NCBI GenBank assembly: GCA_026129485.1 | Contig: JAHCHY010000005.1 | Coordinates: 62,001 to 126,000, forward strand | DNA length: 64,000 nucleotides | Direction of reading: 5' to 3' | DNA from: Cyclobacteriaceae bacterium | Lineage (GTDB): Bacteria; Bacteroidota; Bacteroidia; Cytophagales; Cyclobacteriaceae | Shown here: positions 1 through 64,000 of the stretch, piece after piece | How the letters are laid out: the number at the start of each line of letters is the position of its first letter | Numbering within the stretch: the first letter of the stretch is position 1 | Translations under genes and position numbers: made by a program | Notes under the pieces: generated by a model | Database searches by the model: none | Seen by the model: only the letters and a program-made list of their open reading frames with translations | Told to the model about the DNA's origin: nothing

Positions 1-1732
1 TCCATTGCTCGGTGATAGGTGCGCTGGTTTTAGTTACCGATACCGCTATGCCCGCTTGAAGCAATTCATTTTTGAATGTCGGATAGTTTTTACCGAGATC
101 ACCCGTAAGGGGAATGTAAACCAGGTTATCTTTGACATAACCGGATTCCCTGTTTTGCACAAAATCAATTTGTTTGCGAACAACTATCACGGAAATGATC
201 AGCATGACTGCAAAACCAAACTGGAACACTACCAGCAGGGTGCGCAGCGTATTGCGGTTAGCCGAAGAAACAAGCGCCCCCTTTAAAATCCCGACCGGGC
301 GAAACGATGAGAGGTATAGTGCCGGATAGCCGCCAGCTAATAAGCCTGTCAGCAAAACGAAACCCAAGGCAGCAGCCCAGAAAGTTATGTTTCCGAAATC
401 CAGCACAAGCTGTTGCTGTACCAGCACATTGAAGAAAGGAAGCACTAAATAGACTGCAAACAAGGAAAGGACACCGGCTCCCAATGCAACCAGAGCCGAT
501 TCGCATAAAAACTGCATGACGAGCGAATGACGAAAAGCGCCCGTTACTTTTCTTACAGCCACCTCTTTCGACCGCCTTTGTGCGCGGGCAGTGCTCAGGT
601 TAATAAAATTGATGCAGGCAATGGCGATCAGACAAACGCCCAGTATGCCCAGCATACGAATGATTTCGATTCGCCCCCCGGCTTGTACTCCGTTTTCAAA
701 GCGCGAATAGAGCCTCATCTTTGTTAGCGGGTACAGGAATATTTCAATGTGCTGGCCATCGGCATAGTGTTTCTTTACAATGCCTTTTACCTGCTCATCA
801 AATGAAATCAAATCCGTCCCCTCTTTCATCTTCACAAATGTGGCTACCGAATTGTTTCCCCAGAATGTATTCTTCTCGCCCAGGCTTTCGAGGAAGCTAA
901 ACGGGATCAGGTATTCAAAATTAAAATCCGTATTGGAAGGCAGGTCTTTTAATATCCCCGATACAGTGAATTCAAAACTATGGCCGGACTGACTGACCGT
1001 TACCGCCTCGCCAAACGCTTCCCTGCTGCCGAACAACTGCCGGGCAAAGCTTTCAGTCAGCACAATGGAGTTCGGGCTCTCCAGCGCTTTTGCAGGATTA
1101 CCCTCTAACAAGGGAAACGAGAATATAGTAAGGAGTGCAGGATCGGTAAACACCCCGGAAGTTTTAAGCAGCCGGGTTTCGCCAACCGTGAACAGGTGTT
1201 TGCTGTCCCACCGCGCATAGCTTATGGCTGCTTCAACAGGAGAAAATTCTTCTTCCAGCGTAGGGGCTAATATGCGGGGCGTGGTGTCCCAGCAATTGAC
1301 CTGGCCGTTTTCAAGCGCCCGGTTCCATGCTTTGTAGATGCGGTGCTTGTCGGCATGAAACTGTTCGTAGCTGAATTCGTGGGCAATCCAGAGAAAGAGT
1401 AAAATGGCCCCCGTCATTCCAAGCGCAAGCCCGGAGATATTAATGAATGAATATGCCTTGTTGCGAATCATAATCCGCGAAGCAACTTTGAAATAATTGG
1501 TTATCATATAAAAAGCAGTTAATGACAATTTTGTTTGATTGCGAAGAATAATCCCCGGCCTGAAAAATCGGATTACATTCCAGGTCAATCTTCGCTTTGC
1601 CTTCCTTTCCCCGTAAGCCTGCACATCACGATGAAATTTTTGGATCAGGTCGCCTTCAATTTCTTCATGTAAATGTTCCGGGCAGAACCATTTGAGGAAA
1701 CGTAAAGCAGATGCTGGCTTAGGATTACTCAT
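1..1732 (-). CDS. FtsX-like ABC transporter permease with prefix domain, partial (C-terminus beyond left edge)
   Basis: The minus frame stays open from an ATG at 1732 to the window edge, giving about 577 residues and no stop. It begins with the soluble prefix (residues about 8-60, with LRFLKWFCPEHL and GDLIQKFHRDV) shared with the two upstream neighbours, then a first membrane helix near residue 100, a MacB-like periplasmic domain, and the start of the FtsX helices (NLSTARAQRRSKEVAVRK). Its ATG lies inside the end of the preceding gene (8-bp overlap), so the two are translationally coupled in the PadR-led operon. FtsX/MacB permeases couple an ATPase to envelope processes such as extrusion of peptides or drugs; the substrate is unknown and no ATPase gene is nearby. 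Confidence 0.9.
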   Translation of the reverse strand, partial: MSNPKPASALRFLKWFCPEHLHEEIEGDLIQKFHRDVQAYGERKAKRRLTWNVIRFFRPGIILRNQTKLSLTAFYMITNYFKVASRIMIRNKAYSFINISGLALGMTGAILLFLWIAHEFSYEQFHADKHRIYKAWNRALENGQVNCWDTTPRILAPTLEEEFSPVEAAISYARWDSKHLFTVGETRLLKTSGVFTDPALLTIFSFPLLEGNPAKALESPNSIVLTESFARQLFGSREAFGEAVTVSQSGHSFEFTVSGILKDLPSNTDFNFEYLIPFSFLESLGEKNTFWGNNSVATFVKMKEGTDLISFDEQVKGIVKKHYADGQHIEIFLYPLTKMRLYSRFENGVQAGGRIEIIRMLGILGVCLIAIACINFINLSTARAQRRSKEVAVRKVTGAFRHSLVMQFLCESALVALGAGVLSLFAVYLVLPFFNVLVQQQLVLDFGNITFWAAALGFVLLTGLLAGGYPALYLSSFRPVGILKGALVSSANRNTLRTLLVVFQFGFAVMLIISVIVVRKQIDFVQNRESGYVKDNLVYIPLTGDLGKNYPTFKNELLQAGIAVSVTKTSAPITEQW

Positions 1733-4361
1733 TTTTCAAAGAGTTAACTGGATTGGAAGTTGCCGCACGCAAAGTCTGAAAACCAATTGTACACATAGCA
1801 GTAACAAGCAGTAAGAATAACGGAATCAAAAACAAATCAAATGACAACTTCATTCGGTAAGGAAATTGTTCCATCCACTTATTTACGCCCCACCATATAA
1901 CAGGAAAGGCAATCAAACTACTAACCATGATTGGTCGTAAAAACTGACGAGTGAGCAGCATTACTATTGAGTTCACTGTAGCGCCCAACACTTTACGAAT
2001 ACTTATTTCCTTCAATCTATGAAGCGTGGCAAAGGAAGCCAATCCCCATAACCCCAGACATCCAATAGTTACGGCAAGCACAGAAAAAATACTAAAGAGC
2101 TGACCAATTCGAGCCTCTTCCTTGTATTGCGCATTGAATGTGTCGTCCATGAAATAGTATGAAAAGGTATCATCTGGAAAACTGTTGTTGTAGGCCGACT
2201 TTATTAAATCAATATTATTCCGAATATCTCCATTCAATTTAATCGAAATGCTGGTAGCAGATATTTTCTCAGCGTGGAAAATCATAGGAGCAAAGGGTTG
2301 CTTTAATGAATTCCAGTGATGGTTTTTCACGACTCCGATTACGGAGTGGGTGCCAAAAGGAGTTATTATTTTTCCTTTGAGCGCATCCTTATTTGTTCCA
2401 AGATTAAAAACTTTAACTGCTTCCTCATTGATAACAACCGACTCCATTTCAGAATTAACCTGAGGATTCCAGGCCTTTCCTTCAATCAAAGGAATATTAT
2501 ACAAGTCAATAAAATCAGGATCGACCCAATAAATATTTCCGATTCGATTTTCTTCTACCGGACTTCCTTCTTTTCGCATTCCACTGCTCACGCTGGCATC
2601 TTCACCGGGTAAAGAAAAAGAAGTACAGATATTATCCACAAATGATAATTGCCTGATTTCATTTTTAAAGGAAAAAACTCTTTCTTCAATGTCTTTGCGT
2701 TCTGACAACTCTGGCCCTTTCACAATTATTATCTGGCTGGTGTCAAGACTTTTCTCCTGATCTTTCATAAAGGCAACCTGTTTGTAAATAGCATAAGTAG
2801 CGATGAGCAACATCAGCGAAGCTGAGAATTGAAATGTTACTAAGTTGTTGCGCAGCGAAAAACCCTTTGCCTTCTTCACTATTTTCCCTTTGATCACTTC
2901 CGATGCCTTATAGGAAGAAAGTAACAACGCGGGATAGATTCCCGCGCCAAACGTTCCGGCTAAAAAAAGTACAGCAATAATTATCCAAAGAGCAGGATCA
3001 AGAAAGTTGAAAACGAGCGATTGCTCAATCAACTGATTCAGCATAGGCAAAGTCATCCGGGCTAAAATCAATGCAAGGGATATACTGATCAGGTTTATTA
3101 TGGCTGACTCAAAAACAAACTGAAAGATCAATTGTCCTCTGAAAACTCCGAGCACTTTTTTAACACCCACTTCTCTGGCCCTTTCCATGGCACGGGCGGT
3201 CGATAAGTTGATATAGTTGACCCAGGCGATAAGCAGGATAAAAATGGCCAGTACTGCAAAGAAATAAATCATTTTCCAGTGACTTCCCGGATTTTCCAGA
3301 TCGGGCGAGTAGTGAATATCAAGAAGAGGTTGAAACTGGAGATTTGATTTACTCTTAATGCTCTTGTCGCTCCCCTGGTATTTTTTAACGAAAGCGGGAA
3401 TTCGTTCATTTAACTGAAACATATCCGATGAAGGATTCGACTCAAGATAGGTATGAAAGTTATCCCAGCGTGAATTGTCGTTTCGATAAAAATCAATTTG
3501 CAAAAGAGCTTGCATGGGTAAGAGCAGATCAAATTTGAAATGAGAATTAGCCGGCACATCCTCTACTACTGCGCTTACTTCGTATGATCCGGGAATCCAG
3601 CCATCTTCCAGTGTCACTATTTTACCAATAGGGTTGGCGGAAGCGCCAAAATATTTTAAGGCAATTGACTGTGTAATGACAACCGAGTTTGGGTTCGCCA
3701 GTGCCGTTCTTGAGTTTCCTTGTATGAATTTAAAAGTAAACATATCAAGAAAGGTACTGTCTGCAATCAGCATAACAGACTCTTTAAACTTTCGATGATT
3801 TTGAGAATCATCATCGATGGTGACAACACTACCATTGTGATGAATGCGACTAAATCTCCTGAATTCAGGAAAATCATTTAATATGTTTGGTCCGAGATCA
3901 TATCCGCAGAACGATTCCGTTTTTCCATCTGTATAAAATGAACTGACTACTCTGTATATATTTTTAGCGTTAGTGTGACTGCTTTCAAAACTCGTTTCAA
4001 ACTCTACATACTTGGCGATTACAAGACATGCCGACATGCCTATCGCCAAACCAAAAACGTTGATGAGCGAATATGCTTTTCGTTTCAATAAATTCCGAAT
4101 TGTTATTTTAAAATAATTTTGAAGTATAGTAAACTGAATTAAGTCCATCGAAATCATATTTCTCATTAAAATCCCCGGCCTGAAAAACCGTATCACATTC
4201 CAGGTCAATCTTCGTTTTGCTTTCCTTTCTCCGTAAACATTTACATCACGATGAAATTTTTGGATAAGGTCGCCTTCGATTTCTTCGTATAAATGAGCCG
4301 GGCAGAACCATTTTAGGAAACGTAATGAAGACTTGGGGAGATTTGGGTTATTCTCGTTCAT
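1725..4361 (-). CDS. FtsX-like ABC transporter permease with prefix domain
   Basis: This 878-residue protein has a cytoplasmic prefix (about 1-75), a first transmembrane helix around 95-115 (YSLINVFGLAIGMSACLVIA), a large periplasmic MacB-like domain, a helix group starting near 400 (YINLSTARAMERAREVGVKK), a second periplasmic domain, and C-terminal helices with the FtsX signature LKEISIRKVLGATVNSIV. This is the usual duplicated layout of Bacteroidota permeases of this class. It starts 2 nt after the stop of the upstream paralogue and overlaps the downstream one by 8 bp. Function is inferred from the family only: an inner-membrane permease acting on the envelope. No ATP-binding subunit is encoded in the operon. 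Confidence 0.92.
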   Translation of the reverse strand: MNENNPNLPKSSLRFLKWFCPAHLYEEIEGDLIQKFHRDVNVYGERKAKRRLTWNVIRFFRPGILMRNMISMDLIQFTILQNYFKITIRNLLKRKAYSLINVFGLAIGMSACLVIAKYVEFETSFESSHTNAKNIYRVVSSFYTDGKTESFCGYDLGPNILNDFPEFRRFSRIHHNGSVVTIDDDSQNHRKFKESVMLIADSTFLDMFTFKFIQGNSRTALANPNSVVITQSIALKYFGASANPIGKIVTLEDGWIPGSYEVSAVVEDVPANSHFKFDLLLPMQALLQIDFYRNDNSRWDNFHTYLESNPSSDMFQLNERIPAFVKKYQGSDKSIKSKSNLQFQPLLDIHYSPDLENPGSHWKMIYFFAVLAIFILLIAWVNYINLSTARAMERAREVGVKKVLGVFRGQLIFQFVFESAIINLISISLALILARMTLPMLNQLIEQSLVFNFLDPALWIIIAVLFLAGTFGAGIYPALLLSSYKASEVIKGKIVKKAKGFSLRNNLVTFQFSASLMLLIATYAIYKQVAFMKDQEKSLDTSQIIIVKGPELSERKDIEERVFSFKNEIRQLSFVDNICTSFSLPGEDASVSSGMRKEGSPVEENRIGNIYWVDPDFIDLYNIPLIEGKAWNPQVNSEMESVVINEEAVKVFNLGTNKDALKGKIITPFGTHSVIGVVKNHHWNSLKQPFAPMIFHAEKISATSISIKLNGDIRNNIDLIKSAYNNSFPDDTFSYYFMDDTFNAQYKEEARIGQLFSIFSVLAVTIGCLGLWGLASFATLHRLKEISIRKVLGATVNSIVMLLTRQFLRPIMVSSLIAFPVIWWGVNKWMEQFPYRMKLSFDLFLIPLFLLLVTAMCTIGFQTLRAATSNPVNSLKNE

Positions 4362-4363
4362 CG

Positions 4364-7009
4364 TTATTCATATTTCAAACTATCAACAGGATTTGCCCGT
4401 GCCGTTTTGAGCGATTGAAACAGGATTGTCAGAAAAACAAAACCCAAAGCTGCCAGCGTGATGATTAGATAAAGCGTGTAATTCAGTTCAGTGCGATAAG
4501 CAAAATTATCTAACCACCGGTTGATTGCCCAGTAGGAAAATGGAGCAACAATAACGGCAGAAAGCATAACCAGCAACAGTGTGGTTTTTGATAACAGGTG
4601 AATAATATCCGGAATGTTTGCCCCTAATACTTTCCTAATCCCTATTTCTTTGGTTCGCTGTGTGGCGGTGAATGCGGAAAGCCCGACAAGGCCAAGCAAC
4701 GAGATAAAGATGCAGATATACATCAGCAACGAGAGGAGCTTGTTTTGATTAATGTCAGCCCTGTATTGTTCGTTGAACTTTTGATCTAAAAAGAAATATT
4801 CAAAAGGGCGACTGTCATAGCCCGACCACTTATCTTTTACATAAGCAATCGTACCGGGCAGGTCATGACCGGCTAACCTGATTTGCAGAAAGCCTGCATC
4901 CCAATGCCCCTTTATAATGAACATGGGGTCAACCCCCTGGTATAGTGCGTTTACATTAAAATCTTTCACAACACCAATAACCTCTCCCGGATTTTCTCCC
5001 TCCCATAACGTTACTTTCTTACCTAAAGGGTCATTACCCCAACCCATTAATTTTACCGCAGACTCATTTGCGATATAGACGCCCTCCATGTCAGCATCCG
5101 GGCCGGGCTGAAAATCGCGTCCATTAATGAGCTTCAAACCCATCGACTTTAAATAGTCATCCCCTACGGACATCCCTAAGATGCCTCCATACTGCTGCAT
5201 TCCGTCAGGGCTTTCACCATACATTATGTTACTTCCAATGCCCAGCCCCATCACATTTTCTGATGCCGTAACAGCTTCAATATTGGGATTACTAAACAGT
5301 TCATTTTTTATTATCGGTAATTGGCGTATCATTAACGTATCCCTTAAAGGAATAACCAATACGTTATCTTTATTGAAGCCGAGGTCTTTGTTCATGATAA
5401 AATGAATCTGGTCGCGCATGAAGAAAGTACAGGCCACAACAAACATGGAAACGGAGAACTGAACAGTCATTAATACATTCCTGAACAACTGACCCGATTT
5501 ACTGTTTTTATATACGCCTTTCAATGCCTTAACAGCCGGTATGTTAGTGAGGTAAAATGCAGGATATAATCCAGACAGAAGACCAATGCACAACGTCATG
5601 AACAGCGACCCAAACAACAGCAAAGGATTATTCAGAAAATCCAGCGTAAGATTTTTATTAATGAGTTGATTAAAAGAACTTCCTTCCAATAAGACCGCCA
5701 CTAAGAGAATAGCCAGAATACAGGAAACGAGAGAAAGCAACAGCGATTCGCTTAGTGTTGAGAGCAACAACCCACGCTTAGACGATCCTGTTATTTTTCT
5801 TACCCCAATCTCGGCAGCACGGTTAGCAGCTTTGGCCGTGGAAAGGTTCATGTAATTGATGCACGCCAGCACAATGATGAAAAAACCGATACCTGCAAGC
5901 GCATAGAGATAGTTCAGGTTACCTTCCTGCTCACCATCCTGGAGATGGGAATAAAAATGAATATCAGCCAGTTGTTCCAGGATTGGAATATTTTCACCGG
6001 AAGCTTCATCTCCTGCTTCTTTGAAATAAGTATCATAAACAGCAGAGAACTTATCGTAAAAATCCTGAACATTATAATTATCCTGTAACAGCAGGTAAGT
6101 ATAGACATCAGGATTCCAGAATAGAAGCGAGATCGGTTTTCCATTCTCTATTGTAGAAGTCCAGTTTTCACGTATTTCGTCTAATCCGGATAAAAGAAAA
6201 TCGAATTTGAGATGCGTATTTTCAGGAATATCCCTGATGACACCGGTAATACCCCTGGGAACATGATTAATGACAAGCGTCTTGCCTAACGGATCAGGAT
6301 CGTTAAAATATTTTTTAGCCATTGACTGCGTGATGACTACACTATGACGGTTATTCAGGCACGTATTGACATCTCCATAAATGAATTCGTGATCGAACAA
6401 CTGGAAATAAGCATCGTCCGCCTGTATCAATCGATCTTCATAAAATGCTTTTTCTTCTTCATCGTCTTCTTTCCGTACCAACTGCCGATCCATTCTTATG
6501 ATCCGGGTCATCGCTTCAATTTCAGGAAACCCTTCTTTCAGAACAGGTCCGAGTTCGCGGGCGGTAATTCCAATGTACTCATCAACACCCGTAATTTTAT
6601 AATGGCTTCCAAGACGATAGATTCTTTTTTGATTGGCATAGTGTTGGTCATACGTGAGATCATTTTGCAAAATCAAAAGCAGGATAATGCCTACGGCAAT
6701 TCCCAATGAAAGTCCGAGGATATTCAATGTGGAAAAGAACTTGTTTCTCAAAAAAATACGGATAGAAAATTTTAAATGATAGCGCAGCATATCCCATTGG
6801 TTTAGTTCGACTGAAAACTTATTTCTTAAAATAATCCCCGGCCTGAAAAACCGTATTACATTCCAAAGCAGTTTTCGTTTTGCTTTTCTTTCCCCGTAAG
6901 CCTGCACATCACGATGAAATTTTTGGATAAGGTCGCCTTCGATTTCTTCGTATAGATGATCGGGGCAGAACCATTTGAGGAGGCGGAGGGGTAATCTGTT
7001 TTCTTTCAT
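4364..7009 (-). CDS. FtsX-like ABC transporter permease with prefix domain
   Basis: This 881-residue paralogue of the next two genes is the first permease of the operon. It carries the prefix (LRLLKWFCPDHLYEEIEGDL at about 7-26), a first helix near 100-120 (LGLSLGIAVGIILLLIL), a MacB-like domain, the motif YMNLSTAKAANRAAEIGVRK near 390, and C-terminal helices with TKEIGIRKVLGANIPDII. The ATG at 7009 lies 54 nt downstream of the padR stop, with a 40-bp palindrome between them. It is probably cotranscribed with padR, in line with the common pairing of PadR regulators with prefix-domain permeases. The substrate is unknown. Confidence 0.92.
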   Translation of the reverse strand: MKENRLPLRLLKWFCPDHLYEEIEGDLIQKFHRDVQAYGERKAKRKLLWNVIRFFRPGIILRNKFSVELNQWDMLRYHLKFSIRIFLRNKFFSTLNILGLSLGIAVGIILLLILQNDLTYDQHYANQKRIYRLGSHYKITGVDEYIGITARELGPVLKEGFPEIEAMTRIIRMDRQLVRKEDDEEEKAFYEDRLIQADDAYFQLFDHEFIYGDVNTCLNNRHSVVITQSMAKKYFNDPDPLGKTLVINHVPRGITGVIRDIPENTHLKFDFLLSGLDEIRENWTSTIENGKPISLLFWNPDVYTYLLLQDNYNVQDFYDKFSAVYDTYFKEAGDEASGENIPILEQLADIHFYSHLQDGEQEGNLNYLYALAGIGFFIIVLACINYMNLSTAKAANRAAEIGVRKITGSSKRGLLLSTLSESLLLSLVSCILAILLVAVLLEGSSFNQLINKNLTLDFLNNPLLLFGSLFMTLCIGLLSGLYPAFYLTNIPAVKALKGVYKNSKSGQLFRNVLMTVQFSVSMFVVACTFFMRDQIHFIMNKDLGFNKDNVLVIPLRDTLMIRQLPIIKNELFSNPNIEAVTASENVMGLGIGSNIMYGESPDGMQQYGGILGMSVGDDYLKSMGLKLINGRDFQPGPDADMEGVYIANESAVKLMGWGNDPLGKKVTLWEGENPGEVIGVVKDFNVNALYQGVDPMFIIKGHWDAGFLQIRLAGHDLPGTIAYVKDKWSGYDSRPFEYFFLDQKFNEQYRADINQNKLLSLLMYICIFISLLGLVGLSAFTATQRTKEIGIRKVLGANIPDIIHLLSKTTLLLVMLSAVIVAPFSYWAINRWLDNFAYRTELNYTLYLIITLAALGFVFLTILFQSLKTARANPVDSLKYE

Positions 7010-7020
7010 GTGTGTAGTCC

Positions 7021-7060
7021 GTTTCCGGTTTCCAGTTACCGGTAACTGGCAACCGGAAAC
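7021..7060. repeat. Near-perfect 40-bp palindrome between padR and the FtsX gene
   Basis: The two 20-bp halves (7021-7040 and 7041-7060) are reverse complements except for one pair (7031/7050). The words are built on GTTTCCGGTT and CCAGTTACC. It can form a 20-bp hairpin with almost no loop between the padR stop and the permease ATG. There is no U-tract on the minus strand, so it is not a normal terminator. It may attenuate or stabilise the message, or be a dispersed intergenic repeat. Confidence 0.85.
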
Positions 7061-7063
7061 ACT

Positions 7064-7396
7064 TTATACGCTTACTATCTTCAACTGCGGTACAAGTTTC
7101 CACAAATCCAGCCGCGCTTCTTTCATGGCCTTCAGCATGGCCAGCCCTGCATTGGTGATCGTGTAAATTCGTTTTCTGCGTCCCCCGCGTTCCTGTGTGC
7201 CACCGCCCATCTTTGATTTCAGATAGCCTTTATCCTCCAGGCGGTAGAGCGTAACATGCACTGCGCTCAGGTTCACCTCGCGTTTCAGGCGTGTTTCAAT
7301 TTCTTCAGCAATAGCCGCCCCATAGGCGTCCTCCTGCAAGGCGGCCACCATGGTCAAAACCAGTTCCTCGAATTCTCCTAAATAATCTTTAGCCAT
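7064..7396 (-). CDS. PadR family transcriptional regulator
   Basis: This 110-residue protein has the PadR winged-helix layout: GEFEELVLTMVAALQEDAYGAAIAEEI (about 5-31), then the recognition helix and wing VNLSAVHVTLYRLEDKGYLKSKMGGGTQERGGRRKRIYTIT (about 41-81), and a C-terminal dimerisation helix. PadR proteins are usually dimeric repressors of adjacent membrane-protein genes. It heads the minus-strand operon of three FtsX permeases and most likely controls it and itself. A TTAAGT/ACTTAA inverted repeat lies just upstream. The ligand is unknown. Confidence 0.93.
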   Translation of the reverse strand: MAKDYLGEFEELVLTMVAALQEDAYGAAIAEEIETRLKREVNLSAVHVTLYRLEDKGYLKSKMGGGTQERGGRRKRIYTITNAGLAMLKAMKEARLDLWKLVPQLKIVSV

Positions 7397-7414
7397 ATAT
7401 ATGCTTATATTTTG

Positions 7415-7435
7415 TTAAGTAAATGTATAACTTAA
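7415..7435. promoter_or_regulatory. Possible PadR operator upstream of padR
   Basis: TTAAGT (7415-7420) and ACTTAA (7430-7435) form an inverted repeat with a 9-bp AT-rich gap, 19 bp upstream of the padR ATG. A TAcaTTTA sequence on the minus strand, close to the Bacteroidota -7 element, falls within it. Autoregulation is inferred from position only. Confidence 0.4.
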
Positions 7436-7495
7436 ATCTATTTGATTTACATCCACTCGTTAAAAAGATTTGGAAATAGTTTGAGGAGAGTTCTT

Positions 7496-10333
7496 CTAAC
7501 TGAGTTTTTCTTTCAAAAACTCTGCTGTATAGCTGTCTTTGGCTTTCTTCACCATGTCTTCGGGGATGCCTTCAAATAACAATTTGCCGCCTTTCTTTTC
7601 TCCGCCTTCGGGGCCGAGGTCGATGATCCAGTCGGCACATTTGATCACTTCTAAGTTGTGTTCGATCACGATTACCGAATGTCCCTGATCGACCAGCGCG
7701 TTGATGGCTTTGAGTAATTTGGAAATATCATGAAAGTGCAGGCCGGTGGTGGGCTCATCAAATATGAAAAGCATGTTGCCGTTTGCGTCTGAATTGTTCT
7801 TTCCCAGAAACGAAGCGAGCTTTACGCGCTGCGCTTCACCACCTGATAAAGAGTTGGAAGATTGCCCCAGCTTTACATAACCCAAACCCACTTCATACAA
7901 CGGAAGGATGCGTTCATAAACAGGTTTTTTGTCTTCAAAAAACTCAAGGCCTTCCTCCACCGTCATGTCCAGCACATCGGCAATGTTTTTGCCCTTGTGC
8001 TGCACTTCCAGCACTTCCTGCTTAAAGCGTTTGCCTCCGCAGCTTTCACATTTCAGAAAGATGTCGGCCATGAACTGCATTTCAATTTTTATCTCGCCTT
8101 CGCCTTCGCAGGTTTCGCAGCGACCGCCTTCCACGTTAAACGAAAAGTGCGAGGGCTTGTAGCCACGCTGCTTGCTCAACGGCTGATCGGCATAGAGGTT
8201 GCGAATGGCATCGTAGGCTTTTACATAGCTGATCGGGTTGGAGCGCGATGATTTTCCAATCGGGTTCTGATCCACAAATTCAACCTGCGCAATTTTATTG
8301 ATGTCGCCTTCCAGTCTGTCATATCTTCCCGGTGTTTCCGCCACCGAACCGCTTACCCGGCCCAAAGCCGGGTACAATATTTTTTTGATCAATGTTGACT
8401 TCCCCGAACCGCTTACACCCGTTACCACCGTAAGCACCCCCAGCGGAAACTTCACTGTAAGATTTTTCAGATTGTTTTCGCGGGCCCCAACAACAGTTAC
8501 GGCATCTTTCCACTTTCTGCGGATTTTCGGAACCGGTATTTTTTCTGTTCCCGTCAGGTAATCTACTGTGTGCGATTTTACCTTTTTATTCAATTCGCTT
8601 TGCGACCCCTGGAAGATCAGCTCCCCACCGTGTGAACCGGCATCCGGCCCAATGTCGATGATCTGGTCGGCTGCCCGCATAATTTCTTCTTCGTGCTCTA
8701 CTACAATCACCGTGTTGCCCATATCGCGCAGCGATTTTAACACCTCCACCATCCGGGTGGTATCGCGCGGGTGCAGGCCAATGCTCGGTTCGTCCATAAT
8801 ATACATGGAGCCCACCAGCGCACTGCCAAGCGAGGTAGCGAGCTTGATGCGCTGAAACTCTCCACCCGATAAAGTTGCCGTTACACGATTGAGCGTTAAA
8901 TAACCAAGCCCTACCTTATCCATATACTCCAACCGTGATTTGATTTCGGTAAGAATGCGCTCTGAAATTTTCTGCTCATACGCAGGCAGCTTCAGCATAT
9001 TGAAAAATGCCAGTGTTTCTTCAATGGGCATCAGCACCAGGTCGGTAATAGAAATATCGGCAATCTTTACATAGGCTGCATCTTTGCGCAGCTTGGTTCC
9101 CCGGCAGTCGGGGCAGGTGGTTCTTCCGCGGTAACGCGAAAGCATTACGCGATATTGAATCTTATGTGTTTTGGATTCGAGGTATTTAAAAAAGTCATGA
9201 ATGCCATCGAAGTATTCGTTGCCCTGCCACAACAGGTCGCGTTGCTTTTGTGTAAGCTCCGCGTAAGCGCGGTGGATAGGAAAATCGAATTTGATCCCGT
9301 TTTTGATCAAAGGCTTGGCCCATTCGCTCATTACTTCTCCCCGCCACGGTGCAATGGCGCCTTCATAGACTGAAAGACTTTTATCGGGAATAACGAGGTC
9401 TTCATCAATGCCCAGAATTTTTCCGAAACCCTCGCACGTGGCACAGGCCCCGTAAGGATTGTTGAAGCTAAATAAGTTGATAGAAGGCTCGGTAAACGTA
9501 ATGCCATCCAGCTCAAAGCGATCGGAAAAGTTGTGTTTCTTCTGTCCTTCTACATACACCACGCAATCGCCCTGTCCTTCAAAGAAAGCAGTCTGCACCG
9601 AATCAGAAAGGCGGAAGGTAAGATCTTCATCGCTGGCGTTTACAGCTGCACGGTCGATGAGGATTTCATATTCATCAGCAATCTTTAGCTTCGCACTCTT
9701 TTTTGCTGATTCACCCGGTAATAACTCTTCAATAAACTTTACTTCACCGTTTATTAACACACGGGCAAAGCCTTTGCTCAGCAACAGGTTCAGCTCATCT
9801 GCCAGCTTGCGACCTTTGCTTATTTTAAGCGGGCAGGCCACCATGATGCGAGTACCTTCCTTTTGCCGGTTAATGAAGTCCACAACCCCCGTAACGGTAT
9901 CGCGTTTTACTTCTTTGCCGCTTACGGACGAATACGTTTTGCCTACACGCGCAAAGAGCAGCTTGAGGTAATCGTAAATTTCGGTAGTAGTGCCTACAGT
10001 GGAGCGCGGGTTCCGGGTGTTTACCTTTTGCTCGATGGCAATGGCAGGCGAAACTCCTTTAATATAATCTACCTCGGGTTTTTCCATTCGCCCCAAAAAC
10101 TGGCGCGCATACGAGCTTAAGCTTTCCACGTACATGCGCTGGCCTTCGGCAAAAAGGGTATCGAATGCCAGTGAAGATTTACCCGATCCGGAAAGGCCGG
10201 TAACGACCACCAGCCTGTTGCGGGGTATGGCCACGCTCAGGTTTTTGAGGTTGTTAACCCGGGCCCGCTTAATAATAATGTATTCCTTGGGGTCGAGGTC
10301 GTCTAAAAATGAATCGTTGGAAATGGCGTGCAT
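7496..10333 (-). CDS. uvrA: Excinuclease ABC subunit UvrA
   Basis: UvrA is the DNA-damage sensor of nucleotide excision repair; it works as a dimer with UvrB. Two ABC modules are visible: Walker [10 protein letters not shown] near residue 46 and GVSGSGKST near 639, with signature motifs LSGGEFQR and LSGGEAQR. Zinc-binding cysteine pairs occur as CATC (about 297), CPDC (about 407) and CETC/CESC in the C-terminal half. Length, about 945 residues, is normal. I chose the ATG at 10333 over an in-frame TTG four codons upstream; a perfect TAatTTTG box at 10343-10350 overlaps that TTG. It appears monocistronic. Confidence 0.97.
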
Positions 10334-10406
10334 GCGAAACGGCAAAATTAAAAAATCATAGAGGCTTGTCCTATGGAACCCGTAAAGATGAACTAACCTT
10401 TAAACA

Positions 10407-10438
10407 AAACACCACCCTATGGTGTTAAGGTGGTGTTT
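10407..10438 (-). terminator. Hairpin terminator after the acidic small protein gene
   Basis: AAACACCACC (10407-10416) pairs perfectly with GGTGGTGTTT (10429-10438), a 10-bp stem with a 12-nt loop. T-rich sequence follows on both strands, so it can end the minus-strand transcript of the acidic protein just upstream of uvrA, and may act in both directions. Confidence 0.75.
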
Positions 10439-10459
10439 TTTATTTTTCACGATTTGAAA

Positions 10460-10834
10460 TTAATTATCAAAATCCGGGTCGTAGCTGGCTTCCTTGGGTG
10501 AGCCTCCGCCATCCTCGTCAAAATCGTTACTGTTATCAAAATCGTCTTCTGATTCTGATGATGAACGCATGTCATCATCGTCTCCTCCAAACTCTTCACG
10601 TTCACTCGACTCCACATCGTAACCGCCATCGCTGTTTTTGGTAGCGGGCACTTTTACTAAGTAAATGGAATCGTCTGTCTCAAGCGGAAAAACAAAAATG
10701 GGTTCCCTCTTTGCGTTGGTAATGCGGGTAATGCTGCCCTCATACCCATTGGGATACTGTTCTTTCATCAAGTCGCGGAGATCATCACCCAGGTTCTCCA
10801 GACTTTTGATTACACGTTTCTTTGCTACTGCCAT
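10460..10834 (-). CDS. Small protein with strongly acidic low-complexity tail, unknown function
   Basis: About 124 residues from the preferred start (MAVAKKRVIKSLENL). An in-frame ATG at 10894 would add 20 hydrophobic residues; I prefer 10834 because the added segment does not end in a clear cleavage site and the basic helix looks like a natural N-terminus. The first 70 residues form a compact region (DLRDLMKEQYPNGYEGSITRI, EPIFVFPLETDDSIYLVKVP). The last 50 are rich in D, E, S, G and N and probably disordered. I recall similar short proteins in other Cytophagales but know no function. It is divergent from the sigma-factor gene. Confidence 0.75.
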   Translation of the reverse strand: MAVAKKRVIKSLENLGDDLRDLMKEQYPNGYEGSITRITNAKREPIFVFPLETDDSIYLVKVPATKNSDGGYDVESSEREEFGGDDDDMRSSSESEDDFDNSNDFDEDGGGSPKEASYDPDFDN

Positions 10835-10899
10835 TGGACTAAAAATCGGGGCCAAATAGCATAAGAAACCCATTAGAAGGCAAATTTTTTTCAAATTTT

Positions 10900-10930
10900 T
10901 TTGTCAATTGCCGGAATCTTTCTACTTTTC
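10900..10930 (+). promoter_or_regulatory. Bacteroidota-type promoter of the ECF sigma gene
   Basis: TTTG (10900-10903), a 19-nt spacer and TACTTTTC (10923-10930) match the Bacteroidota -33/-7 consensus TTTG-N19-TAnnTTTG with one mismatch. The start of transcription would be near 10937, giving a leader of about 65 nt. Confidence 0.5.
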
Positions 10931-11001
10931 ATTTCTCAAACAATTCCACTTAACCCACATACTATCGAACAAGACATCTACGTTACCTAAACGCAAAGCA
11001 G

Positions 11002-11655
11002 ATGATTGACAGCAGATGCAGCGACAGCCAGTTGGTTTCGCTCTATCAGACCGGTAACGAAGAGGCGTTCGAGATGCTACTTCACAGACACAAATCCCGT
11101 ATCTATACGGCCATTTACATGATAGTTAAAGACCGCTATGAAGCAGAAGACCTGCTTCAGGATACCTTTATCAAGGCGGTTAATACCATTAAAAGCGGCC
11201 GGTATAACGAAGAGGGTAAGTTTTTACCCTGGATCAGTCGTATAGCCCATAACCTGGCCATTGACCGTTTTCGAAGAAACAAGCGCTACCCTGAGGTTGT
11301 GCTGGAAGATGGCAGCCGGGTTTTCGATTCCATGCAGTTTTCGGAGGAGTCGTATGAGGCCAGGCAGCTGATGCGCGATACCAAATCGCGCCTTCGGGAC
11401 TTGGTAAAAGAACTGCCTGAAGAACAAAAGCAGGTATTGATTATGCGGCATTACCTGGAAATGAGCTTCCAGGAAATTGCCGACCGCACAGGGGTGAGCA
11501 TTAATACAGCATTGGGGCGTATGCGGTATGCGTTAATCAACTTGAGAAAGAAAATGATTAAAAACCATATTGCCTATGACAAAGACCTTTACCCAAGACG
11601 ATCTGATCAGGTTTCTATACCACGAGACCTCGGAAGAGGAAACGAAGGGGATTAA
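11002..11655 (+). CDS. ECF-type RNA polymerase sigma factor
   Basis: This 217-residue protein has sigma region 2 (about 20-90, with the region 2.2 motif AEDLLQDTFIKA) and region 4 (about 135-190, LPEEQKQVLIMRHYLEMSFQEIADRTGVSINTALGRMRYA), and no regions 1 or 3, as in ECF sigma factors. It would direct polymerase to a small regulon; the signal is unknown. The last 25 residues or so extend past region 4 and are encoded in DNA that overlaps the next gene in another frame. That small downstream gene is a candidate regulator of sigma activity. Confidence 0.92.
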   Translation: MIDSRCSDSQLVSLYQTGNEEAFEMLLHRHKSRIYTAIYMIVKDRYEAEDLLQDTFIKAVNTIKSGRYNEEGKFLPWISRIAHNLAIDRFRRNKRYPEVVLEDGSRVFDSMQFSEESYEARQLMRDTKSRLRDLVKELPEEQKQVLIMRHYLEMSFQEIADRTGVSINTALGRMRYALINLRKKMIKNHIAYDKDLYPRRSDQVSIPRDLGRGNEGD

Positions 11656-11806
11656 CAAAGCTCTCCTTTGCGATACAGGCCTGCAAGCCCGGTATAACGA
11701 ATTGCGCTCTATGCAAAAGGAGCTGGATGCTATTCGCCTACAGCCTTCCTCTGCTTCTGTGCAGAACATTCTTCATTATGCGAAAAGCCTGCAGGAGCAC
11801 GGTTAG
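11576..11806 (+). CDS. Small protein overlapping the sigma factor gene, possible sigma regulator
   Basis: A 76-residue protein starts at ATG 11576 (a TTG two codons earlier is also possible) and overlaps the sigma gene by 80 bp in a different frame. It starts MTKTFTQDDLIRFLYHETS and is helical and charged, with no membrane segment and no zinc-binding HxxxCxxC motif. I recall short proteins with a similar opening behind sigma genes in related bacteria. The layout resembles sigma/anti-sigma pairs, but it lacks the marks of a ZAS-domain anti-sigma factor, so function is inferred from position only. Confidence 0.7.
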   Translation: MTKTFTQDDLIRFLYHETSEEETKGINKALLCDTGLQARYNELRSMQKELDAIRLQPSSASVQNILHYAKSLQEHG

Positions 11807-11895
11807 TAATTTGTTGGAAGTTATCCGTTAACAGTTTGCCAGGTCATTCCTCGGGGTCAGCAAATGTATCCATTGTTCGTGCAACCAACCCGGCA

Positions 11896-12040
11896 TCAAT
11901 TTGCGCGTACACGAATGCACATCGCTTCCATTGGGTTTTTAATAAGCAACTGATCAAGGTTCGTTTCTGAAAACCCTTTTTGCGCAAGCCGGGGGAACAG
12001 TTCTTTGAAAATATTGGTATAGCCAATAAAATCTGCGTCC
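11896..12040 (-). pseudogene. C-terminal remnant of a phosphotriesterase-like metal hydrolase
   Basis: The minus frame encodes a stretch like the C-terminal end of phosphotriesterase-family (amidohydrolase superfamily) proteins: DADFIGYTNIFKELFPRL, then GFSETNLDQLLIKNPMEA and IRVRAN before a stop at 11896. Only about 48 residues of an expected 320-360 remain; the whole metal-binding barrel is missing. Upstream it joins, in another frame, the end of a different gene (next entry). Identification rests on the pattern FxxxFxPxLxxxGF...LxxNPxxA and is an inference. Confidence 0.6.
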
Positions 12041-12133
12041 GGTCCGCACTTTAACGCCACCACCATCATGAATCTGCAAGGCGATTTTGCCGGTGCGCAA
12101 GCCAATCTTCTCATCCGTTAGTGTAATCATTTG
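12040..12133 (-). pseudogene. C-terminal remnant of a 3-keto-disaccharide hydrolase (DUF1080) protein
   Basis: In the frame read from ATG 12133 on the minus strand, the peptide MITLTDEKIGLRTGKIALQ continues as IHDGGGVKVR, typical of the last strand of DUF1080 proteins, where the family goes on with W-[KR]-N-I. Here the homology stops at about 12040 and the phosphotriesterase remnant starts in a different frame. The two pieces form a fossil junction. The rest of 11807-12208 holds no other gene I can support. Confidence 0.5.
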
Positions 12134-12208
12134 TTCACCATACTTTTTTGATTACCGAAAATAAGGAAAAATAAAAACCTGTAAATTGCCGCACTCAACA
12201 AATTACCT

Positions 12209-12709
12209 ATGAAGCTTCGCGTAATGTTGTCCATATCCGGCTTAATTATTTTAGCATTTGCCTGCACTCCCAAACCAGCCGAAAATACAACCGGGCCCGG
12301 TAAGCCCGAAACTTCAGCAGAGGCAACATTTTCGCCACAAATGCTGGAAGGAGAGTGGCACATGATTACCGAGGTAGATGGGGAGTGGGTTTTGTACTAT
12401 CCGTGTGAATCCGATAATGCATTTCTTCAAATTAAAGGCGATTCGATTATGATTGGTTGGGGACAGGATATCACAGCCGGTAAAATCGAAAACTGGTCAA
12501 CAGATGGCGACAAGCTTACACTTGCCGTGAATGATTCCTATTCGGTTAATACCTACCCGGTAAAAACCGGGCAGAACGGTTATATCGAATGGTGGTTGTG
12601 GGAAGATGCCGAAGAGCCTTCGCGATTTATTCCGGCAGCACAAAAATCGCAATACAAAGAAGTACGCCAGCCCTGCAAGGAATGCTGGGATGATTGCGAA
12701 GAAGAGTAG
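12209..12709 (+). CDS. Lipoprotein of unknown function
   Basis: This 166-residue protein has a type II signal peptide with the lipobox cysteine at residue 19 (LIILAFAC). The mature part starts with a P/T/S-rich linker, then a lipocalin-like stretch with many W, Y and D residues (MLEGEWHMITEVDGEWVLYYP, WGQDITAGKIENWSTDGDKLTL), and ends in a cysteine cluster (CKECWDDCEEE). The GEW start and alternating strands suggest a small beta-barrel lipocalin-like fold, but I do not recognise the family. It stands alone, 62 bp before the glycosyltransferase. Confidence 0.82.
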   Translation: MKLRVMLSISGLIILAFACTPKPAENTTGPGKPETSAEATFSPQMLEGEWHMITEVDGEWVLYYPCESDNAFLQIKGDSIMIGWGQDITAGKIENWSTDGDKLTLAVNDSYSVNTYPVKTGQNGYIEWWLWEDAEEPSRFIPAAQKSQYKEVRQPCKECWDDCEEE

Positions 12710-12771
12710 CCCGTTAAATACTTTTTTGATCAACACGCGCTCAACTTCATACGGTTTTATTTCTTTGCAGC

Positions 12772-13944
12772 GTGAAAGTGTTAATCCTCCACCAGCATTT
12801 TAATACTCCCGAAAAAGGAGGCGCCATTCGTTCGTATTACCTCGCAACCGCACTTGCAGGAAGAGGTGTAAAGGTTACCGTAATTACCGCGCACAACGAA
12901 AATGTTTACCGGCAGGAAACTATTGAGCATATTGATGTGCATTATCTGCCTGTGGCTTATGATAACCGTTTTGGCTTTGTAGCCCGTAGCTGGTCGTTCC
13001 TGAAATATGTTTTGGGGACGGTTAAGCTGGCCCGCCAGTTTCGCGATGCGGATTATTGCTATGCTATTTCCGTTCCGCTAACCGTGGGCATTGCCGCTAT
13101 GTGGATAAAAATGCGTTATAAAGTCTCCTACATTTTTGAAGTGGGCGACCTGTGGCCGGAGGCTCCCATTCAATTAGGCTTTGTCAATAATTTTGTCTTT
13201 GCACAATTACTTTATGTGCTGGAAAAAAGAATTTATAAATCGGCCCATGCCGTGGTAGCGCTTTCAAGTGCTATCCGGGAAGCAATCGAAAAGAAAGTAC
13301 CGGGTAAAGCCATACACCTTGTCCCCAACATGGCCGATTGCGATTTCTACAAGCCGGGAACAAAAGATCCCGACCTCGAAAGACAATATCATGTGCAGGA
13401 AAAATTAGTAGTATCGTACATTGGCGCGGCAGGTGTGGCCAACGGGTTGGATAGTTTCCTGGAGTGTGCAAATACTTCGCGCAAAGCGCAATTGCCGGTA
13501 CATTTTTTTCTGTGTGGCGATGGAGCGGAAACGGAGCGGTTGAAAGGCCATGCGCAAAAGCTTGGCTTAACCAATCTCACCTTCCTGGATTTCCGAAACC
13601 GTGATGGTGTTAAGGAGTTGCTGAATATTACGGATGCCGTCTTCATCAGCTACAAACAAGTGCCGGTGCTGGAAACCGGCTCGCCCAATAAATTTTTCGA
13701 TGGCCTTGCTGCGGGCAAGCTCATCATCATCAATTTTGGGGGTTGGATAAAAAAAGAAATTGAAGATGCCCAATGCGGATTTTACTACAACCCGCAACAG
13801 CCTACAGATTTTGTTAAAAAACTTTCTGCCTATTTATATGAAGGCGGACTGCTGGAACGGGCAAAGGCCGCATCGCGCAAGCTTGGTGAACAAAAGTATT
13901 CGCGAGAAAGGTTGAGTGGATTGTTTGCTGAAGTCTTTAAGTGA
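12772..13944 (+). CDS. Glycosyltransferase, GT4 family (WcaI/FnlC-like)
   Basis: This 390-residue protein has two Rossmann-like halves. The N-terminal half opens with KVLILHQHFNTPEKGGAIRSYYLATAL (about 2-28), the acceptor-side pattern of GT4 enzymes. The C-terminal half has VSYIGAAGVANGLDSFLECA (about 215) and the nucleotide-sugar binding region VPVLETGSPNKFFDGLAAGK with its conserved acidic residue. It would transfer a sugar from a nucleotide donor to a lipid- or glycan-linked acceptor at the inner face of the membrane. The start is GTG. No other polysaccharide genes are adjacent, so the product is unknown. Confidence 0.9.
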   Translation: MKVLILHQHFNTPEKGGAIRSYYLATALAGRGVKVTVITAHNENVYRQETIEHIDVHYLPVAYDNRFGFVARSWSFLKYVLGTVKLARQFRDADYCYAISVPLTVGIAAMWIKMRYKVSYIFEVGDLWPEAPIQLGFVNNFVFAQLLYVLEKRIYKSAHAVVALSSAIREAIEKKVPGKAIHLVPNMADCDFYKPGTKDPDLERQYHVQEKLVVSYIGAAGVANGLDSFLECANTSRKAQLPVHFFLCGDGAETERLKGHAQKLGLTNLTFLDFRNRDGVKELLNITDAVFISYKQVPVLETGSPNKFFDGLAAGKLIIINFGGWIKKEIEDAQCGFYYNPQQPTDFVKKLSAYLYEGGLLERAKAASRKLGEQKYSRERLSGLFAEVFK

Positions 13945-14041
13945 TTTGAATCGATAAAACTATTTTAAGAATCTATGCATTTGCATATATTCGGGATGTT
14001 GTAGGGCATTTGTAAGACAATCAGAAAAAAATTTATAGTAC

Positions 14042-14437
14042 ATGAAACCGTTATCCATCCTTCTATTCATTATCGTTTTGAGCAGTAACCTATATGCACA
14101 AGAAACATTGGATTTCACCAATAACAGTGATTGTGAAGTCTTTCCTGAAAAAGGAAAATTTGATGGGGAAGAACGCCTTAAAAAGATTAAAGAAATTGGC
14201 GGCCAATTGGTAACAGTGTACTTAGTAAAGGGAAAGGGAAAGGGAAACAAAATTAAATCTAAATATACAGGAAGAGTTGACTTAAGATCAATAGATGATA
14301 ATAAGTTGCCTTTAGATACCCGAACAAAGGTATTGGTAGTTGCCGTTGATCAAGGCAACGGAAAGATGATTTGGTTTTTTCCTCTTACGTATGACGAAAA
14401 CTATAGAATCTATCTAACAGACTGTATAGGACAATAA
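14042..14437 (+). CDS. Small exported protein of unknown function
   Basis: The 131-residue product has a signal peptide (MKPLSILLFIIVLSSNLYAQ, cleavage before Q or E) and a basic GKGKGNK stretch near residue 63. The rest shows alternating strands with no recognised motif. The region is more AT-rich than its neighbours. It converges on the AraC/TPR gene with only 6 bp between the stops. Confidence 0.75.
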   Translation: MKPLSILLFIIVLSSNLYAQETLDFTNNSDCEVFPEKGKFDGEERLKKIKEIGGQLVTVYLVKGKGKGNKIKSKYTGRVDLRSIDDNKLPLDTRTKVLVVAVDQGNGKMIWFFPLTYDENYRIYLTDCIGQ

Positions 14438-14443
14438 AACGCC

Positions 14444-16504
14444 CTACAACAACCCCTGCTCCTGCAATGTAAGCTTCAGCTTTTCGTGGTTAGCCCAGAA
14501 TTTTCGTTCTACCTCTTGCAGCAATTTTTTAAATTCAGGCGAGCGTTCTGTTTCCGTAAGCTCCGGCCCCTTATCCATAAACAAGATAATCCAGTATTGA
14601 ATATTGTCTTCTTTGGTAAATAACCTGAGGTGCTCAAGGGCTTTGTCGCTCTCATTCACCTGGCAATAATAAACGGCCAGCCCAATGTTTTTGTAAGCCG
14701 TTTGATCCCGTTCCACATATTTCCTGTAGCGCTCATAGAATTCTTTCGCCTTTTCGGTTTCGCCCGCAATTTCATAAACGCGGCCGATGTTCAGGTTTTC
14801 ATGTTCGTACACATCCAGCTTCTGGGCTTCGCGGTAGCGATCGAATCTTTTGTAATATTTGTACGCGGTATCATACTCTTGCAGGTAATAGCTCACTTTG
14901 CCAATATCCTGCAGGATATCAAACCGGTTCGTATCTCTTCTGAATTCGGCCAGCAACAGCTGGCGTGTTTGTTTCAGGTTTCCGTTTTTGGCATACAGCA
15001 CAAACGCTTTGATATACCGCGAAAAGGCATTGTCAGGATAATACTCAAGCGATTTATCAATGTGTTCAAGCGCCTCATCTACAAAGCCGGTTTGTATAAG
15101 GGCATTACCCAAACGCAAATGAAAATAGCTGATGGAAACAGAGTCGCCCGAGCTGGCATCCAGCCGTAAGCCTTTTAACGCATACTCCAGGTACTTTCCG
15201 GTGTTGGGTAAGCTCATCGCATAAAAATCAGCAAGCAAGCCAATAATTTCTGTTGAGTTTGGCTTGTACTCAAGCCCACGCTCTAAGTAGGGCAACGCTT
15301 CTTTGTATTCCTTTCTGATCAGGTAATACATGCCCTTTGCCGTTAAGCTCTCAGCAAGTTTGGAATCATGAAGCACAGCTTTGTCTGCATAAGTGCCAAG
15401 CAGATTTATATGCGGTCTTTCGGCTTTGTAAAGATCGAGGTAATAACAGGCCATACCTGCACACGCATAAGCCAGCGCAAAAGTGTTATCTTTTGAAATG
15501 GCCTCATCAAAAAGAACCAGCGACTGTTTCAGGTTAGCATCGCCACCTTTTTTTAACAAATCCACGCCTTTCAGAAACAAATCATACGCTTCCAGGTTTT
15601 GTGTTGGAATTTTTTGAATTCGATCTTTTTCTTCGGGCGTAATGATGGCCTTTATCTCTCCGGCAATATCGCTTGAGATTTCCTGCTGCAGCGCAAAAAT
15701 GTCAACGGCCTCGCGCCTGTATTGTTTGCTCCACAAGTGCCTGTCGCTTGCGCCATCAATTAACTGTATGTTTAATACAATCCGCTCTCCTATTTTCTGA
15801 CCACTGCCTTCCACAAAATAATTTACATTCAGCTCCTTAGCCATTTCCGGAATCGACTTTGCGCTGTTGCGGTATTTTTCGGCCGAAGTGCGACTCAGCA
15901 CTTTCAGGTCTTTAATCTTTTGAAGGTTATTGAGGGTAGCCTCCATCAACCCGTTAATGAGATATACATTGGTGGAATCGTTGCTGTCGTTTATAAAGGG
16001 AAGCACTACAATGGATTTTTCCACAGCAACCGATGTTCGGGAATCCTGTCGCAGCACAAGCCAACCCACTATTGCCATCAGGGCAACGGATGCAGCAGCC
16101 GGAATCAACCATTTATTCTTTTTCTCTGCGGGTGGAGGTGCAACCGGCACGGGCTCTTCGCCCTTGTTTCTTTTTCCTGCTTCGCCCGGAGGGTAACCAT
16201 AATATTCGCGGAAGCATTTGATAAAATACGATGTGCTGCTAAAGCCAACCTCGTGCGCTACTTCCGATACATTGCCCGTACCCTTTTGCAACAACGTCAT
16301 ACCTTTCTTTAGCCGGGCCTGGCTGATAAGCTGGCTTACGGAAAGATTGGTTGCCTTCTTTACCTTACGCAACAGGTTAGACCGGCTCATATTCAGCGCA
16401 TCGGCCAGCTCGGAAACGCCAAACTGCTCATTGGCCAGGTTTTCTTCAATCCGGGCCGAGACTTGATTCAGAAATTCGGTATCCAAAGGCGAGGGAACAA
16501 GCAT
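14444..16504 (-). CDS. AraC-type HTH, TolB-like and TPR membrane-anchored regulator
   Basis: About 686 residues from ATG 16504 (an upstream in-frame start at 16552 is less likely). An AraC/XylS helix-turn-helix pair occupies about 10-110 (FGVSELADALNMSRSNLLRKV; NVSEVAHEVGFSSTSYFIKCF). A transmembrane helix follows at about 128-150, then a TolB/FlgO-like domain (about 160-285: VVLPFINDSNDSTNVYLINGL, YFVEGSGQKIG) and TPR repeats to the end. The order puts the DNA-binding part in the cytoplasm and the sensor part in the periplasm, like CadC-type one-component regulators. Two direct repeats with 20-bp spacing lie just upstream, as expected for AraC-type binding sites. Confidence 0.9.
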   Translation of the reverse strand: MLVPSPLDTEFLNQVSARIEENLANEQFGVSELADALNMSRSNLLRKVKKATNLSVSQLISQARLKKGMTLLQKGTGNVSEVAHEVGFSSTSYFIKCFREYYGYPPGEAGKRNKGEEPVPVAPPPAEKKNKWLIPAAASVALMAIVGWLVLRQDSRTSVAVEKSIVVLPFINDSNDSTNVYLINGLMEATLNNLQKIKDLKVLSRTSAEKYRNSAKSIPEMAKELNVNYFVEGSGQKIGERIVLNIQLIDGASDRHLWSKQYRREAVDIFALQQEISSDIAGEIKAIITPEEKDRIQKIPTQNLEAYDLFLKGVDLLKKGGDANLKQSLVLFDEAISKDNTFALAYACAGMACYYLDLYKAERPHINLLGTYADKAVLHDSKLAESLTAKGMYYLIRKEYKEALPYLERGLEYKPNSTEIIGLLADFYAMSLPNTGKYLEYALKGLRLDASSGDSVSISYFHLRLGNALIQTGFVDEALEHIDKSLEYYPDNAFSRYIKAFVLYAKNGNLKQTRQLLLAEFRRDTNRFDILQDIGKVSYYLQEYDTAYKYYKRFDRYREAQKLDVYEHENLNIGRVYEIAGETEKAKEFYERYRKYVERDQTAYKNIGLAVYYCQVNESDKALEHLRLFTKEDNIQYWIILFMDKGPELTETERSPEFKKLLQEVERKFWANHEKLKLTLQEQGLL

Positions 16505-16608
16505 GAAAACAAATTCTATTCGGGGCGAAATAACAAAAAAACAACCCGACACCTGTTAAATACCAGGTTGATTTTCGGCTGCCGGAATTAAGGGTAAAAG
16601 AAATGGGT

Positions 16609-16643
16609 ATGCGTCAGAATTTACATGGATGCGTCAAAATTTA
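16609..16643. promoter_or_regulatory. Tandem direct repeat, candidate AraC-type binding site
   Basis: ATGCGTCAGAATTTA (16609-16623) and ATGCGTCAAAATTTA (16629-16643) differ at one base and are offset by 20 bp, about two helical turns. They lie in the divergent region between the AraC-type regulator (start 16504) and the ankyrin gene (start 16757). AraC-family dimers bind direct repeats with such spacing. Confidence 0.55.
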
Positions 16644-16756
16644 TGCTGAATCCAGCAAAATTGACGGTTTTGTGAGCACCGTTACATAGCCGCCAGAAGC
16701 GGGTTGCCGTTCCTTTGCAACATCAGAAAACAAAATTTTAACGCAACCCAAATCTT

Positions 16757-17308
16757 ATGAAACTGAATGTTATGTCTTTCCTTGCTGTAATCGTTTTTGT
16801 TGCAGCCGCATGCACCGGAAAAGAAACAGCTAAAAACGAAAGTTCTGTCAAGGCTCCGGGCGTTGACCTGCATACGGCTGTAATCTCCGACAACATGGAG
16901 GCTGTAAAACAACACATTGCAGCCGGCAGTGATCTAAATGTGCGCGATCCGTTTGGCGGCTCAAGCCCGCTGATCAGTGCGGCTGTATTTGGCAAGACTG
17001 AAATAGCCAAAGTATTGATTGATGCCGGTGTGGATCTGAACTTCCAGAACAACGATGGCTCTACCGCATTGCACACGGCTGCTTTCTTTTGTCGCCCGGA
17101 AATCGTGCAACTATTGCTGAAAAAGCAAGTCGATAGAGCAATTAAGAATAAATACGGGGCCACTGCTTATGATAACGTAGCGCTGCCTTTTGCACAAATG
17201 AAAGATGCGTATGACATGATGGGCAACGTACTTGGCCCGATGGGGCTTAAGCTGGATTATGCCTACATCGAAAAAACACGACCCGAAATAGCGGAGATGC
17301 TAAAATAG
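16757..17308 (+). CDS. Ankyrin-repeat lipoprotein
   Basis: A 183-residue protein with a type II signal peptide (lipobox VAAAC, Cys19) and about three ankyrin repeats from residue 37: DLHTAVISDNMEAVKQHIAAG, SPLISAAVFGKTEIAKVLIDAG and TALHTAAFFCRPEIVQLLLKK. The rest (PLMLKLDYAYIEKTRPEIAEML-like tail) is a helical capping region. Ankyrin repeats bind proteins; the partner is unknown. It is divergent from the AraC-type regulator, across the region with the direct repeats, and may be its target. Confidence 0.88.
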   Translation: MKLNVMSFLAVIVFVAAACTGKETAKNESSVKAPGVDLHTAVISDNMEAVKQHIAAGSDLNVRDPFGGSSPLISAAVFGKTEIAKVLIDAGVDLNFQNNDGSTALHTAAFFCRPEIVQLLLKKQVDRAIKNKYGATAYDNVALPFAQMKDAYDMMGNVLGPMGLKLDYAYIEKTRPEIAEMLK

Positions 17309-17311
17309 TAC

Positions 17312-17361
17312 AAAGACATAAGTATTGAGACGGTAATTCTCAATACTAACTACTCAATACT
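17312..17361. repeat. Short intergenic inverted and direct repeat related to the cassette flanks
   Basis: AGTATTGAG (17321-17329) and CTCAATACT (17339-17347) form a perfect 9-bp inverted repeat, and CTCAATACT recurs at 17353-17361. The left part contains AAGACATAAG, which also occurs in the left flank of the third four-helix-bundle cassette (59720s). It fills the gap between the ankyrin and acyltransferase genes. Confidence 0.6.
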
Positions 17362-17366
17362 GATTT

Positions 17367-18419
17367 ATGAGACGCTACGATATTGACTGGCTTCGTGTAA
17401 TTGCCATTGGCCTGCTTTTAATTTACCATGTGGCTATCGGGTTCCAATCGTGGGGAACGATGATCGGGTTCATCACCACATCCAAACCCTGGACGGCATT
17501 GTGGACACCCATGGCCATGCTGAATGTGTGGCGCATACCGCTCCTGTTTTTTGTTTCGGGTATGGGTGTGTACTTCGCCATGCAACAACGTAGCTGGAAG
17601 CAATTGATTACCGAACGCACCCTGCGCATCTGGCTGCCTTTTGTGTTTGGCATGTTCGCTATTGTGCCGCTGCATACACTGGTGTGGCGGTATTACTATA
17701 AAATGGAATTGCGCTATGCGTATGATCCCGGTCATCTCTGGTTCCTGGCCAACATTTTCGCGTATGTACTGCTCTTATCGCCCATCTTGTTTTATCTGAA
17801 AAAGAATGAGCAGGGAAAAGCAGCGCAGGTTATCAAAACCATATTTAGTACGCCATTAGGACTATTGATAGTAACGGCTGCATTTATTGCCGAGGTTCTG
17901 CTTGTTAAGCCTGTACCTTATGAGCTGTATGCCATGACGAGGCACGGATTTTTTCTTGGGTTGCTTGCATTCTTCTTTGGATTCTGCTTTGTGTTAAGCG
18001 GCACGGGCTTCTGGCAAATGCTGGTGAAATGGCGGTGGTTGTTTTTGTTGATTGCGGGTACCCTGTTCGCTTTGCGGATACATTACTTCGGCATGCAAAT
18101 CCCCGGGTATATGATCGTGATCGAATCGCAGGTATGGATTTACAGTGTGCTGGCATTCGGTCATAAGCATCTGAACCGAACCGGAAAAGTTTTGCAATAC
18201 CTGAGTCCTGCAGCTTACCCGGTTTACATCCTGCATATGTTTTTTCTGTACCTCGGCTCTGCTATTGTGTTTCCGTTAGCCATACCGGTGCAGGTTCAGT
18301 TTATGCTGGTATTATTGTTTACGCTGGGCGGCTGCCTGCTCTCTTACGAGATTATTAAGCGGGTAAAGTGGGTGCGGGTACTTTTTGGAATGAAGTTCCA
18401 TTCGAAGCAGGAGTCATAG
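17367..18419 (+). CDS. Acyltransferase 3 family membrane protein
   Basis: The 350-residue product starts MRRYDIDWLRVIAIGLLLIYHVAIGF, the typical first helix of acyltransferase-3 proteins with the conserved D/R and the helix-end histidine. About ten membrane helices follow, including WRIPLLFFVSGMGVYFAM and HLWFLANIFAYVLLLSP. These enzymes move acyl groups (often acetyl or succinyl) onto sugars or other envelope molecules at the inner membrane. The acceptor is not known, and no sugar-polymer genes are next to it. Confidence 0.9.
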   Translation: MRRYDIDWLRVIAIGLLLIYHVAIGFQSWGTMIGFITTSKPWTALWTPMAMLNVWRIPLLFFVSGMGVYFAMQQRSWKQLITERTLRIWLPFVFGMFAIVPLHTLVWRYYYKMELRYAYDPGHLWFLANIFAYVLLLSPILFYLKKNEQGKAAQVIKTIFSTPLGLLIVTAAFIAEVLLVKPVPYELYAMTRHGFFLGLLAFFFGFCFVLSGTGFWQMLVKWRWLFLLIAGTLFALRIHYFGMQIPGYMIVIESQVWIYSVLAFGHKHLNRTGKVLQYLSPAAYPVYILHMFFLYLGSAIVFPLAIPVQVQFMLVLLFTLGGCLLSYEIIKRVKWVRVLFGMKFHSKQES

Positions 18420-18523
18420 CTTCATTCCGGGCAGGCTTAACTCCGAAAGCTGCATTGCACAATGTTGTGTCAACAGGTTGGTTTGGTATTTGAACATTCT
18501 CCTGGCATAAGCGAGCAAAAGCC

Positions 18524-18913
18524 ATGAAAAACAACTCAAATTTCAACACCGGTTTACTGTTCATAACCTACCTGTTGATGGATTCAGACCAAGAGATCAG
18601 CGAAAATGAGCTGAATTACCTCGATTCTGTGCGATTGGAGGCCGGCATTGACGATGATGAATTCCGGGTCTTTTATAGTTCCGCTATTGGGAAAACCGAG
18701 CGGGAAATTTACCAGGTTGGGATGGATGCGATTAACCGCTGTACTGACAAAGAGAAAATTCAGATTTTCGTAAAGCTTTATGGAATGGCTCTTGCCGACC
18801 AGGTGCTTCGGGTTAAAGAAGTCCGTTTTATTCTTTATGCCACGCGCATGGCCGATGTGAACATGGAGCGTGTAATTGAGATGGCTAACGAAGTAGGGAT
18901 AGCGGTGAGCTAA
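18524..18913 (+). CDS. TerB-like (tellurite-resistance fold) protein
   Basis: A 129-residue all-helical protein. LLFITYLLMDSDQEISENELNYLDSV (about 11-36) resembles the TerB fold, with its pattern of a hydrophobic helix, an acidic turn (D-x-E-I-x-x-x-E) and a second helix. A second acidic repeat follows (GIDDDEFRVFYSSAI). TerB-like proteins are thought to bind metal ions or act in envelope stress, but their role is unclear. It has no signal peptide and is probably cytoplasmic. Its stop codon forms part of the terminator stem. Confidence 0.7.
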   Translation: MKNNSNFNTGLLFITYLLMDSDQEISENELNYLDSVRLEAGIDDDEFRVFYSSAIGKTEREIYQVGMDAINRCTDKEKIQIFVKLYGMALADQVLRVKEVRFILYATRMADVNMERVIEMANEVGIAVS

Positions 18914-18938
18914 ACGGTATTAAAGCTCACCGGTATTT
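18903..18938 (+). terminator. Rho-independent terminator overlapping the TerB-like stop codon
   Basis: CGGTGAGCT (18903-18911) pairs perfectly with AGCTCACCG (18924-18932), followed by TATTTTTT. The left arm includes the last codons of the gene. It separates this gene from the converging oxidoreductase gene. Confidence 0.85.
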
Positions 18939-18948
18939 TTTCTTGTAA

Positions 18949-20139
18949 TCAGCTCAGCACCCGCTCGGAAATTTTTCCGGTCTTTTTATTTTTCAGGATC
19001 ACCTTTTTAGCGCCATAGTGCGTTACTTCTTCTTTCACTAAGTAATGATCGGCATCGTATTCCTGCAGGTGCGAATCTTTACTTACTCCTTCGCGCCCAC
19101 GCCAGATATCAAGCTTAACGGGCTCCCATTGTTTTGACTTAGCGGACTTATACGCTGCATCCAGCACGGCATTTACCACATATCCATCGTAAAAGGTTTC
19201 TTTGGGTTGCGTGCCTTTCTCTATGGAGTTAAACATATCCATAAACATGTGGTTGTATCCTAATTCGTTCAATTCATCACCCACCGGAAACAACCAGCCC
19301 TTATCGCTTTCTGCTTTTTCTGCCACATAATTTGCAGCTTTTCCGGTAGTAAACATCTCAAAGCCGGTGCGCAGGAAACTGTTCACCCAAATGGTTCCTT
19401 CGGTGCCCATCACTTCATCGCGCAAATCCAGTCCCCCGCGAAACGTCCAGCTTACCTCAAACTGAGCAATGGCTCCGTTCTCGTACTTTATCAAACCAAT
19501 GGCGTGGTCTTCCGCATCAATCGGCTTTACCTGCGTATCGGCCCAGCACATAACTTCAATGGGCTTAATATCTTTACCGATGTAGCTGCGTGTAATCTCC
19601 ACACAGTGGCAGCCTAAATCCAAAATACAACCGCCACCGGCTTGTTCAATATCCCAGAACCAGTCGCTGTGCGGGCCGGGGTGCGTTTCGCGCGATTTGG
19701 CCCAAAGGATTCTGCCCAACGCTCCGTTCTTTACACTTTCATGGGCCTTGATAAACTTGGGTGTGTATACGAGGTCTTCAAGGTAGCCATTGAAAATTCC
19801 CGCTTTCTCTACCGCTTGCAGCATACGCTTGGCCTCTTCCGCATTACGACCTAACGGCTTGGTGGTAATTACCGCTTTCCTGTGCTTGCAGCACAGGTTC
19901 ACCGCTTCCTCGTGCAGGTTGTTAGGCAACGATATACAAACCACTTCTACTTCCGGCCGGTTGATGGCCTCTTCCATAACGGTAGTAGCAAACGGCACAT
20001 CATAATCTTGCGCAAATTTTTTGGCGCTTTCTTCCCTGCGCGAGTAGATGGTTACGATCTTGTCCTTGCTCCTGTAACCCTGAAGGGAGTCTGCATAAAA
20101 GCGGCCGATAAAGCCGGAGCCGAGCATAGCGATTTTCAT
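18949..20139 (-). CDS. Gfo/Idh/MocA family oxidoreductase
   Basis: This 396-residue protein starts with a Rossmann NAD(P)-binding segment (KIAMLGSGFIGRFYADSL; GxGxxG-type loop at about 6-12) and the family motif TTKPLGRNAEEAK near 92, where K-P is catalytically important. A C-terminal alpha/beta domain holds GGGCILDLGCHCVEITRSYIG, with the conserved D-x-G-x-H-like region. These enzymes oxidise or reduce sugars and cyclitols. It is downstream of a sugar/nucleoside symporter on the same strand, a common Bacteroidota pairing, and may act on what that transporter brings in. Confidence 0.92.
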   Translation of the reverse strand: MKIAMLGSGFIGRFYADSLQGYRSKDKIVTIYSRREESAKKFAQDYDVPFATTVMEEAINRPEVEVVCISLPNNLHEEAVNLCCKHRKAVITTKPLGRNAEEAKRMLQAVEKAGIFNGYLEDLVYTPKFIKAHESVKNGALGRILWAKSRETHPGPHSDWFWDIEQAGGGCILDLGCHCVEITRSYIGKDIKPIEVMCWADTQVKPIDAEDHAIGLIKYENGAIAQFEVSWTFRGGLDLRDEVMGTEGTIWVNSFLRTGFEMFTTGKAANYVAEKAESDKGWLFPVGDELNELGYNHMFMDMFNSIEKGTQPKETFYDGYVVNAVLDAAYKSAKSKQWEPVKLDIWRGREGVSKDSHLQEYDADHYLVKEEVTHYGAKKVILKNKKTGKISERVLS

Positions 20140-20199
20140 ATGAGGTAGATTTGGTTGCGAGTTACTGGTTTCTTGTTGCTGGTTATCTGTATCGTAAGA

Positions 20200-21384
20200 T
20201 TATGCTGCCTGAATTTCTTTTTTCTCCTTGAAGAATAGTATAAAATAAATCAGTACAGCAATTGCAATATAAGCAGGCACCATCCAGATGGATTGCCATT
20301 GAAAGGCTCCATCCACCGAATAGAAATCTGTTGTAAAGCCTGAGAACCGGGTGCCTATTACCATTCCTACTCCGTACGTGGCGAATGTAAACAAACCCTG
20401 CGCGGCATTCTTAATCTTTTCTCCTGCTTTCTTTTCGGTATACATGTAGCCGGTTACGAAAAAGAAATCGTAGCAGATGCCGTGCAGCACTATACCGGCA
20501 TATAACATCCATACACTGGTTTCAATGTTTCCGTAAGCAAAAAACACATAGCGTAATATCCAGGCGGTCATTCCCAACAGCAACATTTTCTTTACCCCAA
20601 TCTGGTTGAACAAAAACGGGATAGCCAGGATAAATACCGCCTCTGATATCTGGCCGAAAGTCATTTTAAATGCCACATTGCTCATGCCCGTTTCATTCAG
20701 AAACACATTGGCGAAACCATAATAGAATGATAGCGGGATACAAACCAATATGGCGGCAATGAAAAATATGAGGTAGGGCTTGTCCTTAAATAATACAAAG
20801 GCTTCTGTGCCCAATGCACTCTCCCCTGTTTTGCCTTTTGGTGGTGTATTCGGCAATACAAAAGATGAAAGCCCCAGTGTAAGCGATGCGATTGCTGCCA
20901 TCTTAAAGGTTACTGCAGATTTATCTAATCCCAACGAGCTGATTAAACCCCCGGCTACAATCCAGCCTAATGTGCCAAATACACGAATCCACGGAAATTG
21001 TTTTCCCGGATCTGTCATTTGCCCGAATGCAATGCTGTTCGACAATGCAATGGTAGGCATGTATAGTAATGAGTAAACGAGGATGATCCAGTAAAAGGTA
21101 GTGTTGCTATCCACCACGGTAGCAAAGTAGAGCAGTGCCGCGCCTACCAGGTGCAGCACGCCCATAATCTTTTGAGCGGCAAAAAATCTATCTGCAACCA
21201 TCCCCACAAAAAACGGGGAGATTATCGTAGCAATGGCCAATGCGCTGTATGCGGCTCCTATCTGTGTGCCGCTGGCTCCCAAAAACTCCGACATATAGGT
21301 GCCCATTGTAACATACCATGCCCCCCAGATAAAATATTCAAGGAGCATCATGACGGATAGCTTGGTAAATACAACGGGCTTCAT
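20200..21384 (-). CDS. MFS nucleoside/sugar proton symporter (NupG/XapB-like)
   Basis: The 394-residue product has 12 predicted membrane helices and opens KLSVMMLLEYFIWGAWYVTMGTYM, the signature start of the nucleoside:H+ symporter family. GMVADRFFAAQKIMG after helix 2 is the MFS loop 2-3 motif. Bacteroidota have many members next to sugar-oxidising enzymes, so the real substrate may be a sugar or glycoside rather than a nucleoside. It precedes the oxidoreductase gene by 60 bp and probably forms an operon with it. Confidence 0.9.
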   Translation of the reverse strand: MKPVVFTKLSVMMLLEYFIWGAWYVTMGTYMSEFLGASGTQIGAAYSALAIATIISPFFVGMVADRFFAAQKIMGVLHLVGAALLYFATVVDSNTTFYWIILVYSLLYMPTIALSNSIAFGQMTDPGKQFPWIRVFGTLGWIVAGGLISSLGLDKSAVTFKMAAIASLTLGLSSFVLPNTPPKGKTGESALGTEAFVLFKDKPYLIFFIAAILVCIPLSFYYGFANVFLNETGMSNVAFKMTFGQISEAVFILAIPFLFNQIGVKKMLLLGMTAWILRYVFFAYGNIETSVWMLYAGIVLHGICYDFFFVTGYMYTEKKAGEKIKNAAQGLFTFATYGVGMVIGTRFSGFTTDFYSVDGAFQWQSIWMVPAYIAIAVLIYFILFFKEKKEIQAA

Positions 21385-21415
21385 AGGTTTTTCTTTTTTA
21401 GTTAGAGGCTAATAA

Positions 21416-21439
21416 AGCCTGTCTGCCGCCAGGCAGGCT
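21416..21439. repeat. 10-bp stem palindrome in the gap between the symporter and gldB
   Basis: AGCCTGTCTG and CAGGCAGGCT pair along ten positions (one G-U) around a CCGC loop. Palindromes built on CCTGCC are frequent intergenic repeats in Bacteroidota. It lies upstream of the symporter start and is not a terminator, as no T-run follows. Confidence 0.55.
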
Positions 21440-21540
21440 CAGCCTGACAAGTAAATTAATGTTTGCGTACCACTTGGTGAAGAAATATAGAAACGCTTTT
21501 CAAAAAACAGAAAGGCAAAGCCTAAAATTATACAGATGGA

Positions 21541-22551
21541 TTACGGCTCAACCGGCCGGTAACGCGATTCGTTAAAAATCTGTTTGGCATTGCTCATGCG
21601 CATCAGTTCGGGTAATGTGGCATCCGGTTTACGTTTTGCATACGCATTTACAATCTGCCAGCCTACCCATGTGCCAATGCGGCCCGGGGCCTGGTCGGCT
21701 ACATCAAATGTTTTGGGCCGCTCGGCAATATACTTCTGCCTGATTTTGGCGCTGGTAGAATAAAACACTTCATCCTCCACCAGCTTCTTCCAGATAATAT
21801 CCTGGTTAGCCCGTGCCCCGGCAATTTCTTCGGCCGAGTAACCGATAAACACACTGTCGGGCACACAGGGAAGCATGTGTTTGGCAAAGTAGTATGCCTT
21901 ACCGTATGTGATCATTTCAGCCAATACGGTTCTGTCCTGCAGATCAGTTTCATTCAGGCGCGGGTCAATTCCATATAACAACATTACCGAAGGAACAATA
22001 AAGCTCTTATCATACCTGCGCAGCATGTACTCATACATATTGGGTCGGTATCTGGCGCCTTTACCCAGGTAATAATCCAACCCCACCACAATCAACGTAT
22101 CGGTTACAAACAAATCGGTTTCCAGACCGGTAATAATGGTTTGAATTTTGGGCGGCTGAAAATCAGGGTAATAGTATTTCAGGTTGGTGAATGCCTGACT
22201 GAATTCAGCTTTCAATTCACTTAAATCGCCAAACACTTTTTTGGTTTCCAGTAACAAGGTATCGATGTGCGGGTTGGAGAAGCGCGCATATAATTCGTTA
22301 ATGAAAACAGAGTCGTTCGGGTAGGACTCGCGGGCAAAAACAAAATCGCGCAAAGTGGCATGACGCGAAAAAAAATCTACCAATTGCTTTTTGGTAGTAA
22401 CGGCAGGTAAAGAGTCTTCTAATTGCTCTAATTGAAGATCTATTGAAATCGCTTTTGTGTCCGGAATGAATGTGCATTTTTCCTTTTCATTGCAAGACCA
22501 TAACAATAACATTGATAATATAGGCAGAACCACCAGCCTGAACGTGCGCAT
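21541..22551 (-). CDS. gldB: Gliding motility lipoprotein GldB
   Basis: A 336-residue lipoprotein from ATG 22551 (an in-frame TTG at 22557 is less likely), with lipobox LLLWSC (Cys20). The sequence shows the GldB pattern: an N-terminal helical region, FSQAFTNLKYYYPDFQPPKIQTII near the middle, DLFVTDTLIVVGLDYYLG, and DQAPGRIGTWVGWQIVNAYAKR near the C-terminus. GldB is needed for gliding and works with the type IX secretion machinery in Flavobacterium. The protein is related in fold to M78/DUF2268 zinc proteases, but I see no intact HExxH. Confidence 0.88.
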   Translation of the reverse strand: MRTFRLVVLPILSMLLLWSCNEKEKCTFIPDTKAISIDLQLEQLEDSLPAVTTKKQLVDFFSRHATLRDFVFARESYPNDSVFINELYARFSNPHIDTLLLETKKVFGDLSELKAEFSQAFTNLKYYYPDFQPPKIQTIITGLETDLFVTDTLIVVGLDYYLGKGARYRPNMYEYMLRRYDKSFIVPSVMLLYGIDPRLNETDLQDRTVLAEMITYGKAYYFAKHMLPCVPDSVFIGYSAEEIAGARANQDIIWKKLVEDEVFYSTSAKIRQKYIAERPKTFDVADQAPGRIGTWVGWQIVNAYAKRKPDATLPELMRMSNAKQIFNESRYRPVEP

Positions 22552-22684
22552 AAGCAAATTTTTGGTGGCGAAGATGGTGAGAATCTGTGTGATGACAAAA
22601 ACACAAAACAGTTAAACGCACTGGTCTGCGATTAATTGCAATTCTTACGGCTTATGCTGAATTTGCATCGCTAAATTTCTTTTT

Positions 22685-23317
22685 GTGCGCAAGCAACCCA
22701 AACATATTGCCGTGGCCGGCAACATTGGTTCCGGTAAAACCACGTTAGCCGAAAAGCTGTCCAAACATTACGGCTGGACTGCGCTTTACGAATCGGTAGA
22801 TCATAACCCATATCTGCGCGATTTTTATGATGATATGACGCGCTGGGCTTTTCACCTGCAGATCTATTTTCTGAACAGCCGGTTTAACCAGGTGCGGCAA
22901 ATCCGCGAAAGCAGCAAGACGATTATACAGGATCGCACTATCTATGAAGATGCGCATATTTTTGCCGCTAACCTGCATAAGAGTGGCCACATTAACGACC
23001 GCGATTACCAAAGCTATCTTGATATTTTCAATTCCATGGTCAGCTTTGTTCATCCGCCCGATTTGCTGATCTATTTAAAAGCCGACATCCCCAAGCTGGT
23101 GCAGCAGATACAAAAGCGTAACCGCGATTTCGAGTTTAATATTAAATTGGATTACCTGCGCACGTTAAACGAGCATTATGAAACCTGGATAGGCGGCTAC
23201 AAAAATGGCAAGCTGCTGGTGGTGGATGTAAACAACCTCGACTTTGTAGAACGGGTGGAAGATTTTTCGCTAATCGTGAATAAGATTGAGCTGGAATTGA
23301 ATAGCTTGTTCAGCTGA
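22685..23317 (+). CDS. Deoxynucleoside kinase
   Basis: This 210-residue protein carries the P-loop GNIGSGKTT (about 12-20), the D-R-T motif (83-85, in IIQDRTIYEDAHIF), R/F-rich substrate-binding helices and the lid arginines KRNRDFE near 140. It belongs to the dCK/dGK family that phosphorylates salvaged deoxynucleosides with ATP in the cytoplasm. The start is GTG. It is divergent from gldB, and this pairing is often seen in Bacteroidota. Specificity (dA/dG or dC) cannot be told from sequence alone. Confidence 0.93.
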   Translation: MRKQPKHIAVAGNIGSGKTTLAEKLSKHYGWTALYESVDHNPYLRDFYDDMTRWAFHLQIYFLNSRFNQVRQIRESSKTIIQDRTIYEDAHIFAANLHKSGHINDRDYQSYLDIFNSMVSFVHPPDLLIYLKADIPKLVQQIQKRNRDFEFNIKLDYLRTLNEHYETWIGGYKNGKLLVVDVNNLDFVERVEDFSLIVNKIELELNSLFS

Positions 23318-23326
23318 TTTCCTTAG

Positions 23327-24181
23327 CTATTGCAATTCATAAGAATAGCCTGCACACCCGGCAAATATTCCCATGCCATTTGTAATGTTGCTAAATACCT
23401 GCACGGGTTGTGCAAAAAACGGATCGCCCTGGGTTTGTTCCTGAAGTCTGCGCGTTACTTCGTAGTTATAGTATGCCTCATTAAGATGCAACAAAATAAT
23501 ATGCTGCTCCAGCATAGTGCCGTGAGGCCAATAATTTAATCGTACCGAAACCTTTGCTGTTGTTCCATTAAACTTCAGATCGTTAAATACCGCAGCCGAC
23601 TCCTCCAGCTCGGACTGAGAAAGGTATAGCGGATATAAATAGGTAACGGTATCCGTTTTCATCCCGTTTGGATCCCACAATTGAACTATCATTTTTACTG
23701 ATGCGTACACCTGGTAGTAATTCTTCTCTGGCGGATCATTAAATTTAATGTTCGCTACAACTTCTGCATAACCATAATCTTTCATAATTGTATCTACGGT
23801 TACATCCATAATCGGTACCGGGTGTGGGATGTTGGTTTGTGCAAATACCGTTTCATAGCCCGGCACTTCCGCCTTCAGTTTATAGGTAGCCCCGGGCAGT
23901 GGCTTTGAGTCAGACCGATATTCATCTATCCTTTCCTGTGAAAGGATGCTTATCAAATTATCATGCTGATCGGTTATAGTTATAACCGCAGCCGGTACAA
24001 AAGCCTGATATCCTTCATCCAGAATATGCCAGCTTTTGGAAACAGATACCCGCCATGTACTATCCGGATTTATTAACGCGTTTACCACCAGTTTCTGTTT
24101 TTCAAGCGGGATATCAAAATCAACCACTACTTGGCAGCCGGTAATCATTATTAAAATCAATATCCAGTTATATCTGTTCAT
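23327..24181 (-). CDS. DUF4249 family lipoprotein
   Basis: A 284-residue lipoprotein (lipobox MITGC, Cys16) with the DUF4249 pattern: KLVVNALINPDSTWRVSVSKS (about 30-50), an Ig-like N-terminal domain, and a C-terminal beta-rich domain ending near the NPF-free GMGIFAGCAGYSYE. It sits on the outer membrane beside the TonB receptor encoded just upstream with a 5-bp gap, and probably forms a surface complex with it. The substrate is unknown. Confidence 0.9.
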   Translation of the reverse strand: MNRYNWILILIMITGCQVVVDFDIPLEKQKLVVNALINPDSTWRVSVSKSWHILDEGYQAFVPAAVITITDQHDNLISILSQERIDEYRSDSKPLPGATYKLKAEVPGYETVFAQTNIPHPVPIMDVTVDTIMKDYGYAEVVANIKFNDPPEKNYYQVYASVKMIVQLWDPNGMKTDTVTYLYPLYLSQSELEESAAVFNDLKFNGTTAKVSVRLNYWPHGTMLEQHIILLHLNEAYYNYEVTRRLQEQTQGDPFFAQPVQVFSNITNGMGIFAGCAGYSYELQ

Positions 24182-24186
24182 TTCAA

Positions 24187-26511
24187 TCAGAACTTAAATG
24201 AATAGGTAAATGATGGTATTATGGGGAATAAGCTATACTGGATAAACTTTCTGTTACCGTTTCGGTCGTACGACAGATCAACAAAGAATGGGTTAAGCCT
24301 GCTGTAAGCATTGTACACACCCAACGTCCATTTACGCTGGCCCCACTTTTTATCTTTCCAGAAACTAAAGCTAAGGTCAAGCCGATGGTAGTTTTTCATA
24401 CGATAGTTATTGCGCGATTCGTAATAGCGAATATCCCCTGAATAATATGGAATAAAGGGATTTTCTGATCTATACATCATTGTTGGAAGCGTAATGGCAT
24501 TGCCGGTTCCAAACACCCAGGTCATGGAAAAATCCATACGCTTATTCCAGGTGTGCGTTAATGCCAGGCTAATGTCATGCCTGCGGTCATATTTATATGG
24601 AAACCATTTTCCATTGTTCAGCTCATCAAACTGGCGATTGTTCCACGCCAGTGTATAGCACAGCCAACCCGAAATCTTTCCTTTCTTCTTCTGCGCCAGC
24701 ATTTCTATTCCATAGGCTTCGCCTCTCCCGTTCGTTACAACCTTATCCTGCCAATCCTGTTCAATGTTGATGTAGCTGGCTCCATCTTTATACTCAATCA
24801 GGTTGTTCATGGTTTTGTAGTACCCTTCAAGAGTAAACTCAAAGTTGTGATAGGTTTTGGCAATACCGGCAGCAACCTGGTTTGCCTGTTGGGGTTTAAT
24901 GGTGGCCGTACTGGGTACCCATAAATCAGTGGGTAACCCCAAACCGGCATTGGTAAGCAGGTGAATAAACTGAACCATGCTGGCATACGATGCTTTCAGG
25001 GTAAAATTATTGTTTAAGTGATAGCTCACTGCCATCCGGGGTTGCAGCGATGAGTAGGTAGTTTGCTCTACACGAAAGGCGGATGCATGCACACCGGCAT
25101 TCACTTTTAGTCTCTGCCCAAAGTTCAGGTTGTTTTCCAGGTATGCCGCAAACTCATTTGCTGAAACATTTGGATTGCCTATTACTGAGTCGCGCGCTTC
25201 ACTGCTTCTGAAAGAAAAAACACCGGGCGAAAAAGTATGATGTATGGCATTTATTCCAAACCGGGCCTGGTACTCCGGCAGGGGCGACCAGTCAAAATCA
25301 AGTTTGGCTGCAAAATCTTCGATACTCGATATATACTGATCTTTATAACGGTCGGCTTGGGTAGATGCAGGAGTAGTTACCGTTTCTTTGTATTCGCCAA
25401 AAACATCAAACCGGTAACGGCTATACGTTGTGGTAAGATTGGCGAAAAGCTTTGGTGTAAGCACACTATTCCAGCGCAAAGCAGTAATTACATTTCCCCA
25501 TTTTAAGCCAAACTCCTCTTCGTAGTCGGTGCGTTCGTTATTGTTAACGTAATAATCTTTATAGCGGGAGTATGCTTTATCATCACCCATGTATAAGCTT
25601 CCATATATCCTGTTTTTGGAATTTACAATATGGTTTAACTTCAGGTTTATGTCATAAAAATAGTATCCGGCTGTCCCGCCCTCAGAAGCAGCTTTTATGA
25701 GAGGCCGGGCCAGAATGTCGATATAGGTGCGTCTTGCAGAAACCAAAAAGGAAGTTTTATCTTTTTGAATGGGGCCTTCAACGGTAACCTTGGCTGCAAT
25801 TATTCCAACCGAACCCTCGCCTTTAACTTCTTTCATGTTTCCGTCCTTCATGTTAATATCGATTACCGATGAAAGCCGGCCACCATACCGTGCCGGAAAG
25901 CCTCCTTTAATCATCTCCACATGATTAAGCGCATCGGCATTGAATACGGAAAAGAAACCGAACAAGTGCGACACATTATAAACCGGTACGCCATCCAGCA
26001 AAATCAGGTTTTGATCAGGACCGCCTCCGCGAACATACAAGCCCGAGCTCCCTTCATTTCCCGACTGAACACCAGGCATCAACTGCAAAATCTTGAGCAC
26101 ATCTACCTCGCCCATCAATGCCGGTAATGCTTTAATTTGTTCTATGGGAATAGATACCGAGCTCATTTGCGTGATCTCATGAACCGGATCGGTGCGGGTT
26201 GCTTCAACCACAAGTTCTTCAAGCAGGGCTGCCTGCATAAACACATTTATAACTGTATCGCGGGTGAGTTTAAATTTTGATACTGAAGGTTGATAGCCTA
26301 CATAGGAATAAATCAGCTGCACAGAGTCTTCCGCCTGTGTGAGGCTGTAAAAACCATGATTGTTGGTAGTTGTTCCTGCTTTTGATTTAATATTGAAAAT
26401 GGTTGCGCTAATAAGCGACTCCCCGGTTTCGGCATCTTTAACAAAACCGTTTATGGTATGCTTTTGCGCATACCCGAATGCGGGGATTAGGAGAAGCAGC
26501 CAGACTCTCAT
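24187..26511 (-). CDS. TonB-dependent outer-membrane receptor
   Basis: About 774 residues from ATG 26511 (a TTG nine codons upstream is less likely), with signal peptide MRVWLLLLIPAFGYAQ. It has a CarboxypepD_reg-like domain (about 18-105: INGFVKDAETGESLISATIF), a plug domain (about 115-220: MPGVQSGNEGSSGLYVRGGGPDQN) and a 22-strand beta-barrel ending in F (SFTYSFKF). It imports a substrate or exports material with TonB-ExbBD energy. Pairing with DUF4249 is a well-known Bacteroidota combination, distinct from the SusCD type. Confidence 0.93.
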   Translation of the reverse strand: MRVWLLLLIPAFGYAQKHTINGFVKDAETGESLISATIFNIKSKAGTTTNNHGFYSLTQAEDSVQLIYSYVGYQPSVSKFKLTRDTVINVFMQAALLEELVVEATRTDPVHEITQMSSVSIPIEQIKALPALMGEVDVLKILQLMPGVQSGNEGSSGLYVRGGGPDQNLILLDGVPVYNVSHLFGFFSVFNADALNHVEMIKGGFPARYGGRLSSVIDINMKDGNMKEVKGEGSVGIIAAKVTVEGPIQKDKTSFLVSARRTYIDILARPLIKAASEGGTAGYYFYDINLKLNHIVNSKNRIYGSLYMGDDKAYSRYKDYYVNNNERTDYEEEFGLKWGNVITALRWNSVLTPKLFANLTTTYSRYRFDVFGEYKETVTTPASTQADRYKDQYISSIEDFAAKLDFDWSPLPEYQARFGINAIHHTFSPGVFSFRSSEARDSVIGNPNVSANEFAAYLENNLNFGQRLKVNAGVHASAFRVEQTTYSSLQPRMAVSYHLNNNFTLKASYASMVQFIHLLTNAGLGLPTDLWVPSTATIKPQQANQVAAGIAKTYHNFEFTLEGYYKTMNNLIEYKDGASYINIEQDWQDKVVTNGRGEAYGIEMLAQKKKGKISGWLCYTLAWNNRQFDELNNGKWFPYKYDRRHDISLALTHTWNKRMDFSMTWVFGTGNAITLPTMMYRSENPFIPYYSGDIRYYESRNNYRMKNYHRLDLSFSFWKDKKWGQRKWTLGVYNAYSRLNPFFVDLSYDRNGNRKFIQYSLFPIIPSFTYSFKF

Positions 26512-26615
26512 AGGCCATTTATCAACGATGGCTGTCAACCAAAAGGTATGTGCCTAGATAAATATAATAAGTTTAATCAATCTTGTTCGTTGAGTTTATC
26601 CTGAATTCACGGCAT

Positions 26616-26643
26616 AAAAAAAGCAGTCGGTATACCCGACTGC
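26616..26643 (-). terminator. Rho-independent terminator of the M14 peptidase gene
   Basis: On the minus strand GCAGTCGG (26643-26636) pairs with CCGACTGC (26630-26623) around a 5-nt loop, followed by seven T (26622-26616). It lies 25 bp past the stop of the M14 peptidase gene. Confidence 0.88.
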
Positions 26644-26667
26644 CCTTTTGTTACCTGCACTTGTATT

Positions 26668-29202
26668 CTACTGCCCCACCATAAACACCGCATTGGAGAA
26701 AACCATTTTGCCACTCTCCCAGAAGTTGCGGAACAACGGGTTATCTACGATATAAATAACATTACCCTGACCTTTCGGTTCTACACCTAACACTAAGCTG
26801 TTGCTCATCTTTTTGTTAATGCGATAACCGGCAAAGCCCTGCACGGGTTTGGCGTTACCCTTGATCACACCTACGTTCCAGCCATTTTGTAAGTAGCTAT
26901 AACGCAGCTCATTGGTTTTTAGCGTATAATAAAAATCTCTTAAACCAAAAGCCAGCGGGTGCGATTTGTCAAGCGTAACTTTATAGATCGCTCCTGAGAT
27001 GGCATCGGAAAGCTGCTTGCGCTGTGCATCTTCATAGCGGGCTAACGCATCTTTCTCACGGGCTTCTTTTTCTTTCTTCTCGGCATCGCTCTTTTCGGCA
27101 TCGGTTAAATACGCTTTTAAAGCAAACCCTTTCTTCTCGGCAAAAGAAGTAAGCGCATTGGCAATTACAATCAGCCGGCCTCCGCCCGATACCCATGAAG
27201 ATACATGATCCAGCGTGCTCTCATCAAACATCCGGTAGCGACCTTCGGGCACAACCAGCACATCGTATTTGTTTAAATCTACGCTTCTGAAATAGTCCGT
27301 GCCGATTTGCGTAATGGGGTAATGAAGCTGCTGCTCAAAGAAATGCCAGATCTCTCCTGCGCTTAGTGAAGAGGTTTGCTCACCAATCAGCACGGCAATC
27401 TTAGGCGCCTTCAAATAGTTAACAGAAGATGAGCCAAAATCTTTTCCTCTATCCACAAAGCCGGTAGCGCTGGTATAAATTTTTCTTTCTTTATCCGTTG
27501 CCAGTTTTTTTACAAGATTATCAAAGTCGGCAATGCTTTCGTTATTCCTGCGTGTTACAATCAATGTTCCCGGTTCAAAATTCTGACCAGCTACTGTAAA
27601 CGCTTTTTCGGCCGCACGCACTTTTATATTTTTGTTCAGCAGCCCGGCCAAAAACTCCACATCGCGCAAGCTCTCATATTTAAAAATGTATGCATACGGC
27701 TTTGCTATCGCGCTGCTGTTATCAACCGCTTTGGGCTGATAGGCTCTGCCTGCATTAATCCGTTCATTCAGGGCATAGCCTTTCAGGTCGTAATTATACA
27801 TCAGATTCCAGGCCGTAATATCATATGTGGCCGAATCCGGAAGCTTGGAAACAGGCTCAAACAACGTAGTAATAAAACGCGACTTGGGCTGATAGATGTT
27901 GATCACGATATCATCGGTAGTGATATTCGCATTTGTTGTGGTCTGCGCCTGGTAATCAAAACCACGGGTTACTTTGCCTGCCGAAGGATGACCATATTTT
28001 ATCGAGTGGCTATCTAACCATTTGGTTAGTGTGTTGATCTTGTCCGTATTGTTATCGCCTTTGATCACATACGTTTTGTATGGCGATGCCGGGTTGTTCA
28101 GATTTTCTTTTGAATACTTTTCAAATTCATCTACTACACGGATAGCATTCAGCGAGGTTATTTCAACTGTTGATAAACCGGTTGTGTGGTGATGGGTGAG
28201 CCTGTCTTTCAGCGTAAGCGGATCGCCTTCGCGGGTAGTAATGCTCAACCCGCCATAGCCGCCACCGGCCTGCTCGTACGTCATGCCGATAGCGCCACTG
28301 TAGGTAGGGTAGGTATCGCCATAGCTGGGGTAGTACAAGTCGAACACCTCTTTGGTAAAATACAGCCAGCCCTGCTCGTCAAAATACTTCGCGTGATTTT
28401 TCCCGATCATTACCTGGAACTCGCGCTGCCACGGAGAAATTACTTCATGAAAAGGCTCTACAGCCGGGGCAAAATAATACGGGTTGTTGTAGCCCTGCTC
28501 GTGAAAATCCACATGCACATGCGGAAGCCATTCGTTATAGATTTTAATCCTCGCTTTTGATTCTTTTTGAGTAAGCCACGCCCAGTCGCGGTTCAGGTCA
28601 AACAAATAGTGATTAGCTCTGCCTCCGGGCCACGGCTCTCGATGCTCTTTGGCATCGCCACTGGAGTTGTACGGGCTGTTGCCATATTGATTGTAGAAGT
28701 TAGCATAGCGGTCGCGACCGTCAGGATTGATGCAGGGATCTATGATGACTACCGTATTTTTCAGCCACTCTTTGGTTTTGGCATTGGCCGGGTTTACCAA
28801 TTCGTATAACGTTTTCATGGATGCTTCAAGCGAGCTGGCTTCATTGCCGTGCACGTTATAGCTAAGCCACACGATCGCCACTTTGCCGGAAGGGCTTCCT
28901 TCCAATGCGCCTGCACGCTTCAGGTTATCCTGCCGGATCTGCTCCAGGCTGGCAAAGTTTTCGGGTGAAGCAATGACGGCATAGATCAAAGGCCGCAGCT
29001 CATTGGTTTCGCCATATTGCGTTACTTTCACATTGGACGAAAGCTCATCGATGTATTTAAAGTATTCCACCACACGGTGGTGGCGCGTAAAGCGCGAGCC
29101 TAATTCATAGCCCAGAAATTCATCGGGGGTTTGAATGTTGGTTTGCGCAAACGGACCAAACGCCACAAGCAAGGCAAAAGGCAGAAGTAAAAGTTTTTTC
29201 AT
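26668..29202 (-). CDS. M14 family zinc carboxypeptidase, exported
   Basis: This 844-residue protein has a signal peptide (MKKLLLLPFALLVAFGPFAQ) and an M14 catalytic domain at about 35-365. Visible zinc ligands are H118-x-x-E121 (in NVHGNEASS) and the later histidine in HVDFHEQGY; INPDGRDRYANFYNQYGN carries the substrate-binding N-x-D-G-R region. The C-terminal part is a glutamine-amidotransferase-like domain that may act structurally, with a helical KEKEAREKDALARYE stretch near 730. It would trim peptides in the periplasm or outside the cell. It ends in a clear terminator. Confidence 0.92.
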   Translation of the reverse strand: MKKLLLLPFALLVAFGPFAQTNIQTPDEFLGYELGSRFTRHHRVVEYFKYIDELSSNVKVTQYGETNELRPLIYAVIASPENFASLEQIRQDNLKRAGALEGSPSGKVAIVWLSYNVHGNEASSLEASMKTLYELVNPANAKTKEWLKNTVVIIDPCINPDGRDRYANFYNQYGNSPYNSSGDAKEHREPWPGGRANHYLFDLNRDWAWLTQKESKARIKIYNEWLPHVHVDFHEQGYNNPYYFAPAVEPFHEVISPWQREFQVMIGKNHAKYFDEQGWLYFTKEVFDLYYPSYGDTYPTYSGAIGMTYEQAGGGYGGLSITTREGDPLTLKDRLTHHHTTGLSTVEITSLNAIRVVDEFEKYSKENLNNPASPYKTYVIKGDNNTDKINTLTKWLDSHSIKYGHPSAGKVTRGFDYQAQTTTNANITTDDIVINIYQPKSRFITTLFEPVSKLPDSATYDITAWNLMYNYDLKGYALNERINAGRAYQPKAVDNSSAIAKPYAYIFKYESLRDVEFLAGLLNKNIKVRAAEKAFTVAGQNFEPGTLIVTRRNNESIADFDNLVKKLATDKERKIYTSATGFVDRGKDFGSSSVNYLKAPKIAVLIGEQTSSLSAGEIWHFFEQQLHYPITQIGTDYFRSVDLNKYDVLVVPEGRYRMFDESTLDHVSSWVSGGGRLIVIANALTSFAEKKGFALKAYLTDAEKSDAEKKEKEAREKDALARYEDAQRKQLSDAISGAIYKVTLDKSHPLAFGLRDFYYTLKTNELRYSYLQNGWNVGVIKGNAKPVQGFAGYRINKKMSNSLVLGVEPKGQGNVIYIVDNPLFRNFWESGKMVFSNAVFMVGQ

Positions 29203-29236
29203 GGGATTAAGTTGAAGTTGCCAATGTGGTAAAAAA

Positions 29237-29764
29237 TCAAATATCCTTCAACAGTCTTTTTACCTGTGGCTGGTGATGAATAATGTGCTCGCGGAAAAAG
29301 CGCAGGGCCTGCCTGATGTTAAGAAGCCCGGCCACCGCGTGCCGGTAGACTTTGCGGTTTAGCTGGTCATCGGCAAACAGGTTCAAGACCTCTTCCAGCT
29401 CTTTCCGGGTTTTGTCCCAGGCTTCTGTAATCTGTTCGGCATTTTCATAAGCAGGTGTATTGTCCACTATTATTTTGGGAGCTTTGAATTTAAACGGCAA
29501 CCGTTGCGACAGGATCAGCATGAACATTTTCAAATCCTCCGCCAGCCCGGTATCGGGCAGGGTTTTGAGGCCCTGCGTTTTCTTTTTCAGGTAGCTGATG
29601 GAAAGTTGCTCTGAGGCAATGAGGTGCGCAAAGACCTGGTTAAGCGACCATTTGCCGGGCTCATGCCGGTTAAGCTGTGCCGGATTCAGGTCTTTGATTT
29701 CATTTAATAAGGCAAGACGCTGGCTCTCCAAAAGAGCCATACGTCTTTTTAACTGCACATTCAT
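29237..29764 (-). CDS. DinB family protein
   Basis: A 175-residue four-helix protein of the DinB/YfiT type. The metal-site signature is seen as KWSLNQVFAHLIASEQ (first histidine, about 46) and REHIIHHQPQVKRL near the end (last histidines). DinB-like proteins include thiol-dependent transferases and hydrolases; the substrate is unknown. It lies 34 bp upstream of the M14 peptidase gene on the same strand and may be cotranscribed with it. Confidence 0.85.
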   Translation of the reverse strand: MNVQLKRRMALLESQRLALLNEIKDLNPAQLNRHEPGKWSLNQVFAHLIASEQLSISYLKKKTQGLKTLPDTGLAEDLKMFMLILSQRLPFKFKAPKIIVDNTPAYENAEQITEAWDKTRKELEEVLNLFADDQLNRKVYRHAVAGLLNIRQALRFFREHIIHHQPQVKRLLKDI

Positions 29765-29805
29765 CTTTCACAGACGTTATCCGGTAAATGTATTTAAAGT
29801 TAGTA

Positions 29806-29836
29806 TTTGGCAGATCAACTGTTTTTTCTATTTTTA
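29806..29836 (+). promoter_or_regulatory. Bacteroidota-type promoter of the RDD gene
   Basis: TTTG (29806-29809), a 19-nt spacer and TATTTTTA (29829-29836) match the -33/-7 consensus with one mismatch in the last position. The transcript would begin near 29843, about 20 nt before the ATG. Confidence 0.5.
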
Positions 29837-29864
29837 GAAACCTAACTTAAAACCAATATCACAC

Positions 29865-30344
29865 ATGAACACAAATTACGCAGGATTCTGGCTACGTCTT
29901 GTAGCAATTATTATCGATGGAATCATTATCGGTGTGGCTCAATCTTTCATCTTCGTTCCGATTTTAGCTGCCCTGGGGCTGGGTTTTGCAAGTTCTGCCG
30001 AAACAATGGACTTGTCTGATCCGGATCAGGCTGCGGGATTGATAGCAAGTATATCGGCAATGATGGGTGGCTATTGGATACTTTCCCTTACCATTCAGAT
30101 ACTGTATTCTACTCTTATGGAATCATCAAAATTACAAGCCACAGTTGGCAAACTGGCGCTTGGCCTGAAGGTTACCGATCTGCAAGGGAATAAGCTGGAT
30201 TTTACAAAAGCCCTGATTCGTAATCTCTGTAAAATCATTTCCAATTTTACCTTTCTTATCGGCTACATTATGGCAGGCTTTACTGAAAAAAAGCAGGCTT
30301 TGCACGATATGATTGCAAGCACTTTGGTATTGAAAAAAAGCTGA
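29865..30344 (+). CDS. RDD family membrane protein
   Basis: The 159-residue product begins with the RDD pattern NYAGFWLRLVAIIIDGIIIG (R12 and D18 of the name motif visible) and has three to four membrane helices, followed by TVGKLALGLKVTDLQGNKLDF and ALIRNLCKII, the family's central motif. RDD proteins are small inner-membrane proteins; some act as ion exchangers, but the role here is unknown. A good promoter precedes it and a terminator follows. Confidence 0.9.
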   Translation: MNTNYAGFWLRLVAIIIDGIIIGVAQSFIFVPILAALGLGFASSAETMDLSDPDQAAGLIASISAMMGGYWILSLTIQILYSTLMESSKLQATVGKLALGLKVTDLQGNKLDFTKALIRNLCKIISNFTFLIGYIMAGFTEKKQALHDMIASTLVLKKS

Positions 30345-30364
30345 TTCTACCGATGATAGCTTTC

Positions 30365-30393
30365 AAAGGCACCACTTACGGTGCCTTTTTTGT
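30365..30393 (+). terminator. Rho-independent terminator of the RDD gene
   Basis: AAAGGCACC (30365-30373) pairs with GGTGCCTTT (30380-30388) around a 6-nt loop, followed by TTTGTTTT. The A-rich left side also lets it work on the minus strand for the lipid kinase gene that converges here. Confidence 0.9.
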
Positions 30394-30394
30394 T

Positions 30395-31309
30395 TTAATA
30401 CAAAAAATGAACCCGGTGCTTTAACATCTTAATCTCAGCCGGCAAGTACCCTATTAATTCACCTTCTGCTTCTATGGTTACCCTCTCAGAGGTATAAACT
30501 TCTATCTTATCCGCTACGTGGTAGTGAATCTGCGGGTCAGCTATTTTCTTTGATCGTTTCAGCGTTTGCAGAAATAATAAGAACCTGAACAAAGGTACAT
30601 CGGGCGCCACAAACAGGTTAAACATTCCATCATCCTGCCTGGCATCGGGAGCGAGGTAAATACGATTTCCAAATGACTTTCCATTGGCTACCGCCAATAC
30701 GCGTATTGCTCCCCGCCAATTCCAGTTCTGTGTTTTCAGCTCAACCTGTTCAGGCTTATGTGTAAAGAATGTTTTGATAATTGAAGTAAGGTAACGCAAG
30801 TGAGCGCCCATCCATGCGGGCGCTTTTTCCATTTGTCTTACCGTGGCAGGCCCCATACCCAGGCTGCACACATTAATAAAATAATGCTGCTTCTCTTTCC
30901 CATCAAAATCCCGACAGGAAACAATACCTACATCGGTAGGGTGCGGTTTGTTCTGTTTCAGTAACCCGATCAAATGATCTGCGCGATTCGTTAAGCCAAC
31001 CGCTCCTGCAAAATCATTGCCTGAACCAAGCGGAATCAATCCCAGCACTGGTAGCTTTTCTGTTCCGGCTGTAAGCAATCCGTTCAATACCTGGTTAAGC
31101 GTGCCATCGCCTCCGGCAGCAATTATCGTTTCAAACTTATTCTGTACAGCTTCTCCCGCCAGTTCTGTAGCATGACCCGCATACTGTGTTTCAAAAACGG
31201 TTACCGTAAACTCTTTTTGGAGTGCCGGAAAAATGTCCTTATAGAAGAGCTTCTTCTTTCGGGAGATACCGTTAAGGATGATGGCGATATTCAATTTTCG
31301 ATGGATCAA
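30395..31309 (-). CDS. Diacylglycerol kinase family lipid kinase (YegS/BmrU-like)
   Basis: This 304-residue protein has the nucleotide-binding motif GGDGT at about 66-70 (AAGGDGTLNQVLNGL), the GSGNDFA motif near 104 and a C-terminal beta-sandwich with DGMFNLFV. It would phosphorylate a membrane lipid such as diacylglycerol or sphingoid base with ATP at the inner membrane. The ORF starts at TTG (31309), and another TTG five codons in is possible; there is no ATG nearby. Confidence 0.88.
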   Translation of the reverse strand: MIHRKLNIAIILNGISRKKKLFYKDIFPALQKEFTVTVFETQYAGHATELAGEAVQNKFETIIAAGGDGTLNQVLNGLLTAGTEKLPVLGLIPLGSGNDFAGAVGLTNRADHLIGLLKQNKPHPTDVGIVSCRDFDGKEKQHYFINVCSLGMGPATVRQMEKAPAWMGAHLRYLTSIIKTFFTHKPEQVELKTQNWNWRGAIRVLAVANGKSFGNRIYLAPDARQDDGMFNLFVAPDVPLFRFLLFLQTLKRSKKIADPQIHYHVADKIEVYTSERVTIEAEGELIGYLPAEIKMLKHRVHFLY

Positions 31310-31375
31310 TAAGCCAATGAATGAACTAACTCTCGCATTAACTTTGGCTGATTGATAATCGGCTAATTAAAATTG

Positions 31376-32476
31376 TTACTTACAATTCTTTTTAATAGCT
31401 GCTTTCGCATCGGGTAAACCCATTTCATCGGCCCGTTTCAAATCGAGGCAGCCATCGTAGTTGTTATTCATCAGCAACTTTATAAGCCCGCGCTGGTAAT
31501 ACGTTTCCGGGTCGCTGGGATATAATTCAATGGACATTGTATAATCTTCTACGGCACCGGCATAGTTTTCTTTTTCGGCTTTGCTCCACGCCCGGTTGTC
31601 GTAATAGGAGGGATTGGTGTCGTCCAGCTCAATCGCCCTGGTGTAATCGGCAATAGCGCCATCATAATCTTCCATGTTGTGCTTAACCACACCGCGCAGG
31701 TTATAGGTTTCCGGGTCTTCGCTATCTAATGCAATGGCTTTGGTATAATCTTCCAGCGCTCCCTTCAGATCTTCTTTGGCTGTTTTAGCCAATGCACGGT
31801 TCTCAAACTTAAACGGATCTTTTGCATCTAACCGGATGGCTTCATTATAATCGGCAATGGCCTTATCGAAATTGGTTGTGTTGTAATAGGCTACGCCACG
31901 ATAGTTATACAGGTTGGCATCGGTTTTATCATACTCAATGGCTTTGGTATAATCATCTATCGCGCTTACAAATTCGCCCAACTCTGCTTTCACCAAACCA
32001 CGGTTAAAATATTTGTCTGCATCGGGCGGGCCTAACTCCAATGCCTTGGAAAAATCGAAATATGCAGCCTGCAAATCTTCCATATTATAATTGGCAAAGC
32101 CACGATTGGTATAGGCATCGGCATAGCGCGGACTAAACTTTATGGCTTTATCCAGATCGCGCAGGGCGGCTTCATCATCGCCCAGATTTATTTTGGACTC
32201 GCCCCGGTAGTTCAGCGCTTCGGCATAGGTGCTGTCTATCTCCAGCGCAAAATTGAAATCGCCAATGGCACCGTAAAAATCATTCAAGCCCATGTGCGCG
32301 CGACCGCGCAGCAGGAAGGCAGCTTTATTGCGCGGGCTGGTTTCTATTATTTTGGTAAGGTCAGCTTTTGCGGCTTTAAAATTGCCGGCATCCAATTTCT
32401 TACGGACTGCTTCCAATGCATCCTGCGACCAGCCCGTTAACGGAAGCAATACCAGGATAAAAATCAGCTTTTTCAT
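31376..32476 (-). CDS. TPR repeat protein, exported
   Basis: The 366-residue product has a signal peptide (MKKLIFILVLLPLTGWSQ) and about ten TPR units from residue 20 to 350. The repeats are strikingly regular, each close to A-x-x-D-y-t-k-A-I-e-l-d, for example GAIGDFNFALEIDS, AIDDYTKAIEYDKT and AIADYTRAIELDDT. The repeats form a right-handed superhelix that binds other proteins, here in the periplasm. The partner is unknown. Confidence 0.9.
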   Translation of the reverse strand: MKKLIFILVLLPLTGWSQDALEAVRKKLDAGNFKAAKADLTKIIETSPRNKAAFLLRGRAHMGLNDFYGAIGDFNFALEIDSTYAEALNYRGESKINLGDDEAALRDLDKAIKFSPRYADAYTNRGFANYNMEDLQAAYFDFSKALELGPPDADKYFNRGLVKAELGEFVSAIDDYTKAIEYDKTDANLYNYRGVAYYNTTNFDKAIADYNEAIRLDAKDPFKFENRALAKTAKEDLKGALEDYTKAIALDSEDPETYNLRGVVKHNMEDYDGAIADYTRAIELDDTNPSYYDNRAWSKAEKENYAGAVEDYTMSIELYPSDPETYYQRGLIKLLMNNNYDGCLDLKRADEMGLPDAKAAIKKNCK

Positions 32477-32648
32477 TGTGTGTGTTTCTGAACAGGCAAG
32501 TTAGCAAGAAATCGCCATTCAAATACCTTGCGATCAACAGCATTACAATTCAGGCGATTCCATGTGGCCATTTATAAAAAATTATCAACACATGAATTGC
32601 CTTATCCAAAACCTGTGGCACGGGAGCAAAGCTATAGCATGTGCGGAT

Positions 32649-32744
32649 CTACATAGCAAACGCTATTTGCGCCTGGCTCGCTTTGGCAAGCATAACGATC
32701 AGCACCAGCGCAACAAATACCGAAAGTGTGATGAACCGCTTCAT
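32649..32744 (-). CDS. Possible 31-residue membrane or secreted peptide
   Basis: The minus strand encodes MKRFITLSVFVALVLIVMLA followed by KASQAQIAFAM and a TAG stop. It has a basic N-terminus, a 16-residue hydrophobic core and a signal-peptidase-like A-S-Q-A end, so it looks like a lone signal peptide or tiny membrane peptide. It is in a 389-bp gap (32477-32865) where I see no other gene. There is no clear promoter, so it may be a chance ORF. Confidence 0.35.
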   Translation of the reverse strand: MKRFITLSVFVALVLIVMLAKASQAQIAFAM

Positions 32745-32865
32745 AAAACCAACTTTTACAACACTTTGATTGTTAAATGCGACACCGGTTTAAACCTTTC
32801 ACACAATTTTTTTAACGGTGGTTTAATGTTTGTAGTAAATTGGATGCCTTAAATTCTCATTCTTT

Positions 32866-33972
32866 ATGAAGCGTGTTCTGATCTTTTACCTCGGGTTGAT
32901 GACTGTGCAGGTTATTGCGCAGGAAAAACCATTAGATATGAAAATGGATTTCGAGCAATACGACCCGCCCTCAACGCTTCAGGTAGAAGCACACCGGCTA
33001 AAGCGGGCCAAGTTTCCGTTCATCGATATTCACAACCACCAGGGCAACATGAACTCCAGCGATTTCAGAGACCTGGTTGCCAAAATGGATGCGCTGAATA
33101 TGGCTGTGATGATTAACCTGAGCGGGCGCGGGTTCAGAAGCAGTGGCGACCATCTTGAAAAATCTATTGAGAACATCAATAACCGCTACCCAAACCGTTT
33201 TGTGTTGTTTACCAATGTTGATTTTAACGACATCGACAACCCGGAATGGACAGCCCGCACCGTTAAGCAATTGGAGGCTGACATAAAGCGTGGAGCCAAA
33301 GGCCTCAAGATTTACAAGAGCCTCGGCATTCATAACAAAGACAGCAAGGGCAATCGCATTGCTATTAACGACCCACGCATAGACCCCGTGTGGGCCAAAT
33401 GTGGCGAGCTGGGTGTGCCGGTTCTGATTCACGCAGCCGATCCAAAGCCTTTCTGGGATGCGATCGACAATCAAAACGAGCGCTGGCTGGAGCTTAAGCT
33501 GCACCCCGGCCGCAGGTATGACGAAACATTTGCCAGTTGGGAAACCATTATTGCCGAACAGCACGATGTGTTCCGCAAGCATCCCAAAACAACTTTTATC
33601 AATGCACATTTGGGTTGGTATGGCAACGATCTGAAAAAGCTGGGCGAGCTGATGGATAAATATCCCAACATGTACACCGAGATAGGGGCGGTAATTGCCG
33701 AGCTGGGCAGGCAGCCACGCGCGGCAAAAGCATTCTTTACCAAATACCAGGATCGTGTGCTCTTTGGTAAGGACAGTTGGGTTCCTGATGAATACGAAAC
33801 GTACTTTAGGGTATTGGAAACCGAAGACGAATATTTTCCTTATCACAAACGCTACCATGCCTTCTGGCGCATGTATGGTATTGGTCTGCCTGATGACATC
33901 CTGAAAAAAATTTACTATAAAAACGCTTTACGGATTTTGCCGAATATGGATAAAAGCCAGTTCCCGAAATAG
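32866..33972 (+). CDS. Amidohydrolase family protein, exported
   Basis: This 368-residue protein has a signal peptide (MKRVLIFYLGLMTVQVIAQ) and an amidohydrolase-2 TIM barrel. The metal site is seen as IDIHNH (H56, H58), the later VLIHAADP and FINAHLGW, and the aspartate in RVLFGKDSW. GAKGLKIYKSLG marks the second strand. Such enzymes hydrolyse or decarboxylate small cyclic or aromatic compounds. The substrate is unknown; the gene stands alone. Confidence 0.88.
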   Translation: MKRVLIFYLGLMTVQVIAQEKPLDMKMDFEQYDPPSTLQVEAHRLKRAKFPFIDIHNHQGNMNSSDFRDLVAKMDALNMAVMINLSGRGFRSSGDHLEKSIENINNRYPNRFVLFTNVDFNDIDNPEWTARTVKQLEADIKRGAKGLKIYKSLGIHNKDSKGNRIAINDPRIDPVWAKCGELGVPVLIHAADPKPFWDAIDNQNERWLELKLHPGRRYDETFASWETIIAEQHDVFRKHPKTTFINAHLGWYGNDLKKLGELMDKYPNMYTEIGAVIAELGRQPRAAKAFFTKYQDRVLFGKDSWVPDEYETYFRVLETEDEYFPYHKRYHAFWRMYGIGLPDDILKKIYYKNALRILPNMDKSQFPK

Positions 33973-33986
33973 TCATTTGATTTTCT

Positions 33987-33994
33987 TAACTTTG
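33987..33994 (+). promoter_or_regulatory. Possible -7 element of the toxin-antitoxin operon
   Basis: TAACTTTG (33987-33994) is a perfect match to TAnnTTTG, 16 bp before the antitoxin ATG. No TTTG lies 19 bp upstream, so the promoter is incomplete by this criterion. Confidence 0.35.
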
Positions 33995-34010
33995 ATGTAA
34001 AGAACTTAAT

Positions 34011-34211
34011 ATGAAACAGGTTACACTTTCGGTTCCAGAGGACAAATATGACTTTTTCATGGAGCTAATGAAGAGTATTGATTTTGTTTCCATTGAAAAC
34101 TTTCCTATCCCCGTAAGCCACAAGAATATAGTAAGAGAGCGTATAAAAAATTCGACTCGGGATGATTTTAAGAGTTGGAAAGAAGTCCGGACTTCTTTCA
34201 AAACCAAATGA
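34011..34211 (+). CDS. Antitoxin-like protein of a ParE/RelE-type pair
   Basis: The 66-residue protein starts MKQVTLSVPEDKYDFFMELM and has a helical C-terminus (KNSTRDDFKSWKEVRTSFKTK). In Bacteroidota such short proteins precede ParE-family toxins and neutralise them. No ribbon-helix-helix or HTH motif is obvious. The stop codon overlaps the ATG of the next gene (ATGA), so the two were made as a coupled pair. Confidence 0.75.
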   Translation: MKQVTLSVPEDKYDFFMELMKSIDFVSIENFPIPVSHKNIVRERIKNSTRDDFKSWKEVRTSFKTK

Positions 34212-34496
34212 AACCATTTTGAAGTTCGCGTAAACCGGTTGGCCCGATTGGATATTCAAGATGCTTATGATTATTACGAAATAAAGTCGGCCGGATTAGG
34301 AGAAAAACTTCTGGATGCATTGGATGACGCCTTTGAAATTTTGAGGATTAACCCAAATTTTCAGGTTCGGTATGATGATGTGCATTGCCTCCCTGTTAAA
34401 CGATTCCCTTATATGATTCACTTCCGGATAGAAGGTGAAGAAGTATTGGTTTACGCTATACTAAATACCAGTCTCGATCCTGGATCGGTCTGGTAA
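34208..34496 (+). pseudogene. ParE/RelE-type toxin with an apparent +1 frameshift near its start
   Basis: The natural start, ATG 34208, overlaps the antitoxin stop, but its frame reads M-K-P-F and then TGA. Skipping one T in the TTTT run at 34217-34220 gives MKPFEVRVNRLARLDIQDAY and the rest of a 95-residue RelE/ParE toxin (YDYYEIKSAGLGEKLLDALD near the start, VHCLPVKRFPYMIHFRI in the middle, VYAILNTSLDP at the end). It may be inactivated, may be expressed by +1 slippage at UUU UGA, may start at TTG 34239, or may reflect a base-calling error. ParE-type toxins act on gyrase and RelE-type ones on mRNA; which applies here is not clear. Confidence 0.75.
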
Positions 34497-34514
34497 AAAC
34501 ATAAATTTTTTTAG

Positions 34515-34928
34515 ATGAACTTCCACACGCGCAGATGGGTAAAGCCCGAAGATCTGAACCCAAACGGAACGCTGTTTGGCGGAAAGCTGCTAAGCTGGAT
34601 TGATGAAGAAGCTGTTATCTATGCCATGATTCAGCTTGACAACAAGCGCGTGGTAACCAAGTACATGTCCGAGATCAACTTTGTAAGCTCTGCCAAACAG
34701 GGCGATATTATTGAGCTGGGCATCCTGGCTACCCGGTTTGGCCGCACATCCATTACGCTTAAATGCGTGGTGCGCAATAAAATGACACGCATGACCATCC
34801 TCGAAATAGACAAGATCACCTTTGTTAATCTCGGTGCGGATGGTAAGCCCGCTCCGCACGGAAAAACAAAAATTGAATTTGTAAAAGACAGGCTGGAAGG
34901 AAAAATTGAAGGTGAATTGCCGAATTGA
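34515..34928 (+). CDS. Acyl-CoA thioesterase, hotdog fold
   Basis: This 137-residue protein has the YciA/BACH-type signature NPNGTLFGGKLLSWIDEEAVIYA (about 14-36), with the catalytic-site asparagine and glutamate-rich helix, and FVSSAKQGDIIELGILATRFGRTS. It hydrolyses acyl-CoA to free acid and CoA in the cytoplasm. The gene starts 18 bp after the toxin stop and is probably not part of that operon. A ttg at 34929 lies directly after it, but the next gene starts at 34986. Confidence 0.9.
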   Translation: MNFHTRRWVKPEDLNPNGTLFGGKLLSWIDEEAVIYAMIQLDNKRVVTKYMSEINFVSSAKQGDIIELGILATRFGRTSITLKCVVRNKMTRMTILEIDKITFVNLGADGKPAPHGKTKIEFVKDRLEGKIEGELPN

Positions 34929-34985
34929 TTGCCGGGTAATTGTTTCCTGTATCTTCGCGAAAGAATATCACATAAAGGTTTTATT

Positions 34986-36341
34986 ATGATCAAGCAATAC
35001 ATCGAAACCAACCGGCAGCGCTTTTTAGATGAGCTTTTCGGGTTACTGCGCATTCCGTCTGTAAGTGCCGATAGCCGCCATAAAGGCGATGTGCGCAAAG
35101 CAGCAGAATATGTACTGCAAAAATTAAAAGATGCCGGTGCCGATAAAGCCGAGCTTTGCGAAACCGCAGGCCATCCCATTGTATATGGCGAAAAATTAGT
35201 AAACCCATCGTTACCTACCGTGCTGGTGTACGGTCATTACGATGTGCAGCCGCCCGACCCGCTTGACTTATGGACATCGCCCCCGTTTGAGCCTGTTATA
35301 AAAGACGGAAAGATTTATGCACGCGGTTCATGCGATGACAAAGGCCAGTTTTACATGCACATCAAAGCGTTTGAAGCGCTTACCCGGCTCAAGCAGCTTA
35401 CCTGCAACATCAAGTTTATGATTGAAGGTGAGGAAGAAGTTGGTTCCGATAACCTCGGCACATTTGTAAAAGAAAATCGCGATAAGCTGAAAGCCGATGT
35501 GATTCTGATTTCCGATACTTCTATCATCTCGCTCGATACACCATCCATTACCGTTGGCTTACGCGGACTAAGCTATGTGGAAGTAGAGGTTACCGGCCCC
35601 AACCGCGATTTGCACTCAGGCGTGTATGGCGGTGCGGTGGCCAACCCGGTTAATATCCTAAGTAAAATGATCGCCTCGCTGCATGACGAAAACGGGCGCA
35701 TTACCATTCCGGGCTTTTACGATAAAGTTGCCGAGCTTACTGCGAAGGAACGCGAAGCGCTTAACCGTGCACCGTTCAACCTGGATCAATACAAAAAAGA
35801 ATTAGACATTGCCGATATACAGGGAGAAAAAGGGTTTACCACATTAGAGCGTACCGGCATCCGGCCTACGCTGGATTGCAACGGCATCTGGGGAGGCTAC
35901 ACAGGCGAAGGCGCCAAAACGGTTTTGCCTTCCAAAGCTTACGCGAAAATTTCCATGCGCCTGGTGCCCCATCAAAACAACCATGAGATCACCGAACTGT
36001 TCACCAGACATTTTGAATCGCTGGCGCCCAAATCCGTAAAGGTAAAAGTAACACCGTTGCACGGAGGCGAGCCGGCCGTTACGCCTACCGATTCAAAAGC
36101 GTATGCAGCAGCCAGCAAAGCGTTTGAAGAAGTATGGGGCAAAACTCCTATACCCACACGCGATGGCGGAAGCATTCCCATTGTTTCACTCTTCAAAAAA
36201 GAATTAGGGTTAGATACGGTGCTGATGGGCTTTGGCTTGGATAGCGATGCCATTCACTCGCCCAACGAGCATTACGGCATTAAAAACTTTTTGATGGGCA
36301 TTGAAACCATTGTGGCGTTTTACAAACATTATAAAGCGTAA
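34986..36341 (+). CDS. M20 family dipeptidase
   Basis: About 451 residues from ATG 34986 (MIKQYIETNRQRFLDEL); the longer frame from 34929 starts at TTG and overlaps nothing useful. Metal-site motifs are GHYDVQPPDPLDLW, CDDKGQFYMH and IEGEEEVGS, plus the late histidine in HSPNEHYG. A lid/dimerisation domain lies in the middle (about 190-300). It would hydrolyse dipeptides or N-acyl amino acids with two zinc ions in the cytoplasm, as no signal peptide is seen. Confidence 0.93.
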   Translation: MIKQYIETNRQRFLDELFGLLRIPSVSADSRHKGDVRKAAEYVLQKLKDAGADKAELCETAGHPIVYGEKLVNPSLPTVLVYGHYDVQPPDPLDLWTSPPFEPVIKDGKIYARGSCDDKGQFYMHIKAFEALTRLKQLTCNIKFMIEGEEEVGSDNLGTFVKENRDKLKADVILISDTSIISLDTPSITVGLRGLSYVEVEVTGPNRDLHSGVYGGAVANPVNILSKMIASLHDENGRITIPGFYDKVAELTAKEREALNRAPFNLDQYKKELDIADIQGEKGFTTLERTGIRPTLDCNGIWGGYTGEGAKTVLPSKAYAKISMRLVPHQNNHEITELFTRHFESLAPKSVKVKVTPLHGGEPAVTPTDSKAYAAASKAFEEVWGKTPIPTRDGGSIPIVSLFKKELGLDTVLMGFGLDSDAIHSPNEHYGIKNFLMGIETIVAFYKHYKA

Positions 36342-36450
36342 GCTACTTGTTAATTTGTTCTTAATTCAACGGTTGGTATAGTCAAACGTACCGGCTGCTG
36401 AACCATCTTAGCGCTTCGTTCGTTACCTTTGCAATTTAATCCGGCACAGC

Positions 36451-38490
36451 ATGCGGTTATTCCTGATTTTCATTACATCATTTCTTTTTTCTGTTTCCGT
36501 TGTTGGCCAGATTTTAAAACCCGCCAAATGGAGCTACTCCGCTTCGGTAAGCGAAGCCAAAGTGGGCGATGAAGTAGAGCTGATCTTTAAAGCCACACTC
36601 GATAAAGACTGGTACCTGTATTCATCTGAGTTTCCGTGCGAAGACCCGATCAAAACCGCGTTTAACTTAGTGCCGCACAGCAGCTACCAGTTGGTTGGGC
36701 CGCTTGTGTCCGTTAACCCGGTTGATAAGTACGATGATATTTTTGAATGCGATGTAAAGATATTTAAAGGCAAGGCCGAGTTCCGGCAGAAAATAAAAAT
36801 ACTCGCCTCTCCGCTTCAGCTAAGCGGAGAATCGGATTACCAGGTATGTACCGAAATCACCGGCCAGTGTGTGTCGGGTGGTGAAGATTTTTCTTTCAAT
36901 ATTAAAGTAACCGGCAAAGCCAACAGCTCATCACCCGATCAAACAGAAGCCAGCTCAACAGAGAATAACCCGGTCGTTCAACCTATCGAAATTGCACCCG
37001 TAACCAGCAACGAAAATGCAGGGCCTGTCCTGGATTCCACATTGGAATCAGGCACAGAAGAAAAATCGCTCTGGGGCTTTATGCTCATCGCTTTTATAGC
37101 GGGTCTTGCCGCGTTGCTTACGCCCTGTGTTTTCCCGATGATCCCCATGACGGTGAGCTTCTTTACCGGTCGAGGCACAAAGTTCCAGGCACTGATGTAC
37201 GGCTTCTTTATCATTCTTATCTATTCGCTTATTGGCGCTGCGCTTGCCCCGCTTATGGGCCCGGAAACCGCCAACCATTTATCTACCGAATGGTTACCCA
37301 ACCTGATTTTCTTTGCCGTGTTCATCGTGTTCGGGCTTTCCTTTCTGGGCTTGTTTGAAATCACGTTGCCCGGCACGTTTATCAATAAGGTAGATCAGCA
37401 GGCAGAAAAAGGCGGACTGATTGGCGTGTTCTTCATGGCGTTTACGTTGGTGCTCGTTTCGTTCAGTTGTACCGGCCCGATTGTGGGAAGCATCCTCGTA
37501 TCATCGGCCGGGGGTGAATTTTTAAAACCGATACTTGGCATGTTTGCGTTTGCGGCAGCTTTCGCCATTCCGTTTACGTTGTTTGCTTTCTTTCCCGGAT
37601 GGCTGAAGTCTTTACCAAAATCGGGCGGATGGCTGAATACCGTAAAAGTAGTGCTGGGCTTTGTAGAGATTGCCCTTGCGTTTAAATTCCTGAGCATTGC
37701 CGACCAGGCTTTTCACTGGGGCATATTAGATCGCGACATCAACATTGCCATCTGGATTGTAATTGCCATACTGATTGGCGTGTACCTGATGAAAGGCTTC
37801 CGTATGCCGGGCGATACCGGTAAGGATGCCGAAGATAAAACCGTAAGTGTGTTTCGCCTTTCATTGGCTATGATCGTGTTTGTGTTTGCCGTGTACCTGG
37901 TACCGGGCATGTGGGGCGCTCCGCTTAAAGCGCTTGCCGGTTACCTGCCGCCCATGTATACGCACGACTTTAACGTGTTAAGCTCATCATCTGAAAAGCC
38001 GACTGCCTTGTGTGATGAGCCGAGGTATGCCGATTTCCTCCACCTGCCGCACGGCTTGGGCGGTTATTTTGATTACGATCAGGCCATTGCCTGCGCACGC
38101 CAGCAAAACAAACCGTTGTTTATTGATTTCACCGGGCACGGCTGTACTAATTGCCGTGAGATGGAAGCCAACGTGTGGAGCAACCCGCAGGTATTGCAAC
38201 GCCTGCGCGATGATTATGTAGTAGTAGCGCTTTATGTGGATGACAAAACAGAATTACCCGAAAGCGAATGGTACACATCATCGTACGATAAAAAAGTGAA
38301 GAAGACCATCGGCAAGCAAAATGCCGATTTACAAATTACCCGCCTTAACAATAATGCTCAGCCGTTCTATGTGCTGATAGGTAAAGACGAGCGTGTGCTG
38401 GTAACGCCTTACGGGTATAACTTAGATGCCGAAAAGTTTGCAGCCTTCCTGGATGAAGGGAAGAAGAAGTTTAAGGAGCTGTATCCATAG
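36451..38490 (+). CDS. dsbD: Thiol:disulfide interchange protein DsbD
   Basis: The 679-residue product has a signal peptide (MRLFLIFITSFLFSVSVVGQ) and an N-terminal DsbD-alpha-like domain (about 25-160, with cysteines at CEDPI and CTEITGQC). A Pro/Ser/Thr linker is followed by about eight membrane helices with the redox cysteines in LTPCVFPMIPMTV and SFSCTGPIVG. The C-terminal thioredoxin domain has C565-T-N-C568. DsbD carries electrons from cytoplasmic thioredoxin to periplasmic partners. Length is close to the family's. Confidence 0.93.
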   Translation: MRLFLIFITSFLFSVSVVGQILKPAKWSYSASVSEAKVGDEVELIFKATLDKDWYLYSSEFPCEDPIKTAFNLVPHSSYQLVGPLVSVNPVDKYDDIFECDVKIFKGKAEFRQKIKILASPLQLSGESDYQVCTEITGQCVSGGEDFSFNIKVTGKANSSSPDQTEASSTENNPVVQPIEIAPVTSNENAGPVLDSTLESGTEEKSLWGFMLIAFIAGLAALLTPCVFPMIPMTVSFFTGRGTKFQALMYGFFIILIYSLIGAALAPLMGPETANHLSTEWLPNLIFFAVFIVFGLSFLGLFEITLPGTFINKVDQQAEKGGLIGVFFMAFTLVLVSFSCTGPIVGSILVSSAGGEFLKPILGMFAFAAAFAIPFTLFAFFPGWLKSLPKSGGWLNTVKVVLGFVEIALAFKFLSIADQAFHWGILDRDINIAIWIVIAILIGVYLMKGFRMPGDTGKDAEDKTVSVFRLSLAMIVFVFAVYLVPGMWGAPLKALAGYLPPMYTHDFNVLSSSSEKPTALCDEPRYADFLHLPHGLGGYFDYDQAIACARQQNKPLFIDFTGHGCTNCREMEANVWSNPQVLQRLRDDYVVVALYVDDKTELPESEWYTSSYDKKVKKTIGKQNADLQITRLNNNAQPFYVLIGKDERVLVTPYGYNLDAEKFAAFLDEGKKKFKELYP

Positions 38491-38493
38491 CTT

Positions 38494-38515
38494 CGATTCG
38501 TGAGAACACGAATCG
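38494..38515. repeat. Perfect 9-bp hairpin after dsbD
   Basis: CGATTCGTG (38494-38502) and CACGAATCG (38507-38515) flank an AGAA loop, 4 bp after the dsbD stop. There is no T-run, so it is not a typical terminator, but the position suggests a 3'-end structure. Confidence 0.6.
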
Positions 38516-38573
38516 GGTAAAGAAAACAGCCAATATCTGATTGTAGCAAGCCATTTTAAACAACACCCTGCAA

Positions 38574-39152
38574 ATGATTGACAATATTAAAATTTTAGAC
38601 ACTAAAATTCTTTCGGACAATTGGTACGTACTTAGAAAAATAACCTATGAGTACACAAAAAAGGATGGTACAAAACTAACCCAAAGTAGAGAAGCCTATG
38701 ACAGAGGAAATGGGGCAACTATTTTACTTTATAATAAGAAACAAAAAACTATAATCCTCACAAGACAATTCCGTCTTCCAACATTTGTAAACGGAAATGA
38801 AACAGGAATGTTAATTGAAGCCTGTGCGGGTTTGTTGGACAAAGACAACGCGGAAGACTGTATCAGGCGTGAAACCGAAGAAGAAACTGGATACAAAATT
38901 TCAGAAGTACGGAAAATATTTGAAGCGTATATGTCGCCAGGTTCAGTAACTGAAATTTTATATTTCTTCGTTGCCGAATATGCAAAAGAAATGAAAGTAA
39001 CCGATGGAGGTGGTGTTGAACACGAAGAAGAAAATATAGAAGTATTAGAGTTTGACATTGCAGAAGCAATGAAAATGATAGAAAGCGGACAAATTAAAGA
39101 CGGCAAAACAATCATGCTTCTTCAATACATTAAACTCAACAATATTTTATGA
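38574..39152 (+). CDS. nudK: NUDIX hydrolase, NudK-like (GDP-mannose pyrophosphatase)
   Basis: A 192-residue NUDIX protein. The box reads [23 protein letters not shown] (about 82-104), with the REx-EE core intact, and is followed by [24 protein letters not shown], which is characteristic of NudK. It would hydrolyse GDP-mannose or related nucleotide sugars. The coding DNA is visibly AT-richer than dsbD and mqo on either side, suggesting transfer. The stop overlaps the start of a truncated DUF4406 gene (ATGA). Confidence 0.9.
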
Positions 39153-39280
39153 CCCCGTTAGACAAATCTTTATTAATTCTTGTTGCAGGACCTTATCGTT
39201 CAGGAACAAATGACATTCCTGAACTTATAGAGGCTAATGTAAGGGCAATGATAAATACTGCATTAGAACTCGAATCCCTG
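39149..39280 (+). pseudogene. Truncated DUF4406 (nucleoside deoxyribosyltransferase-like) gene
   Basis: The frame opens with SLLILVAGPYRSGTNDIPEL and VRAMINTALEL, the first 41 residues of the DUF4406/NDT-like family. The expected continuation (a GH-x-P-V-x-GE-W segment) is missing. After about 39271 the frame only runs antisense to the membrane protein gene. Roughly two thirds of the gene has been lost. It was translationally coupled to the NUDIX gene. Confidence 0.7.
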
Positions 39281-39292
39281 AAGCAGTTAAAA

Positions 39293-39598
39293 TTACTTTT
39301 TCTTCTTATCGTTCCGGGTAATAATCAATGCCCCGATAATCAACAGTGCAAACCAGGTAAACGCATTCATATCAGGCCCGTTAAAATGCCAGCTGTGGTG
39401 CCACCCGCCCCAGCCAAACAGGGCTTTGAATATGGCACCGATTATTCCAAAGATCGCTCCTATCAGCCCGGCAATTAATCCAAACAATCCGCCAATTAAG
39501 CCGGCCAGCATCCCAAACAAGCCCGCCCCTACTCCAATCCAGAACGGAAACGTAATAAACAAGATCAATACGATAAGCAGTGTAGAGGAACGTTGCAT
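39293..39598 (-). CDS. Small glycine-rich membrane protein
   Basis: This 101-residue protein has an N-terminal helix, a long Gly/Ile/Phe repeat region (GMLAGLIGGLFGLIAGLIGA, about 29-48), WGGWHHSWHFNGPD, and a C-terminal helix with a KKKK tail. It is probably an inner-membrane protein, with a PspC- or phage-shock-like simplicity, but I do not recognise the family. Its 3' end abuts the truncated DUF4406 fragment, so its terminator region may be part of the rearrangement. Confidence 0.75.
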   Translation of the reverse strand: MQRSSTLLIVLILFITFPFWIGVGAGLFGMLAGLIGGLFGLIAGLIGAIFGIIGAIFKALFGWGGWHHSWHFNGPDMNAFTWFALLIIGALIITRNDKKKK

Positions 39599-39763
39599 GG
39601 CCGGTTAAAGTTTGTACGGTTCTGCCCATCACAAAAATCATTCTCAAACAGCAAGCTTAATTAAAAGCCTCTATTCCGCTCCAGAAATGAAGATCGGTCT
39701 TTAACCGGTTGAACCCACCTGTTGAAAAATGAACAGTACGATTTACAGAAACGTACAGATCGG

Positions 39764-41257
39764 TCAGGCTAACTTAAGCGCACGGTTGGTTCGCCTGCGC
39801 GATTCTTCCACCAGCTTTTCGTTCTTTGAAATAGACTGCCCAAACGAAGGAGCCATTTCATGTAAGCGGGCTTTCCATGCTTCGGATTGACTTTGTTTCG
39901 TAAAGCATCGCTGAATTAATTCCAGCATCATAGCCACTGCCGTTGAAGCCCCGGGAGATGCGCCCAGCAATGCCGCTACGGTTCCGTCTTCCGATACCAC
40001 TAATTCGGTACCGAATTCCAGCACACCGCCTTTCTCTTTGTCCTTTTTAATCACCTGTACCCGTTGCCCGGCTTCCAGCAGCTCCCAATCTTCCTGCTTG
40101 GTAAACGGAACGTATTCGCGCAAAGCCGCATGCCTGTCTTCCGGCTTAAGCCTTAATTGCTGAATGAGGTATTTCGTTAACGGAACATTTTTGATGCCCG
40201 CAAAGATCATCGGCATCAGGTTATCAAGCTTGATCGATTTGGGTAAGTCCATCAGCGAACCGTTCTTTAAGAACTTGGTTGAGAATCCCGCGAAGGGCCC
40301 AAAGAGCAATTCCTTCTTTCCATTGATAAGCCTCGTGTCTACATGCGGTACCGACATGGGTGGCGAACCCACCGATGCCTTGCCATACACTTTGGCATGA
40401 TGCTTTTGTATCAGCTCTTCGTTGTTGCACTTCAGCCACAACCCGCTAACCGGAAAACCGCCATAGCCTTTACGTTCTTTTATTTCGGCCCGCTTTAACA
40501 AATGCAGGGTTGCGCCACCGGCACCAATAAAGGCAAAGCGTGTGTTAACCGTTTTCTTTTCGCCTGTCTGCAGATCGCGCACAAAAACATCCCAGCCTTT
40601 TTTTCCATCCGGGTCAAGGTCCAGGCATTCGGTATTGAAGTGGATGGTTACCCCGGGCATTTTGCCAAGCTGCTCAATCATGCTTCGCGTAAGCGCGCCA
40701 AAGTTTACATCGGTACCGGTTTCCACACGGGTAGCGGCTACCGGCTGCTTTCTGGTGCGGCCGCGCATTACAATAGGAGCCCACTCGGCTATGTGGTCGT
40801 GCGTTTCCGAGTAAGCCATCTCCTTAAACAGCGGGTTGGCATTCATAACCGCGTATCGCCTGCGCAGAAAATCAACATTTTCCGCTCCCCATACCAGGCT
40901 CATGTGCGGTACTTTCGTTACGAACGCAGCGGGGTCATGGATGTATTGCTTCTCGATGAGATAAGTCCAGAACTCGCGCGATACTTCATACGCTTCGCCT
41001 ATCTTAAATGCCTTGTTACATTCTACGGAGCCATCCGGTTTCTGAGGGGTATAGTTCAGTTCGCAGAATGCGGCATGCCCCGTACCGGCATTATGCCAGG
41101 CATCCGAACTTTCCATCCCGGCTTTATCCAGCCGCTCGAAAATATGAATGGAAATATCGGGGTTCAGCCCTTTTAACAATATACCGAGGGTGGCACTCAT
41201 GATGCCTGCGCCCATCAGTACCACATCGGTTTTGGGGGTGCGGGGTGTTTGGGTCAT
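39764..41257 (-). CDS. mqo: Malate:quinone oxidoreductase
   Basis: The 497-residue product starts with an FAD-binding Rossmann motif (VVLMGAGIMSATLGILL, about 12-28) and shows Mqo hallmarks: SSDAWHNAGTGHAAFCELNYTPQ near 50, GAGGATLHLLKRAEI near 250 and FPVSGLWLKCNN near 275. It oxidises malate to oxaloacetate at the inner membrane and passes electrons to the quinone pool, replacing or supporting soluble malate dehydrogenase in the TCA cycle. Length is normal. The gene is alone. Confidence 0.96.
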   Translation of the reverse strand: MTQTPRTPKTDVVLMGAGIMSATLGILLKGLNPDISIHIFERLDKAGMESSDAWHNAGTGHAAFCELNYTPQKPDGSVECNKAFKIGEAYEVSREFWTYLIEKQYIHDPAAFVTKVPHMSLVWGAENVDFLRRRYAVMNANPLFKEMAYSETHDHIAEWAPIVMRGRTRKQPVAATRVETGTDVNFGALTRSMIEQLGKMPGVTIHFNTECLDLDPDGKKGWDVFVRDLQTGEKKTVNTRFAFIGAGGATLHLLKRAEIKERKGYGGFPVSGLWLKCNNEELIQKHHAKVYGKASVGSPPMSVPHVDTRLINGKKELLFGPFAGFSTKFLKNGSLMDLPKSIKLDNLMPMIFAGIKNVPLTKYLIQQLRLKPEDRHAALREYVPFTKQEDWELLEAGQRVQVIKKDKEKGGVLEFGTELVVSEDGTVAALLGASPGASTAVAMMLELIQRCFTKQSQSEAWKARLHEMAPSFGQSISKNEKLVEESRRRTNRALKLA

Positions 41258-41424
41258 GGGTTAGGGTTACCGCGTAAAATCCCCGAATTTATGCCAAGCG
41301 CCTGCTCTTTGCAAATTGGTAATATGCCGGGCGGTTATCGTTCCAACCCTTCAGGGCTTGCGGGTGTCAATTGTTTACGCTTTTTGCTTACCTTGAATAT
41401 GTTTAGCCTTAAACCCGAGTTTGT

Positions 41425-42639
41425 ATGAGAACAAAATTCACCTGGCTGATTGCCGCTGCCGTAACTCTGGCTGTACTGGCTTGCGAGCCTTTTGAAAACC
41501 GGAACCGCGAAGTAGCGCTGGACTTACCATCCCAGCCATTTGCCTATTCGGTACCCGGTGTATCGGACGAGGTGCCCACATTAGGCCGGGTGCTTTTCTA
41601 CGACACACGCCTGTCGCTAAACAACAGCGTTTCCTGTGCCAGCTGCCACAAACAGGCATTGGCATTTTCCGATAACGCTGCCTTGAGCCGGGGTTTTGAA
41701 AACCGGGTTACCCCACGCAACTCCATGGCTATCCAGAACATTATTTCAGATGCTTTCCAGGATTTTGTTTTACTCGATACAACGCGAAATTCAGATACAA
41801 CCGCCACGTCCTTTTTCGATCCGGGTGTGATCGGTTATATGCCCGGTGTGCCCGTTTCGCCCGAGTTTGTCGCAACACCTACTTCTCTTTTCTGGGATGG
41901 TCGTGAAAGCAACCTGAAGCTGATGGTAACACGCCCGATCATGAACCACATTGAAATGGGCATTCATGATATGGAAGCGCTGGCCCGGAAATTAAACCAG
42001 GTTGCAGAATACAAAACTTTGGTGCAAAGCGCTTTTGGCGATGAGCTGGTTACGGAGGAGAGAATATCGCAAGGACTCAGTGCCTTTCTCCTTAGCATCC
42101 GCAGCAACCAGTCCAAGTTTGACCGCGCCATGATGTTCCGAAACAATGCGGTAACGTTCGACATTAAGCCTTCAAACACACTAACCGGAAACACACCGAT
42201 GATTAACCTTACAGCACAGGAGGAATTAGGACGTCAATTGTTTTTCAACAAATTCAATTGCAACAATTGTCATGATGCGAACGGCTTTGCTGATATTGGT
42301 TTGGATGCATCTCCCAAAGATGTGGGCTTAATGGAAGTTACCGGGGCCCCACAGCACCGGGGGCAGTTTAAAATTCCTTCGCTGCGCAATGTGGAGCTCA
42401 CAGGCCCATATATGCACGATGGCCGGTTTAAAACGCTGGAAGAAGTTCTGGAACACTATAGCCACGGAGTAAAAAACAGCGCTAACCTTGATCACCGGCT
42501 AAAAGGAATGGATGGAAGACCTTTGCAGATGAACATGACACAAAGCGAGATAAAGGCGATAAAGGCTTTTCTCCATACACTTACTGATCATAGCATGATT
42601 TCCGATCCCAGATTTTCAAATCCTTTCCGGGTAAAGTAA
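41425..42639 (+). CDS. Di-heme cytochrome c peroxidase (MauG/CcpA family), lipoprotein
   Basis: The 404-residue product has a lipobox (LAVLAC, Cys20) and two heme c motifs, C71-A-S-C-H75 and C279-N-N-C-H283. The region GVIGYMPGVPVSPEFVATPTSLFWDGRESNL lies between them, and GPYMHDGRFKTLEEVLEHYSHG follows the second heme, with the family's distal methionine/histidine. It reduces hydrogen peroxide with electrons from cytochromes in the periplasm, or oxidises other molecules as MauG relatives do. It is anchored to a membrane by lipid. It precedes the next gene by about 10 bp. Confidence 0.93.
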   Translation: MRTKFTWLIAAAVTLAVLACEPFENRNREVALDLPSQPFAYSVPGVSDEVPTLGRVLFYDTRLSLNNSVSCASCHKQALAFSDNAALSRGFENRVTPRNSMAIQNIISDAFQDFVLLDTTRNSDTTATSFFDPGVIGYMPGVPVSPEFVATPTSLFWDGRESNLKLMVTRPIMNHIEMGIHDMEALARKLNQVAEYKTLVQSAFGDELVTEERISQGLSAFLLSIRSNQSKFDRAMMFRNNAVTFDIKPSNTLTGNTPMINLTAQEELGRQLFFNKFNCNNCHDANGFADIGLDASPKDVGLMEVTGAPQHRGQFKIPSLRNVELTGPYMHDGRFKTLEEVLEHYSHGVKNSANLDHRLKGMDGRPLQMNMTQSEIKAIKAFLHTLTDHSMISDPRFSNPFRVK

Positions 42640-42649
42640 TTTGCCTTTG

Positions 42650-43969
42650 ATGTTACGGTTCTTTATCTGCCTGCTTGGCTGTTCTTTTATTCCGCGATTC
42701 GTATCGGCCCAGGCTTCTTATGAAAAGGGATACTTTGTTGATCTTCACAACCAGAAAACAGAATGCTATATCCGGCCCGAAGCCTGGTCTGCTCATAGTT
42801 CGTTAACCTACCTGGTCCATTCTAAAGAGCAGCCTCAAACCAAGCTGTTAGATGAGCTCTCTGAGATTTCCATAGAAGGATTTTTCAAACTGAAGCGCAC
42901 AAAAGTTCAGCTTGATATTTCAGGCGATGAAAGTCCGCTGCTTAGCTATACACAGGAACCGGAATGGCATAACGAAGAGCTTTTTCTCTGGACATTGGTG
43001 GACGGAAACGTTTCTCTTTATTCGTATGAAGGTGGCGGACTAAAGCGTTTTTTCTATAGCCGGGGCAACGGGCCGGCTGAACAGCTGGTTTATAAAAAGT
43101 ACCGGACTACTTCCGGCATAAAGCTGAATGAAACATTCAGGCAAACCTTGTTTGAAAAAGTAAACTGTGGCGATAGCATCTTCACTTACTTCGATGCTTT
43201 ACGATATGATGAGCAGGCGCTGACCAAACATTTTGTTGCTGAGAATAACTGTGCCGGGGCTTCAGTCCGCGTATATCCAAAGGCGCAGCAATCTTCTATA
43301 ACCCTGCCCTCTACAAGCTCGCTTGACGAAAAGGAAAAACCCGTGCAGCAAAAGAAAAGTCTTTCTCCGCCTGCTGAGCCGGAGCCTTTTGCTTTATCCG
43401 GTAAAGCACACATTAACTATTTCGGGCTGGAGGTAAATCCTTTGCTGCGGCAGATCATAAACCTGAACCCCAACAGCACACCAACCAACAATCCGTTTGG
43501 AATACAGTTCGCATCAAACTCAGCCCTTACTGGGCGTGGTCTTAACATGGGCCTTACGTACTCGCGCAGTAAGTTTAATGACGACAACAATGGTGTATTC
43601 CGTGAAACCGTAAACCGCGATCTGGCTTTTCGGATAGGCTATGAACGAAAGCAGCCCCTGGGAAAACGCTGGATCGTTTTTCACGGCTATGATTTTATTA
43701 TTGGCGGGGCAAAATCGCGAACCGAAACAACCGATCCGTTTGTGGGTAATACTATAATAGAAACAACCAGCAGCTTCTGGGGCCTGGGGCCGCGCGTGGG
43801 CATCCTGTTCCTGATCAGCGATCGTGTAACCCTTGGCACAGAGTCTACTTACTACCTTCGCTACATTACAGATAAAACCAAGCTCTCCGGGTTGCCAGAC
43901 AGTAAACAAAAATCTTCTGATTTTGCGTTAACTGTGCCAGTTGTGCTTATCCTTTCAATCCGCTACTGA
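42650..43969 (+). CDS. Outer-membrane beta-barrel protein of unknown function
   Basis: From ATG 42650, 439 residues with a signal peptide (MLRFFICLLGCSFIPRFVSAQ). The first 210 residues are a soluble domain (GYFVDLHNQKTECYIRPEAW) with a pair of cysteines near 170 and 200. Next comes a low-complexity Ser/Lys/Pro/Glu linker, then a C-terminal barrel of alternating strands (LNMGLTYSRSKFNDDN) ending in I-R-Y, as outer-membrane proteins often do. It follows the cytochrome peroxidase gene closely and may be cotranscribed, but no functional link is known. Confidence 0.78.
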   Translation: MLRFFICLLGCSFIPRFVSAQASYEKGYFVDLHNQKTECYIRPEAWSAHSSLTYLVHSKEQPQTKLLDELSEISIEGFFKLKRTKVQLDISGDESPLLSYTQEPEWHNEELFLWTLVDGNVSLYSYEGGGLKRFFYSRGNGPAEQLVYKKYRTTSGIKLNETFRQTLFEKVNCGDSIFTYFDALRYDEQALTKHFVAENNCAGASVRVYPKAQQSSITLPSTSSLDEKEKPVQQKKSLSPPAEPEPFALSGKAHINYFGLEVNPLLRQIINLNPNSTPTNNPFGIQFASNSALTGRGLNMGLTYSRSKFNDDNNGVFRETVNRDLAFRIGYERKQPLGKRWIVFHGYDFIIGGAKSRTETTDPFVGNTIIETTSSFWGLGPRVGILFLISDRVTLGTESTYYLRYITDKTKLSGLPDSKQKSSDFALTVPVVLILSIRY

Positions 43970-44698
43970 TTATTTGCAGTTTGCAACGCGCGCTTCCGCT
44001 GCACCCTGAACTTTTAATTGCTCCGCTTTTTCAAAATTGGTACACGCTTCGGCTTTCTTACCCAGCTTTACCTGGCACTCGGCAATGTGAAAGTAATAGC
44101 CGGGAGGTGTCCGGTCGCCCAGCTTTGCCTGAGCAGATTTAAATGTATCCAGTGCGGTTTGATACTGTTTGGTTTTCAGGTAACAGAAGGCCAGCTCATA
44201 TAACGGATCGCCACTTTCCGGGTTCAGCTCCGATGCTTTTTTCATGTGCTCAATCCCTTTTGTGTATTCTTCAAAATCAATTAGGGAATAGCCGTATTCG
44301 TAATGTGCCTGAAAGTCTGCCGGGTGATCCTGCACTGCAACCCGGTATTCTTCCAACGCTTCGCGCGCATTCCCGATCTGCTTTAAGGCAAATGCACGCT
44401 CCATACGTGCACGCAGGTGTTTGGGGCTGAAGTACAGCATATAGCTGAAATCGGCAATGGCTTCATGGTACTGGCCCATATCAATGCGCACATAGCCACG
44501 CTGGTGCCAGTAATCAAAGCTCCACGGAAATACCGCAATGGCTTGTGTAAACTTATCTACCGCTTCGGCATATTGTTGCCTGGATTTGTAATCAAGTCCT
44601 TCATTAAACAATTTTTCAGCTTCGGCCGGGGGCTGGCTTTGGGCGTCTGCCCACCCGCACAGGAGCAGGAACAGCAACAGGGTATAATATTTTTTCAT
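43970..44698 (-). CDS. TPR repeat protein, exported
   Basis: From ATG 44698, 242 residues with signal peptide MKKYYTLLLFLLLCGWADAQ. Five or six TPR units follow (LFNEGLDYKSRQQYAEAVDKF, FDYWHQRGYVRIDMGQYHEAI and so on) and a C-terminal KACTNFEKAEQLKVQGA unit. The longer frame to 44845 runs into the ArsR promoter and is not used. It is probably a periplasmic scaffold protein. The function is unknown. Confidence 0.87.
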   Translation of the reverse strand: MKKYYTLLLFLLLCGWADAQSQPPAEAEKLFNEGLDYKSRQQYAEAVDKFTQAIAVFPWSFDYWHQRGYVRIDMGQYHEAIADFSYMLYFSPKHLRARMERAFALKQIGNAREALEEYRVAVQDHPADFQAHYEYGYSLIDFEEYTKGIEHMKKASELNPESGDPLYELAFCYLKTKQYQTALDTFKSAQAKLGDRTPPGYYFHIAECQVKLGKKAEACTNFEKAEQLKVQGAAEARVANCK

Positions 44699-44808
44699 CG
44701 TATCGAGATTAAGCATATTCAAAATTGACCGATTGCCGGTAGAATGCAAATACCCAATAGCACGGATTTTTGAGTACGGCACTACCACTATTTTTTTCGA
44801 AAAATAAA

Positions 44809-44838
44809 TTGCGCAAGCATATACTTGCATTATATTTG
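44809..44838 (+). promoter_or_regulatory. Bacteroidota promoter of the ArsR operon
   Basis: TTG (44809-44811), a 19-nt spacer and the perfect -7 box TATATTTG (44831-44838) give one of the best promoters in the window. Transcription would start near 44845, 15 nt before the arsR ATG. Two palindromic operators overlap it. Confidence 0.7.
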
Positions 44839-44854
44839 CAAGCACTTACTTGCA
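44813..44854. promoter_or_regulatory. Two tandem palindromes, candidate ArsR-type operators
   Basis: GCAAG-N6-CTTGC (44813-44828) and TGCAAG-N6-CTTGCA (44837-44854) are perfect inverted repeats whose centres are 25 bp apart. The first sits in the spacer and the second over the start site, so binding would block polymerase. The pattern suggests autorepression by the ArsR-type regulator that follows. Confidence 0.7.
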
Positions 44855-44859
44855 TATTT

Positions 44860-45213
44860 ATGGAGGCCCGCAGAGATGTTTTCCAGGCAATAGCAGACCC
44901 TACCCGCAGGCAGATTATCGGCATGCTGGCCCAACAGCCGCTTAACCTGAACACGCTTTCCGATAATTTCGACATGAGCCGGCAGGCTATCTCGCTGCAC
45001 ATCAAAATCCTGAACGAATGCGGTCTTGTTTCTATCCGGCAACAGGGGCGCGAGCGCTATTGCGATGTGCAGTTAGAGCAGCTCAACGAAGTTTCCGCAT
45101 GGGTGGAGCAATACCGTAAGTTCTGGGATAAAAAGCTGGATGCTTTAGAGCTATACCTCGATGGGCTGCAAAAAAAGAAAAAGTCAAAAAAAGCTAAACC
45201 CAAAACACGATGA
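44860..45213 (+). CDS. ArsR family transcriptional regulator (SRPBCC-linked type)
   Basis: From ATG 44860, 117 residues with a winged helix: FQAIADPTRRQIIGMLAQQPLNLNTLSDNF (about 7-36) and the recognition helix SRQAISLHIKILNECGLVSIR (about 40-60), then the wing and a tail of K/A/S. It lacks the CxCxC-type metal cysteines. This subgroup is usually found next to AHSA1/SRPBCC genes, as here. It probably represses its own operon through the two palindromes upstream. The inducer is unknown. Confidence 0.92.
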   Translation: MEARRDVFQAIADPTRRQIIGMLAQQPLNLNTLSDNFDMSRQAISLHIKILNECGLVSIRQQGRERYCDVQLEQLNEVSAWVEQYRKFWDKKLDALELYLDGLQKKKKSKKAKPKTR

Positions 45214-45338
45214 ATTCATTTAAAGTTATCGATAACGAAATTATTCATACGCGTTTGCTGAATGCCATAGAAGGTGGCAAGCAAACGCTCAACCGGCTGG
45301 AAAGCTATGTTGAACAGCAAATTCAAAACCTTAAATAA
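45210..45338 (+). CDS. Small 42-residue protein in the ArsR-SRPBCC operon
   Basis: The frame opens MNSFKVIDNEIIHTRLLNAI and is mostly one amphipathic helix ending VEQQIQNLK. Its ATG overlaps the arsR stop (ATGA), and its stop lies 11 bp before the SRPBCC ATG, so it fills the space completely and is likely translated. The family is unknown. Confidence 0.6.
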   Translation: MNSFKVIDNEIIHTRLLNAIEGGKQTLNRLESYVEQQIQNLK

Positions 45339-45349
45339 CCCAAACGATT

Positions 45350-46291
45350 ATGGCACCCGGAATAATCACCAAAGAAGCAGACGGCTTTAAAGTTGTGTTT
45401 GAACGTTTGCTCAATCATGATATTGAAACCGTATGGGATGCCATAACCAACCCCGATAAGCTGAAGATCTGGTTTACTGATATTGAAATGGATCTTAAGG
45501 CAGGGTCAGCTATAAAAATCAGGTTTCGGGATGCGGCCAAAACCATTACACACGGCCGGGTAATAAGCGTAAATCCTCCGCATCAATTTGTTTGGACGTG
45601 GGAAGGCGAGCTGGCTGTATGGGATTTACAGGCCGCAGGTAAAAACAAATGCAAGCTTACTTTTACTTACAGCAAGATGACTGATCAGTACGCGGTGGGC
45701 AGTGCCGGAGGTTTCCATACTTTGCTGGACAGGCTGGAGCTTGTGCTGAACGGAAGGCAGGAATCATACCCGTTTGATACTGAAGAATTCGACCCGGTAC
45801 AAATTACTTTGCGCGAAACGTATGGCGATGCAGTCTATTCTACATTTCCACAGCTTCAAATCTATAATCCGTTCAAGCTTGAACGGGTATTTAATGTTCC
45901 TGTGGATAAAGTATGGAATGCCATTACCGACCGCGCAGCTATGAAGCAATGGTATTTCGATCTTGCCGAAGATTTCCGGGCAGAAGCTGGCGCAGAATTT
46001 TACTGGAGCGCAGGCCCGCCCGAGGGCAAACAATGGCAGCACAAAGGAGTAATAACTGAAGTTATAAAAGGAAAAAAGCTCGCGCATACCTGGGAATACC
46101 CCGGTTATGAAGGAAAAGCAGAGGTAACATGGGAATTAACTCCGATAAGTGATATACAAACTAAATTGAATCTTACCTTTTCCATCCTTATACCGTTCGA
46201 TCCGCGCGAAGAGGCTCTGGCCAGAAAAAATTTCCGCGAAGGCTGGGAAAGCATTTTGTTTACATCCTTACCCCGGTTCTTAAACGCATAA
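45350..46291 (+). CDS. Protein with two SRPBCC (AHSA1-like) domains
   Basis: The 313-residue product has two copies of the AHSA1/START-like fold, at about 10-145 (VFERLLNHDIETVWDAITNPDKLKIWF) and 165-310 (KLERVFNVPVDKVWNAITDRAAMKQWY). Each begins with the same pattern of a basic strand, V-W-x-A-I and D/P-x-x-x-W. Single-domain forms are usual; this is a duplication. The fold binds hydrophobic ligands in an internal cavity. It is last in an ArsR-controlled operon and may sense or carry the inducing molecule. Confidence 0.88.
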   Translation: MAPGIITKEADGFKVVFERLLNHDIETVWDAITNPDKLKIWFTDIEMDLKAGSAIKIRFRDAAKTITHGRVISVNPPHQFVWTWEGELAVWDLQAAGKNKCKLTFTYSKMTDQYAVGSAGGFHTLLDRLELVLNGRQESYPFDTEEFDPVQITLRETYGDAVYSTFPQLQIYNPFKLERVFNVPVDKVWNAITDRAAMKQWYFDLAEDFRAEAGAEFYWSAGPPEGKQWQHKGVITEVIKGKKLAHTWEYPGYEGKAEVTWELTPISDIQTKLNLTFSILIPFDPREEALARKNFREGWESILFTSLPRFLNA

Positions 46292-47089
46292 TTATGGGGC
46301 TGACTTTTTTGAATCAGGAAACCTCATCAGCACAAATGCAACACCGGAAAAAGCCAGCGCTTCAAACAATGCTATCTTGTCGCTTACGCTGACCATAAAA
46401 CGGGGTAAATGAACGATCCAAAACCATGAAAAGATCATCACCCCGGAAAGAAATGCAGCTAATCGTGCGGTTCCGGGAATAAAAAGTCCTACGCCTCCGG
46501 CAATTAACATTACCCCGGCAAAGTAAGTCCAGAATACAGCATCGCCCGGGAACCAGCGTGGTATCAATGAGGCCACAAACTCAACAAACAGGAAATGCTG
46601 GATTCCGGTGATGATAAGGAAAAAACCCAGGCAGATACGTCCGGTAACAATGAATTCGCGTTCTAGGTTAATAAATTTCAGAATTTGAGCATTCTTTAGC
46701 GAAGACTCTTTCGGAAAGGTGGCCGCAACAGCTAATGCTCCCCCGATAAATACCAATGCTTTTCCTGCGGAAGTCCATGCCCCGGAAAGGAATGTATCTG
46801 CGGCCACCACCGGAATATGCCTGAGCAGCGCCCACATAAAAACCAATGCTGCAAAAATTACAGACGCTAACCGCGCGTTTCTCTGAATAAGTATCATCAC
46901 GCTGATGATTATAAATAACACTCCGCTAACGTATGCCCAGGCTTGTTGTCCGGGAATTGGTTCCGGCCATTTTGGTGCGCGCCCGGTAATAAAATCCTGA
47001 AAAATGAAGTGTTCTGTGCCGAGCGCCATTAGGCCGACAGCAAAAAATATCCCCCCTGTTTTTGATAGCTTATCCATCCTTGTTCGCAT
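46292..47089 (-). CDS. DoxX-like membrane protein, two similar halves
   Basis: A 265-residue protein with about eight membrane helices in two similar halves. The repeats are GLMALGTEHFIFQDFITGRAPKWPEP (about 19-44) and GFFLIITGIQHFLFVEFVASLIPRWFPG (about 155-182): G-x-x-H-F near a loop and a P-x-W motif, with an intervening hydrophobic stretch. It resembles DoxX/DUF417-like families. The role may be in redox or detoxification in the inner membrane, but it is not known. Confidence 0.75.
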   Translation of the reverse strand: MRTRMDKLSKTGGIFFAVGLMALGTEHFIFQDFITGRAPKWPEPIPGQQAWAYVSGVLFIIISVMILIQRNARLASVIFAALVFMWALLRHIPVVAADTFLSGAWTSAGKALVFIGGALAVAATFPKESSLKNAQILKFINLEREFIVTGRICLGFFLIITGIQHFLFVEFVASLIPRWFPGDAVFWTYFAGVMLIAGGVGLFIPGTARLAAFLSGVMIFSWFWIVHLPRFMVSVSDKIALFEALAFSGVAFVLMRFPDSKKSAP

Positions 47090-47111
47090 TTCAAGCTATG
47101 AAATTTTTTCA

Positions 47112-47813
47112 CTAATGCCCTGCAATTATCATGGCTCCGGAGCCAAATATTACAACATCCTGGAGAAAATGTATAAACAAGGCCCATCCTAACCCCCTTG
47201 TTTCAATTACCGATTTTGCCAGGAGCCAGCCCAACATACCCGACATGACTACTCCAAACAAACCACTCGGTGTGCCAAAAAAATAATGAGGTATTCCAAA
47301 TATAACCCCCGATATCCAGCAAATAGTAACAGGCTTCAGTTTTCCATCTAACCCGGCTACAATAACGAAACGGCTAAAAATTTCCTCAGACCAGGCGTTT
47401 GTTGCAGAAACGAATAGCACTAATGGCATCATCGCGAAAAAGGAATTATTAATCGACCCATTCTGTGACATTACATCAACAGACATCAGCAGCAATGTGC
47501 CAATCGTGAACGCAACGGCCATTATCGGCCCATAAAAATTCCAATTGTTTTCTTTATCAATCGCTATACGAAAAAATTTCTTGAAGCTTTCCCTGTTGTA
47601 TATATACAGTAATGCCAATGCAATAAAAGATATTGGCAACACCATGATCTGCATGGTTAAAGTGAAATTCACAATTTTATGCTGTGAAATCACCCATAAA
47701 GGGAGCATGCCGTTTTGCAAAAGATAAGCAATCAGCCACATGGAGAGGAGACCACCCGAACCAATTACAACCGGTATACTGATATGCCCGGCTTTTGAAA
47801 TAATTTTTTCCAT
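47112..47813 (-). CDS. CPBP family intramembrane protease-like protein
   Basis: This 233-residue protein has about seven membrane helices and the CPBP (CaaX protease/bacteriocin-processing) motifs in order: E-E-x-x-x-R in NAWSEEIFSRFVIV (about 142-148), the F-x-x-x-H site in GVIFGIPHYFFG, and H-x-x-x-D in FIHFLQDVV near the C-terminus. These are the metal-site residues of glutamic intramembrane proteases. Its substrate is unknown. The gene stands between the DoxX-like gene and the FtsX/PadR pair on the same strand, with 22-49 bp gaps. Confidence 0.9.
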   Translation of the reverse strand: MEKIISKAGHISIPVVIGSGGLLSMWLIAYLLQNGMLPLWVISQHKIVNFTLTMQIMVLPISFIALALLYIYNRESFKKFFRIAIDKENNWNFYGPIMAVAFTIGTLLLMSVDVMSQNGSINNSFFAMMPLVLFVSATNAWSEEIFSRFVIVAGLDGKLKPVTICWISGVIFGIPHYFFGTPSGLFGVVMSGMLGWLLAKSVIETRGLGWALFIHFLQDVVIFGSGAMIIAGH

Positions 47814-47862
47814 AGCTGACGGTAGTCAACCCTCAAATGAATGCGGGAATGGTATTTTAATG

Positions 47863-50553
47863 CTACTCATTCCTCAACGCATCTATCGGGTTGCTGATCG
47901 CGGTCTTAATCGATTGAAAGCTCATGGTTAAGATAGCGATCAGAAATGCAATTATTCCTGCTAAAAGAAACACCGTCCAGCCTAATTCAATTTTGTATTG
48001 GTAATCTTCCAGCCACTTGTTCACTCCCCACCAGGCAAACGGGGCGGCAAGCACAAAAGAAATCAACACCAGCCTGGTAAATTCTTTCGATAACAACACC
48101 ACAATGCTGCCTACGCTCGCGCCCAACACTTTGCGTATTCCGATTTCTTTCGTGCGTTGCTCGGCCGTAAAGGCTGTGAGCGCAAACAACCCAAGACAGG
48201 CAATGATGATGGCAAACCCTGCAAAGATGGCGAACACTTTACCGAGGCGTGTTTCTGCCGCATACATATTGCCAAAGCGATCATCTAAAAACGAGTAGGT
48301 AAAAGGCTGACCGGGCGCTATCGCTTTCCATTTGGATTCCAGCAGGTCGATTACCGCTCTGGTATCCTGCGACTGAAAGCGAAACGAAAGATTTCCCTGC
48401 AGACGCTTGCTGAGGTAGATCATTACCGCACCGATATTTTCTTTCAGCGACTCGAAATGAAAATTCTCTACAACACCTATTACCGTAAGCGCATTCAGCT
48501 TATCCGGGCTCATGTCCCGGTCTGCAAATGTTACTACTTTCTTACCGATGGGGTCGCCATCAAAATTGAAATTGCGTGCGGCTGTTTCATTCAGGATAAC
48601 AGCCGTGGAATCGGAAGGAAACGCATGCAAAAAATCGCGACCTTCTTTAATTGTCATATCCAGCGTCTTGATATAGTCGTAATCCACCTCCCAGTTTTGC
48701 AGGCTTACCATATTTTCCTGTTGCTTATAGTCTTTGCCTTCAGCCCACCAGGGATTATCGTTGCGCCAGGTACCGGCAACCGGCAAGTACCCGCTGAATG
48801 TTCCGCTTACAATCATGCTGTTGCTGAGGATTTCGTTTTTATAAGCCATACGCTGGTCGCCCAATGCGTAGGTGTCTTCCACCATAATCACCTGGTCTTT
48901 GTTGAACCCGATCTTTTTGTTTTGTATATAATTCAACTGACTTAGAACAGCAATGGTGCCGATGATGAGCACAATGGAAATAGCAAACTGAAACACTACT
49001 AACGAGCTGCGGATGAAGCCGCTTTTCATACCCAACGATACTTGCCCCTTAAGCACATTCACCGGCTTGAAAGCTGAGAGGAAAAAGGAAGGATAGGTTC
49101 CGGCCAGTAACCCGGTAACGACAGCGCCTGCAAACAGGACAGCGTAAAAAGAAATGTTGCCGAAAGGAATAAAAAGCGTCCGGTCGGCCAGGTTATTAAA
49201 CAAGGGCAGGAGCAGGTATGCTATGCCGATGGCAATGATGAATGAAAATAAGCTCAGCAACGTGGATTCTGTAAGGAACTGACGTATTAAATGTGAACGG
49301 AATGAGCCCATTACTTTTCTCACGCCTACTTCCTTGGCACGGTTGGCCGAGCGTGCGGTGGACAGATTCATAAAGTTAATGCAGGCAATGGTGAGAATAA
49401 AAAGCGCTATGGCAATAAACAGATATACATACGTGATGTTAAATCCCGGCTCAAACTCGCCCTGCAAATCACTTTTTAAATGAATATCCTGCAAGGGCTG
49501 AAGGGTGTACTCTAATTTATTACCGCCTTCCGTAAATTTCTCCATGGTTGCACCCTCGCCCATTATCAGTGAAAATTGCGGTACAGCGTATTTGGCAATA
49601 AGTTTTGCAAGCGTTGCTTCCACCGCCTTTGCGTCTGCACCTTCACGAAGCAACATATAGGTTTGGAAGTTGTTGCTTAACCAGAAGGTTTGTTTGGCTT
49701 CCTCCAATCCTGCTGTAGAAATGATAAAATCAAAATGAAAATGACTGTTGGCAGGAATATCTTCGTACACACCTGTTATTTTAAGATTGAGCTGATTATC
49801 GAGCGTGAGTGTTTGACCGAGAGCGCTTTCGCCCGGGAAATATTTTTTAGCCGTTCGCTCGCTGACGACCATCGTATTAGGCTCATCCAAAATTCCTTCC
49901 ACATTACCTTCCAGCACCGGCACGGTAAATATTTTGAAGAAATCCTTACCCGCCCAGATCACATTCGACTCCTTGGTGTTTTCGGTTTCCCGCTTCACTA
50001 AGTAAGAGCCGCGCTGGCGAAAGTGAACGGCAGCTTCCACTTCGGGAATTTCTTCAGGCAATGCGGCAGCCATAGGCGCAGGGGCAAACGTCATGTTCCA
50101 GTGATTGCCCCCGAAAATAATTTCGGATTTGACGCGGTAAATACGATGCGCATATTCATGATGCCTGTCGTAGCTCAGCTCATTGACTACAAAGAGCGCA
50201 ATCACTAAGCACACAGCTACCCCAACCGAAAGGCCAAGGATATTGATGAGCGAATAAAACCTGTGCTTGCGCAAATTGCGCAGCGCAATAGTGAGATAAT
50301 TTTTTAACATGATCTTGGCTGTTTGATTTTCTGATTGTAATGTCTGATGTTGTGTTGCTCTAAGCCCTGAGGTATGCCCGAAGGCTTTCAGCGTTTCGTG
50401 ATATGCTTCAATAAATTTGCCGCCCGCCTGCATTTCCTTTTCCACAGCCGAGCAGATGTGGTCAATCAATTCGTCCTGCAAGCCTTCGTAAACAACACCC
50501 CGGTAATGCAGGTCTTTGATGATGTAATCGATATGGTCGTTGGTCAATTTCAA
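47863..50553 (-). CDS. FtsX-like ABC transporter permease with a different prefix domain
   Basis: The 896-residue product starts at TTG (50553) with a helical prefix (HIDYIIKDLHYRGVVYEGLQ, LIDHICSAVEKEM) unlike that of the three permeases at the left end. After a linker with Q-T come the first helix (about 98-118, FYSLINILGLSVGVAVCLVI) and the duplicated MacB/FtsX core, with FMNLSTARSANRAKEVGVRK and EQRTKEIGIRKVLGASVGSI. It directly follows a padR gene, as do the others. No ATPase is encoded nearby. Confidence 0.92.
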   Translation of the reverse strand: MKLTNDHIDYIIKDLHYRGVVYEGLQDELIDHICSAVEKEMQAGGKFIEAYHETLKAFGHTSGLRATQHQTLQSENQTAKIMLKNYLTIALRNLRKHRFYSLINILGLSVGVAVCLVIALFVVNELSYDRHHEYAHRIYRVKSEIIFGGNHWNMTFAPAPMAAALPEEIPEVEAAVHFRQRGSYLVKRETENTKESNVIWAGKDFFKIFTVPVLEGNVEGILDEPNTMVVSERTAKKYFPGESALGQTLTLDNQLNLKITGVYEDIPANSHFHFDFIISTAGLEEAKQTFWLSNNFQTYMLLREGADAKAVEATLAKLIAKYAVPQFSLIMGEGATMEKFTEGGNKLEYTLQPLQDIHLKSDLQGEFEPGFNITYVYLFIAIALFILTIACINFMNLSTARSANRAKEVGVRKVMGSFRSHLIRQFLTESTLLSLFSFIIAIGIAYLLLPLFNNLADRTLFIPFGNISFYAVLFAGAVVTGLLAGTYPSFFLSAFKPVNVLKGQVSLGMKSGFIRSSLVVFQFAISIVLIIGTIAVLSQLNYIQNKKIGFNKDQVIMVEDTYALGDQRMAYKNEILSNSMIVSGTFSGYLPVAGTWRNDNPWWAEGKDYKQQENMVSLQNWEVDYDYIKTLDMTIKEGRDFLHAFPSDSTAVILNETAARNFNFDGDPIGKKVVTFADRDMSPDKLNALTVIGVVENFHFESLKENIGAVMIYLSKRLQGNLSFRFQSQDTRAVIDLLESKWKAIAPGQPFTYSFLDDRFGNMYAAETRLGKVFAIFAGFAIIIACLGLFALTAFTAEQRTKEIGIRKVLGASVGSIVVLLSKEFTRLVLISFVLAAPFAWWGVNKWLEDYQYKIELGWTVFLLAGIIAFLIAILTMSFQSIKTAISNPIDALRNE

Positions 50554-50563
50554 ATTCCTGTTA

Positions 50564-50896
50564 TCAGCTTAATTCAACCTGAAGCACATTGCCCATCGTT
50601 CTGATAAAGTCAACAAATTCGGAAACGCGTTCTTTCACCAGGCTTCTGCCTTGCGGAGTAAGCGAATAGTATTTGCGAACACGCTTACCAATACTTTCCG
50701 TTTCCGTTCTGAGCATTCCCTCCGCTTCCAGCTTGTGCAGGGTGGGGTACAATGCGCCTTCGGTTAAAAGTATGCGGTCGTCCGATAGTTCTTTTACACG
50801 CTGTGTTATTTCGTAACCGTACATGCGGCCATGATCTTTTAACACTTTCAATACAATGGTCTGGAGCGTACCTTTAAGCAGTTCGGGAGAATGCAT
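50564..50896 (-). CDS. PadR family transcriptional regulator
   Basis: A 110-residue PadR winged helix: LLKGTLQTIVLKVLKDHGRMYGYEITQRVKEL (about 5-36), then LLTEGALYPTLHKLEAEGMLRTETESIGKRVRKYYSLT (about 43-80) and a C-terminal dimer helix. It is probably a repressor of the FtsX permease immediately downstream (10 bp between stop and start). A strong palindrome just upstream is its likely operator. Confidence 0.93.
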   Translation of the reverse strand: MHSPELLKGTLQTIVLKVLKDHGRMYGYEITQRVKELSDDRILLTEGALYPTLHKLEAEGMLRTETESIGKRVRKYYSLTPQGRSLVKERVSEFVDFIRTMGNVLQVELS

Positions 50897-50903
50897 AATT
50901 GAT

Positions 50904-50928
50904 TAATACATAAGTGAATTATGTATTA
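50904..50928. promoter_or_regulatory. Strong palindrome, likely PadR operator
   Basis: TAATACATAA (50904-50913) and TTATGTATTA (50919-50928) form a perfect 10-bp inverted repeat around a 5-bp gap, just upstream of the padR ATG. Its ATACAT/ATGTAT arms match the kind of site known for PadR proteins. Confidence 0.7.
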
Positions 50929-51004
50929 AGACGCACGGCTTCCCGGTCAGGTTGCATGTGCATGCAATTTTTATTTTTGTACCTTCATTTCATTATCAAA
51001 ACTG

Positions 51005-51835
51005 ATGCGTGCTGTCTATTTACTTGTTGGGGTTTTTGCCGTTTGGTGCCTGCTGGCGGCATTCTGGTATTTGTTCTGGATCAAAGGTCTTGACCCCAAA
51101 CCCCAAAACATTAATCCGCACGAATCGGCAATGGCCATTGCCGAAATCCTGGTAATCGTGCTGGTTTCGCTTCTCATTGGTTTTGGCATTGCCTGGTTTC
51201 TGCGCCAGCAAAACATTCAAAAGGCAGAAGATGAGAATGCTGCACTGAAAATTTTAGTAGCTGAAAAACAGCAGGTGGTGCATCTTGCGCTTGAACAAGC
51301 TGAAAAAGCAGGGCAGACGCTGAGCCGCGCACGCGAAACTTTTCGTGAAGATTTTCTTGCGGTATCCCGCGAAAATGAGCGGCTGAAAACTGTTGAAGAA
51401 ACCTGTAAAGGTGAGCAGGACTCGCTTCAGCAACAAATTGCGGTTCTCCAAAATACATTACATGAATTGCAGGGAAGCTTTACGCATGCTACACAGGAGG
51501 CTTTGCGCACTGAACAGGAAAAACAAAAGCTGGAAGTTGAGCTAACCGAGCTGAGGCAGGTAAAGCGCCAGCCGAAAAGCAATGCATCAAGAACCGGAGA
51601 GGCCGGCCCCGCCATCCGTGAAGTTGACGATCTGAAGTTAATTAAAGGTATCGGGCCGGGCATTGAAGCCAAGCTTAACAAAGCCGGTATCTTCAGCTTC
51701 AGGCAGATCAGCGAGCTTACCAACGAGAGCATTGAGCATGTGGCTAACGTAATTGAGTTTTTTCCGGGGCGCATTACGCGCGACCGGTGGGTGGAGCAGG
51801 CTTCGAAGCTATACCTCGATAAGCTGAGGGGTTAA
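51005..51835 (+). CDS. Membrane-anchored coiled-coil protein with a helix-hairpin-helix domain
   Basis: The 276-residue product has two membrane helices in the first 65 residues (VYLLVGVFAVWCLLAAFWYLF and AEILVIVLVSLLIGFGIAWFL). A long coiled coil follows (about 68-200, rich in E, Q, L, A), then a C-terminal helix-hairpin-helix domain (about 208-270, DDLKLIKGIGPGIEAKLNKA). The HhH motif usually binds DNA; here it is tethered to the membrane by a long rod, so it may link DNA or another protein to the envelope. Similar proteins are common in Bacteroidota, with unknown role. Confidence 0.87.
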   Translation: MRAVYLLVGVFAVWCLLAAFWYLFWIKGLDPKPQNINPHESAMAIAEILVIVLVSLLIGFGIAWFLRQQNIQKAEDENAALKILVAEKQQVVHLALEQAEKAGQTLSRARETFREDFLAVSRENERLKTVEETCKGEQDSLQQQIAVLQNTLHELQGSFTHATQEALRTEQEKQKLEVELTELRQVKRQPKSNASRTGEAGPAIREVDDLKLIKGIGPGIEAKLNKAGIFSFRQISELTNESIEHVANVIEFFPGRITRDRWVEQASKLYLDKLRG

Positions 51836-51848
51836 GCTTACGATAACC

Positions 51849-52454
51849 TCAGCAATTCTCATCCAGCCTTAGCACGAGGTTGAATCTTACCTCAAGCGTT
51901 TCTTCCACCTTAATTGCGCCTAACATGTGGCTTGGCGCTTTTAGATTAAAATCTCCAAACTGAAATTTTCGTGCGCCATTCAGGTAGATATTGCCATTGC
52001 TTTTGGCTTCAATGGAACAATCCACATCGAAGGTACGGGCTACTCCGGCCAGCGCAATTTTTATCCGGCCCTTAAACTGGTCTTCGCCACATCCCAAAAC
52101 AGGCGATCGCTCAAACGAGATAAAATTAATTTCAATGGATGGATATGTTTTGGCTTTAATGGTCTGATTGAAATCCCGTGTCATCATGGCCATGCCACAA
52201 TCAAAGGCAGCGGCATCCAAACCCACCTTTCCTTTTTCAAAAAAGGGTTGGTTATTAGCTCCGCCCTCGCGCAGCACAAGCGTATCGCGACCGCAATATT
52301 GCGTTGCGCATTGAAAGGAGTTGACATTGGTTTTGCCCAGAATAACAAGCTTGCTGGAAGGTAAAACAATAAAACGATGTACCAGCACGGGGCGCTCGGT
52401 GCGAAAAGCCGTACCGGAAAACAGAATTGCAAACAGGATAAACAAGCTTCTCAT
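51849..52454 (-). CDS. YceI-like lipid-binding protein, exported
   Basis: This 201-residue protein has a signal peptide (MRSLFILFAILFSGTAF) and the YceI layout: SSKLVILGKTNVNSFQC at about 32-48, DRDFNQTIKAKTYPSIEINFISF near the middle, and the final FGDFNLKAPSHMLGAIKVEETLEVRFNLVL, typical of the family. Six cysteines may form disulfide bonds, which is unusual for YceI. The YceI barrel binds isoprenoids or other lipids in the periplasm. It lies near a second YceI gene and a porin. Confidence 0.85.
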   Translation of the reverse strand: MRSLFILFAILFSGTAFRTERPVLVHRFIVLPSSKLVILGKTNVNSFQCATQYCGRDTLVLREGGANNQPFFEKGKVGLDAAAFDCGMAMMTRDFNQTIKAKTYPSIEINFISFERSPVLGCGEDQFKGRIKIALAGVARTFDVDCSIEAKSNGNIYLNGARKFQFGDFNLKAPSHMLGAIKVEETLEVRFNLVLRLDENC

Positions 52455-52526
52455 TTTACTATTGGCTAAAATAAGAAAGTTCCGGTTACATTACCGGAAC
52501 TTTCATCTCACCTGACCCACCTTTTG

Positions 52527-53882
52527 TTAGAAGGAGATTGCACCCTGAACCACGAAACCGTCAAACTTGCCCTGGTAGAAGCGGTTGTTTGCACCGGTAT
52601 CGCGGAAGCCATCATAGTTCTGGGTTACGTATTCTCCTTTCAGCAAGATGTTGCGGGTTATAAACCAGCCGGCACCGAAAGAAGTACGATCAATCGTTAC
52701 ATCATAACGTGTTCCGGCAGCAGCAGCCGTGTAGCCTTCTGCCACTGTAGCGTTAACGGTAATGTAACGTGCGCCCACATAGAACTGCTCTTCTTTGCCA
52801 AAGCGGTAGAGCGCCTCAATAGCGGTTTGCTGTGCCTTGCGATCGTCCTGTGCAGCATAGGGTGTTGTGTGCCCTTCTCCGTTCTCAAATGCGCTATTAC
52901 CTTTTGCCCATTCAAATGTTCCGAACACTTCCAGTCCGCTGAATTTCACAAAGGGGTTGATCACAAAAGCTGTAAGGTTATCGGTAAGACCGGGATTAAA
53001 TCTGCCGGAAGTATATGCCGTAGTAAGCGTGGCGGTAGTTAAATCCATTGCATATTGATAGTTGGAACCGGTACGGTCGCCCGCATAAAGTGTGTTCCTG
53101 GCAGAAGATTTTGTAGTTACAACAGAGCCGGTAAGCCTTACGCGCAAGTCATCGCTCAGTTGTTTGTCAAAACCGGCTTTAGCATACAGGTTGGGTTTAC
53201 GTTTTGCGCCCGGTGCAGATGGGTTAGCTACGTTTCCCTGAATTTCTCCATCGGTAAATCCACCCATTAAGATTATACCGTCTTTTTTCCAGTATAGCTC
53301 CGCACCTATTTCTGTAGTGAAAGCATCCATGATGTTGTTTTCAACCCAGGGGTTCCACAACGTATGGCCGCCATCGCTTCTGCGGAAGTGCGCATCACCA
53401 TAGTTTACTTCCATGTGTCCTACTTTTAAAGTCAGGTTTTTCCACAGGTTATCAAAGAACTCGCTTTTCAAAAAGCCCACTTTGTCTATTTGCAGGAATC
53501 CGCCCTTTACCCAAAACTCGTTGTGGTGGTGAGATGCCATGTACGATACAAGGTTAAGGCTAACGCCATCATAAAGCTGCGCATCGATGTTAAAGTTTGC
53601 CTGTGCCAACGGAAATCCTCCGGCCATTTCATACAAACCCGTTGTGGGCAATCCATTTGTATGGCTCAGGTTCTGATAACCTTGTGTAAAGCCGGCTCCA
53701 AAACGAACTTTCATTCCATCGTAGCCAACGGTATCTTCTTTCGGTGTTTCAAACACATTGACGCCTCGCTTGTCGTAAGGTCTCCAATATTGTATGGTCG
53801 GTTGCTGAGCCCAGGCTGTCCAGCCTAACATCAGGCCAAGCACCAGCAGCAGGGTTCTTAGAGTTGCAGATTTAGTTTTCAT
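52527..53882 (-). CDS. Outer-membrane porin-like protein
   Basis: The 451-residue product has a signal peptide (MKTKSATLRTLLLVLGLMLGWTAWAQ) and alternating beta-strands throughout, ending in a final strand with F (GFVVQGAISF), as in outer-membrane barrels. Conserved-looking parts include MKVRFGAGFTQGYQNLSHTNG and LTLKVGHMEVNYGDAHFRRSDGG. It resembles phosphate-selective porin O/P-like proteins of Bacteroidota, but substrate specificity cannot be told. It is encoded 39 bp downstream of a YceI gene on the same strand. Confidence 0.85.
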   Translation of the reverse strand: MKTKSATLRTLLLVLGLMLGWTAWAQQPTIQYWRPYDKRGVNVFETPKEDTVGYDGMKVRFGAGFTQGYQNLSHTNGLPTTGLYEMAGGFPLAQANFNIDAQLYDGVSLNLVSYMASHHHNEFWVKGGFLQIDKVGFLKSEFFDNLWKNLTLKVGHMEVNYGDAHFRRSDGGHTLWNPWVENNIMDAFTTEIGAELYWKKDGIILMGGFTDGEIQGNVANPSAPGAKRKPNLYAKAGFDKQLSDDLRVRLTGSVVTTKSSARNTLYAGDRTGSNYQYAMDLTTATLTTAYTSGRFNPGLTDNLTAFVINPFVKFSGLEVFGTFEWAKGNSAFENGEGHTTPYAAQDDRKAQQTAIEALYRFGKEEQFYVGARYITVNATVAEGYTAAAAGTRYDVTIDRTSFGAGWFITRNILLKGEYVTQNYDGFRDTGANNRFYQGKFDGFVVQGAISF

Positions 53883-53921
53883 AACATTTTAATTTAAAAG
53901 TGAATTACTGTGAGTTTGTAT

Positions 53922-54497
53922 TTATTTAGTTGGAGCAAGTGCGATGTCGAACGTGATAGTTATCTCATCGCCTGTCTTTACTGAGCCGAACATGAAAGAG
54001 GGTGGCTCTACATTGAATTCGCTCATTTTTATTTTTTTGGATCCTTTAAAGCGAATGTTTCCACCTTCCGGCTTTCCGGTTACGGTAAGCTCTACCGGCT
54101 TGGAAGATCCTGCTATCGTCAGGGTTCCCTGCGCGGTAATATTCTCTCCGCTTACTTTAGCTGATGCAAGCTGAAAGCGGATCTCTTTGTTCTTATCTGT
54201 CTTAAGCGCATTGTAGGCGTTTTTGTCCATTGCTCCTTTACCGCTTTTCAGGCTTTCGGCAGGAATGGTAACCAGGAAAGAGGTTATCTTATTGAGCGCT
54301 GCCTCTTCTGTTTCGAGCTGTGCCTGTACAGCCGCCTGGCTGGAGGTCATTGTCCAATCATGCATGGTTGATGTTCCTGCTATCGTAATAGCAGGGGCGC
54401 CTGTTACTTTATAGCTTTGCTGTGCCCAAACGGTTGCATGGAAAATTACCATTACAAACAGGGCAGTTAACCGGGTTTTTTTTATGATCGTTTTCAT
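53922..54497 (-). CDS. YceI family protein, exported
   Basis: From ATG 54497, 191 residues with signal peptide (KTRLTALFVMVIFHATVWAQ) and the YceI pattern: ITIAGTSTMHDWTMTSSQA (about 36-54), SGKGAMDKNAYNALKTDKN near 95 and the final IKMSEFNVEPPSFMFGSVKTGDEITITFDIAL. The lipocalin-like barrel binds lipids such as polyprenyl or quinone chains. It is first of a likely two-gene unit with the porin gene, and divergent from the MarR gene across a region with an inverted repeat. Confidence 0.88.
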   Translation of the reverse strand: MKTIIKKTRLTALFVMVIFHATVWAQQSYKVTGAPAITIAGTSTMHDWTMTSSQAAVQAQLETEEAALNKITSFLVTIPAESLKSGKGAMDKNAYNALKTDKNKEIRFQLASAKVSGENITAQGTLTIAGSSKPVELTVTGKPEGGNIRFKGSKKIKMSEFNVEPPSFMFGSVKTGDEITITFDIALAPTK

Positions 54498-54768
54498 GGC
54501 TTCTTGGTTTTCTTGCTGTTTCACGGTACAAGATTAGGCACGCCTGTGCATCCGGCACATGATTGTTGACCATACATAAATATGATCTTTGTCATAGAAA
54601 ATAATGGTTAAAGCCACCAGCGTGTGATTTGATCGTTTTTCCGTCCCAGCTTCATCCTTATGCTTCTCCAAGCCCCGATAATTTTTGTCAAAGCCACATC
54701 CCGGCATATGCTTTTGCTGCTCGTACGGGCACAGGGTCAAGCAAATTTTTTTAAGCAAAATAGTATGC

Positions 54769-54798
54769 ATGCCGAATATTTTTATTTACCTTCGGCAT
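54769..54798. promoter_or_regulatory. Inverted repeat, candidate MarR operator
   Basis: ATGCCGAA (54769-54776) and TTCGGCAT (54791-54798) are perfect reverse complements around a 14-bp AT-rich gap, 12 bp before the MarR ATG, in the 313-bp space between the yceI and marR starts (54498-54810). Nothing else clear is seen in that space. Confidence 0.55.
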
Positions 54799-54810
54799 CG
54801 TTTGCATAGC

Positions 54811-55248
54811 ATGAAAAGAGAGGAAACGATAGACTATAATATAAAAGCCGCCTGGCACAGCATTGCCCGCATGTATAACCAGCAGGCGGCAAAGTACCAG
54901 GGCACCATGTCTATTGGCTTTGCCTTACTTAATATACACGCTGAAGAGGGAACACCCGCCACCAAAGTAGGCCCATTGATGGGGCTGGAGCCACGCAGCC
55001 TCACGCGCCTCCTCAAATCGATGGAAGAGAAAGGGTTGATTTTGCGCAAAGCGGATAAAAACGATAAGCGATCCGTTCGCATTTTTCTTACCAAAGAAGG
55101 CAAACGCCACAGGGAGAAATCGAAAGAAACCGTGCTTCGTTTTAATGAAGTTGTGCGTGAACAGTTGCCGAAAGAAAAGCTGGATGTTTTTTTTGATGTG
55201 GTGCAGAGTATTAACCTGATAATCGAGAAGAATAATATTTATAGTTGA
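54811..55248 (+). CDS. MarR family transcriptional regulator
   Basis: From ATG 54811, 145 residues with an all-helical dimer domain at the ends and a winged helix in the middle: KVGPLMGLEPRSLTRLLKSMEEKGLILRKADKNDKRSVRIFLT (about 52-94). The D-x-R in the wing (DKRS) is the family's DNA-contact motif. It stands in front of the fad operon on the same strand and is divergent from the YceI/porin unit; either may be its target. The first cassette begins right at its stop codon. Confidence 0.92.
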   Translation: MKREETIDYNIKAAWHSIARMYNQQAAKYQGTMSIGFALLNIHAEEGTPATKVGPLMGLEPRSLTRLLKSMEEKGLILRKADKNDKRSVRIFLTKEGKRHREKSKETVLRFNEVVREQLPKEKLDVFFDVVQSINLIIEKNNIYS

Positions 55249-55722
55249 TGGTTGTTAGTTGGCTGTTGCTTGATGGAGTATGGATCAAATAAAGTCTTAT
55301 GCGGATTTAGAGGTTTGGAAAAATGCCAAAAACCTGGCGAAAGAGATTTATTTGGTAACAAACTCGTTTCCAACACACGAACAATATGGACTTGTTGCTC
55401 AGTTGAGAAGAGCTTCGGTGTCAGTTCCTTCTAATATTGCAGAGGGTTGCGGCAGGAATTCATCGAAAGACACTGTTCGATTTTTATTCATTGCGCGCGG
55501 AGGATTGTATGAAATAGAAACACAAATTATTCTGGCACACGAATTAGGATTTATAACGCACGATGAAACGAAGGAAAAAATTTTAGAAATGGTTAATACC
55601 TCTAAAAAGCTATTGAATGGATTTATAAGCTATTACAGCAAGTTAGATAGCTCAATCGTAAATGAGCCGGAAGAACTTTATCGAAAACACGACCAACAAC
55701 CAGCAACAGACAACGAACAACT
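55249..55722. repeat. Cassette 1: four-helix-bundle gene with GTTG-rich flanks
   Basis: The region between the marR stop and the fadN start holds the first small cassette. The left flank (55241-55275) is rich in GTTG words (ATAGTTG, CTGTTGCT) and the right flank (55691-55722) in the complement CAAC (AGCAACAG at 55702-55709 mirrors CTGTTGCT at 55263-55270). The match is only partial, unlike the two later cassettes. Confidence 0.5.
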
Positions 55723-55726
55723 ATGA
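55280..55726 (+). CDS. Four-helix-bundle protein (23S rRNA IVS-type), cassette 1
   Basis: The 148-residue protein belongs to the family known from intervening sequences in 23S rRNA and from free-standing genes. Motifs are LEVWKNAKNLAKEIYLVTNSFP (about 10-31), YGLVAQLRRASVSVPSNIAEG (about 36-56), GRNSSKDTVRFLFIARGGLYEIETQI and a C-terminal helix. A tail (PATDNEQL) is encoded by the right flank repeat and is unlikely to be part of the fold. Its stop overlaps the fadN ATG. Relatives form pentamers; their role is unknown. Confidence 0.9.
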   Translation: MDQIKSYADLEVWKNAKNLAKEIYLVTNSFPTHEQYGLVAQLRRASVSVPSNIAEGCGRNSSKDTVRFLFIARGGLYEIETQIILAHELGFITHDETKEKILEMVNTSKKLLNGFISYYSKLDSSIVNEPEELYRKHDQQPATDNEQL

Positions 55727-58122
55727 ATAGATCAATCAAAAAAATTGCCGTACTCGGCTCGGGCATCATGGGTTCCCGCATTGCCTGCCACTTCGCCAAC
55801 ATTGGCGCAGACGTGTTGTTGCTCGACATCGCCCCGAAAGAACTAACGGAAGACGAAAAGAAAAAGGGATTAACGCTCGATCATCCGGCTGTAAAAAACC
55901 GCATTGTAAACGCAGCATTCGATGCCACACTTAAAGCCAACCCGGCTTCGCTGTTCAGTAAAAAGTTTGCTTCGCGCATTACACTCGGAAACTTTACCGA
56001 TGATATGCCGAAGATCAAACACTACGACTGGACGATTGAAGTTGTGGTAGAAAATCTCGACATCAAGAAAAAAGTGTATGAAGAAGTCGAGAAATATCGT
56101 ACGCCCGGCACGTTAATCACCTCTAACACCTCCGGCATTCCGATCCACTTAATGGCTGAAGGCCGCAGCGAAGATTTTCAAAAGCACTTTGCCGGAACAC
56201 ACTTCTTTAATCCTCCGCGCTATCTCAAATTATTAGAGATCATCCCCACTGCGAAGACCGATCCGGAGGTAACAAAATTCCTGTTGCACTATGGCGATTT
56301 GTTCCTCGGCAAAACCACTGTATTGTGTAAAGACACTCCGGCCTTTATCGGCAACCGCGTTGGCGTATGGGGCTTGCTGAAAGTGATCGACTCCATGCAA
56401 AAATTCGGGTTGAATGTAGATGAAGTAGATAAGCTGACTGGTCCGGTAATTGGTCGTCCGAAATCAGCTACGTTCCGAACCTCCGATGTGGTGGGCTTGG
56501 ATACATTGGTGAAAGTCGCTAACAATTTATACGCAGGTCTGCCCAACGATGAAGGCCGCGAAATGTTTAAACTGCCCGATGTGGTAGCCAAGCTCGAACA
56601 AAACAAATGGCTGGGCGATAAAACCGGTCAGGGTTTTTACAAGAAAACAAAAGATGCGAAAGGCAAGACTGAAATCCTTACGCTTGACCTCAACTCATTA
56701 GAATATAAAGAGAAAGCAAAGGCAAAATTCGCCACGCTCGAAACAACCAAAACGATCGACAACCTGCGCGACCGCTTTAAAGTATTGTTAGCGGGTAAAG
56801 ACAAAGCCGGTGATTTCTACCGCGATATGTTTTACGATCTGTTCAAATATGTGAGCAATCGTATTCCTGAAATCAGCGATGAACTTTTCCGTATTGATGA
56901 TGCCGTGAGCGGAGGCTTTGGCTGGGAGCTTGGCCCGTTTGAAACATGGGATGCCGTAGGCGTGGAAAAGAGCATTCCGTTGATGGAGGCAGCCGGTTAC
57001 AAACCGAATCAGTGGGTGTACGATATGTTGGCATCCGGCAACAAATCGTTTTACAAAACCGAAGGCGGCATTAAAAAGTATTACGACATCTCAAGTAAAA
57101 CATACAAGTCTATTCCAGGCAGGGAAGAGTTTATCATTCTCGAAAACAAAAGCGAAAGCATTGTTTGGAAAAATGCCGAATCGAAAGTTACCGACCTGGG
57201 CGATGGCGTGCTCAACTTCGCATGGCATTCCAAAAGCTACACACTTGGCAGCAGTGTAATCGAGGGCTTGAACAAAGCGATTGATCTTGCCGAAAAAGAT
57301 TATCGCGGCTTAGTAGTCGGTCATCAGGGCGCAGACTTCTCACTCGGTGCGAATTTAGGTTTGGTATTCATGTATGCCATCGAACAGGATTATGATGAGA
57401 TCGACTTCATGATCAAAATGTTTCAGAACTCCGTAATGCGTTTGCGTTATTCTTCTATTCCGGTTGTGGTTGCTCCGCAAGGCAGAACATTGGGCGGTGG
57501 TTGCGAAATGACCATGCATGCCGACATCGCACAGGCGGCAGCCGAAACCTATATCGGTTTAGTGGAAGTAGGTGTTGGCCTGATTCCCGGAGGAGGCGGA
57601 ACAAAAGAATTTACCAAGCGCGTGAGCGATGCTTTGCAGGAAGGCGATGTGGAATTGAATGCACTGCAAAACGCTTTCATGACTATCGCCACAGCGAAAG
57701 TGGCAACCTCTGCCGAAGAAGCACGCGAGTTGGGCATACTTAAAAAAGTCGATCGCGTAAGCATGAACCGCGACCGCCAGATTGCCGATGCCAAGCAAGC
57801 CGTGCTTGATCTTGCCGAAGCAGGTTACACCATGCCGCAACAGGCAAAGAACATCAAGGTGCAGGGTCGTACCGGTCAGGCGTTGTTCCTTGCCGGATTA
57901 CAGGGTATGCAAATGGGTCGTTACATTTCCGAGCACGATGCCAAAATCGCCAAGTGGATTGCGAACATCATGTGCGGAGGTGATTTAACATCGCCACAGG
58001 AAGTAAGTGAACAATACTTGCTGGATCTCGAACGCGAAGCATTCTTGTCGTTAACAGGTGAACGCAAAACGTTGGAAAGGATACAGTCCATTTTGACAGG
58101 GGGGAAACCGTTGAGGAATTAG
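55723..58122 (+). CDS. fadN: 3-hydroxyacyl-CoA dehydrogenase/enoyl-CoA hydratase, FadN-like
   Basis: This 799-residue bifunctional enzyme has the NAD-binding part first (KIAVLGSGIMGSRIACHF, GxGxxG at about 12-17), 3HCDH C-terminal domains (about 190-460) and an enoyl-CoA hydratase/crotonase domain last (about 515-720: GADFSLGANLG near 530, RTLGGGCEM near 588, GLIPGGGGTKEF near 620). This order is that of FadN of Bacillus, the reverse of E. coli FadB. It catalyses the hydration and oxidation steps of beta-oxidation. It is first in a fadN-fadA-fadE operon. Confidence 0.95.
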   Translation: MNRSIKKIAVLGSGIMGSRIACHFANIGADVLLLDIAPKELTEDEKKKGLTLDHPAVKNRIVNAAFDATLKANPASLFSKKFASRITLGNFTDDMPKIKHYDWTIEVVVENLDIKKKVYEEVEKYRTPGTLITSNTSGIPIHLMAEGRSEDFQKHFAGTHFFNPPRYLKLLEIIPTAKTDPEVTKFLLHYGDLFLGKTTVLCKDTPAFIGNRVGVWGLLKVIDSMQKFGLNVDEVDKLTGPVIGRPKSATFRTSDVVGLDTLVKVANNLYAGLPNDEGREMFKLPDVVAKLEQNKWLGDKTGQGFYKKTKDAKGKTEILTLDLNSLEYKEKAKAKFATLETTKTIDNLRDRFKVLLAGKDKAGDFYRDMFYDLFKYVSNRIPEISDELFRIDDAVSGGFGWELGPFETWDAVGVEKSIPLMEAAGYKPNQWVYDMLASGNKSFYKTEGGIKKYYDISSKTYKSIPGREEFIILENKSESIVWKNAESKVTDLGDGVLNFAWHSKSYTLGSSVIEGLNKAIDLAEKDYRGLVVGHQGADFSLGANLGLVFMYAIEQDYDEIDFMIKMFQNSVMRLRYSSIPVVVAPQGRTLGGGCEMTMHADIAQAAAETYIGLVEVGVGLIPGGGGTKEFTKRVSDALQEGDVELNALQNAFMTIATAKVATSAEEARELGILKKVDRVSMNRDRQIADAKQAVLDLAEAGYTMPQQAKNIKVQGRTGQALFLAGLQGMQMGRYISEHDAKIAKWIANIMCGGDLTSPQEVSEQYLLDLEREAFLSLTGERKTLERIQSILTGGKPLRN

Positions 58123-58528
58123 TATTTAGTCGTTAGTCCAAAGTCCTTAGACAGATGAATAATTATAAGGAATTAAAAGTTTGGCAGAAGTCGGTAGATC
58201 TTGCAGTAAAGATCTACGAGTCAACTAAAACATTTCCTCGTGAAGAGGCTTATGGACTAACCTCTCAAATCAGAAGATCAGTAGTTTCAATTGCTTCAAA
58301 TATTGCAGAGGGTGCTGGCCGAAATTCCAAAAAAGACTTTAAAAACTTTTTAGCGATTTCAAACGGATCGATCTGTGAACTTGAAACACAATTAAGAATT
58401 GCTAACAGGATAGATTTTTTGAATGAATCTTCCTTCGAATCACTTCAAAAAGACATTACGGAAATACAAAAAATGAATTGGGCCTTACAAAAGACCCTTA
58501 GCTAACTATTTACTAACGACTAAATACT
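58121..58528. repeat. Cassette 2 bounded by a perfect 17-bp inverted repeat
   Basis: AGTATTTAGTCGTTAGT (58121-58137) and ACTAACGACTAAATACT (58512-58528) are exact reverse complements. The left arm begins inside the fadN stop codon (58120-58122) and the right arm ends 7 bp before the fadA ATG. Between them is only the four-helix-bundle gene. The element is 408 bp. Confidence 0.85.
58155..58505 (+). CDS. Four-helix-bundle protein (23S rRNA IVS-type), cassette 2
   Basis: A 116-residue member of the same family: LKVWQKSVDLAVKIYESTKTFP (about 7-28), YGLTSQIRRSVVSIASNIAEG (about 33-53), AGRNSKKDFKNFLAISNGSICELETQL, and a helical end. The sequence is clearly different from the copies before and after, so this is not a recent tandem duplication. 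The gene is AT-richer than the fad genes around it. It lies between the arms of a perfect 17-bp inverted repeat. Confidence 0.92.
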   Translation: MNNYKELKVWQKSVDLAVKIYESTKTFPREEAYGLTSQIRRSVVSIASNIAEGAGRNSKKDFKNFLAISNGSICELETQLRIANRIDFLNESSFESLQKDITEIQKMNWALQKTLS

Positions 58529-58535
58529 CAAGACT

Positions 58536-59708
58536 ATGAATGCATATATCGTAGCAGGTTTCAGAACTGGTGTTGGAAAAGCAAAACGCGGTGGACTTCG
58601 TTTCACTCGCCCGGATGATTTGGCTGCCGAGGTAATTAAACATCTCGTAAAATCCGTTCCCGGTGTTGAAAACAATATGGTCGATGACTTGATTGTGGGC
58701 AATGCCGTACCCGAAGCAGAACAGGGTATGCAAATGGGAAGGATGATTTCATTGCTCGCGTTGGGCATTGATACCCCCGGCATGATCGTTAACCGCTATT
58801 GCGGATCGGGTGTTGAGACAATCGCCATTGCAAGTCAGCGCATTCACGCGGGTCAGGCCGACATCATCATTGCGGGCGGAACAGAGTCGATGTCGCTCGT
58901 GCCGGTGATGGGGATCAAAACCGCGCTCAACTATGAGATCGCTAAAAACCACCCAACCTATTACACCAGCATGGGCTTGACAGCCGAAGAGGTTTCAAAG
59001 CAATACAAAATATCACGCGAAGAACAGGATCAGTTTTCGTACGAAAGTCACATGAAGGCCGCGGCTGCTTGGAAGGCCGATAAGTTCAAAGGCGAGATTG
59101 TCCCCATTACCGTAAAAGAAGTGTATGTGGATGAGAACATGAAAAAGAAAACCCGCGAGTGGGTAGTGGAGAAAGACGAGGGCATTCGTGCCGATACAAC
59201 CGTGGAAGGCTTATCAAAACTGAAACCTGTATTCGCTGCGGGCGGAACGGTGACGGCCGGTAACTCATCACAAACTTCCGATGGTGCTGCGTTTGTGATG
59301 GTGGTATCCGAACGTATGTTGAAGCAACTCAATGTAAAACCCATTGCCCGCATGGTAAGCTATGCCGCAGCCGGGGTTGATCCGCGCATTATGGGTATTG
59401 GGCCGGTGGCCGCCATTCCCAAAGCGTTAAAAATAGCCGGACTAAAGCAGGACGACATTGATCTGTTTGAACTCAATGAAGCTTTTGCCGCACAATCGTT
59501 GGCCGTGGTGAAAGAACTTGGTATCGACCGATCAAAACTAAATGTAAATGGCGGAGCGATTGCGGTGGGTCACCCGCTTGGTTCATCAGGTGCGAGGTTA
59601 TCGGTGCAATTGTTCAACGAATTAAAACGCCAGAATAAAAAATATGGCATGGTAACCGCGTGTGTTGGAGGAGGACAGGGAGTGGCTGGGATTTATGAAA
59701 TGCTTTAA
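58536..59708 (+). CDS. fadA: Acetyl-CoA C-acyltransferase (thiolase)
   Basis: The 390-residue enzyme has the catalytic nucleophile Cys89 (in [16 protein letters not shown]), His346 in [16 protein letters not shown] and Cys376 in [13 protein letters not shown] near the end, with the usual two-domain thiolase layout. It cleaves 3-ketoacyl-CoA with CoA to give acetyl-CoA, the last step of beta-oxidation. It is second in the operon. The four-helix gene in front of it may affect its translation but not its sequence. Confidence 0.95.
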
Positions 59709-60125
59709 TAGACGTTAGTAGCAAGACATAAGACGTTAGACAGATGCATAACTTCAAGGAATTAAAAGTTTGGCAAAATGCGAGGGCTTTTGTAAAAGAG
59801 ATTTACCTGAGCACAAACACCTTTCCGGCAGAAGAAAAGTATGGTCTGATTTCGCAAATGCGCAGGAGTGCTGTTTCTATTCCATCGAACATTGCAGAAG
59901 GAAGCGGACGAAGAACGGATAAAGATTTTGTTTATTTTTTAAATGTGTCTTTAGGATCAGCTTACGAACTTCAAACGTTATTATTTCTTTCTCAAGATCT
60001 CGATCTTCTTAATAATGAAAAAACAGAGTTATTGAATTCTTCTTTGGAAGAAATTCAAAAAATGATATACGGTTTAATTAAAACAATCAAAATATAAAGA
60101 CGAGCGACAAAGTCTAACGTCTATT
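59707..60125. repeat. Cassette 3 bounded by a perfect 12-bp inverted repeat
   Basis: AATAGACGTTAG (59707-59718) and CTAACGTCTATT (60114-60125) are exact reverse complements. The left arm includes the last two bases of the fadA stop. AGACGTTAGAC also occurs at 59731-59741 with its complement at 60112-60122. Only the four-helix gene lies between. Confidence 0.8.
59744..60097 (+). CDS. Four-helix-bundle protein (23S rRNA IVS-type), cassette 3
   Basis: This 117-residue protein has the same fold pattern: LKVWQNARAFVKEIYLSTNTFP (about 7-28), YGLISQMRRSAVSIPSNIAEG (about 33-53), SGRRTDKDFVYFLNVSLGSAYEL and a helical end. It resembles the other two along its length but differs at many positions. It is bounded by a 12-bp inverted repeat and lies between fadA and fadE. 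The role is unknown. Confidence 0.92.
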   Translation: MHNFKELKVWQNARAFVKEIYLSTNTFPAEEKYGLISQMRRSAVSIPSNIAEGSGRRTDKDFVYFLNVSLGSAYELQTLLFLSQDLDLLNNEKTELLNSSLEEIQKMIYGLIKTIKI

Positions 60126-60148
60126 GTCTAATTTCTAAAGTCCCAAAC

Positions 60149-61945
60149 ATGACAACAGCAACGAAAAGCACAATCAAAGGTGGAGAGTTCCTCATTCGCG
60201 AAACGCAGGCGCAGGAAGTTTTTATTCCTGAAGATTTTAATGAAGAGCAAAAAATGATTGCACAAACGTGCAGGGATTTTTTAAAGCAGGAAATACACCC
60301 GCGTTTAGATGAAATTGATTCCATGAAAAATCCGGAGCTGATGCCGCAGCTATTGGACAAAGCCGGTGAACTGGGCTTGTTAGGCACATCGGTTCCGCAA
60401 GAGCTGGGTGGTTTCGGTATGGATTTCAACACCACCATGCTGGTGGCCGAAGTGCTGGGTGCAGGACATTCTTTTGCGGTGGCGATTTCTGCTCACACCG
60501 GCATTGGCACGTTACCCATTTTATATTACGGTAACGAAGCGCATAAGAAAAAATACATTCCCAGGCTGGCTTCGGGCGAGTGGAAAGCAGCCTACTGTTT
60601 AACGGAACCGGATTCGGGCAGCGATGCCAACTCCGGCAAAACAAAAGCTGTGCTTTCTGCGGATGGTAAACACTACATCATCAACGGCCAAAAGATGTGG
60701 ATCACCAACGGGGGATTTGCGGACGTGTACGTGGTGTTCGCCAAAATTGATAACGACAAAAACCTGAGCGCATTCATTGTGGAGAAAGCCTTTGGCGGCA
60801 TAACCATGAATGAGGAGGAGAAGAAGATGGGTATCAAAGGATCATCCACCCGCCAGATATTCTTCAATGATTGTAAAGTGCCCGTTGAAAACCTGTTGAG
60901 CGAACGTGAAAATGGATTTAAGATCGCGGTAAACATTCTGAATGTTGGGCGCATTAAGCTTGGTGTTGCTGCAGTAGGCGGAAGCAAGATGGCTATCTCC
61001 AGGGCAATAAAATATGCAACCGAACGCAAACAATTTGGAGTGGCTATTGCCTCTTTTGGCGCCATTCAGCATAAGATTGCCGATGTAGCCGCGCACATCT
61101 TTGCTTCGGAGTCGGCACACTATCGCGCCAGCCAGAACATTGACGATGCCTATAACGCATTTATGGCAGGCGGCATGGATTCTGCAAAAGCGCGGTTAAA
61201 AGCATTGGAAGAATTTGCCATTGAGTGTGCCATTCTGAAAGTACATGGATCTGAAGTGCTGGACTACAGTGTGGATGAAGGCGTGCAGATCTATGGCGGA
61301 ATGGGTTTCTCGGCAGAAGGCCCGATGGACAGGGCGTACCGCGATGCACGCATCAATAGAATTTTTGAAGGCACTAACGAAATCAACCGGCTGCTTACCA
61401 TCGACATGCTGCTGAAACGCGCTATGAAAGGTCATCTTGATCTGATGACGCCCGCTATGGCTGTGCAGAAAGAATTGATGTCGATACCGGACTTTGGCAG
61501 CGATGACGATACTGCGCTTTTTGCCAAAGAGAAGAAGGCTTTGCGCAACCTGAAAAAAGCCGGGCTGATGGTTTCAGGCGCTGCCGTGCAAAAGTTCATG
61601 ATGAAGCTTTCGGAAGAGCAGGAAATTTTAATGAACCTGGCCGATATGCTGATTGAAGGTTATGTAGCCGAATCAGTCTTGTTGCGTGTGGAAAAATTAA
61701 TCAGCCTGCGTGGTGAAAAGGCATGCGAAATTGAAAAAGAAATGGCGTTGATTTACCTGCATCATGCAATTGAAAAAGTTGCTACTGCCGGCAGGAGCGC
61801 CATCACTTCGTTTGCCGAAGGCGATGAGCAACGCCTGATGCTGATGGGCCTGAAGCGTTTCACGAAAGTAGAACCCTACAACCTGAAAAACGCAAGGCGC
61901 AAGGTAGCAAAGCATCTGATTGAAAAAGGCGAGTATTCTTTTTAG
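60149..61945 (+). CDS. fadE: Acyl-CoA dehydrogenase, FadE-like (long form)
   Basis: The 598-residue flavoenzyme has N-terminal helices, LPILYYGNEAHKKKYIPRLASGEWKAAYCLTEPDSGSDA (about 118-156, the FAD-side motif), KMWITNGGFADVYVVFAK and the C-terminal DRAYRDARINRIFEGTNEINR (about 394-414) with the likely catalytic Glu. An extra C-terminal helical domain (about 450-598) is typical of the FadE of Bacillus and of very-long-chain types. It catalyses the first step of beta-oxidation. It is last in the operon and is followed by a terminator repeat. Confidence 0.94.
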   Translation: MTTATKSTIKGGEFLIRETQAQEVFIPEDFNEEQKMIAQTCRDFLKQEIHPRLDEIDSMKNPELMPQLLDKAGELGLLGTSVPQELGGFGMDFNTTMLVAEVLGAGHSFAVAISAHTGIGTLPILYYGNEAHKKKYIPRLASGEWKAAYCLTEPDSGSDANSGKTKAVLSADGKHYIINGQKMWITNGGFADVYVVFAKIDNDKNLSAFIVEKAFGGITMNEEEKKMGIKGSSTRQIFFNDCKVPVENLLSERENGFKIAVNILNVGRIKLGVAAVGGSKMAISRAIKYATERKQFGVAIASFGAIQHKIADVAAHIFASESAHYRASQNIDDAYNAFMAGGMDSAKARLKALEEFAIECAILKVHGSEVLDYSVDEGVQIYGGMGFSAEGPMDRAYRDARINRIFEGTNEINRLLTIDMLLKRAMKGHLDLMTPAMAVQKELMSIPDFGSDDDTALFAKEKKALRNLKKAGLMVSGAAVQKFMMKLSEEQEILMNLADMLIEGYVAESVLLRVEKLISLRGEKACEIEKEMALIYLHHAIEKVATAGRSAITSFAEGDEQRLMLMGLKRFTKVEPYNLKNARRKVAKHLIEKGEYSF

Positions 61946-61948
61946 AAG

Positions 61949-62010
61949 CAAGACTTAAGTAGTAAGATGTTAGATAAAAAACTCGGAGTGTTTCCGGGTT
62001 TTTTGTTTTG
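61949..62010 (+). repeat. Repeat copy A with a terminator hairpin, after fadE
   Basis: The first 34 bp (61949-61982) are identical to 63532-63565, and the rest is close. It holds a hairpin (AACTCGGA 61980-61987 with TCCGGGTT 61993-62000) followed by TTTTGTTTT, so it ends the fad operon. The words AGCAAGAC and GTTAGA also occur in the left flank of cassette 3. Confidence 0.85.
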
Positions 62011-62039
62011 CTTAACTTACAGTCCAAAAATTGATCTCA

Positions 62040-62618
62040 ATGCCGAATCTTTACGTCATAGCAGGATGCAACGGGGCTGGTAAAACCACCACTTCATTCA
62101 CTGTGTTGCCAGAGATGCTAAACTGCAAGGAGTTTGTTAATGCAGATGAGATTGCGCGCGGCCTTTCCCCTTTTCAGCCCGAAACGGTTTCTTTTCAGGC
62201 GGGGAGAATTATGTTAGCCCGTATCAGTGAATTGATAAATTCAAAAGTCGATTTTGGTTTCGAAACGACACTGGCAACGAAAAGCTATATTTCGCTTTTG
62301 AATAATAGCAAGAGAAAAGGATATACCGTAATGTTGATCTTCTTTTGGCTGGAATCAGTCGAACTTGCACAGACCAGGGTACGAGAACGTGTAAAAAAAG
62401 GAGGGCATAACATTCCTCCAGATATCGTTCACCGAAGATATCATCGCGGTATGGCTAACTTTTTCAGACTCTACAAAAACAACGTAGATGCCTGGCTTTT
62501 GTACGACAACTCGCATAACGTTCCCAAGCTTGTGGCCCGCCAGAAGCGAAATGAGGAAGTTGTTATAAATAATATCGATATTTGGAACACAATTCTTACC
62601 CATAATGACAAACGCTGA
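62040..62618 (+). CDS. Zeta-toxin-like P-loop kinase
   Basis: From ATG 62040, 192 residues (a TTG three codons upstream is less likely). The Walker A motif is GCNGAGKT at 9-16, and FVNADEIARGL near 35 and FGFETTLATKSY near 70 are typical of the zeta/PezT-like family, where D and E act in kinase catalysis. The later RVRERVKKGGHNIP matches the lid with arginines. Zeta toxins phosphorylate UDP-N-acetylglucosamine and stop wall synthesis. Here no epsilon-like gene is upstream; a small overlapping gene lies downstream instead. Confidence 0.85.
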   Translation: MPNLYVIAGCNGAGKTTTSFTVLPEMLNCKEFVNADEIARGLSPFQPETVSFQAGRIMLARISELINSKVDFGFETTLATKSYISLLNNSKRKGYTVMLIFFWLESVELAQTRVRERVKKGGHNIPPDIVHRRYHRGMANFFRLYKNNVDAWLLYDNSHNVPKLVARQKRNEEVVINNIDIWNTILTHNDKR

Positions 62619-62769
62619 ATACGAAAAGATGGTTGAAAAAATTACGGAAGGGGTGAAACTTGCCATTGACCGCCTCATTGAAAAAACCAAGAAGGAAGAC
62701 GGAGAACTGGTTATCTCACAAGGTGGCAAGATTGTACGTGTGAAGGCGCGCTCGCTCAAGTCTGAGTAA
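62605..62769 (+). CDS. Small 54-residue protein overlapping the zeta-like gene
   Basis: The frame starts MTNAEYEKMVEKITEGVKLA, is helical in its first half and has a short strand pair at the end (LVISQGGKIVRVKA). It overlaps the zeta-like gene by 14 bp. As a small coupled partner of a toxin-like gene it is a candidate antitoxin, though the order toxin then antitoxin is the less common one. The family is not known to me. Confidence 0.65.
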   Translation: MTNAEYEKMVEKITEGVKLAIDRLIEKTKKEDGELVISQGGKIVRVKARSLKSE

Positions 62770-62845
62770 TTGCTCCATCTTTTTTAGAGTAGGGTACATC
62801 TACAAGGCGATTCTCAGTTTTTCTTTTTAATCGTATCTTGTACGC

Positions 62846-63016
62846 ATGAAAGTAATTAGAACCACGCCAGAGAAAATTGCAGAGCAACGCCAAAAGAATT
62901 TTGAGTCGTTAAGACCAGAGGAGCGTCTTGCTATTTTGAGAATGTGGATGCAGCGTCTTGAAAAACCCGGTTTCAATTATTCTTATAATGGGCTTAAGGT
63001 GCAGGTGAAAAAATGA
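62846..63016 (+). CDS. Small 56-residue protein before the nucleotidyltransferase-like gene
   Basis: The frame starts MKVIRTTPEKIAEQRQKNFE and contains LRPEERLAILRMWMQRLEKPG; it is mostly helical. It overlaps the nucleotidyltransferase-like gene by an ATGA junction. I recall short proteins of this pattern before such genes in Bacteroidota. It may form a toxin-antitoxin-type pair with it, but which would be the toxin is unclear. Confidence 0.7.
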   Translation: MKVIRTTPEKIAEQRQKNFESLRPEERLAILRMWMQRLEKPGFNYSYNGLKVQVKK

Positions 63017-63489
63017 GTTTATTTAGCCCCTTCCATGAAAAGTTGGTTCGTACACTCCTGAAAAATGGGGTAGACTTTGTCATCATCGGAGGTTTTGCCG
63101 CTATTTACTATGGGGTGAGTCGGGGTACTGGCGACCTTGATTTGCTGATTGAGCCCTCACGCGAAAACGGGCAGCGAATGTTGAACTCGTTTCGCGAACT
63201 CGGATTAGACATTGGTGATCTGCAACCGGAAGAGTTTGAGAAGCCGTTGTTTCTTGCGTTTGGCTTTGAACCCAATGCTGTAGATGTACTAACGTTTACA
63301 CCTGCCGTTAACTACCGCCAGGCCAGCGAGAGTTCTCAATTCTTTTTTATCGGAGAAGATCGAATTCCAATTATTGGCATTGACTTGTTAATCGAGAACA
63401 AAAAGAACCTTAACCGCCCGGGACCAAAAGGTTTGTTGGATGAGTATGATGTGCGTGAATTGACACGCATAAAAAACAAATTGCAGTAA
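63013..63489 (+). CDS. Nucleotidyltransferase-like protein (MNT/AbiEii/DUF6036 type)
   Basis: The 158-residue product has the nucleotidyltransferase fold start: FVIIGGFAAIYYGVSRGTGDLDLLIEP (about 22-48), with the GG and the catalytic D41-x-D43 pair. FEPNAVDVLTF near 94 gives the third acidic residue. Related proteins act in toxin-antitoxin pairs or phage defence by adding nucleotides to proteins or tRNA; substrate here is unknown. It is encoded with the overlapping 56-codon gene, 76 bp after the zeta-type pair. Confidence 0.82.
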   Translation: MSLFSPFHEKLVRTLLKNGVDFVIIGGFAAIYYGVSRGTGDLDLLIEPSRENGQRMLNSFRELGLDIGDLQPEEFEKPLFLAFGFEPNAVDVLTFTPAVNYRQASESSQFFFIGEDRIPIIGIDLLIENKKNLNRPGPKGLLDEYDVRELTRIKNKLQ

Positions 63490-63531
63490 GGATTACATTG
63501 GGCAATACTACCTCCGAAGATTTTTTAGACA

Positions 63532-63590
63532 CAAGACTTAAGTAGTAAGATGTTAGATAAAAAACCCGGAGAGATTCCGGGTTTTGTTTT
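63532..63590 (+). repeat. Repeat copy B with a terminator hairpin
   Basis: This second copy of the repeat after fadE shares the first 34 bp exactly. Its hairpin pairs AACCCGGA (63563-63570) with TCCGGGTT (63576-63583), followed by TTGTTTT. It ends the transcript of the nucleotidyltransferase-like gene. Confidence 0.85.
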
Positions 63591-63632
63591 GGTGCAATTC
63601 TAATTTGGTGACTGGCTTTAAACTGTATAGTT

Positions 63633-64000
63633 TTATTTCTTAGGCAAGAATGAAAGATAGCTATTCACATAGCTTTGTGGTATTTTTTCTTGCTCGAGTC
63701 TGTTTTTGCTGTTGAGAGATTTTAAATGTTGATATAAAGTTGCTTCCTGCTCCGTCAATAAATTCAGTTGAGCTGATTGATTCCGAGAACCATCTACTGC
63801 AGATTCATAAAATTGTTCGAAAGTGGACTTATCCATCATTAAACTCTTTACTTTAGGATAATAATTTCTTATCTGATGAAGTATTTGAAAACCATGTTCA
63901 TCAATATCACCCCAGTAAAAAATATTTTTAGTCTGTAACCAAAATATATTTTTCAAATAACTTACCTGAAAGCCTCCGCCACTCCAAATGGTCATTGTAG
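63633..64000 (-). CDS. JetD-like Wadjet nuclease subunit, C-terminal part only
   Basis: The minus frame is open from the right edge to a stop at 63633 (at least 122 residues; the Met near 63995 is internal). The part IFYWGDIDEHGFQILHQI followed by VKSLMMDKSTFEQF and NRLEQEKIPQSYV matches the Toprim-like C-terminal region of JetD (DUF3322/DUF2220), with the acidic D-x-D pair of the metal site. JetD is the nuclease of the Wadjet SMC-like complex that cleaves circular plasmid DNA. The gene order jetABCD would place the other genes upstream on the minus strand, past position 64000. Confidence 0.78.
   Translation of the reverse strand, partial: TMTIWSGGGFQVSYLKNIFWLQTKNIFYWGDIDEHGFQILHQIRNYYPKVKSLMMDKSTFEQFYESAVDGSRNQSAQLNLLTEQEATLYQHLKSLNSKNRLEQEKIPQSYVNSYLSFLPKK

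Follow-up and report, generated by a model that had tools for sequence, protein, structure and literature searches.

The three genes of the four-helix-bundle (4HB) family that stand before fadN, fadA and fadE in this fad operon are probably the cores of separate mobile cassettes that resemble the intervening sequences (IVSs) of 23S rRNA but lie between protein genes. Each 4HB gene is enclosed by two complementary arms of degenerate heptads, and the whole unit spans the gap from the stop codon of one protein gene to the start codon of the next. Among relatives, such genes have been gained, lost and replaced at the same sites, and their arms match bare hairpins of the same operon; the further point that arm family goes with protein lineage is supported roughly, by eye. 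The first-pass annotation of this DNA had reported one IVS-type 4HB gene in front of each fad gene and had proposed either mobile cassettes or proteins working with the operon's message. The complementary arms, the heptads and the ORF-less hairpins go beyond that description. New here are the arrangement of heptad arms between protein genes, the partner hairpins that lack an ORF, and the heptad match between gaps of one operon.

Heptad-armed units between the genes of a fad operon

The window, by which we mean the whole stretch of 64,000 nucleotides that was analysed, belongs to an assembly of 4.08 Mb in 40 contigs. By thiolase, the named genomes nearest to it are filed under Cyclobacteriaceae, Cytophagales or Flammeovirgaceae. 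The gene order is MarR-type gene, 4HB gene A, fadN, 4HB gene B, fadA, 4HB gene C and fadE (Table 1); a zeta-toxin-type kinase gene (62031-62618; PF06414) lies downstream of the operon. All three 4HB proteins match PF05635 (23S_rRNA_IVP) above its curated cut-off of 33.8 bits and over nearly the full length, which bears out the placing of one such gene before each fad gene. The copies are also diverged, as had been described, proteins A and C being 39% and 53% identical to B. The whole genome has just nine PF05635 matches, eight of them above the cut-off, and the trio in the fad operon is for that reason a cluster. The other five above-cut-off copies precede genes that, from translations read by eye, are like argD, dxr, mraY, murD and the gene of an HslU-type ATPase. 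Diverged PF05635 copies before dxr-, HslU-, mraY- and murD-like genes (L297, which is C3:10000-24500, L006 and L007) also have heptad-like arms. The nearest solved structures, 2gsc and 2rld, are both listed as uncharacterised proteins.

Table 1. Positions, in the window, of the cassette arms, the 4HB genes and the fad genes
Feature	Position	Strand	Remarks
Cassette A 5' arm, GTTGTTA family	55245..55275	+	From the end of the MarR-type gene; 81% complementary to 55697-55727
4HB gene A, 148 aa	55280..55726	+	PF05635, 124.8 bits
Cassette A 3' arm	55697..55727	+	Extends into the fadN start codon
fadN-type 3-hydroxyacyl-CoA dehydrogenase/enoyl-CoA hydratase	55723..58122	+	Pfam 3HCDH_N, 3HCDH, ECH_1
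Cassette B 5' arm, AGTCNTT family	58121..58144	+	Overlaps the fadN stop; 88% complementary to 58505-58528
4HB gene B, 116 aa	58155..58505	+	PF05635, 142.7 bits
Cassette B 3' arm	58505..58528	+	Directly upstream of the fadA start; arms 24 nt
fadA-type thiolase	58536..59708	+	Pfam Thiolase_N, Thiolase_C
Cassette C 5' arm, AGACATA/AGACGTT family	59711..59741	+	77% complementary to 60112-60142
4HB gene C, 117 aa	59744..60097	+	PF05635, 136.2 bits
Cassette C 3' arm	60112..60142	+	Directly upstream of the fadE start; arms 31 nt; pairs in the fold
fadE-type acyl-CoA dehydrogenase	60149..61945	+	Pfam Acyl-CoA_dh_N/M/1, Acyl-CoA-dh_C
Heptad stretch, cassette C family	61946..61975	+	Directly follows the fadE stop; a terminator-like hairpin comes next; read directly

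Judged by eye, the arm pairs of A, B and C belong to three different repeat families. In minimum-energy RNA folds the arms close the whole loop in all three cassettes; the 31-nt arms of A pair with each other, and the 426-nt fold of B is closed by 17 unbroken pairs. Fold energies gain only modestly over dinucleotide shuffles for A and B (z -2.9 and -2.7), the fold of C is no better than its dinucleotide shuffles (z -1.2), and an Rfam search of the whole window gave no match at gathering score. The stop codon of gene A overlaps the fadN start (ATGA), and the C terminus of its protein is translated 3' arm (55690-55726); long ORFs likewise extend into the 3' arm in several lineage C3 elements of relatives. 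Elsewhere in the window, an ORF-less heptad hairpin of the ACCGGTAACTGG type lies between two minus-strand genes (7010-7062), and heptads like these, by eye, flank the 4HB gene before an HslU-type gene of the same genome (L005). More heptad periodicity, mostly in intergenic gaps, is found at 17333-17371 and 20153-20185, and at 4354-4381 it occurs on the edge of two minus-strand genes.

Among the 146 relatives searched, thiolase matched in 137 at E 1e-80. The fad locus sample comprises 60 relatives, namely 54 of the 61 same-genus genomes and six same-family genomes; the seven same-genus genomes left out had no, weak or partial matches, and most family genomes and all order genomes lie outside the sample. 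A genus-wide search found the PF05635 family in 56 of 58 genomes, and the genomes searched hold several hundred copies. With 40 further loci added, the set came to 104 distinct PF05635 ORFs, 103 of them with at least 50 bits, and arms were scorable in 102. The mean arm-pairing score was 45.5 for own pairs, 28.2 for cross pairs and 26.4 for shuffled arms (largest shuffle, 53). Own pairs exceeded the pooled 95th percentile of the shuffles in 72 of the 102 elements; 44 scored better than all 25 cross pairs and 58 did not, by a control that is strict because near relatives with like arms were included. Lag-7 identity was 0.43 in the 5' arms (z 21.6) and 0.40 in the 3' arms (z 20.1) against 30 single-base shuffles, with renewed peaks at lags 14 and 21. 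Arm identity at lags 5, 6 and 9 showed no excess over shuffles; lag 8 showed a small one (z 2.2 in 5' arms and 5.7 in 3' arms), and lag 1 reached z 11.4 in 3' arms.

Both neighbouring genes were called sense to the ORF in 98 of 103 elements. Among the five exceptions, L005 is an ORF-calling error, the downstream start being visible on the sense strand, and L143 is probably another, since its gene pair was called sense in five aguBA-type loci; L130 is cut by the end of its contig, and the last two are L159 and L160. Across the phylum, the PF05635 family is present in 157 of 198 genomes. The 29 best-scoring newly fetched phylum elements gave lag-7 z values of 7.1 and 11.4 and lag-8 values of 2.9 and 7.0; both neighbours were sense in 28 of them, and the arms beat all 12 shuffles in 18. 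Because these elements show the same features, the cassettes of the window are one case of a common anatomy. One PF05635 element (L157, 1185-1539) lies between genes that by eye resemble split halves of metH. With respect to the junctions themselves, a G-poor, A-rich sequence before the start codon is equally common in plain gaps. The stop codon is TAG in 19 of 30 fadN-fadA gaps with an element versus one of 11 plain gaps, and no clear link is seen between fadA and fadE (11 of 23 versus six of 17).

Gain, loss and replacement at the three sites

The gaps before fadN, fadA and fadE are referred to here as sites A, B and C. In the 60 relatives, these sites carry a 4HB gene, carry only a heptad hairpin, or are short. 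Counting the window, a 4HB gene occupies site A in one of 55 loci, site B in 30 of 59 and site C in 23 of 61, and 16 fad loci with data have none at A, B or C. Bare heptad gaps, defined as 45 to 230 nt with a lag-7 identity of at least 0.36, number 17 at A, 18 at B and 21 at C, the others being short or plain. Taken together, the ORF-less gaps of 45 to 230 nt have lag-7 z values of 13.7 (site A), 19.5 (B) and 15.2 (C), and seven of 31, 12 of 20 and 15 of 29 of them, respectively, fold at z below -3 relative to single-base shuffles.

The 4HB gene at site A, and hence the presence of all three genes together, is confined to the window among the 55 loci scorable at A; a separate set of named loci, many of them from the same genomes, had no 4HB gene at that site. 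The first-pass annotation had suggested that the fad operons of relatives be compared and had taken the sharing of all three genes by all relatives as the mark of old operon members. The comparison revealed presence and absence at identical sites, Ohtaekwangia koreensis having bare gaps of only 12 nt (site B) and 33 nt (site C), and the trio in the window alone. Chryseotalea sanaruensis, a cultured relative (L240), has an element between fadA and fadE. Decay is visible in L198 and L199, which have a 4HB gene at B and a shrunken, broken one at C, and in L200, which has 66 nt at C. The site C gaps of L058 and L059 (187 and 169 nt) have long loops between TTGACAA arms and are possibly remnants of a lost 4HB ORF. 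In some metagenome assemblies fadN (L089, L214) or fadA (L097) appears to be split into more than one frame, possibly through sequencing errors.

A quick host tree built from the fad genes of 54 loci has 16 changes of 4HB presence at site B and 12 at site C; counting all states, there are 26 and 24 changes, with nine of the 51 inner branches open. The protein tree, which has 103 rows and only 115 columns, had been put forward as a further check, and on it the elements of a single site fall into separate lineages. Those between fadA and fadE form three lineages, with three label changes on well-supported (starred) branches, and those between fadN and fadA require at least three label changes on well-supported branches. 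By the reckoning of these trees, elements must have reached sites B and C on several separate occasions. Gene A of the window joins the third fadA/fadE lineage (99/97), and by eye cassette A has the same arm family as that lineage, on the other side of fadN; this grouping is the plainest sign that elements have moved from one site to another. Most other protein lineages are confined to one site, which suggests that such movement is rare. Arm family, by eye, tracks protein lineage with some exceptions: both an AGTAGGC and a TTGACAA arm family occur in lineage B1, and arms from two families are combined in the broken site C element of L198. There is no mobility enzyme within the cassette unit, and no target-site duplication was visible when filled and short gaps were compared by eye.

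Seven pairs of filled gaps that are at least 80% identical were compared with their flanks. In one of them, the site B cassettes of L079 and L081, which are two species, there is a single difference in 524 positions (523/524 identical), against about 92% identity in the flanks, for which the final 600 nt of fadN and the initial 600 nt of fadA were taken. Mismatches end 19 nt ahead of the fadN stop and set in again some 60 nt into fadA, and the site C elements of the same two loci belong to different lineages. Judged by this pattern of identity, a whole cassette was recently transferred between species, and the breakpoints lie close to the ends of the genes. In the other six pairs, gap identity exceeds that of the flanks by about 1 to 8 points, a clear excess being present in only one of the seven. 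Given such similar flanks, recombination in the neighbouring genes is the simplest vehicle.

Heptad concordance within operons and competing explanations

The arms of an element resemble ORF-less gaps (45 to 230 nt) at other junctions of its own operon. Scores were 16.9 versus 11.3 permuted for B element arms against the C gap (n = 19) and 15.9 versus 10.5 for C element arms against the B gap (n = 11), both with 0 of 5,000 permutations as high, and 10.8 versus 9.0 for C element arms against the A gap (n = 12, p 0.004); B element arms showed no concordance with site A gaps (8.9 versus 8.8; n = 19, p 0.44). At a score of 13, 23 of 30 B/C pairs match and seven fail, compared with matches in 25% of cross pairs. 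Because related genomes are not independent, the permutation was also run inside one clade of six genomes with three heptad families, where two of the 720 arrangements, the identity included, were equally good. In operons with no 4HB gene, concordance was not significant between ORF-less B and C gaps (n = 7, p 0.11), nor between A and B (p 0.36) or A and C (p 0.86; n = 5 each). This contrast between operons with and without the gene, small as it is, hints that the protein is involved in the concordance.

A similar resemblance is seen in arg operons, where all 10 gaps, picked by eye, are closer to the 12 arg-element arms than to 90 others; five farther arg gaps, also picked by eye, show no such resemblance. 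The arms in this comparison were set by the ORF start and the gaps came from 10 of 11 arg loci, L287 having no other codirectional gap; relative to the element, the gap is downstream in L286 and upstream in the other nine. In a first scan of non-fad loci, five of the seven usable cases were higher (p 0.06).

Each unit consists of a 5' heptad arm beginning at the upstream stop, a sense 4HB ORF and a complementary 3' arm that ends at the next start and thereby doubles as the leader of the next gene. The proposed course of events is as follows. The 4HB protein, which by homology is probably a pentameric nucleic-acid-binding ring, would recognise its own heptads, and such recognition may aid the persistence or spread of the unit. 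Between cells, cassettes could move through recombination in the conserved flanking genes, which would account for most lineages keeping one site. In the mRNA the arms may pair, and RNase III may cut them as it does in rRNA, so that insertion at gene junctions would be tolerated; an RNase III gene is present in the genome, and such processing of cassette transcripts is suggested by analogy with the rRNA IVSs. The bare hairpins would descend from units whose ORF was lost.

The ORF itself gave a median dN/dS of 0.076 in the 33 of 128 pairs where the ratio was defined. Because only pairs with at least 70% protein identity were taken and dS mostly lies near or above 1, the figure is rough and leans low; on this rough measure the 4HB protein seems to be under purifying selection. 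A stem kept as sense RNA should bias mispairs to G-U over A-C. The counts were 117 G-U and 104 A-C in the arms of 97 elements (p 0.42) and 35 and 39 in 48 bare hairpins (p 0.73), with no G-U excess in either set, and they lend no support to RNA-level selection on the stem. Given this result, RNA processing remains an analogy, and it is as likely that the likeness of the arms is maintained by a process at the DNA level. The two proposals of the first-pass annotation have accordingly fared differently: mobility is largely borne out by presence and absence at the same site, separate lineages and recent transfer, and for work on the operon's message the concordance fits whereas the arms have no RNA-specific pairing bias.

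Foremost among the competing explanations, though in our estimate unlikely, is neutral local turnover, in which slippage and template switching would create heptad hairpins and copy them from one gap to a neighbouring one, the ORF being a passenger captured in some of them. The commonness of ORF-less heptad gaps at all three sites and elsewhere in the window speaks for it, as does the lack of a G-U bias; it is harder to square with arm families that follow protein lineage (by eye), with a concordance that is not significant where the 4HB gene is missing (n = 7 only) and with a conserved ORF. We regard as less probable again a cis-acting regulator, kept because it is useful, whose protein would bind own-family hairpins at the junctions of its own operon message and set processing, stability or translation. 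It would agree with the heptad concordance in the fad operons and, for gaps picked by eye, the arg operons, with the missing significance in the seven genomes that have no 4HB gene in the operon, and with the sense orientation, the low dN/dS and the 3' arms ending at start codons. Yet the 16 fad loci with no 4HB gene, the arms with no RNA pairing bias, and the 16 and 12 presence changes, a loose tenancy unlike that of an essential regulator, weigh against it.

The mobile cassette reading can be extended further, in a form that is speculative and that we hold more doubtful than either of these alternatives. Each pentamer-type lineage would read its own heptad address. A single cassette would bring both the protein gene and that address into an operon, more hairpins of like address would arise at its other junctions, and the protein would act on them, dividing or tuning the polycistronic message; this would amount to a mobile and modular operon-segmenting system across Bacteroidota of which the rRNA IVSs are one branch.

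Vertical inheritance of old operon members draws some support from the single site kept by most tree lineages, and is nonetheless very improbable and effectively ruled out by presence and absence and lineage replacement among relatives and by the L079/L081 transfer, as well as by a site A that is filled only in the window among the 55 loci scored. An origin as bAvd-type accessory proteins of a diversity-generating retroelement can be dismissed almost outright: B and C have weak similarity to PF22296, below its cut-off, and the linked reverse transcriptase that marks such a protein is missing, the genome giving no RVT_1 match (three of 14 control genomes were positive).

Likeness to known systems

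MITE- and REPIN-type repeats resemble the cassettes as short inverted-repeat intergenic units with ORF-less copies; the cassettes differ in having no transposase, no target duplication visible by eye, and an arm sequence that differs between lineages. S23p/IVP proteins have been known since the 1990s. A 2016 paper on Coxiella described them as having no known function (PMC4990558). The heptad-armed cassettes offer a concrete ligand, the protein's own heptads, for testing the function of PF05635 proteins; the solved Xanthomonas structure is described as a homopentamer ring (PMC4990558).

The closest likeness in anatomy is to the S23p-bearing IVSs of 23S rRNA described for Coxiella and Leptospira (PMC4990558), which share with the cassettes a unit of about 400 to 500 nt, complementary terminal arms, a PF05635/S23p ORF in sense orientation in the loop and a sporadic presence. 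Tandem heptameric repeats are also described for the 5' part of the Coxiella IVS (PMC4990558). Unlike the rRNA IVSs, the cassettes lie between the protein genes of a fad operon and have many heptad families; and whereas the Coxiella ORF is described as decaying and probably not expressed (PMC4990558), the ORF here is conserved, and ORF-less hairpins with the same heptads occur within the operon. The arms, the sense ORF and the sporadic presence are those of a 23S rRNA IVS and the defining location in rRNA is not, so we file the units as IVS-like cassettes rather than IVSs; the assembly itself gave no match to 23S rRNA. A four helix bundle protein reported in Flavobacterium columnare between guanylate kinase and nicotinate-nucleotide adenylyltransferase, in a phage region (PMC5524665), may belong to another such cassette. 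Searches of the open-access literature, which leave out subscription journals and bioRxiv preprints, listed no paper whose title or abstract opening connects PF05635 proteins with intergenic heptad arms.

Heptamers in intergenic gaps have been reported separately, as TAACTGA direct repeats in Beggiatoaceae, Cyanobacteria and some Bacteroidetes, which in one species stand mostly right before start codons and for which horizontal spread is suspected (PMC4679880). A passage search of the main text of that report gave no mention of four-helix proteins or intervening sequences. TAACTGA is one fixed heptamer in direct repeats (PMC4679880), whereas the cassettes have degenerate heptads of many families in inverted arms around an ORF; heptamers in intergenic gaps are common to both. 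Junctions in metabolic and cell-wall operons are open to repeated insertion, and the cassettes found there link the intervening sequences of rRNA with these separately reported intergenic heptamer repeats.
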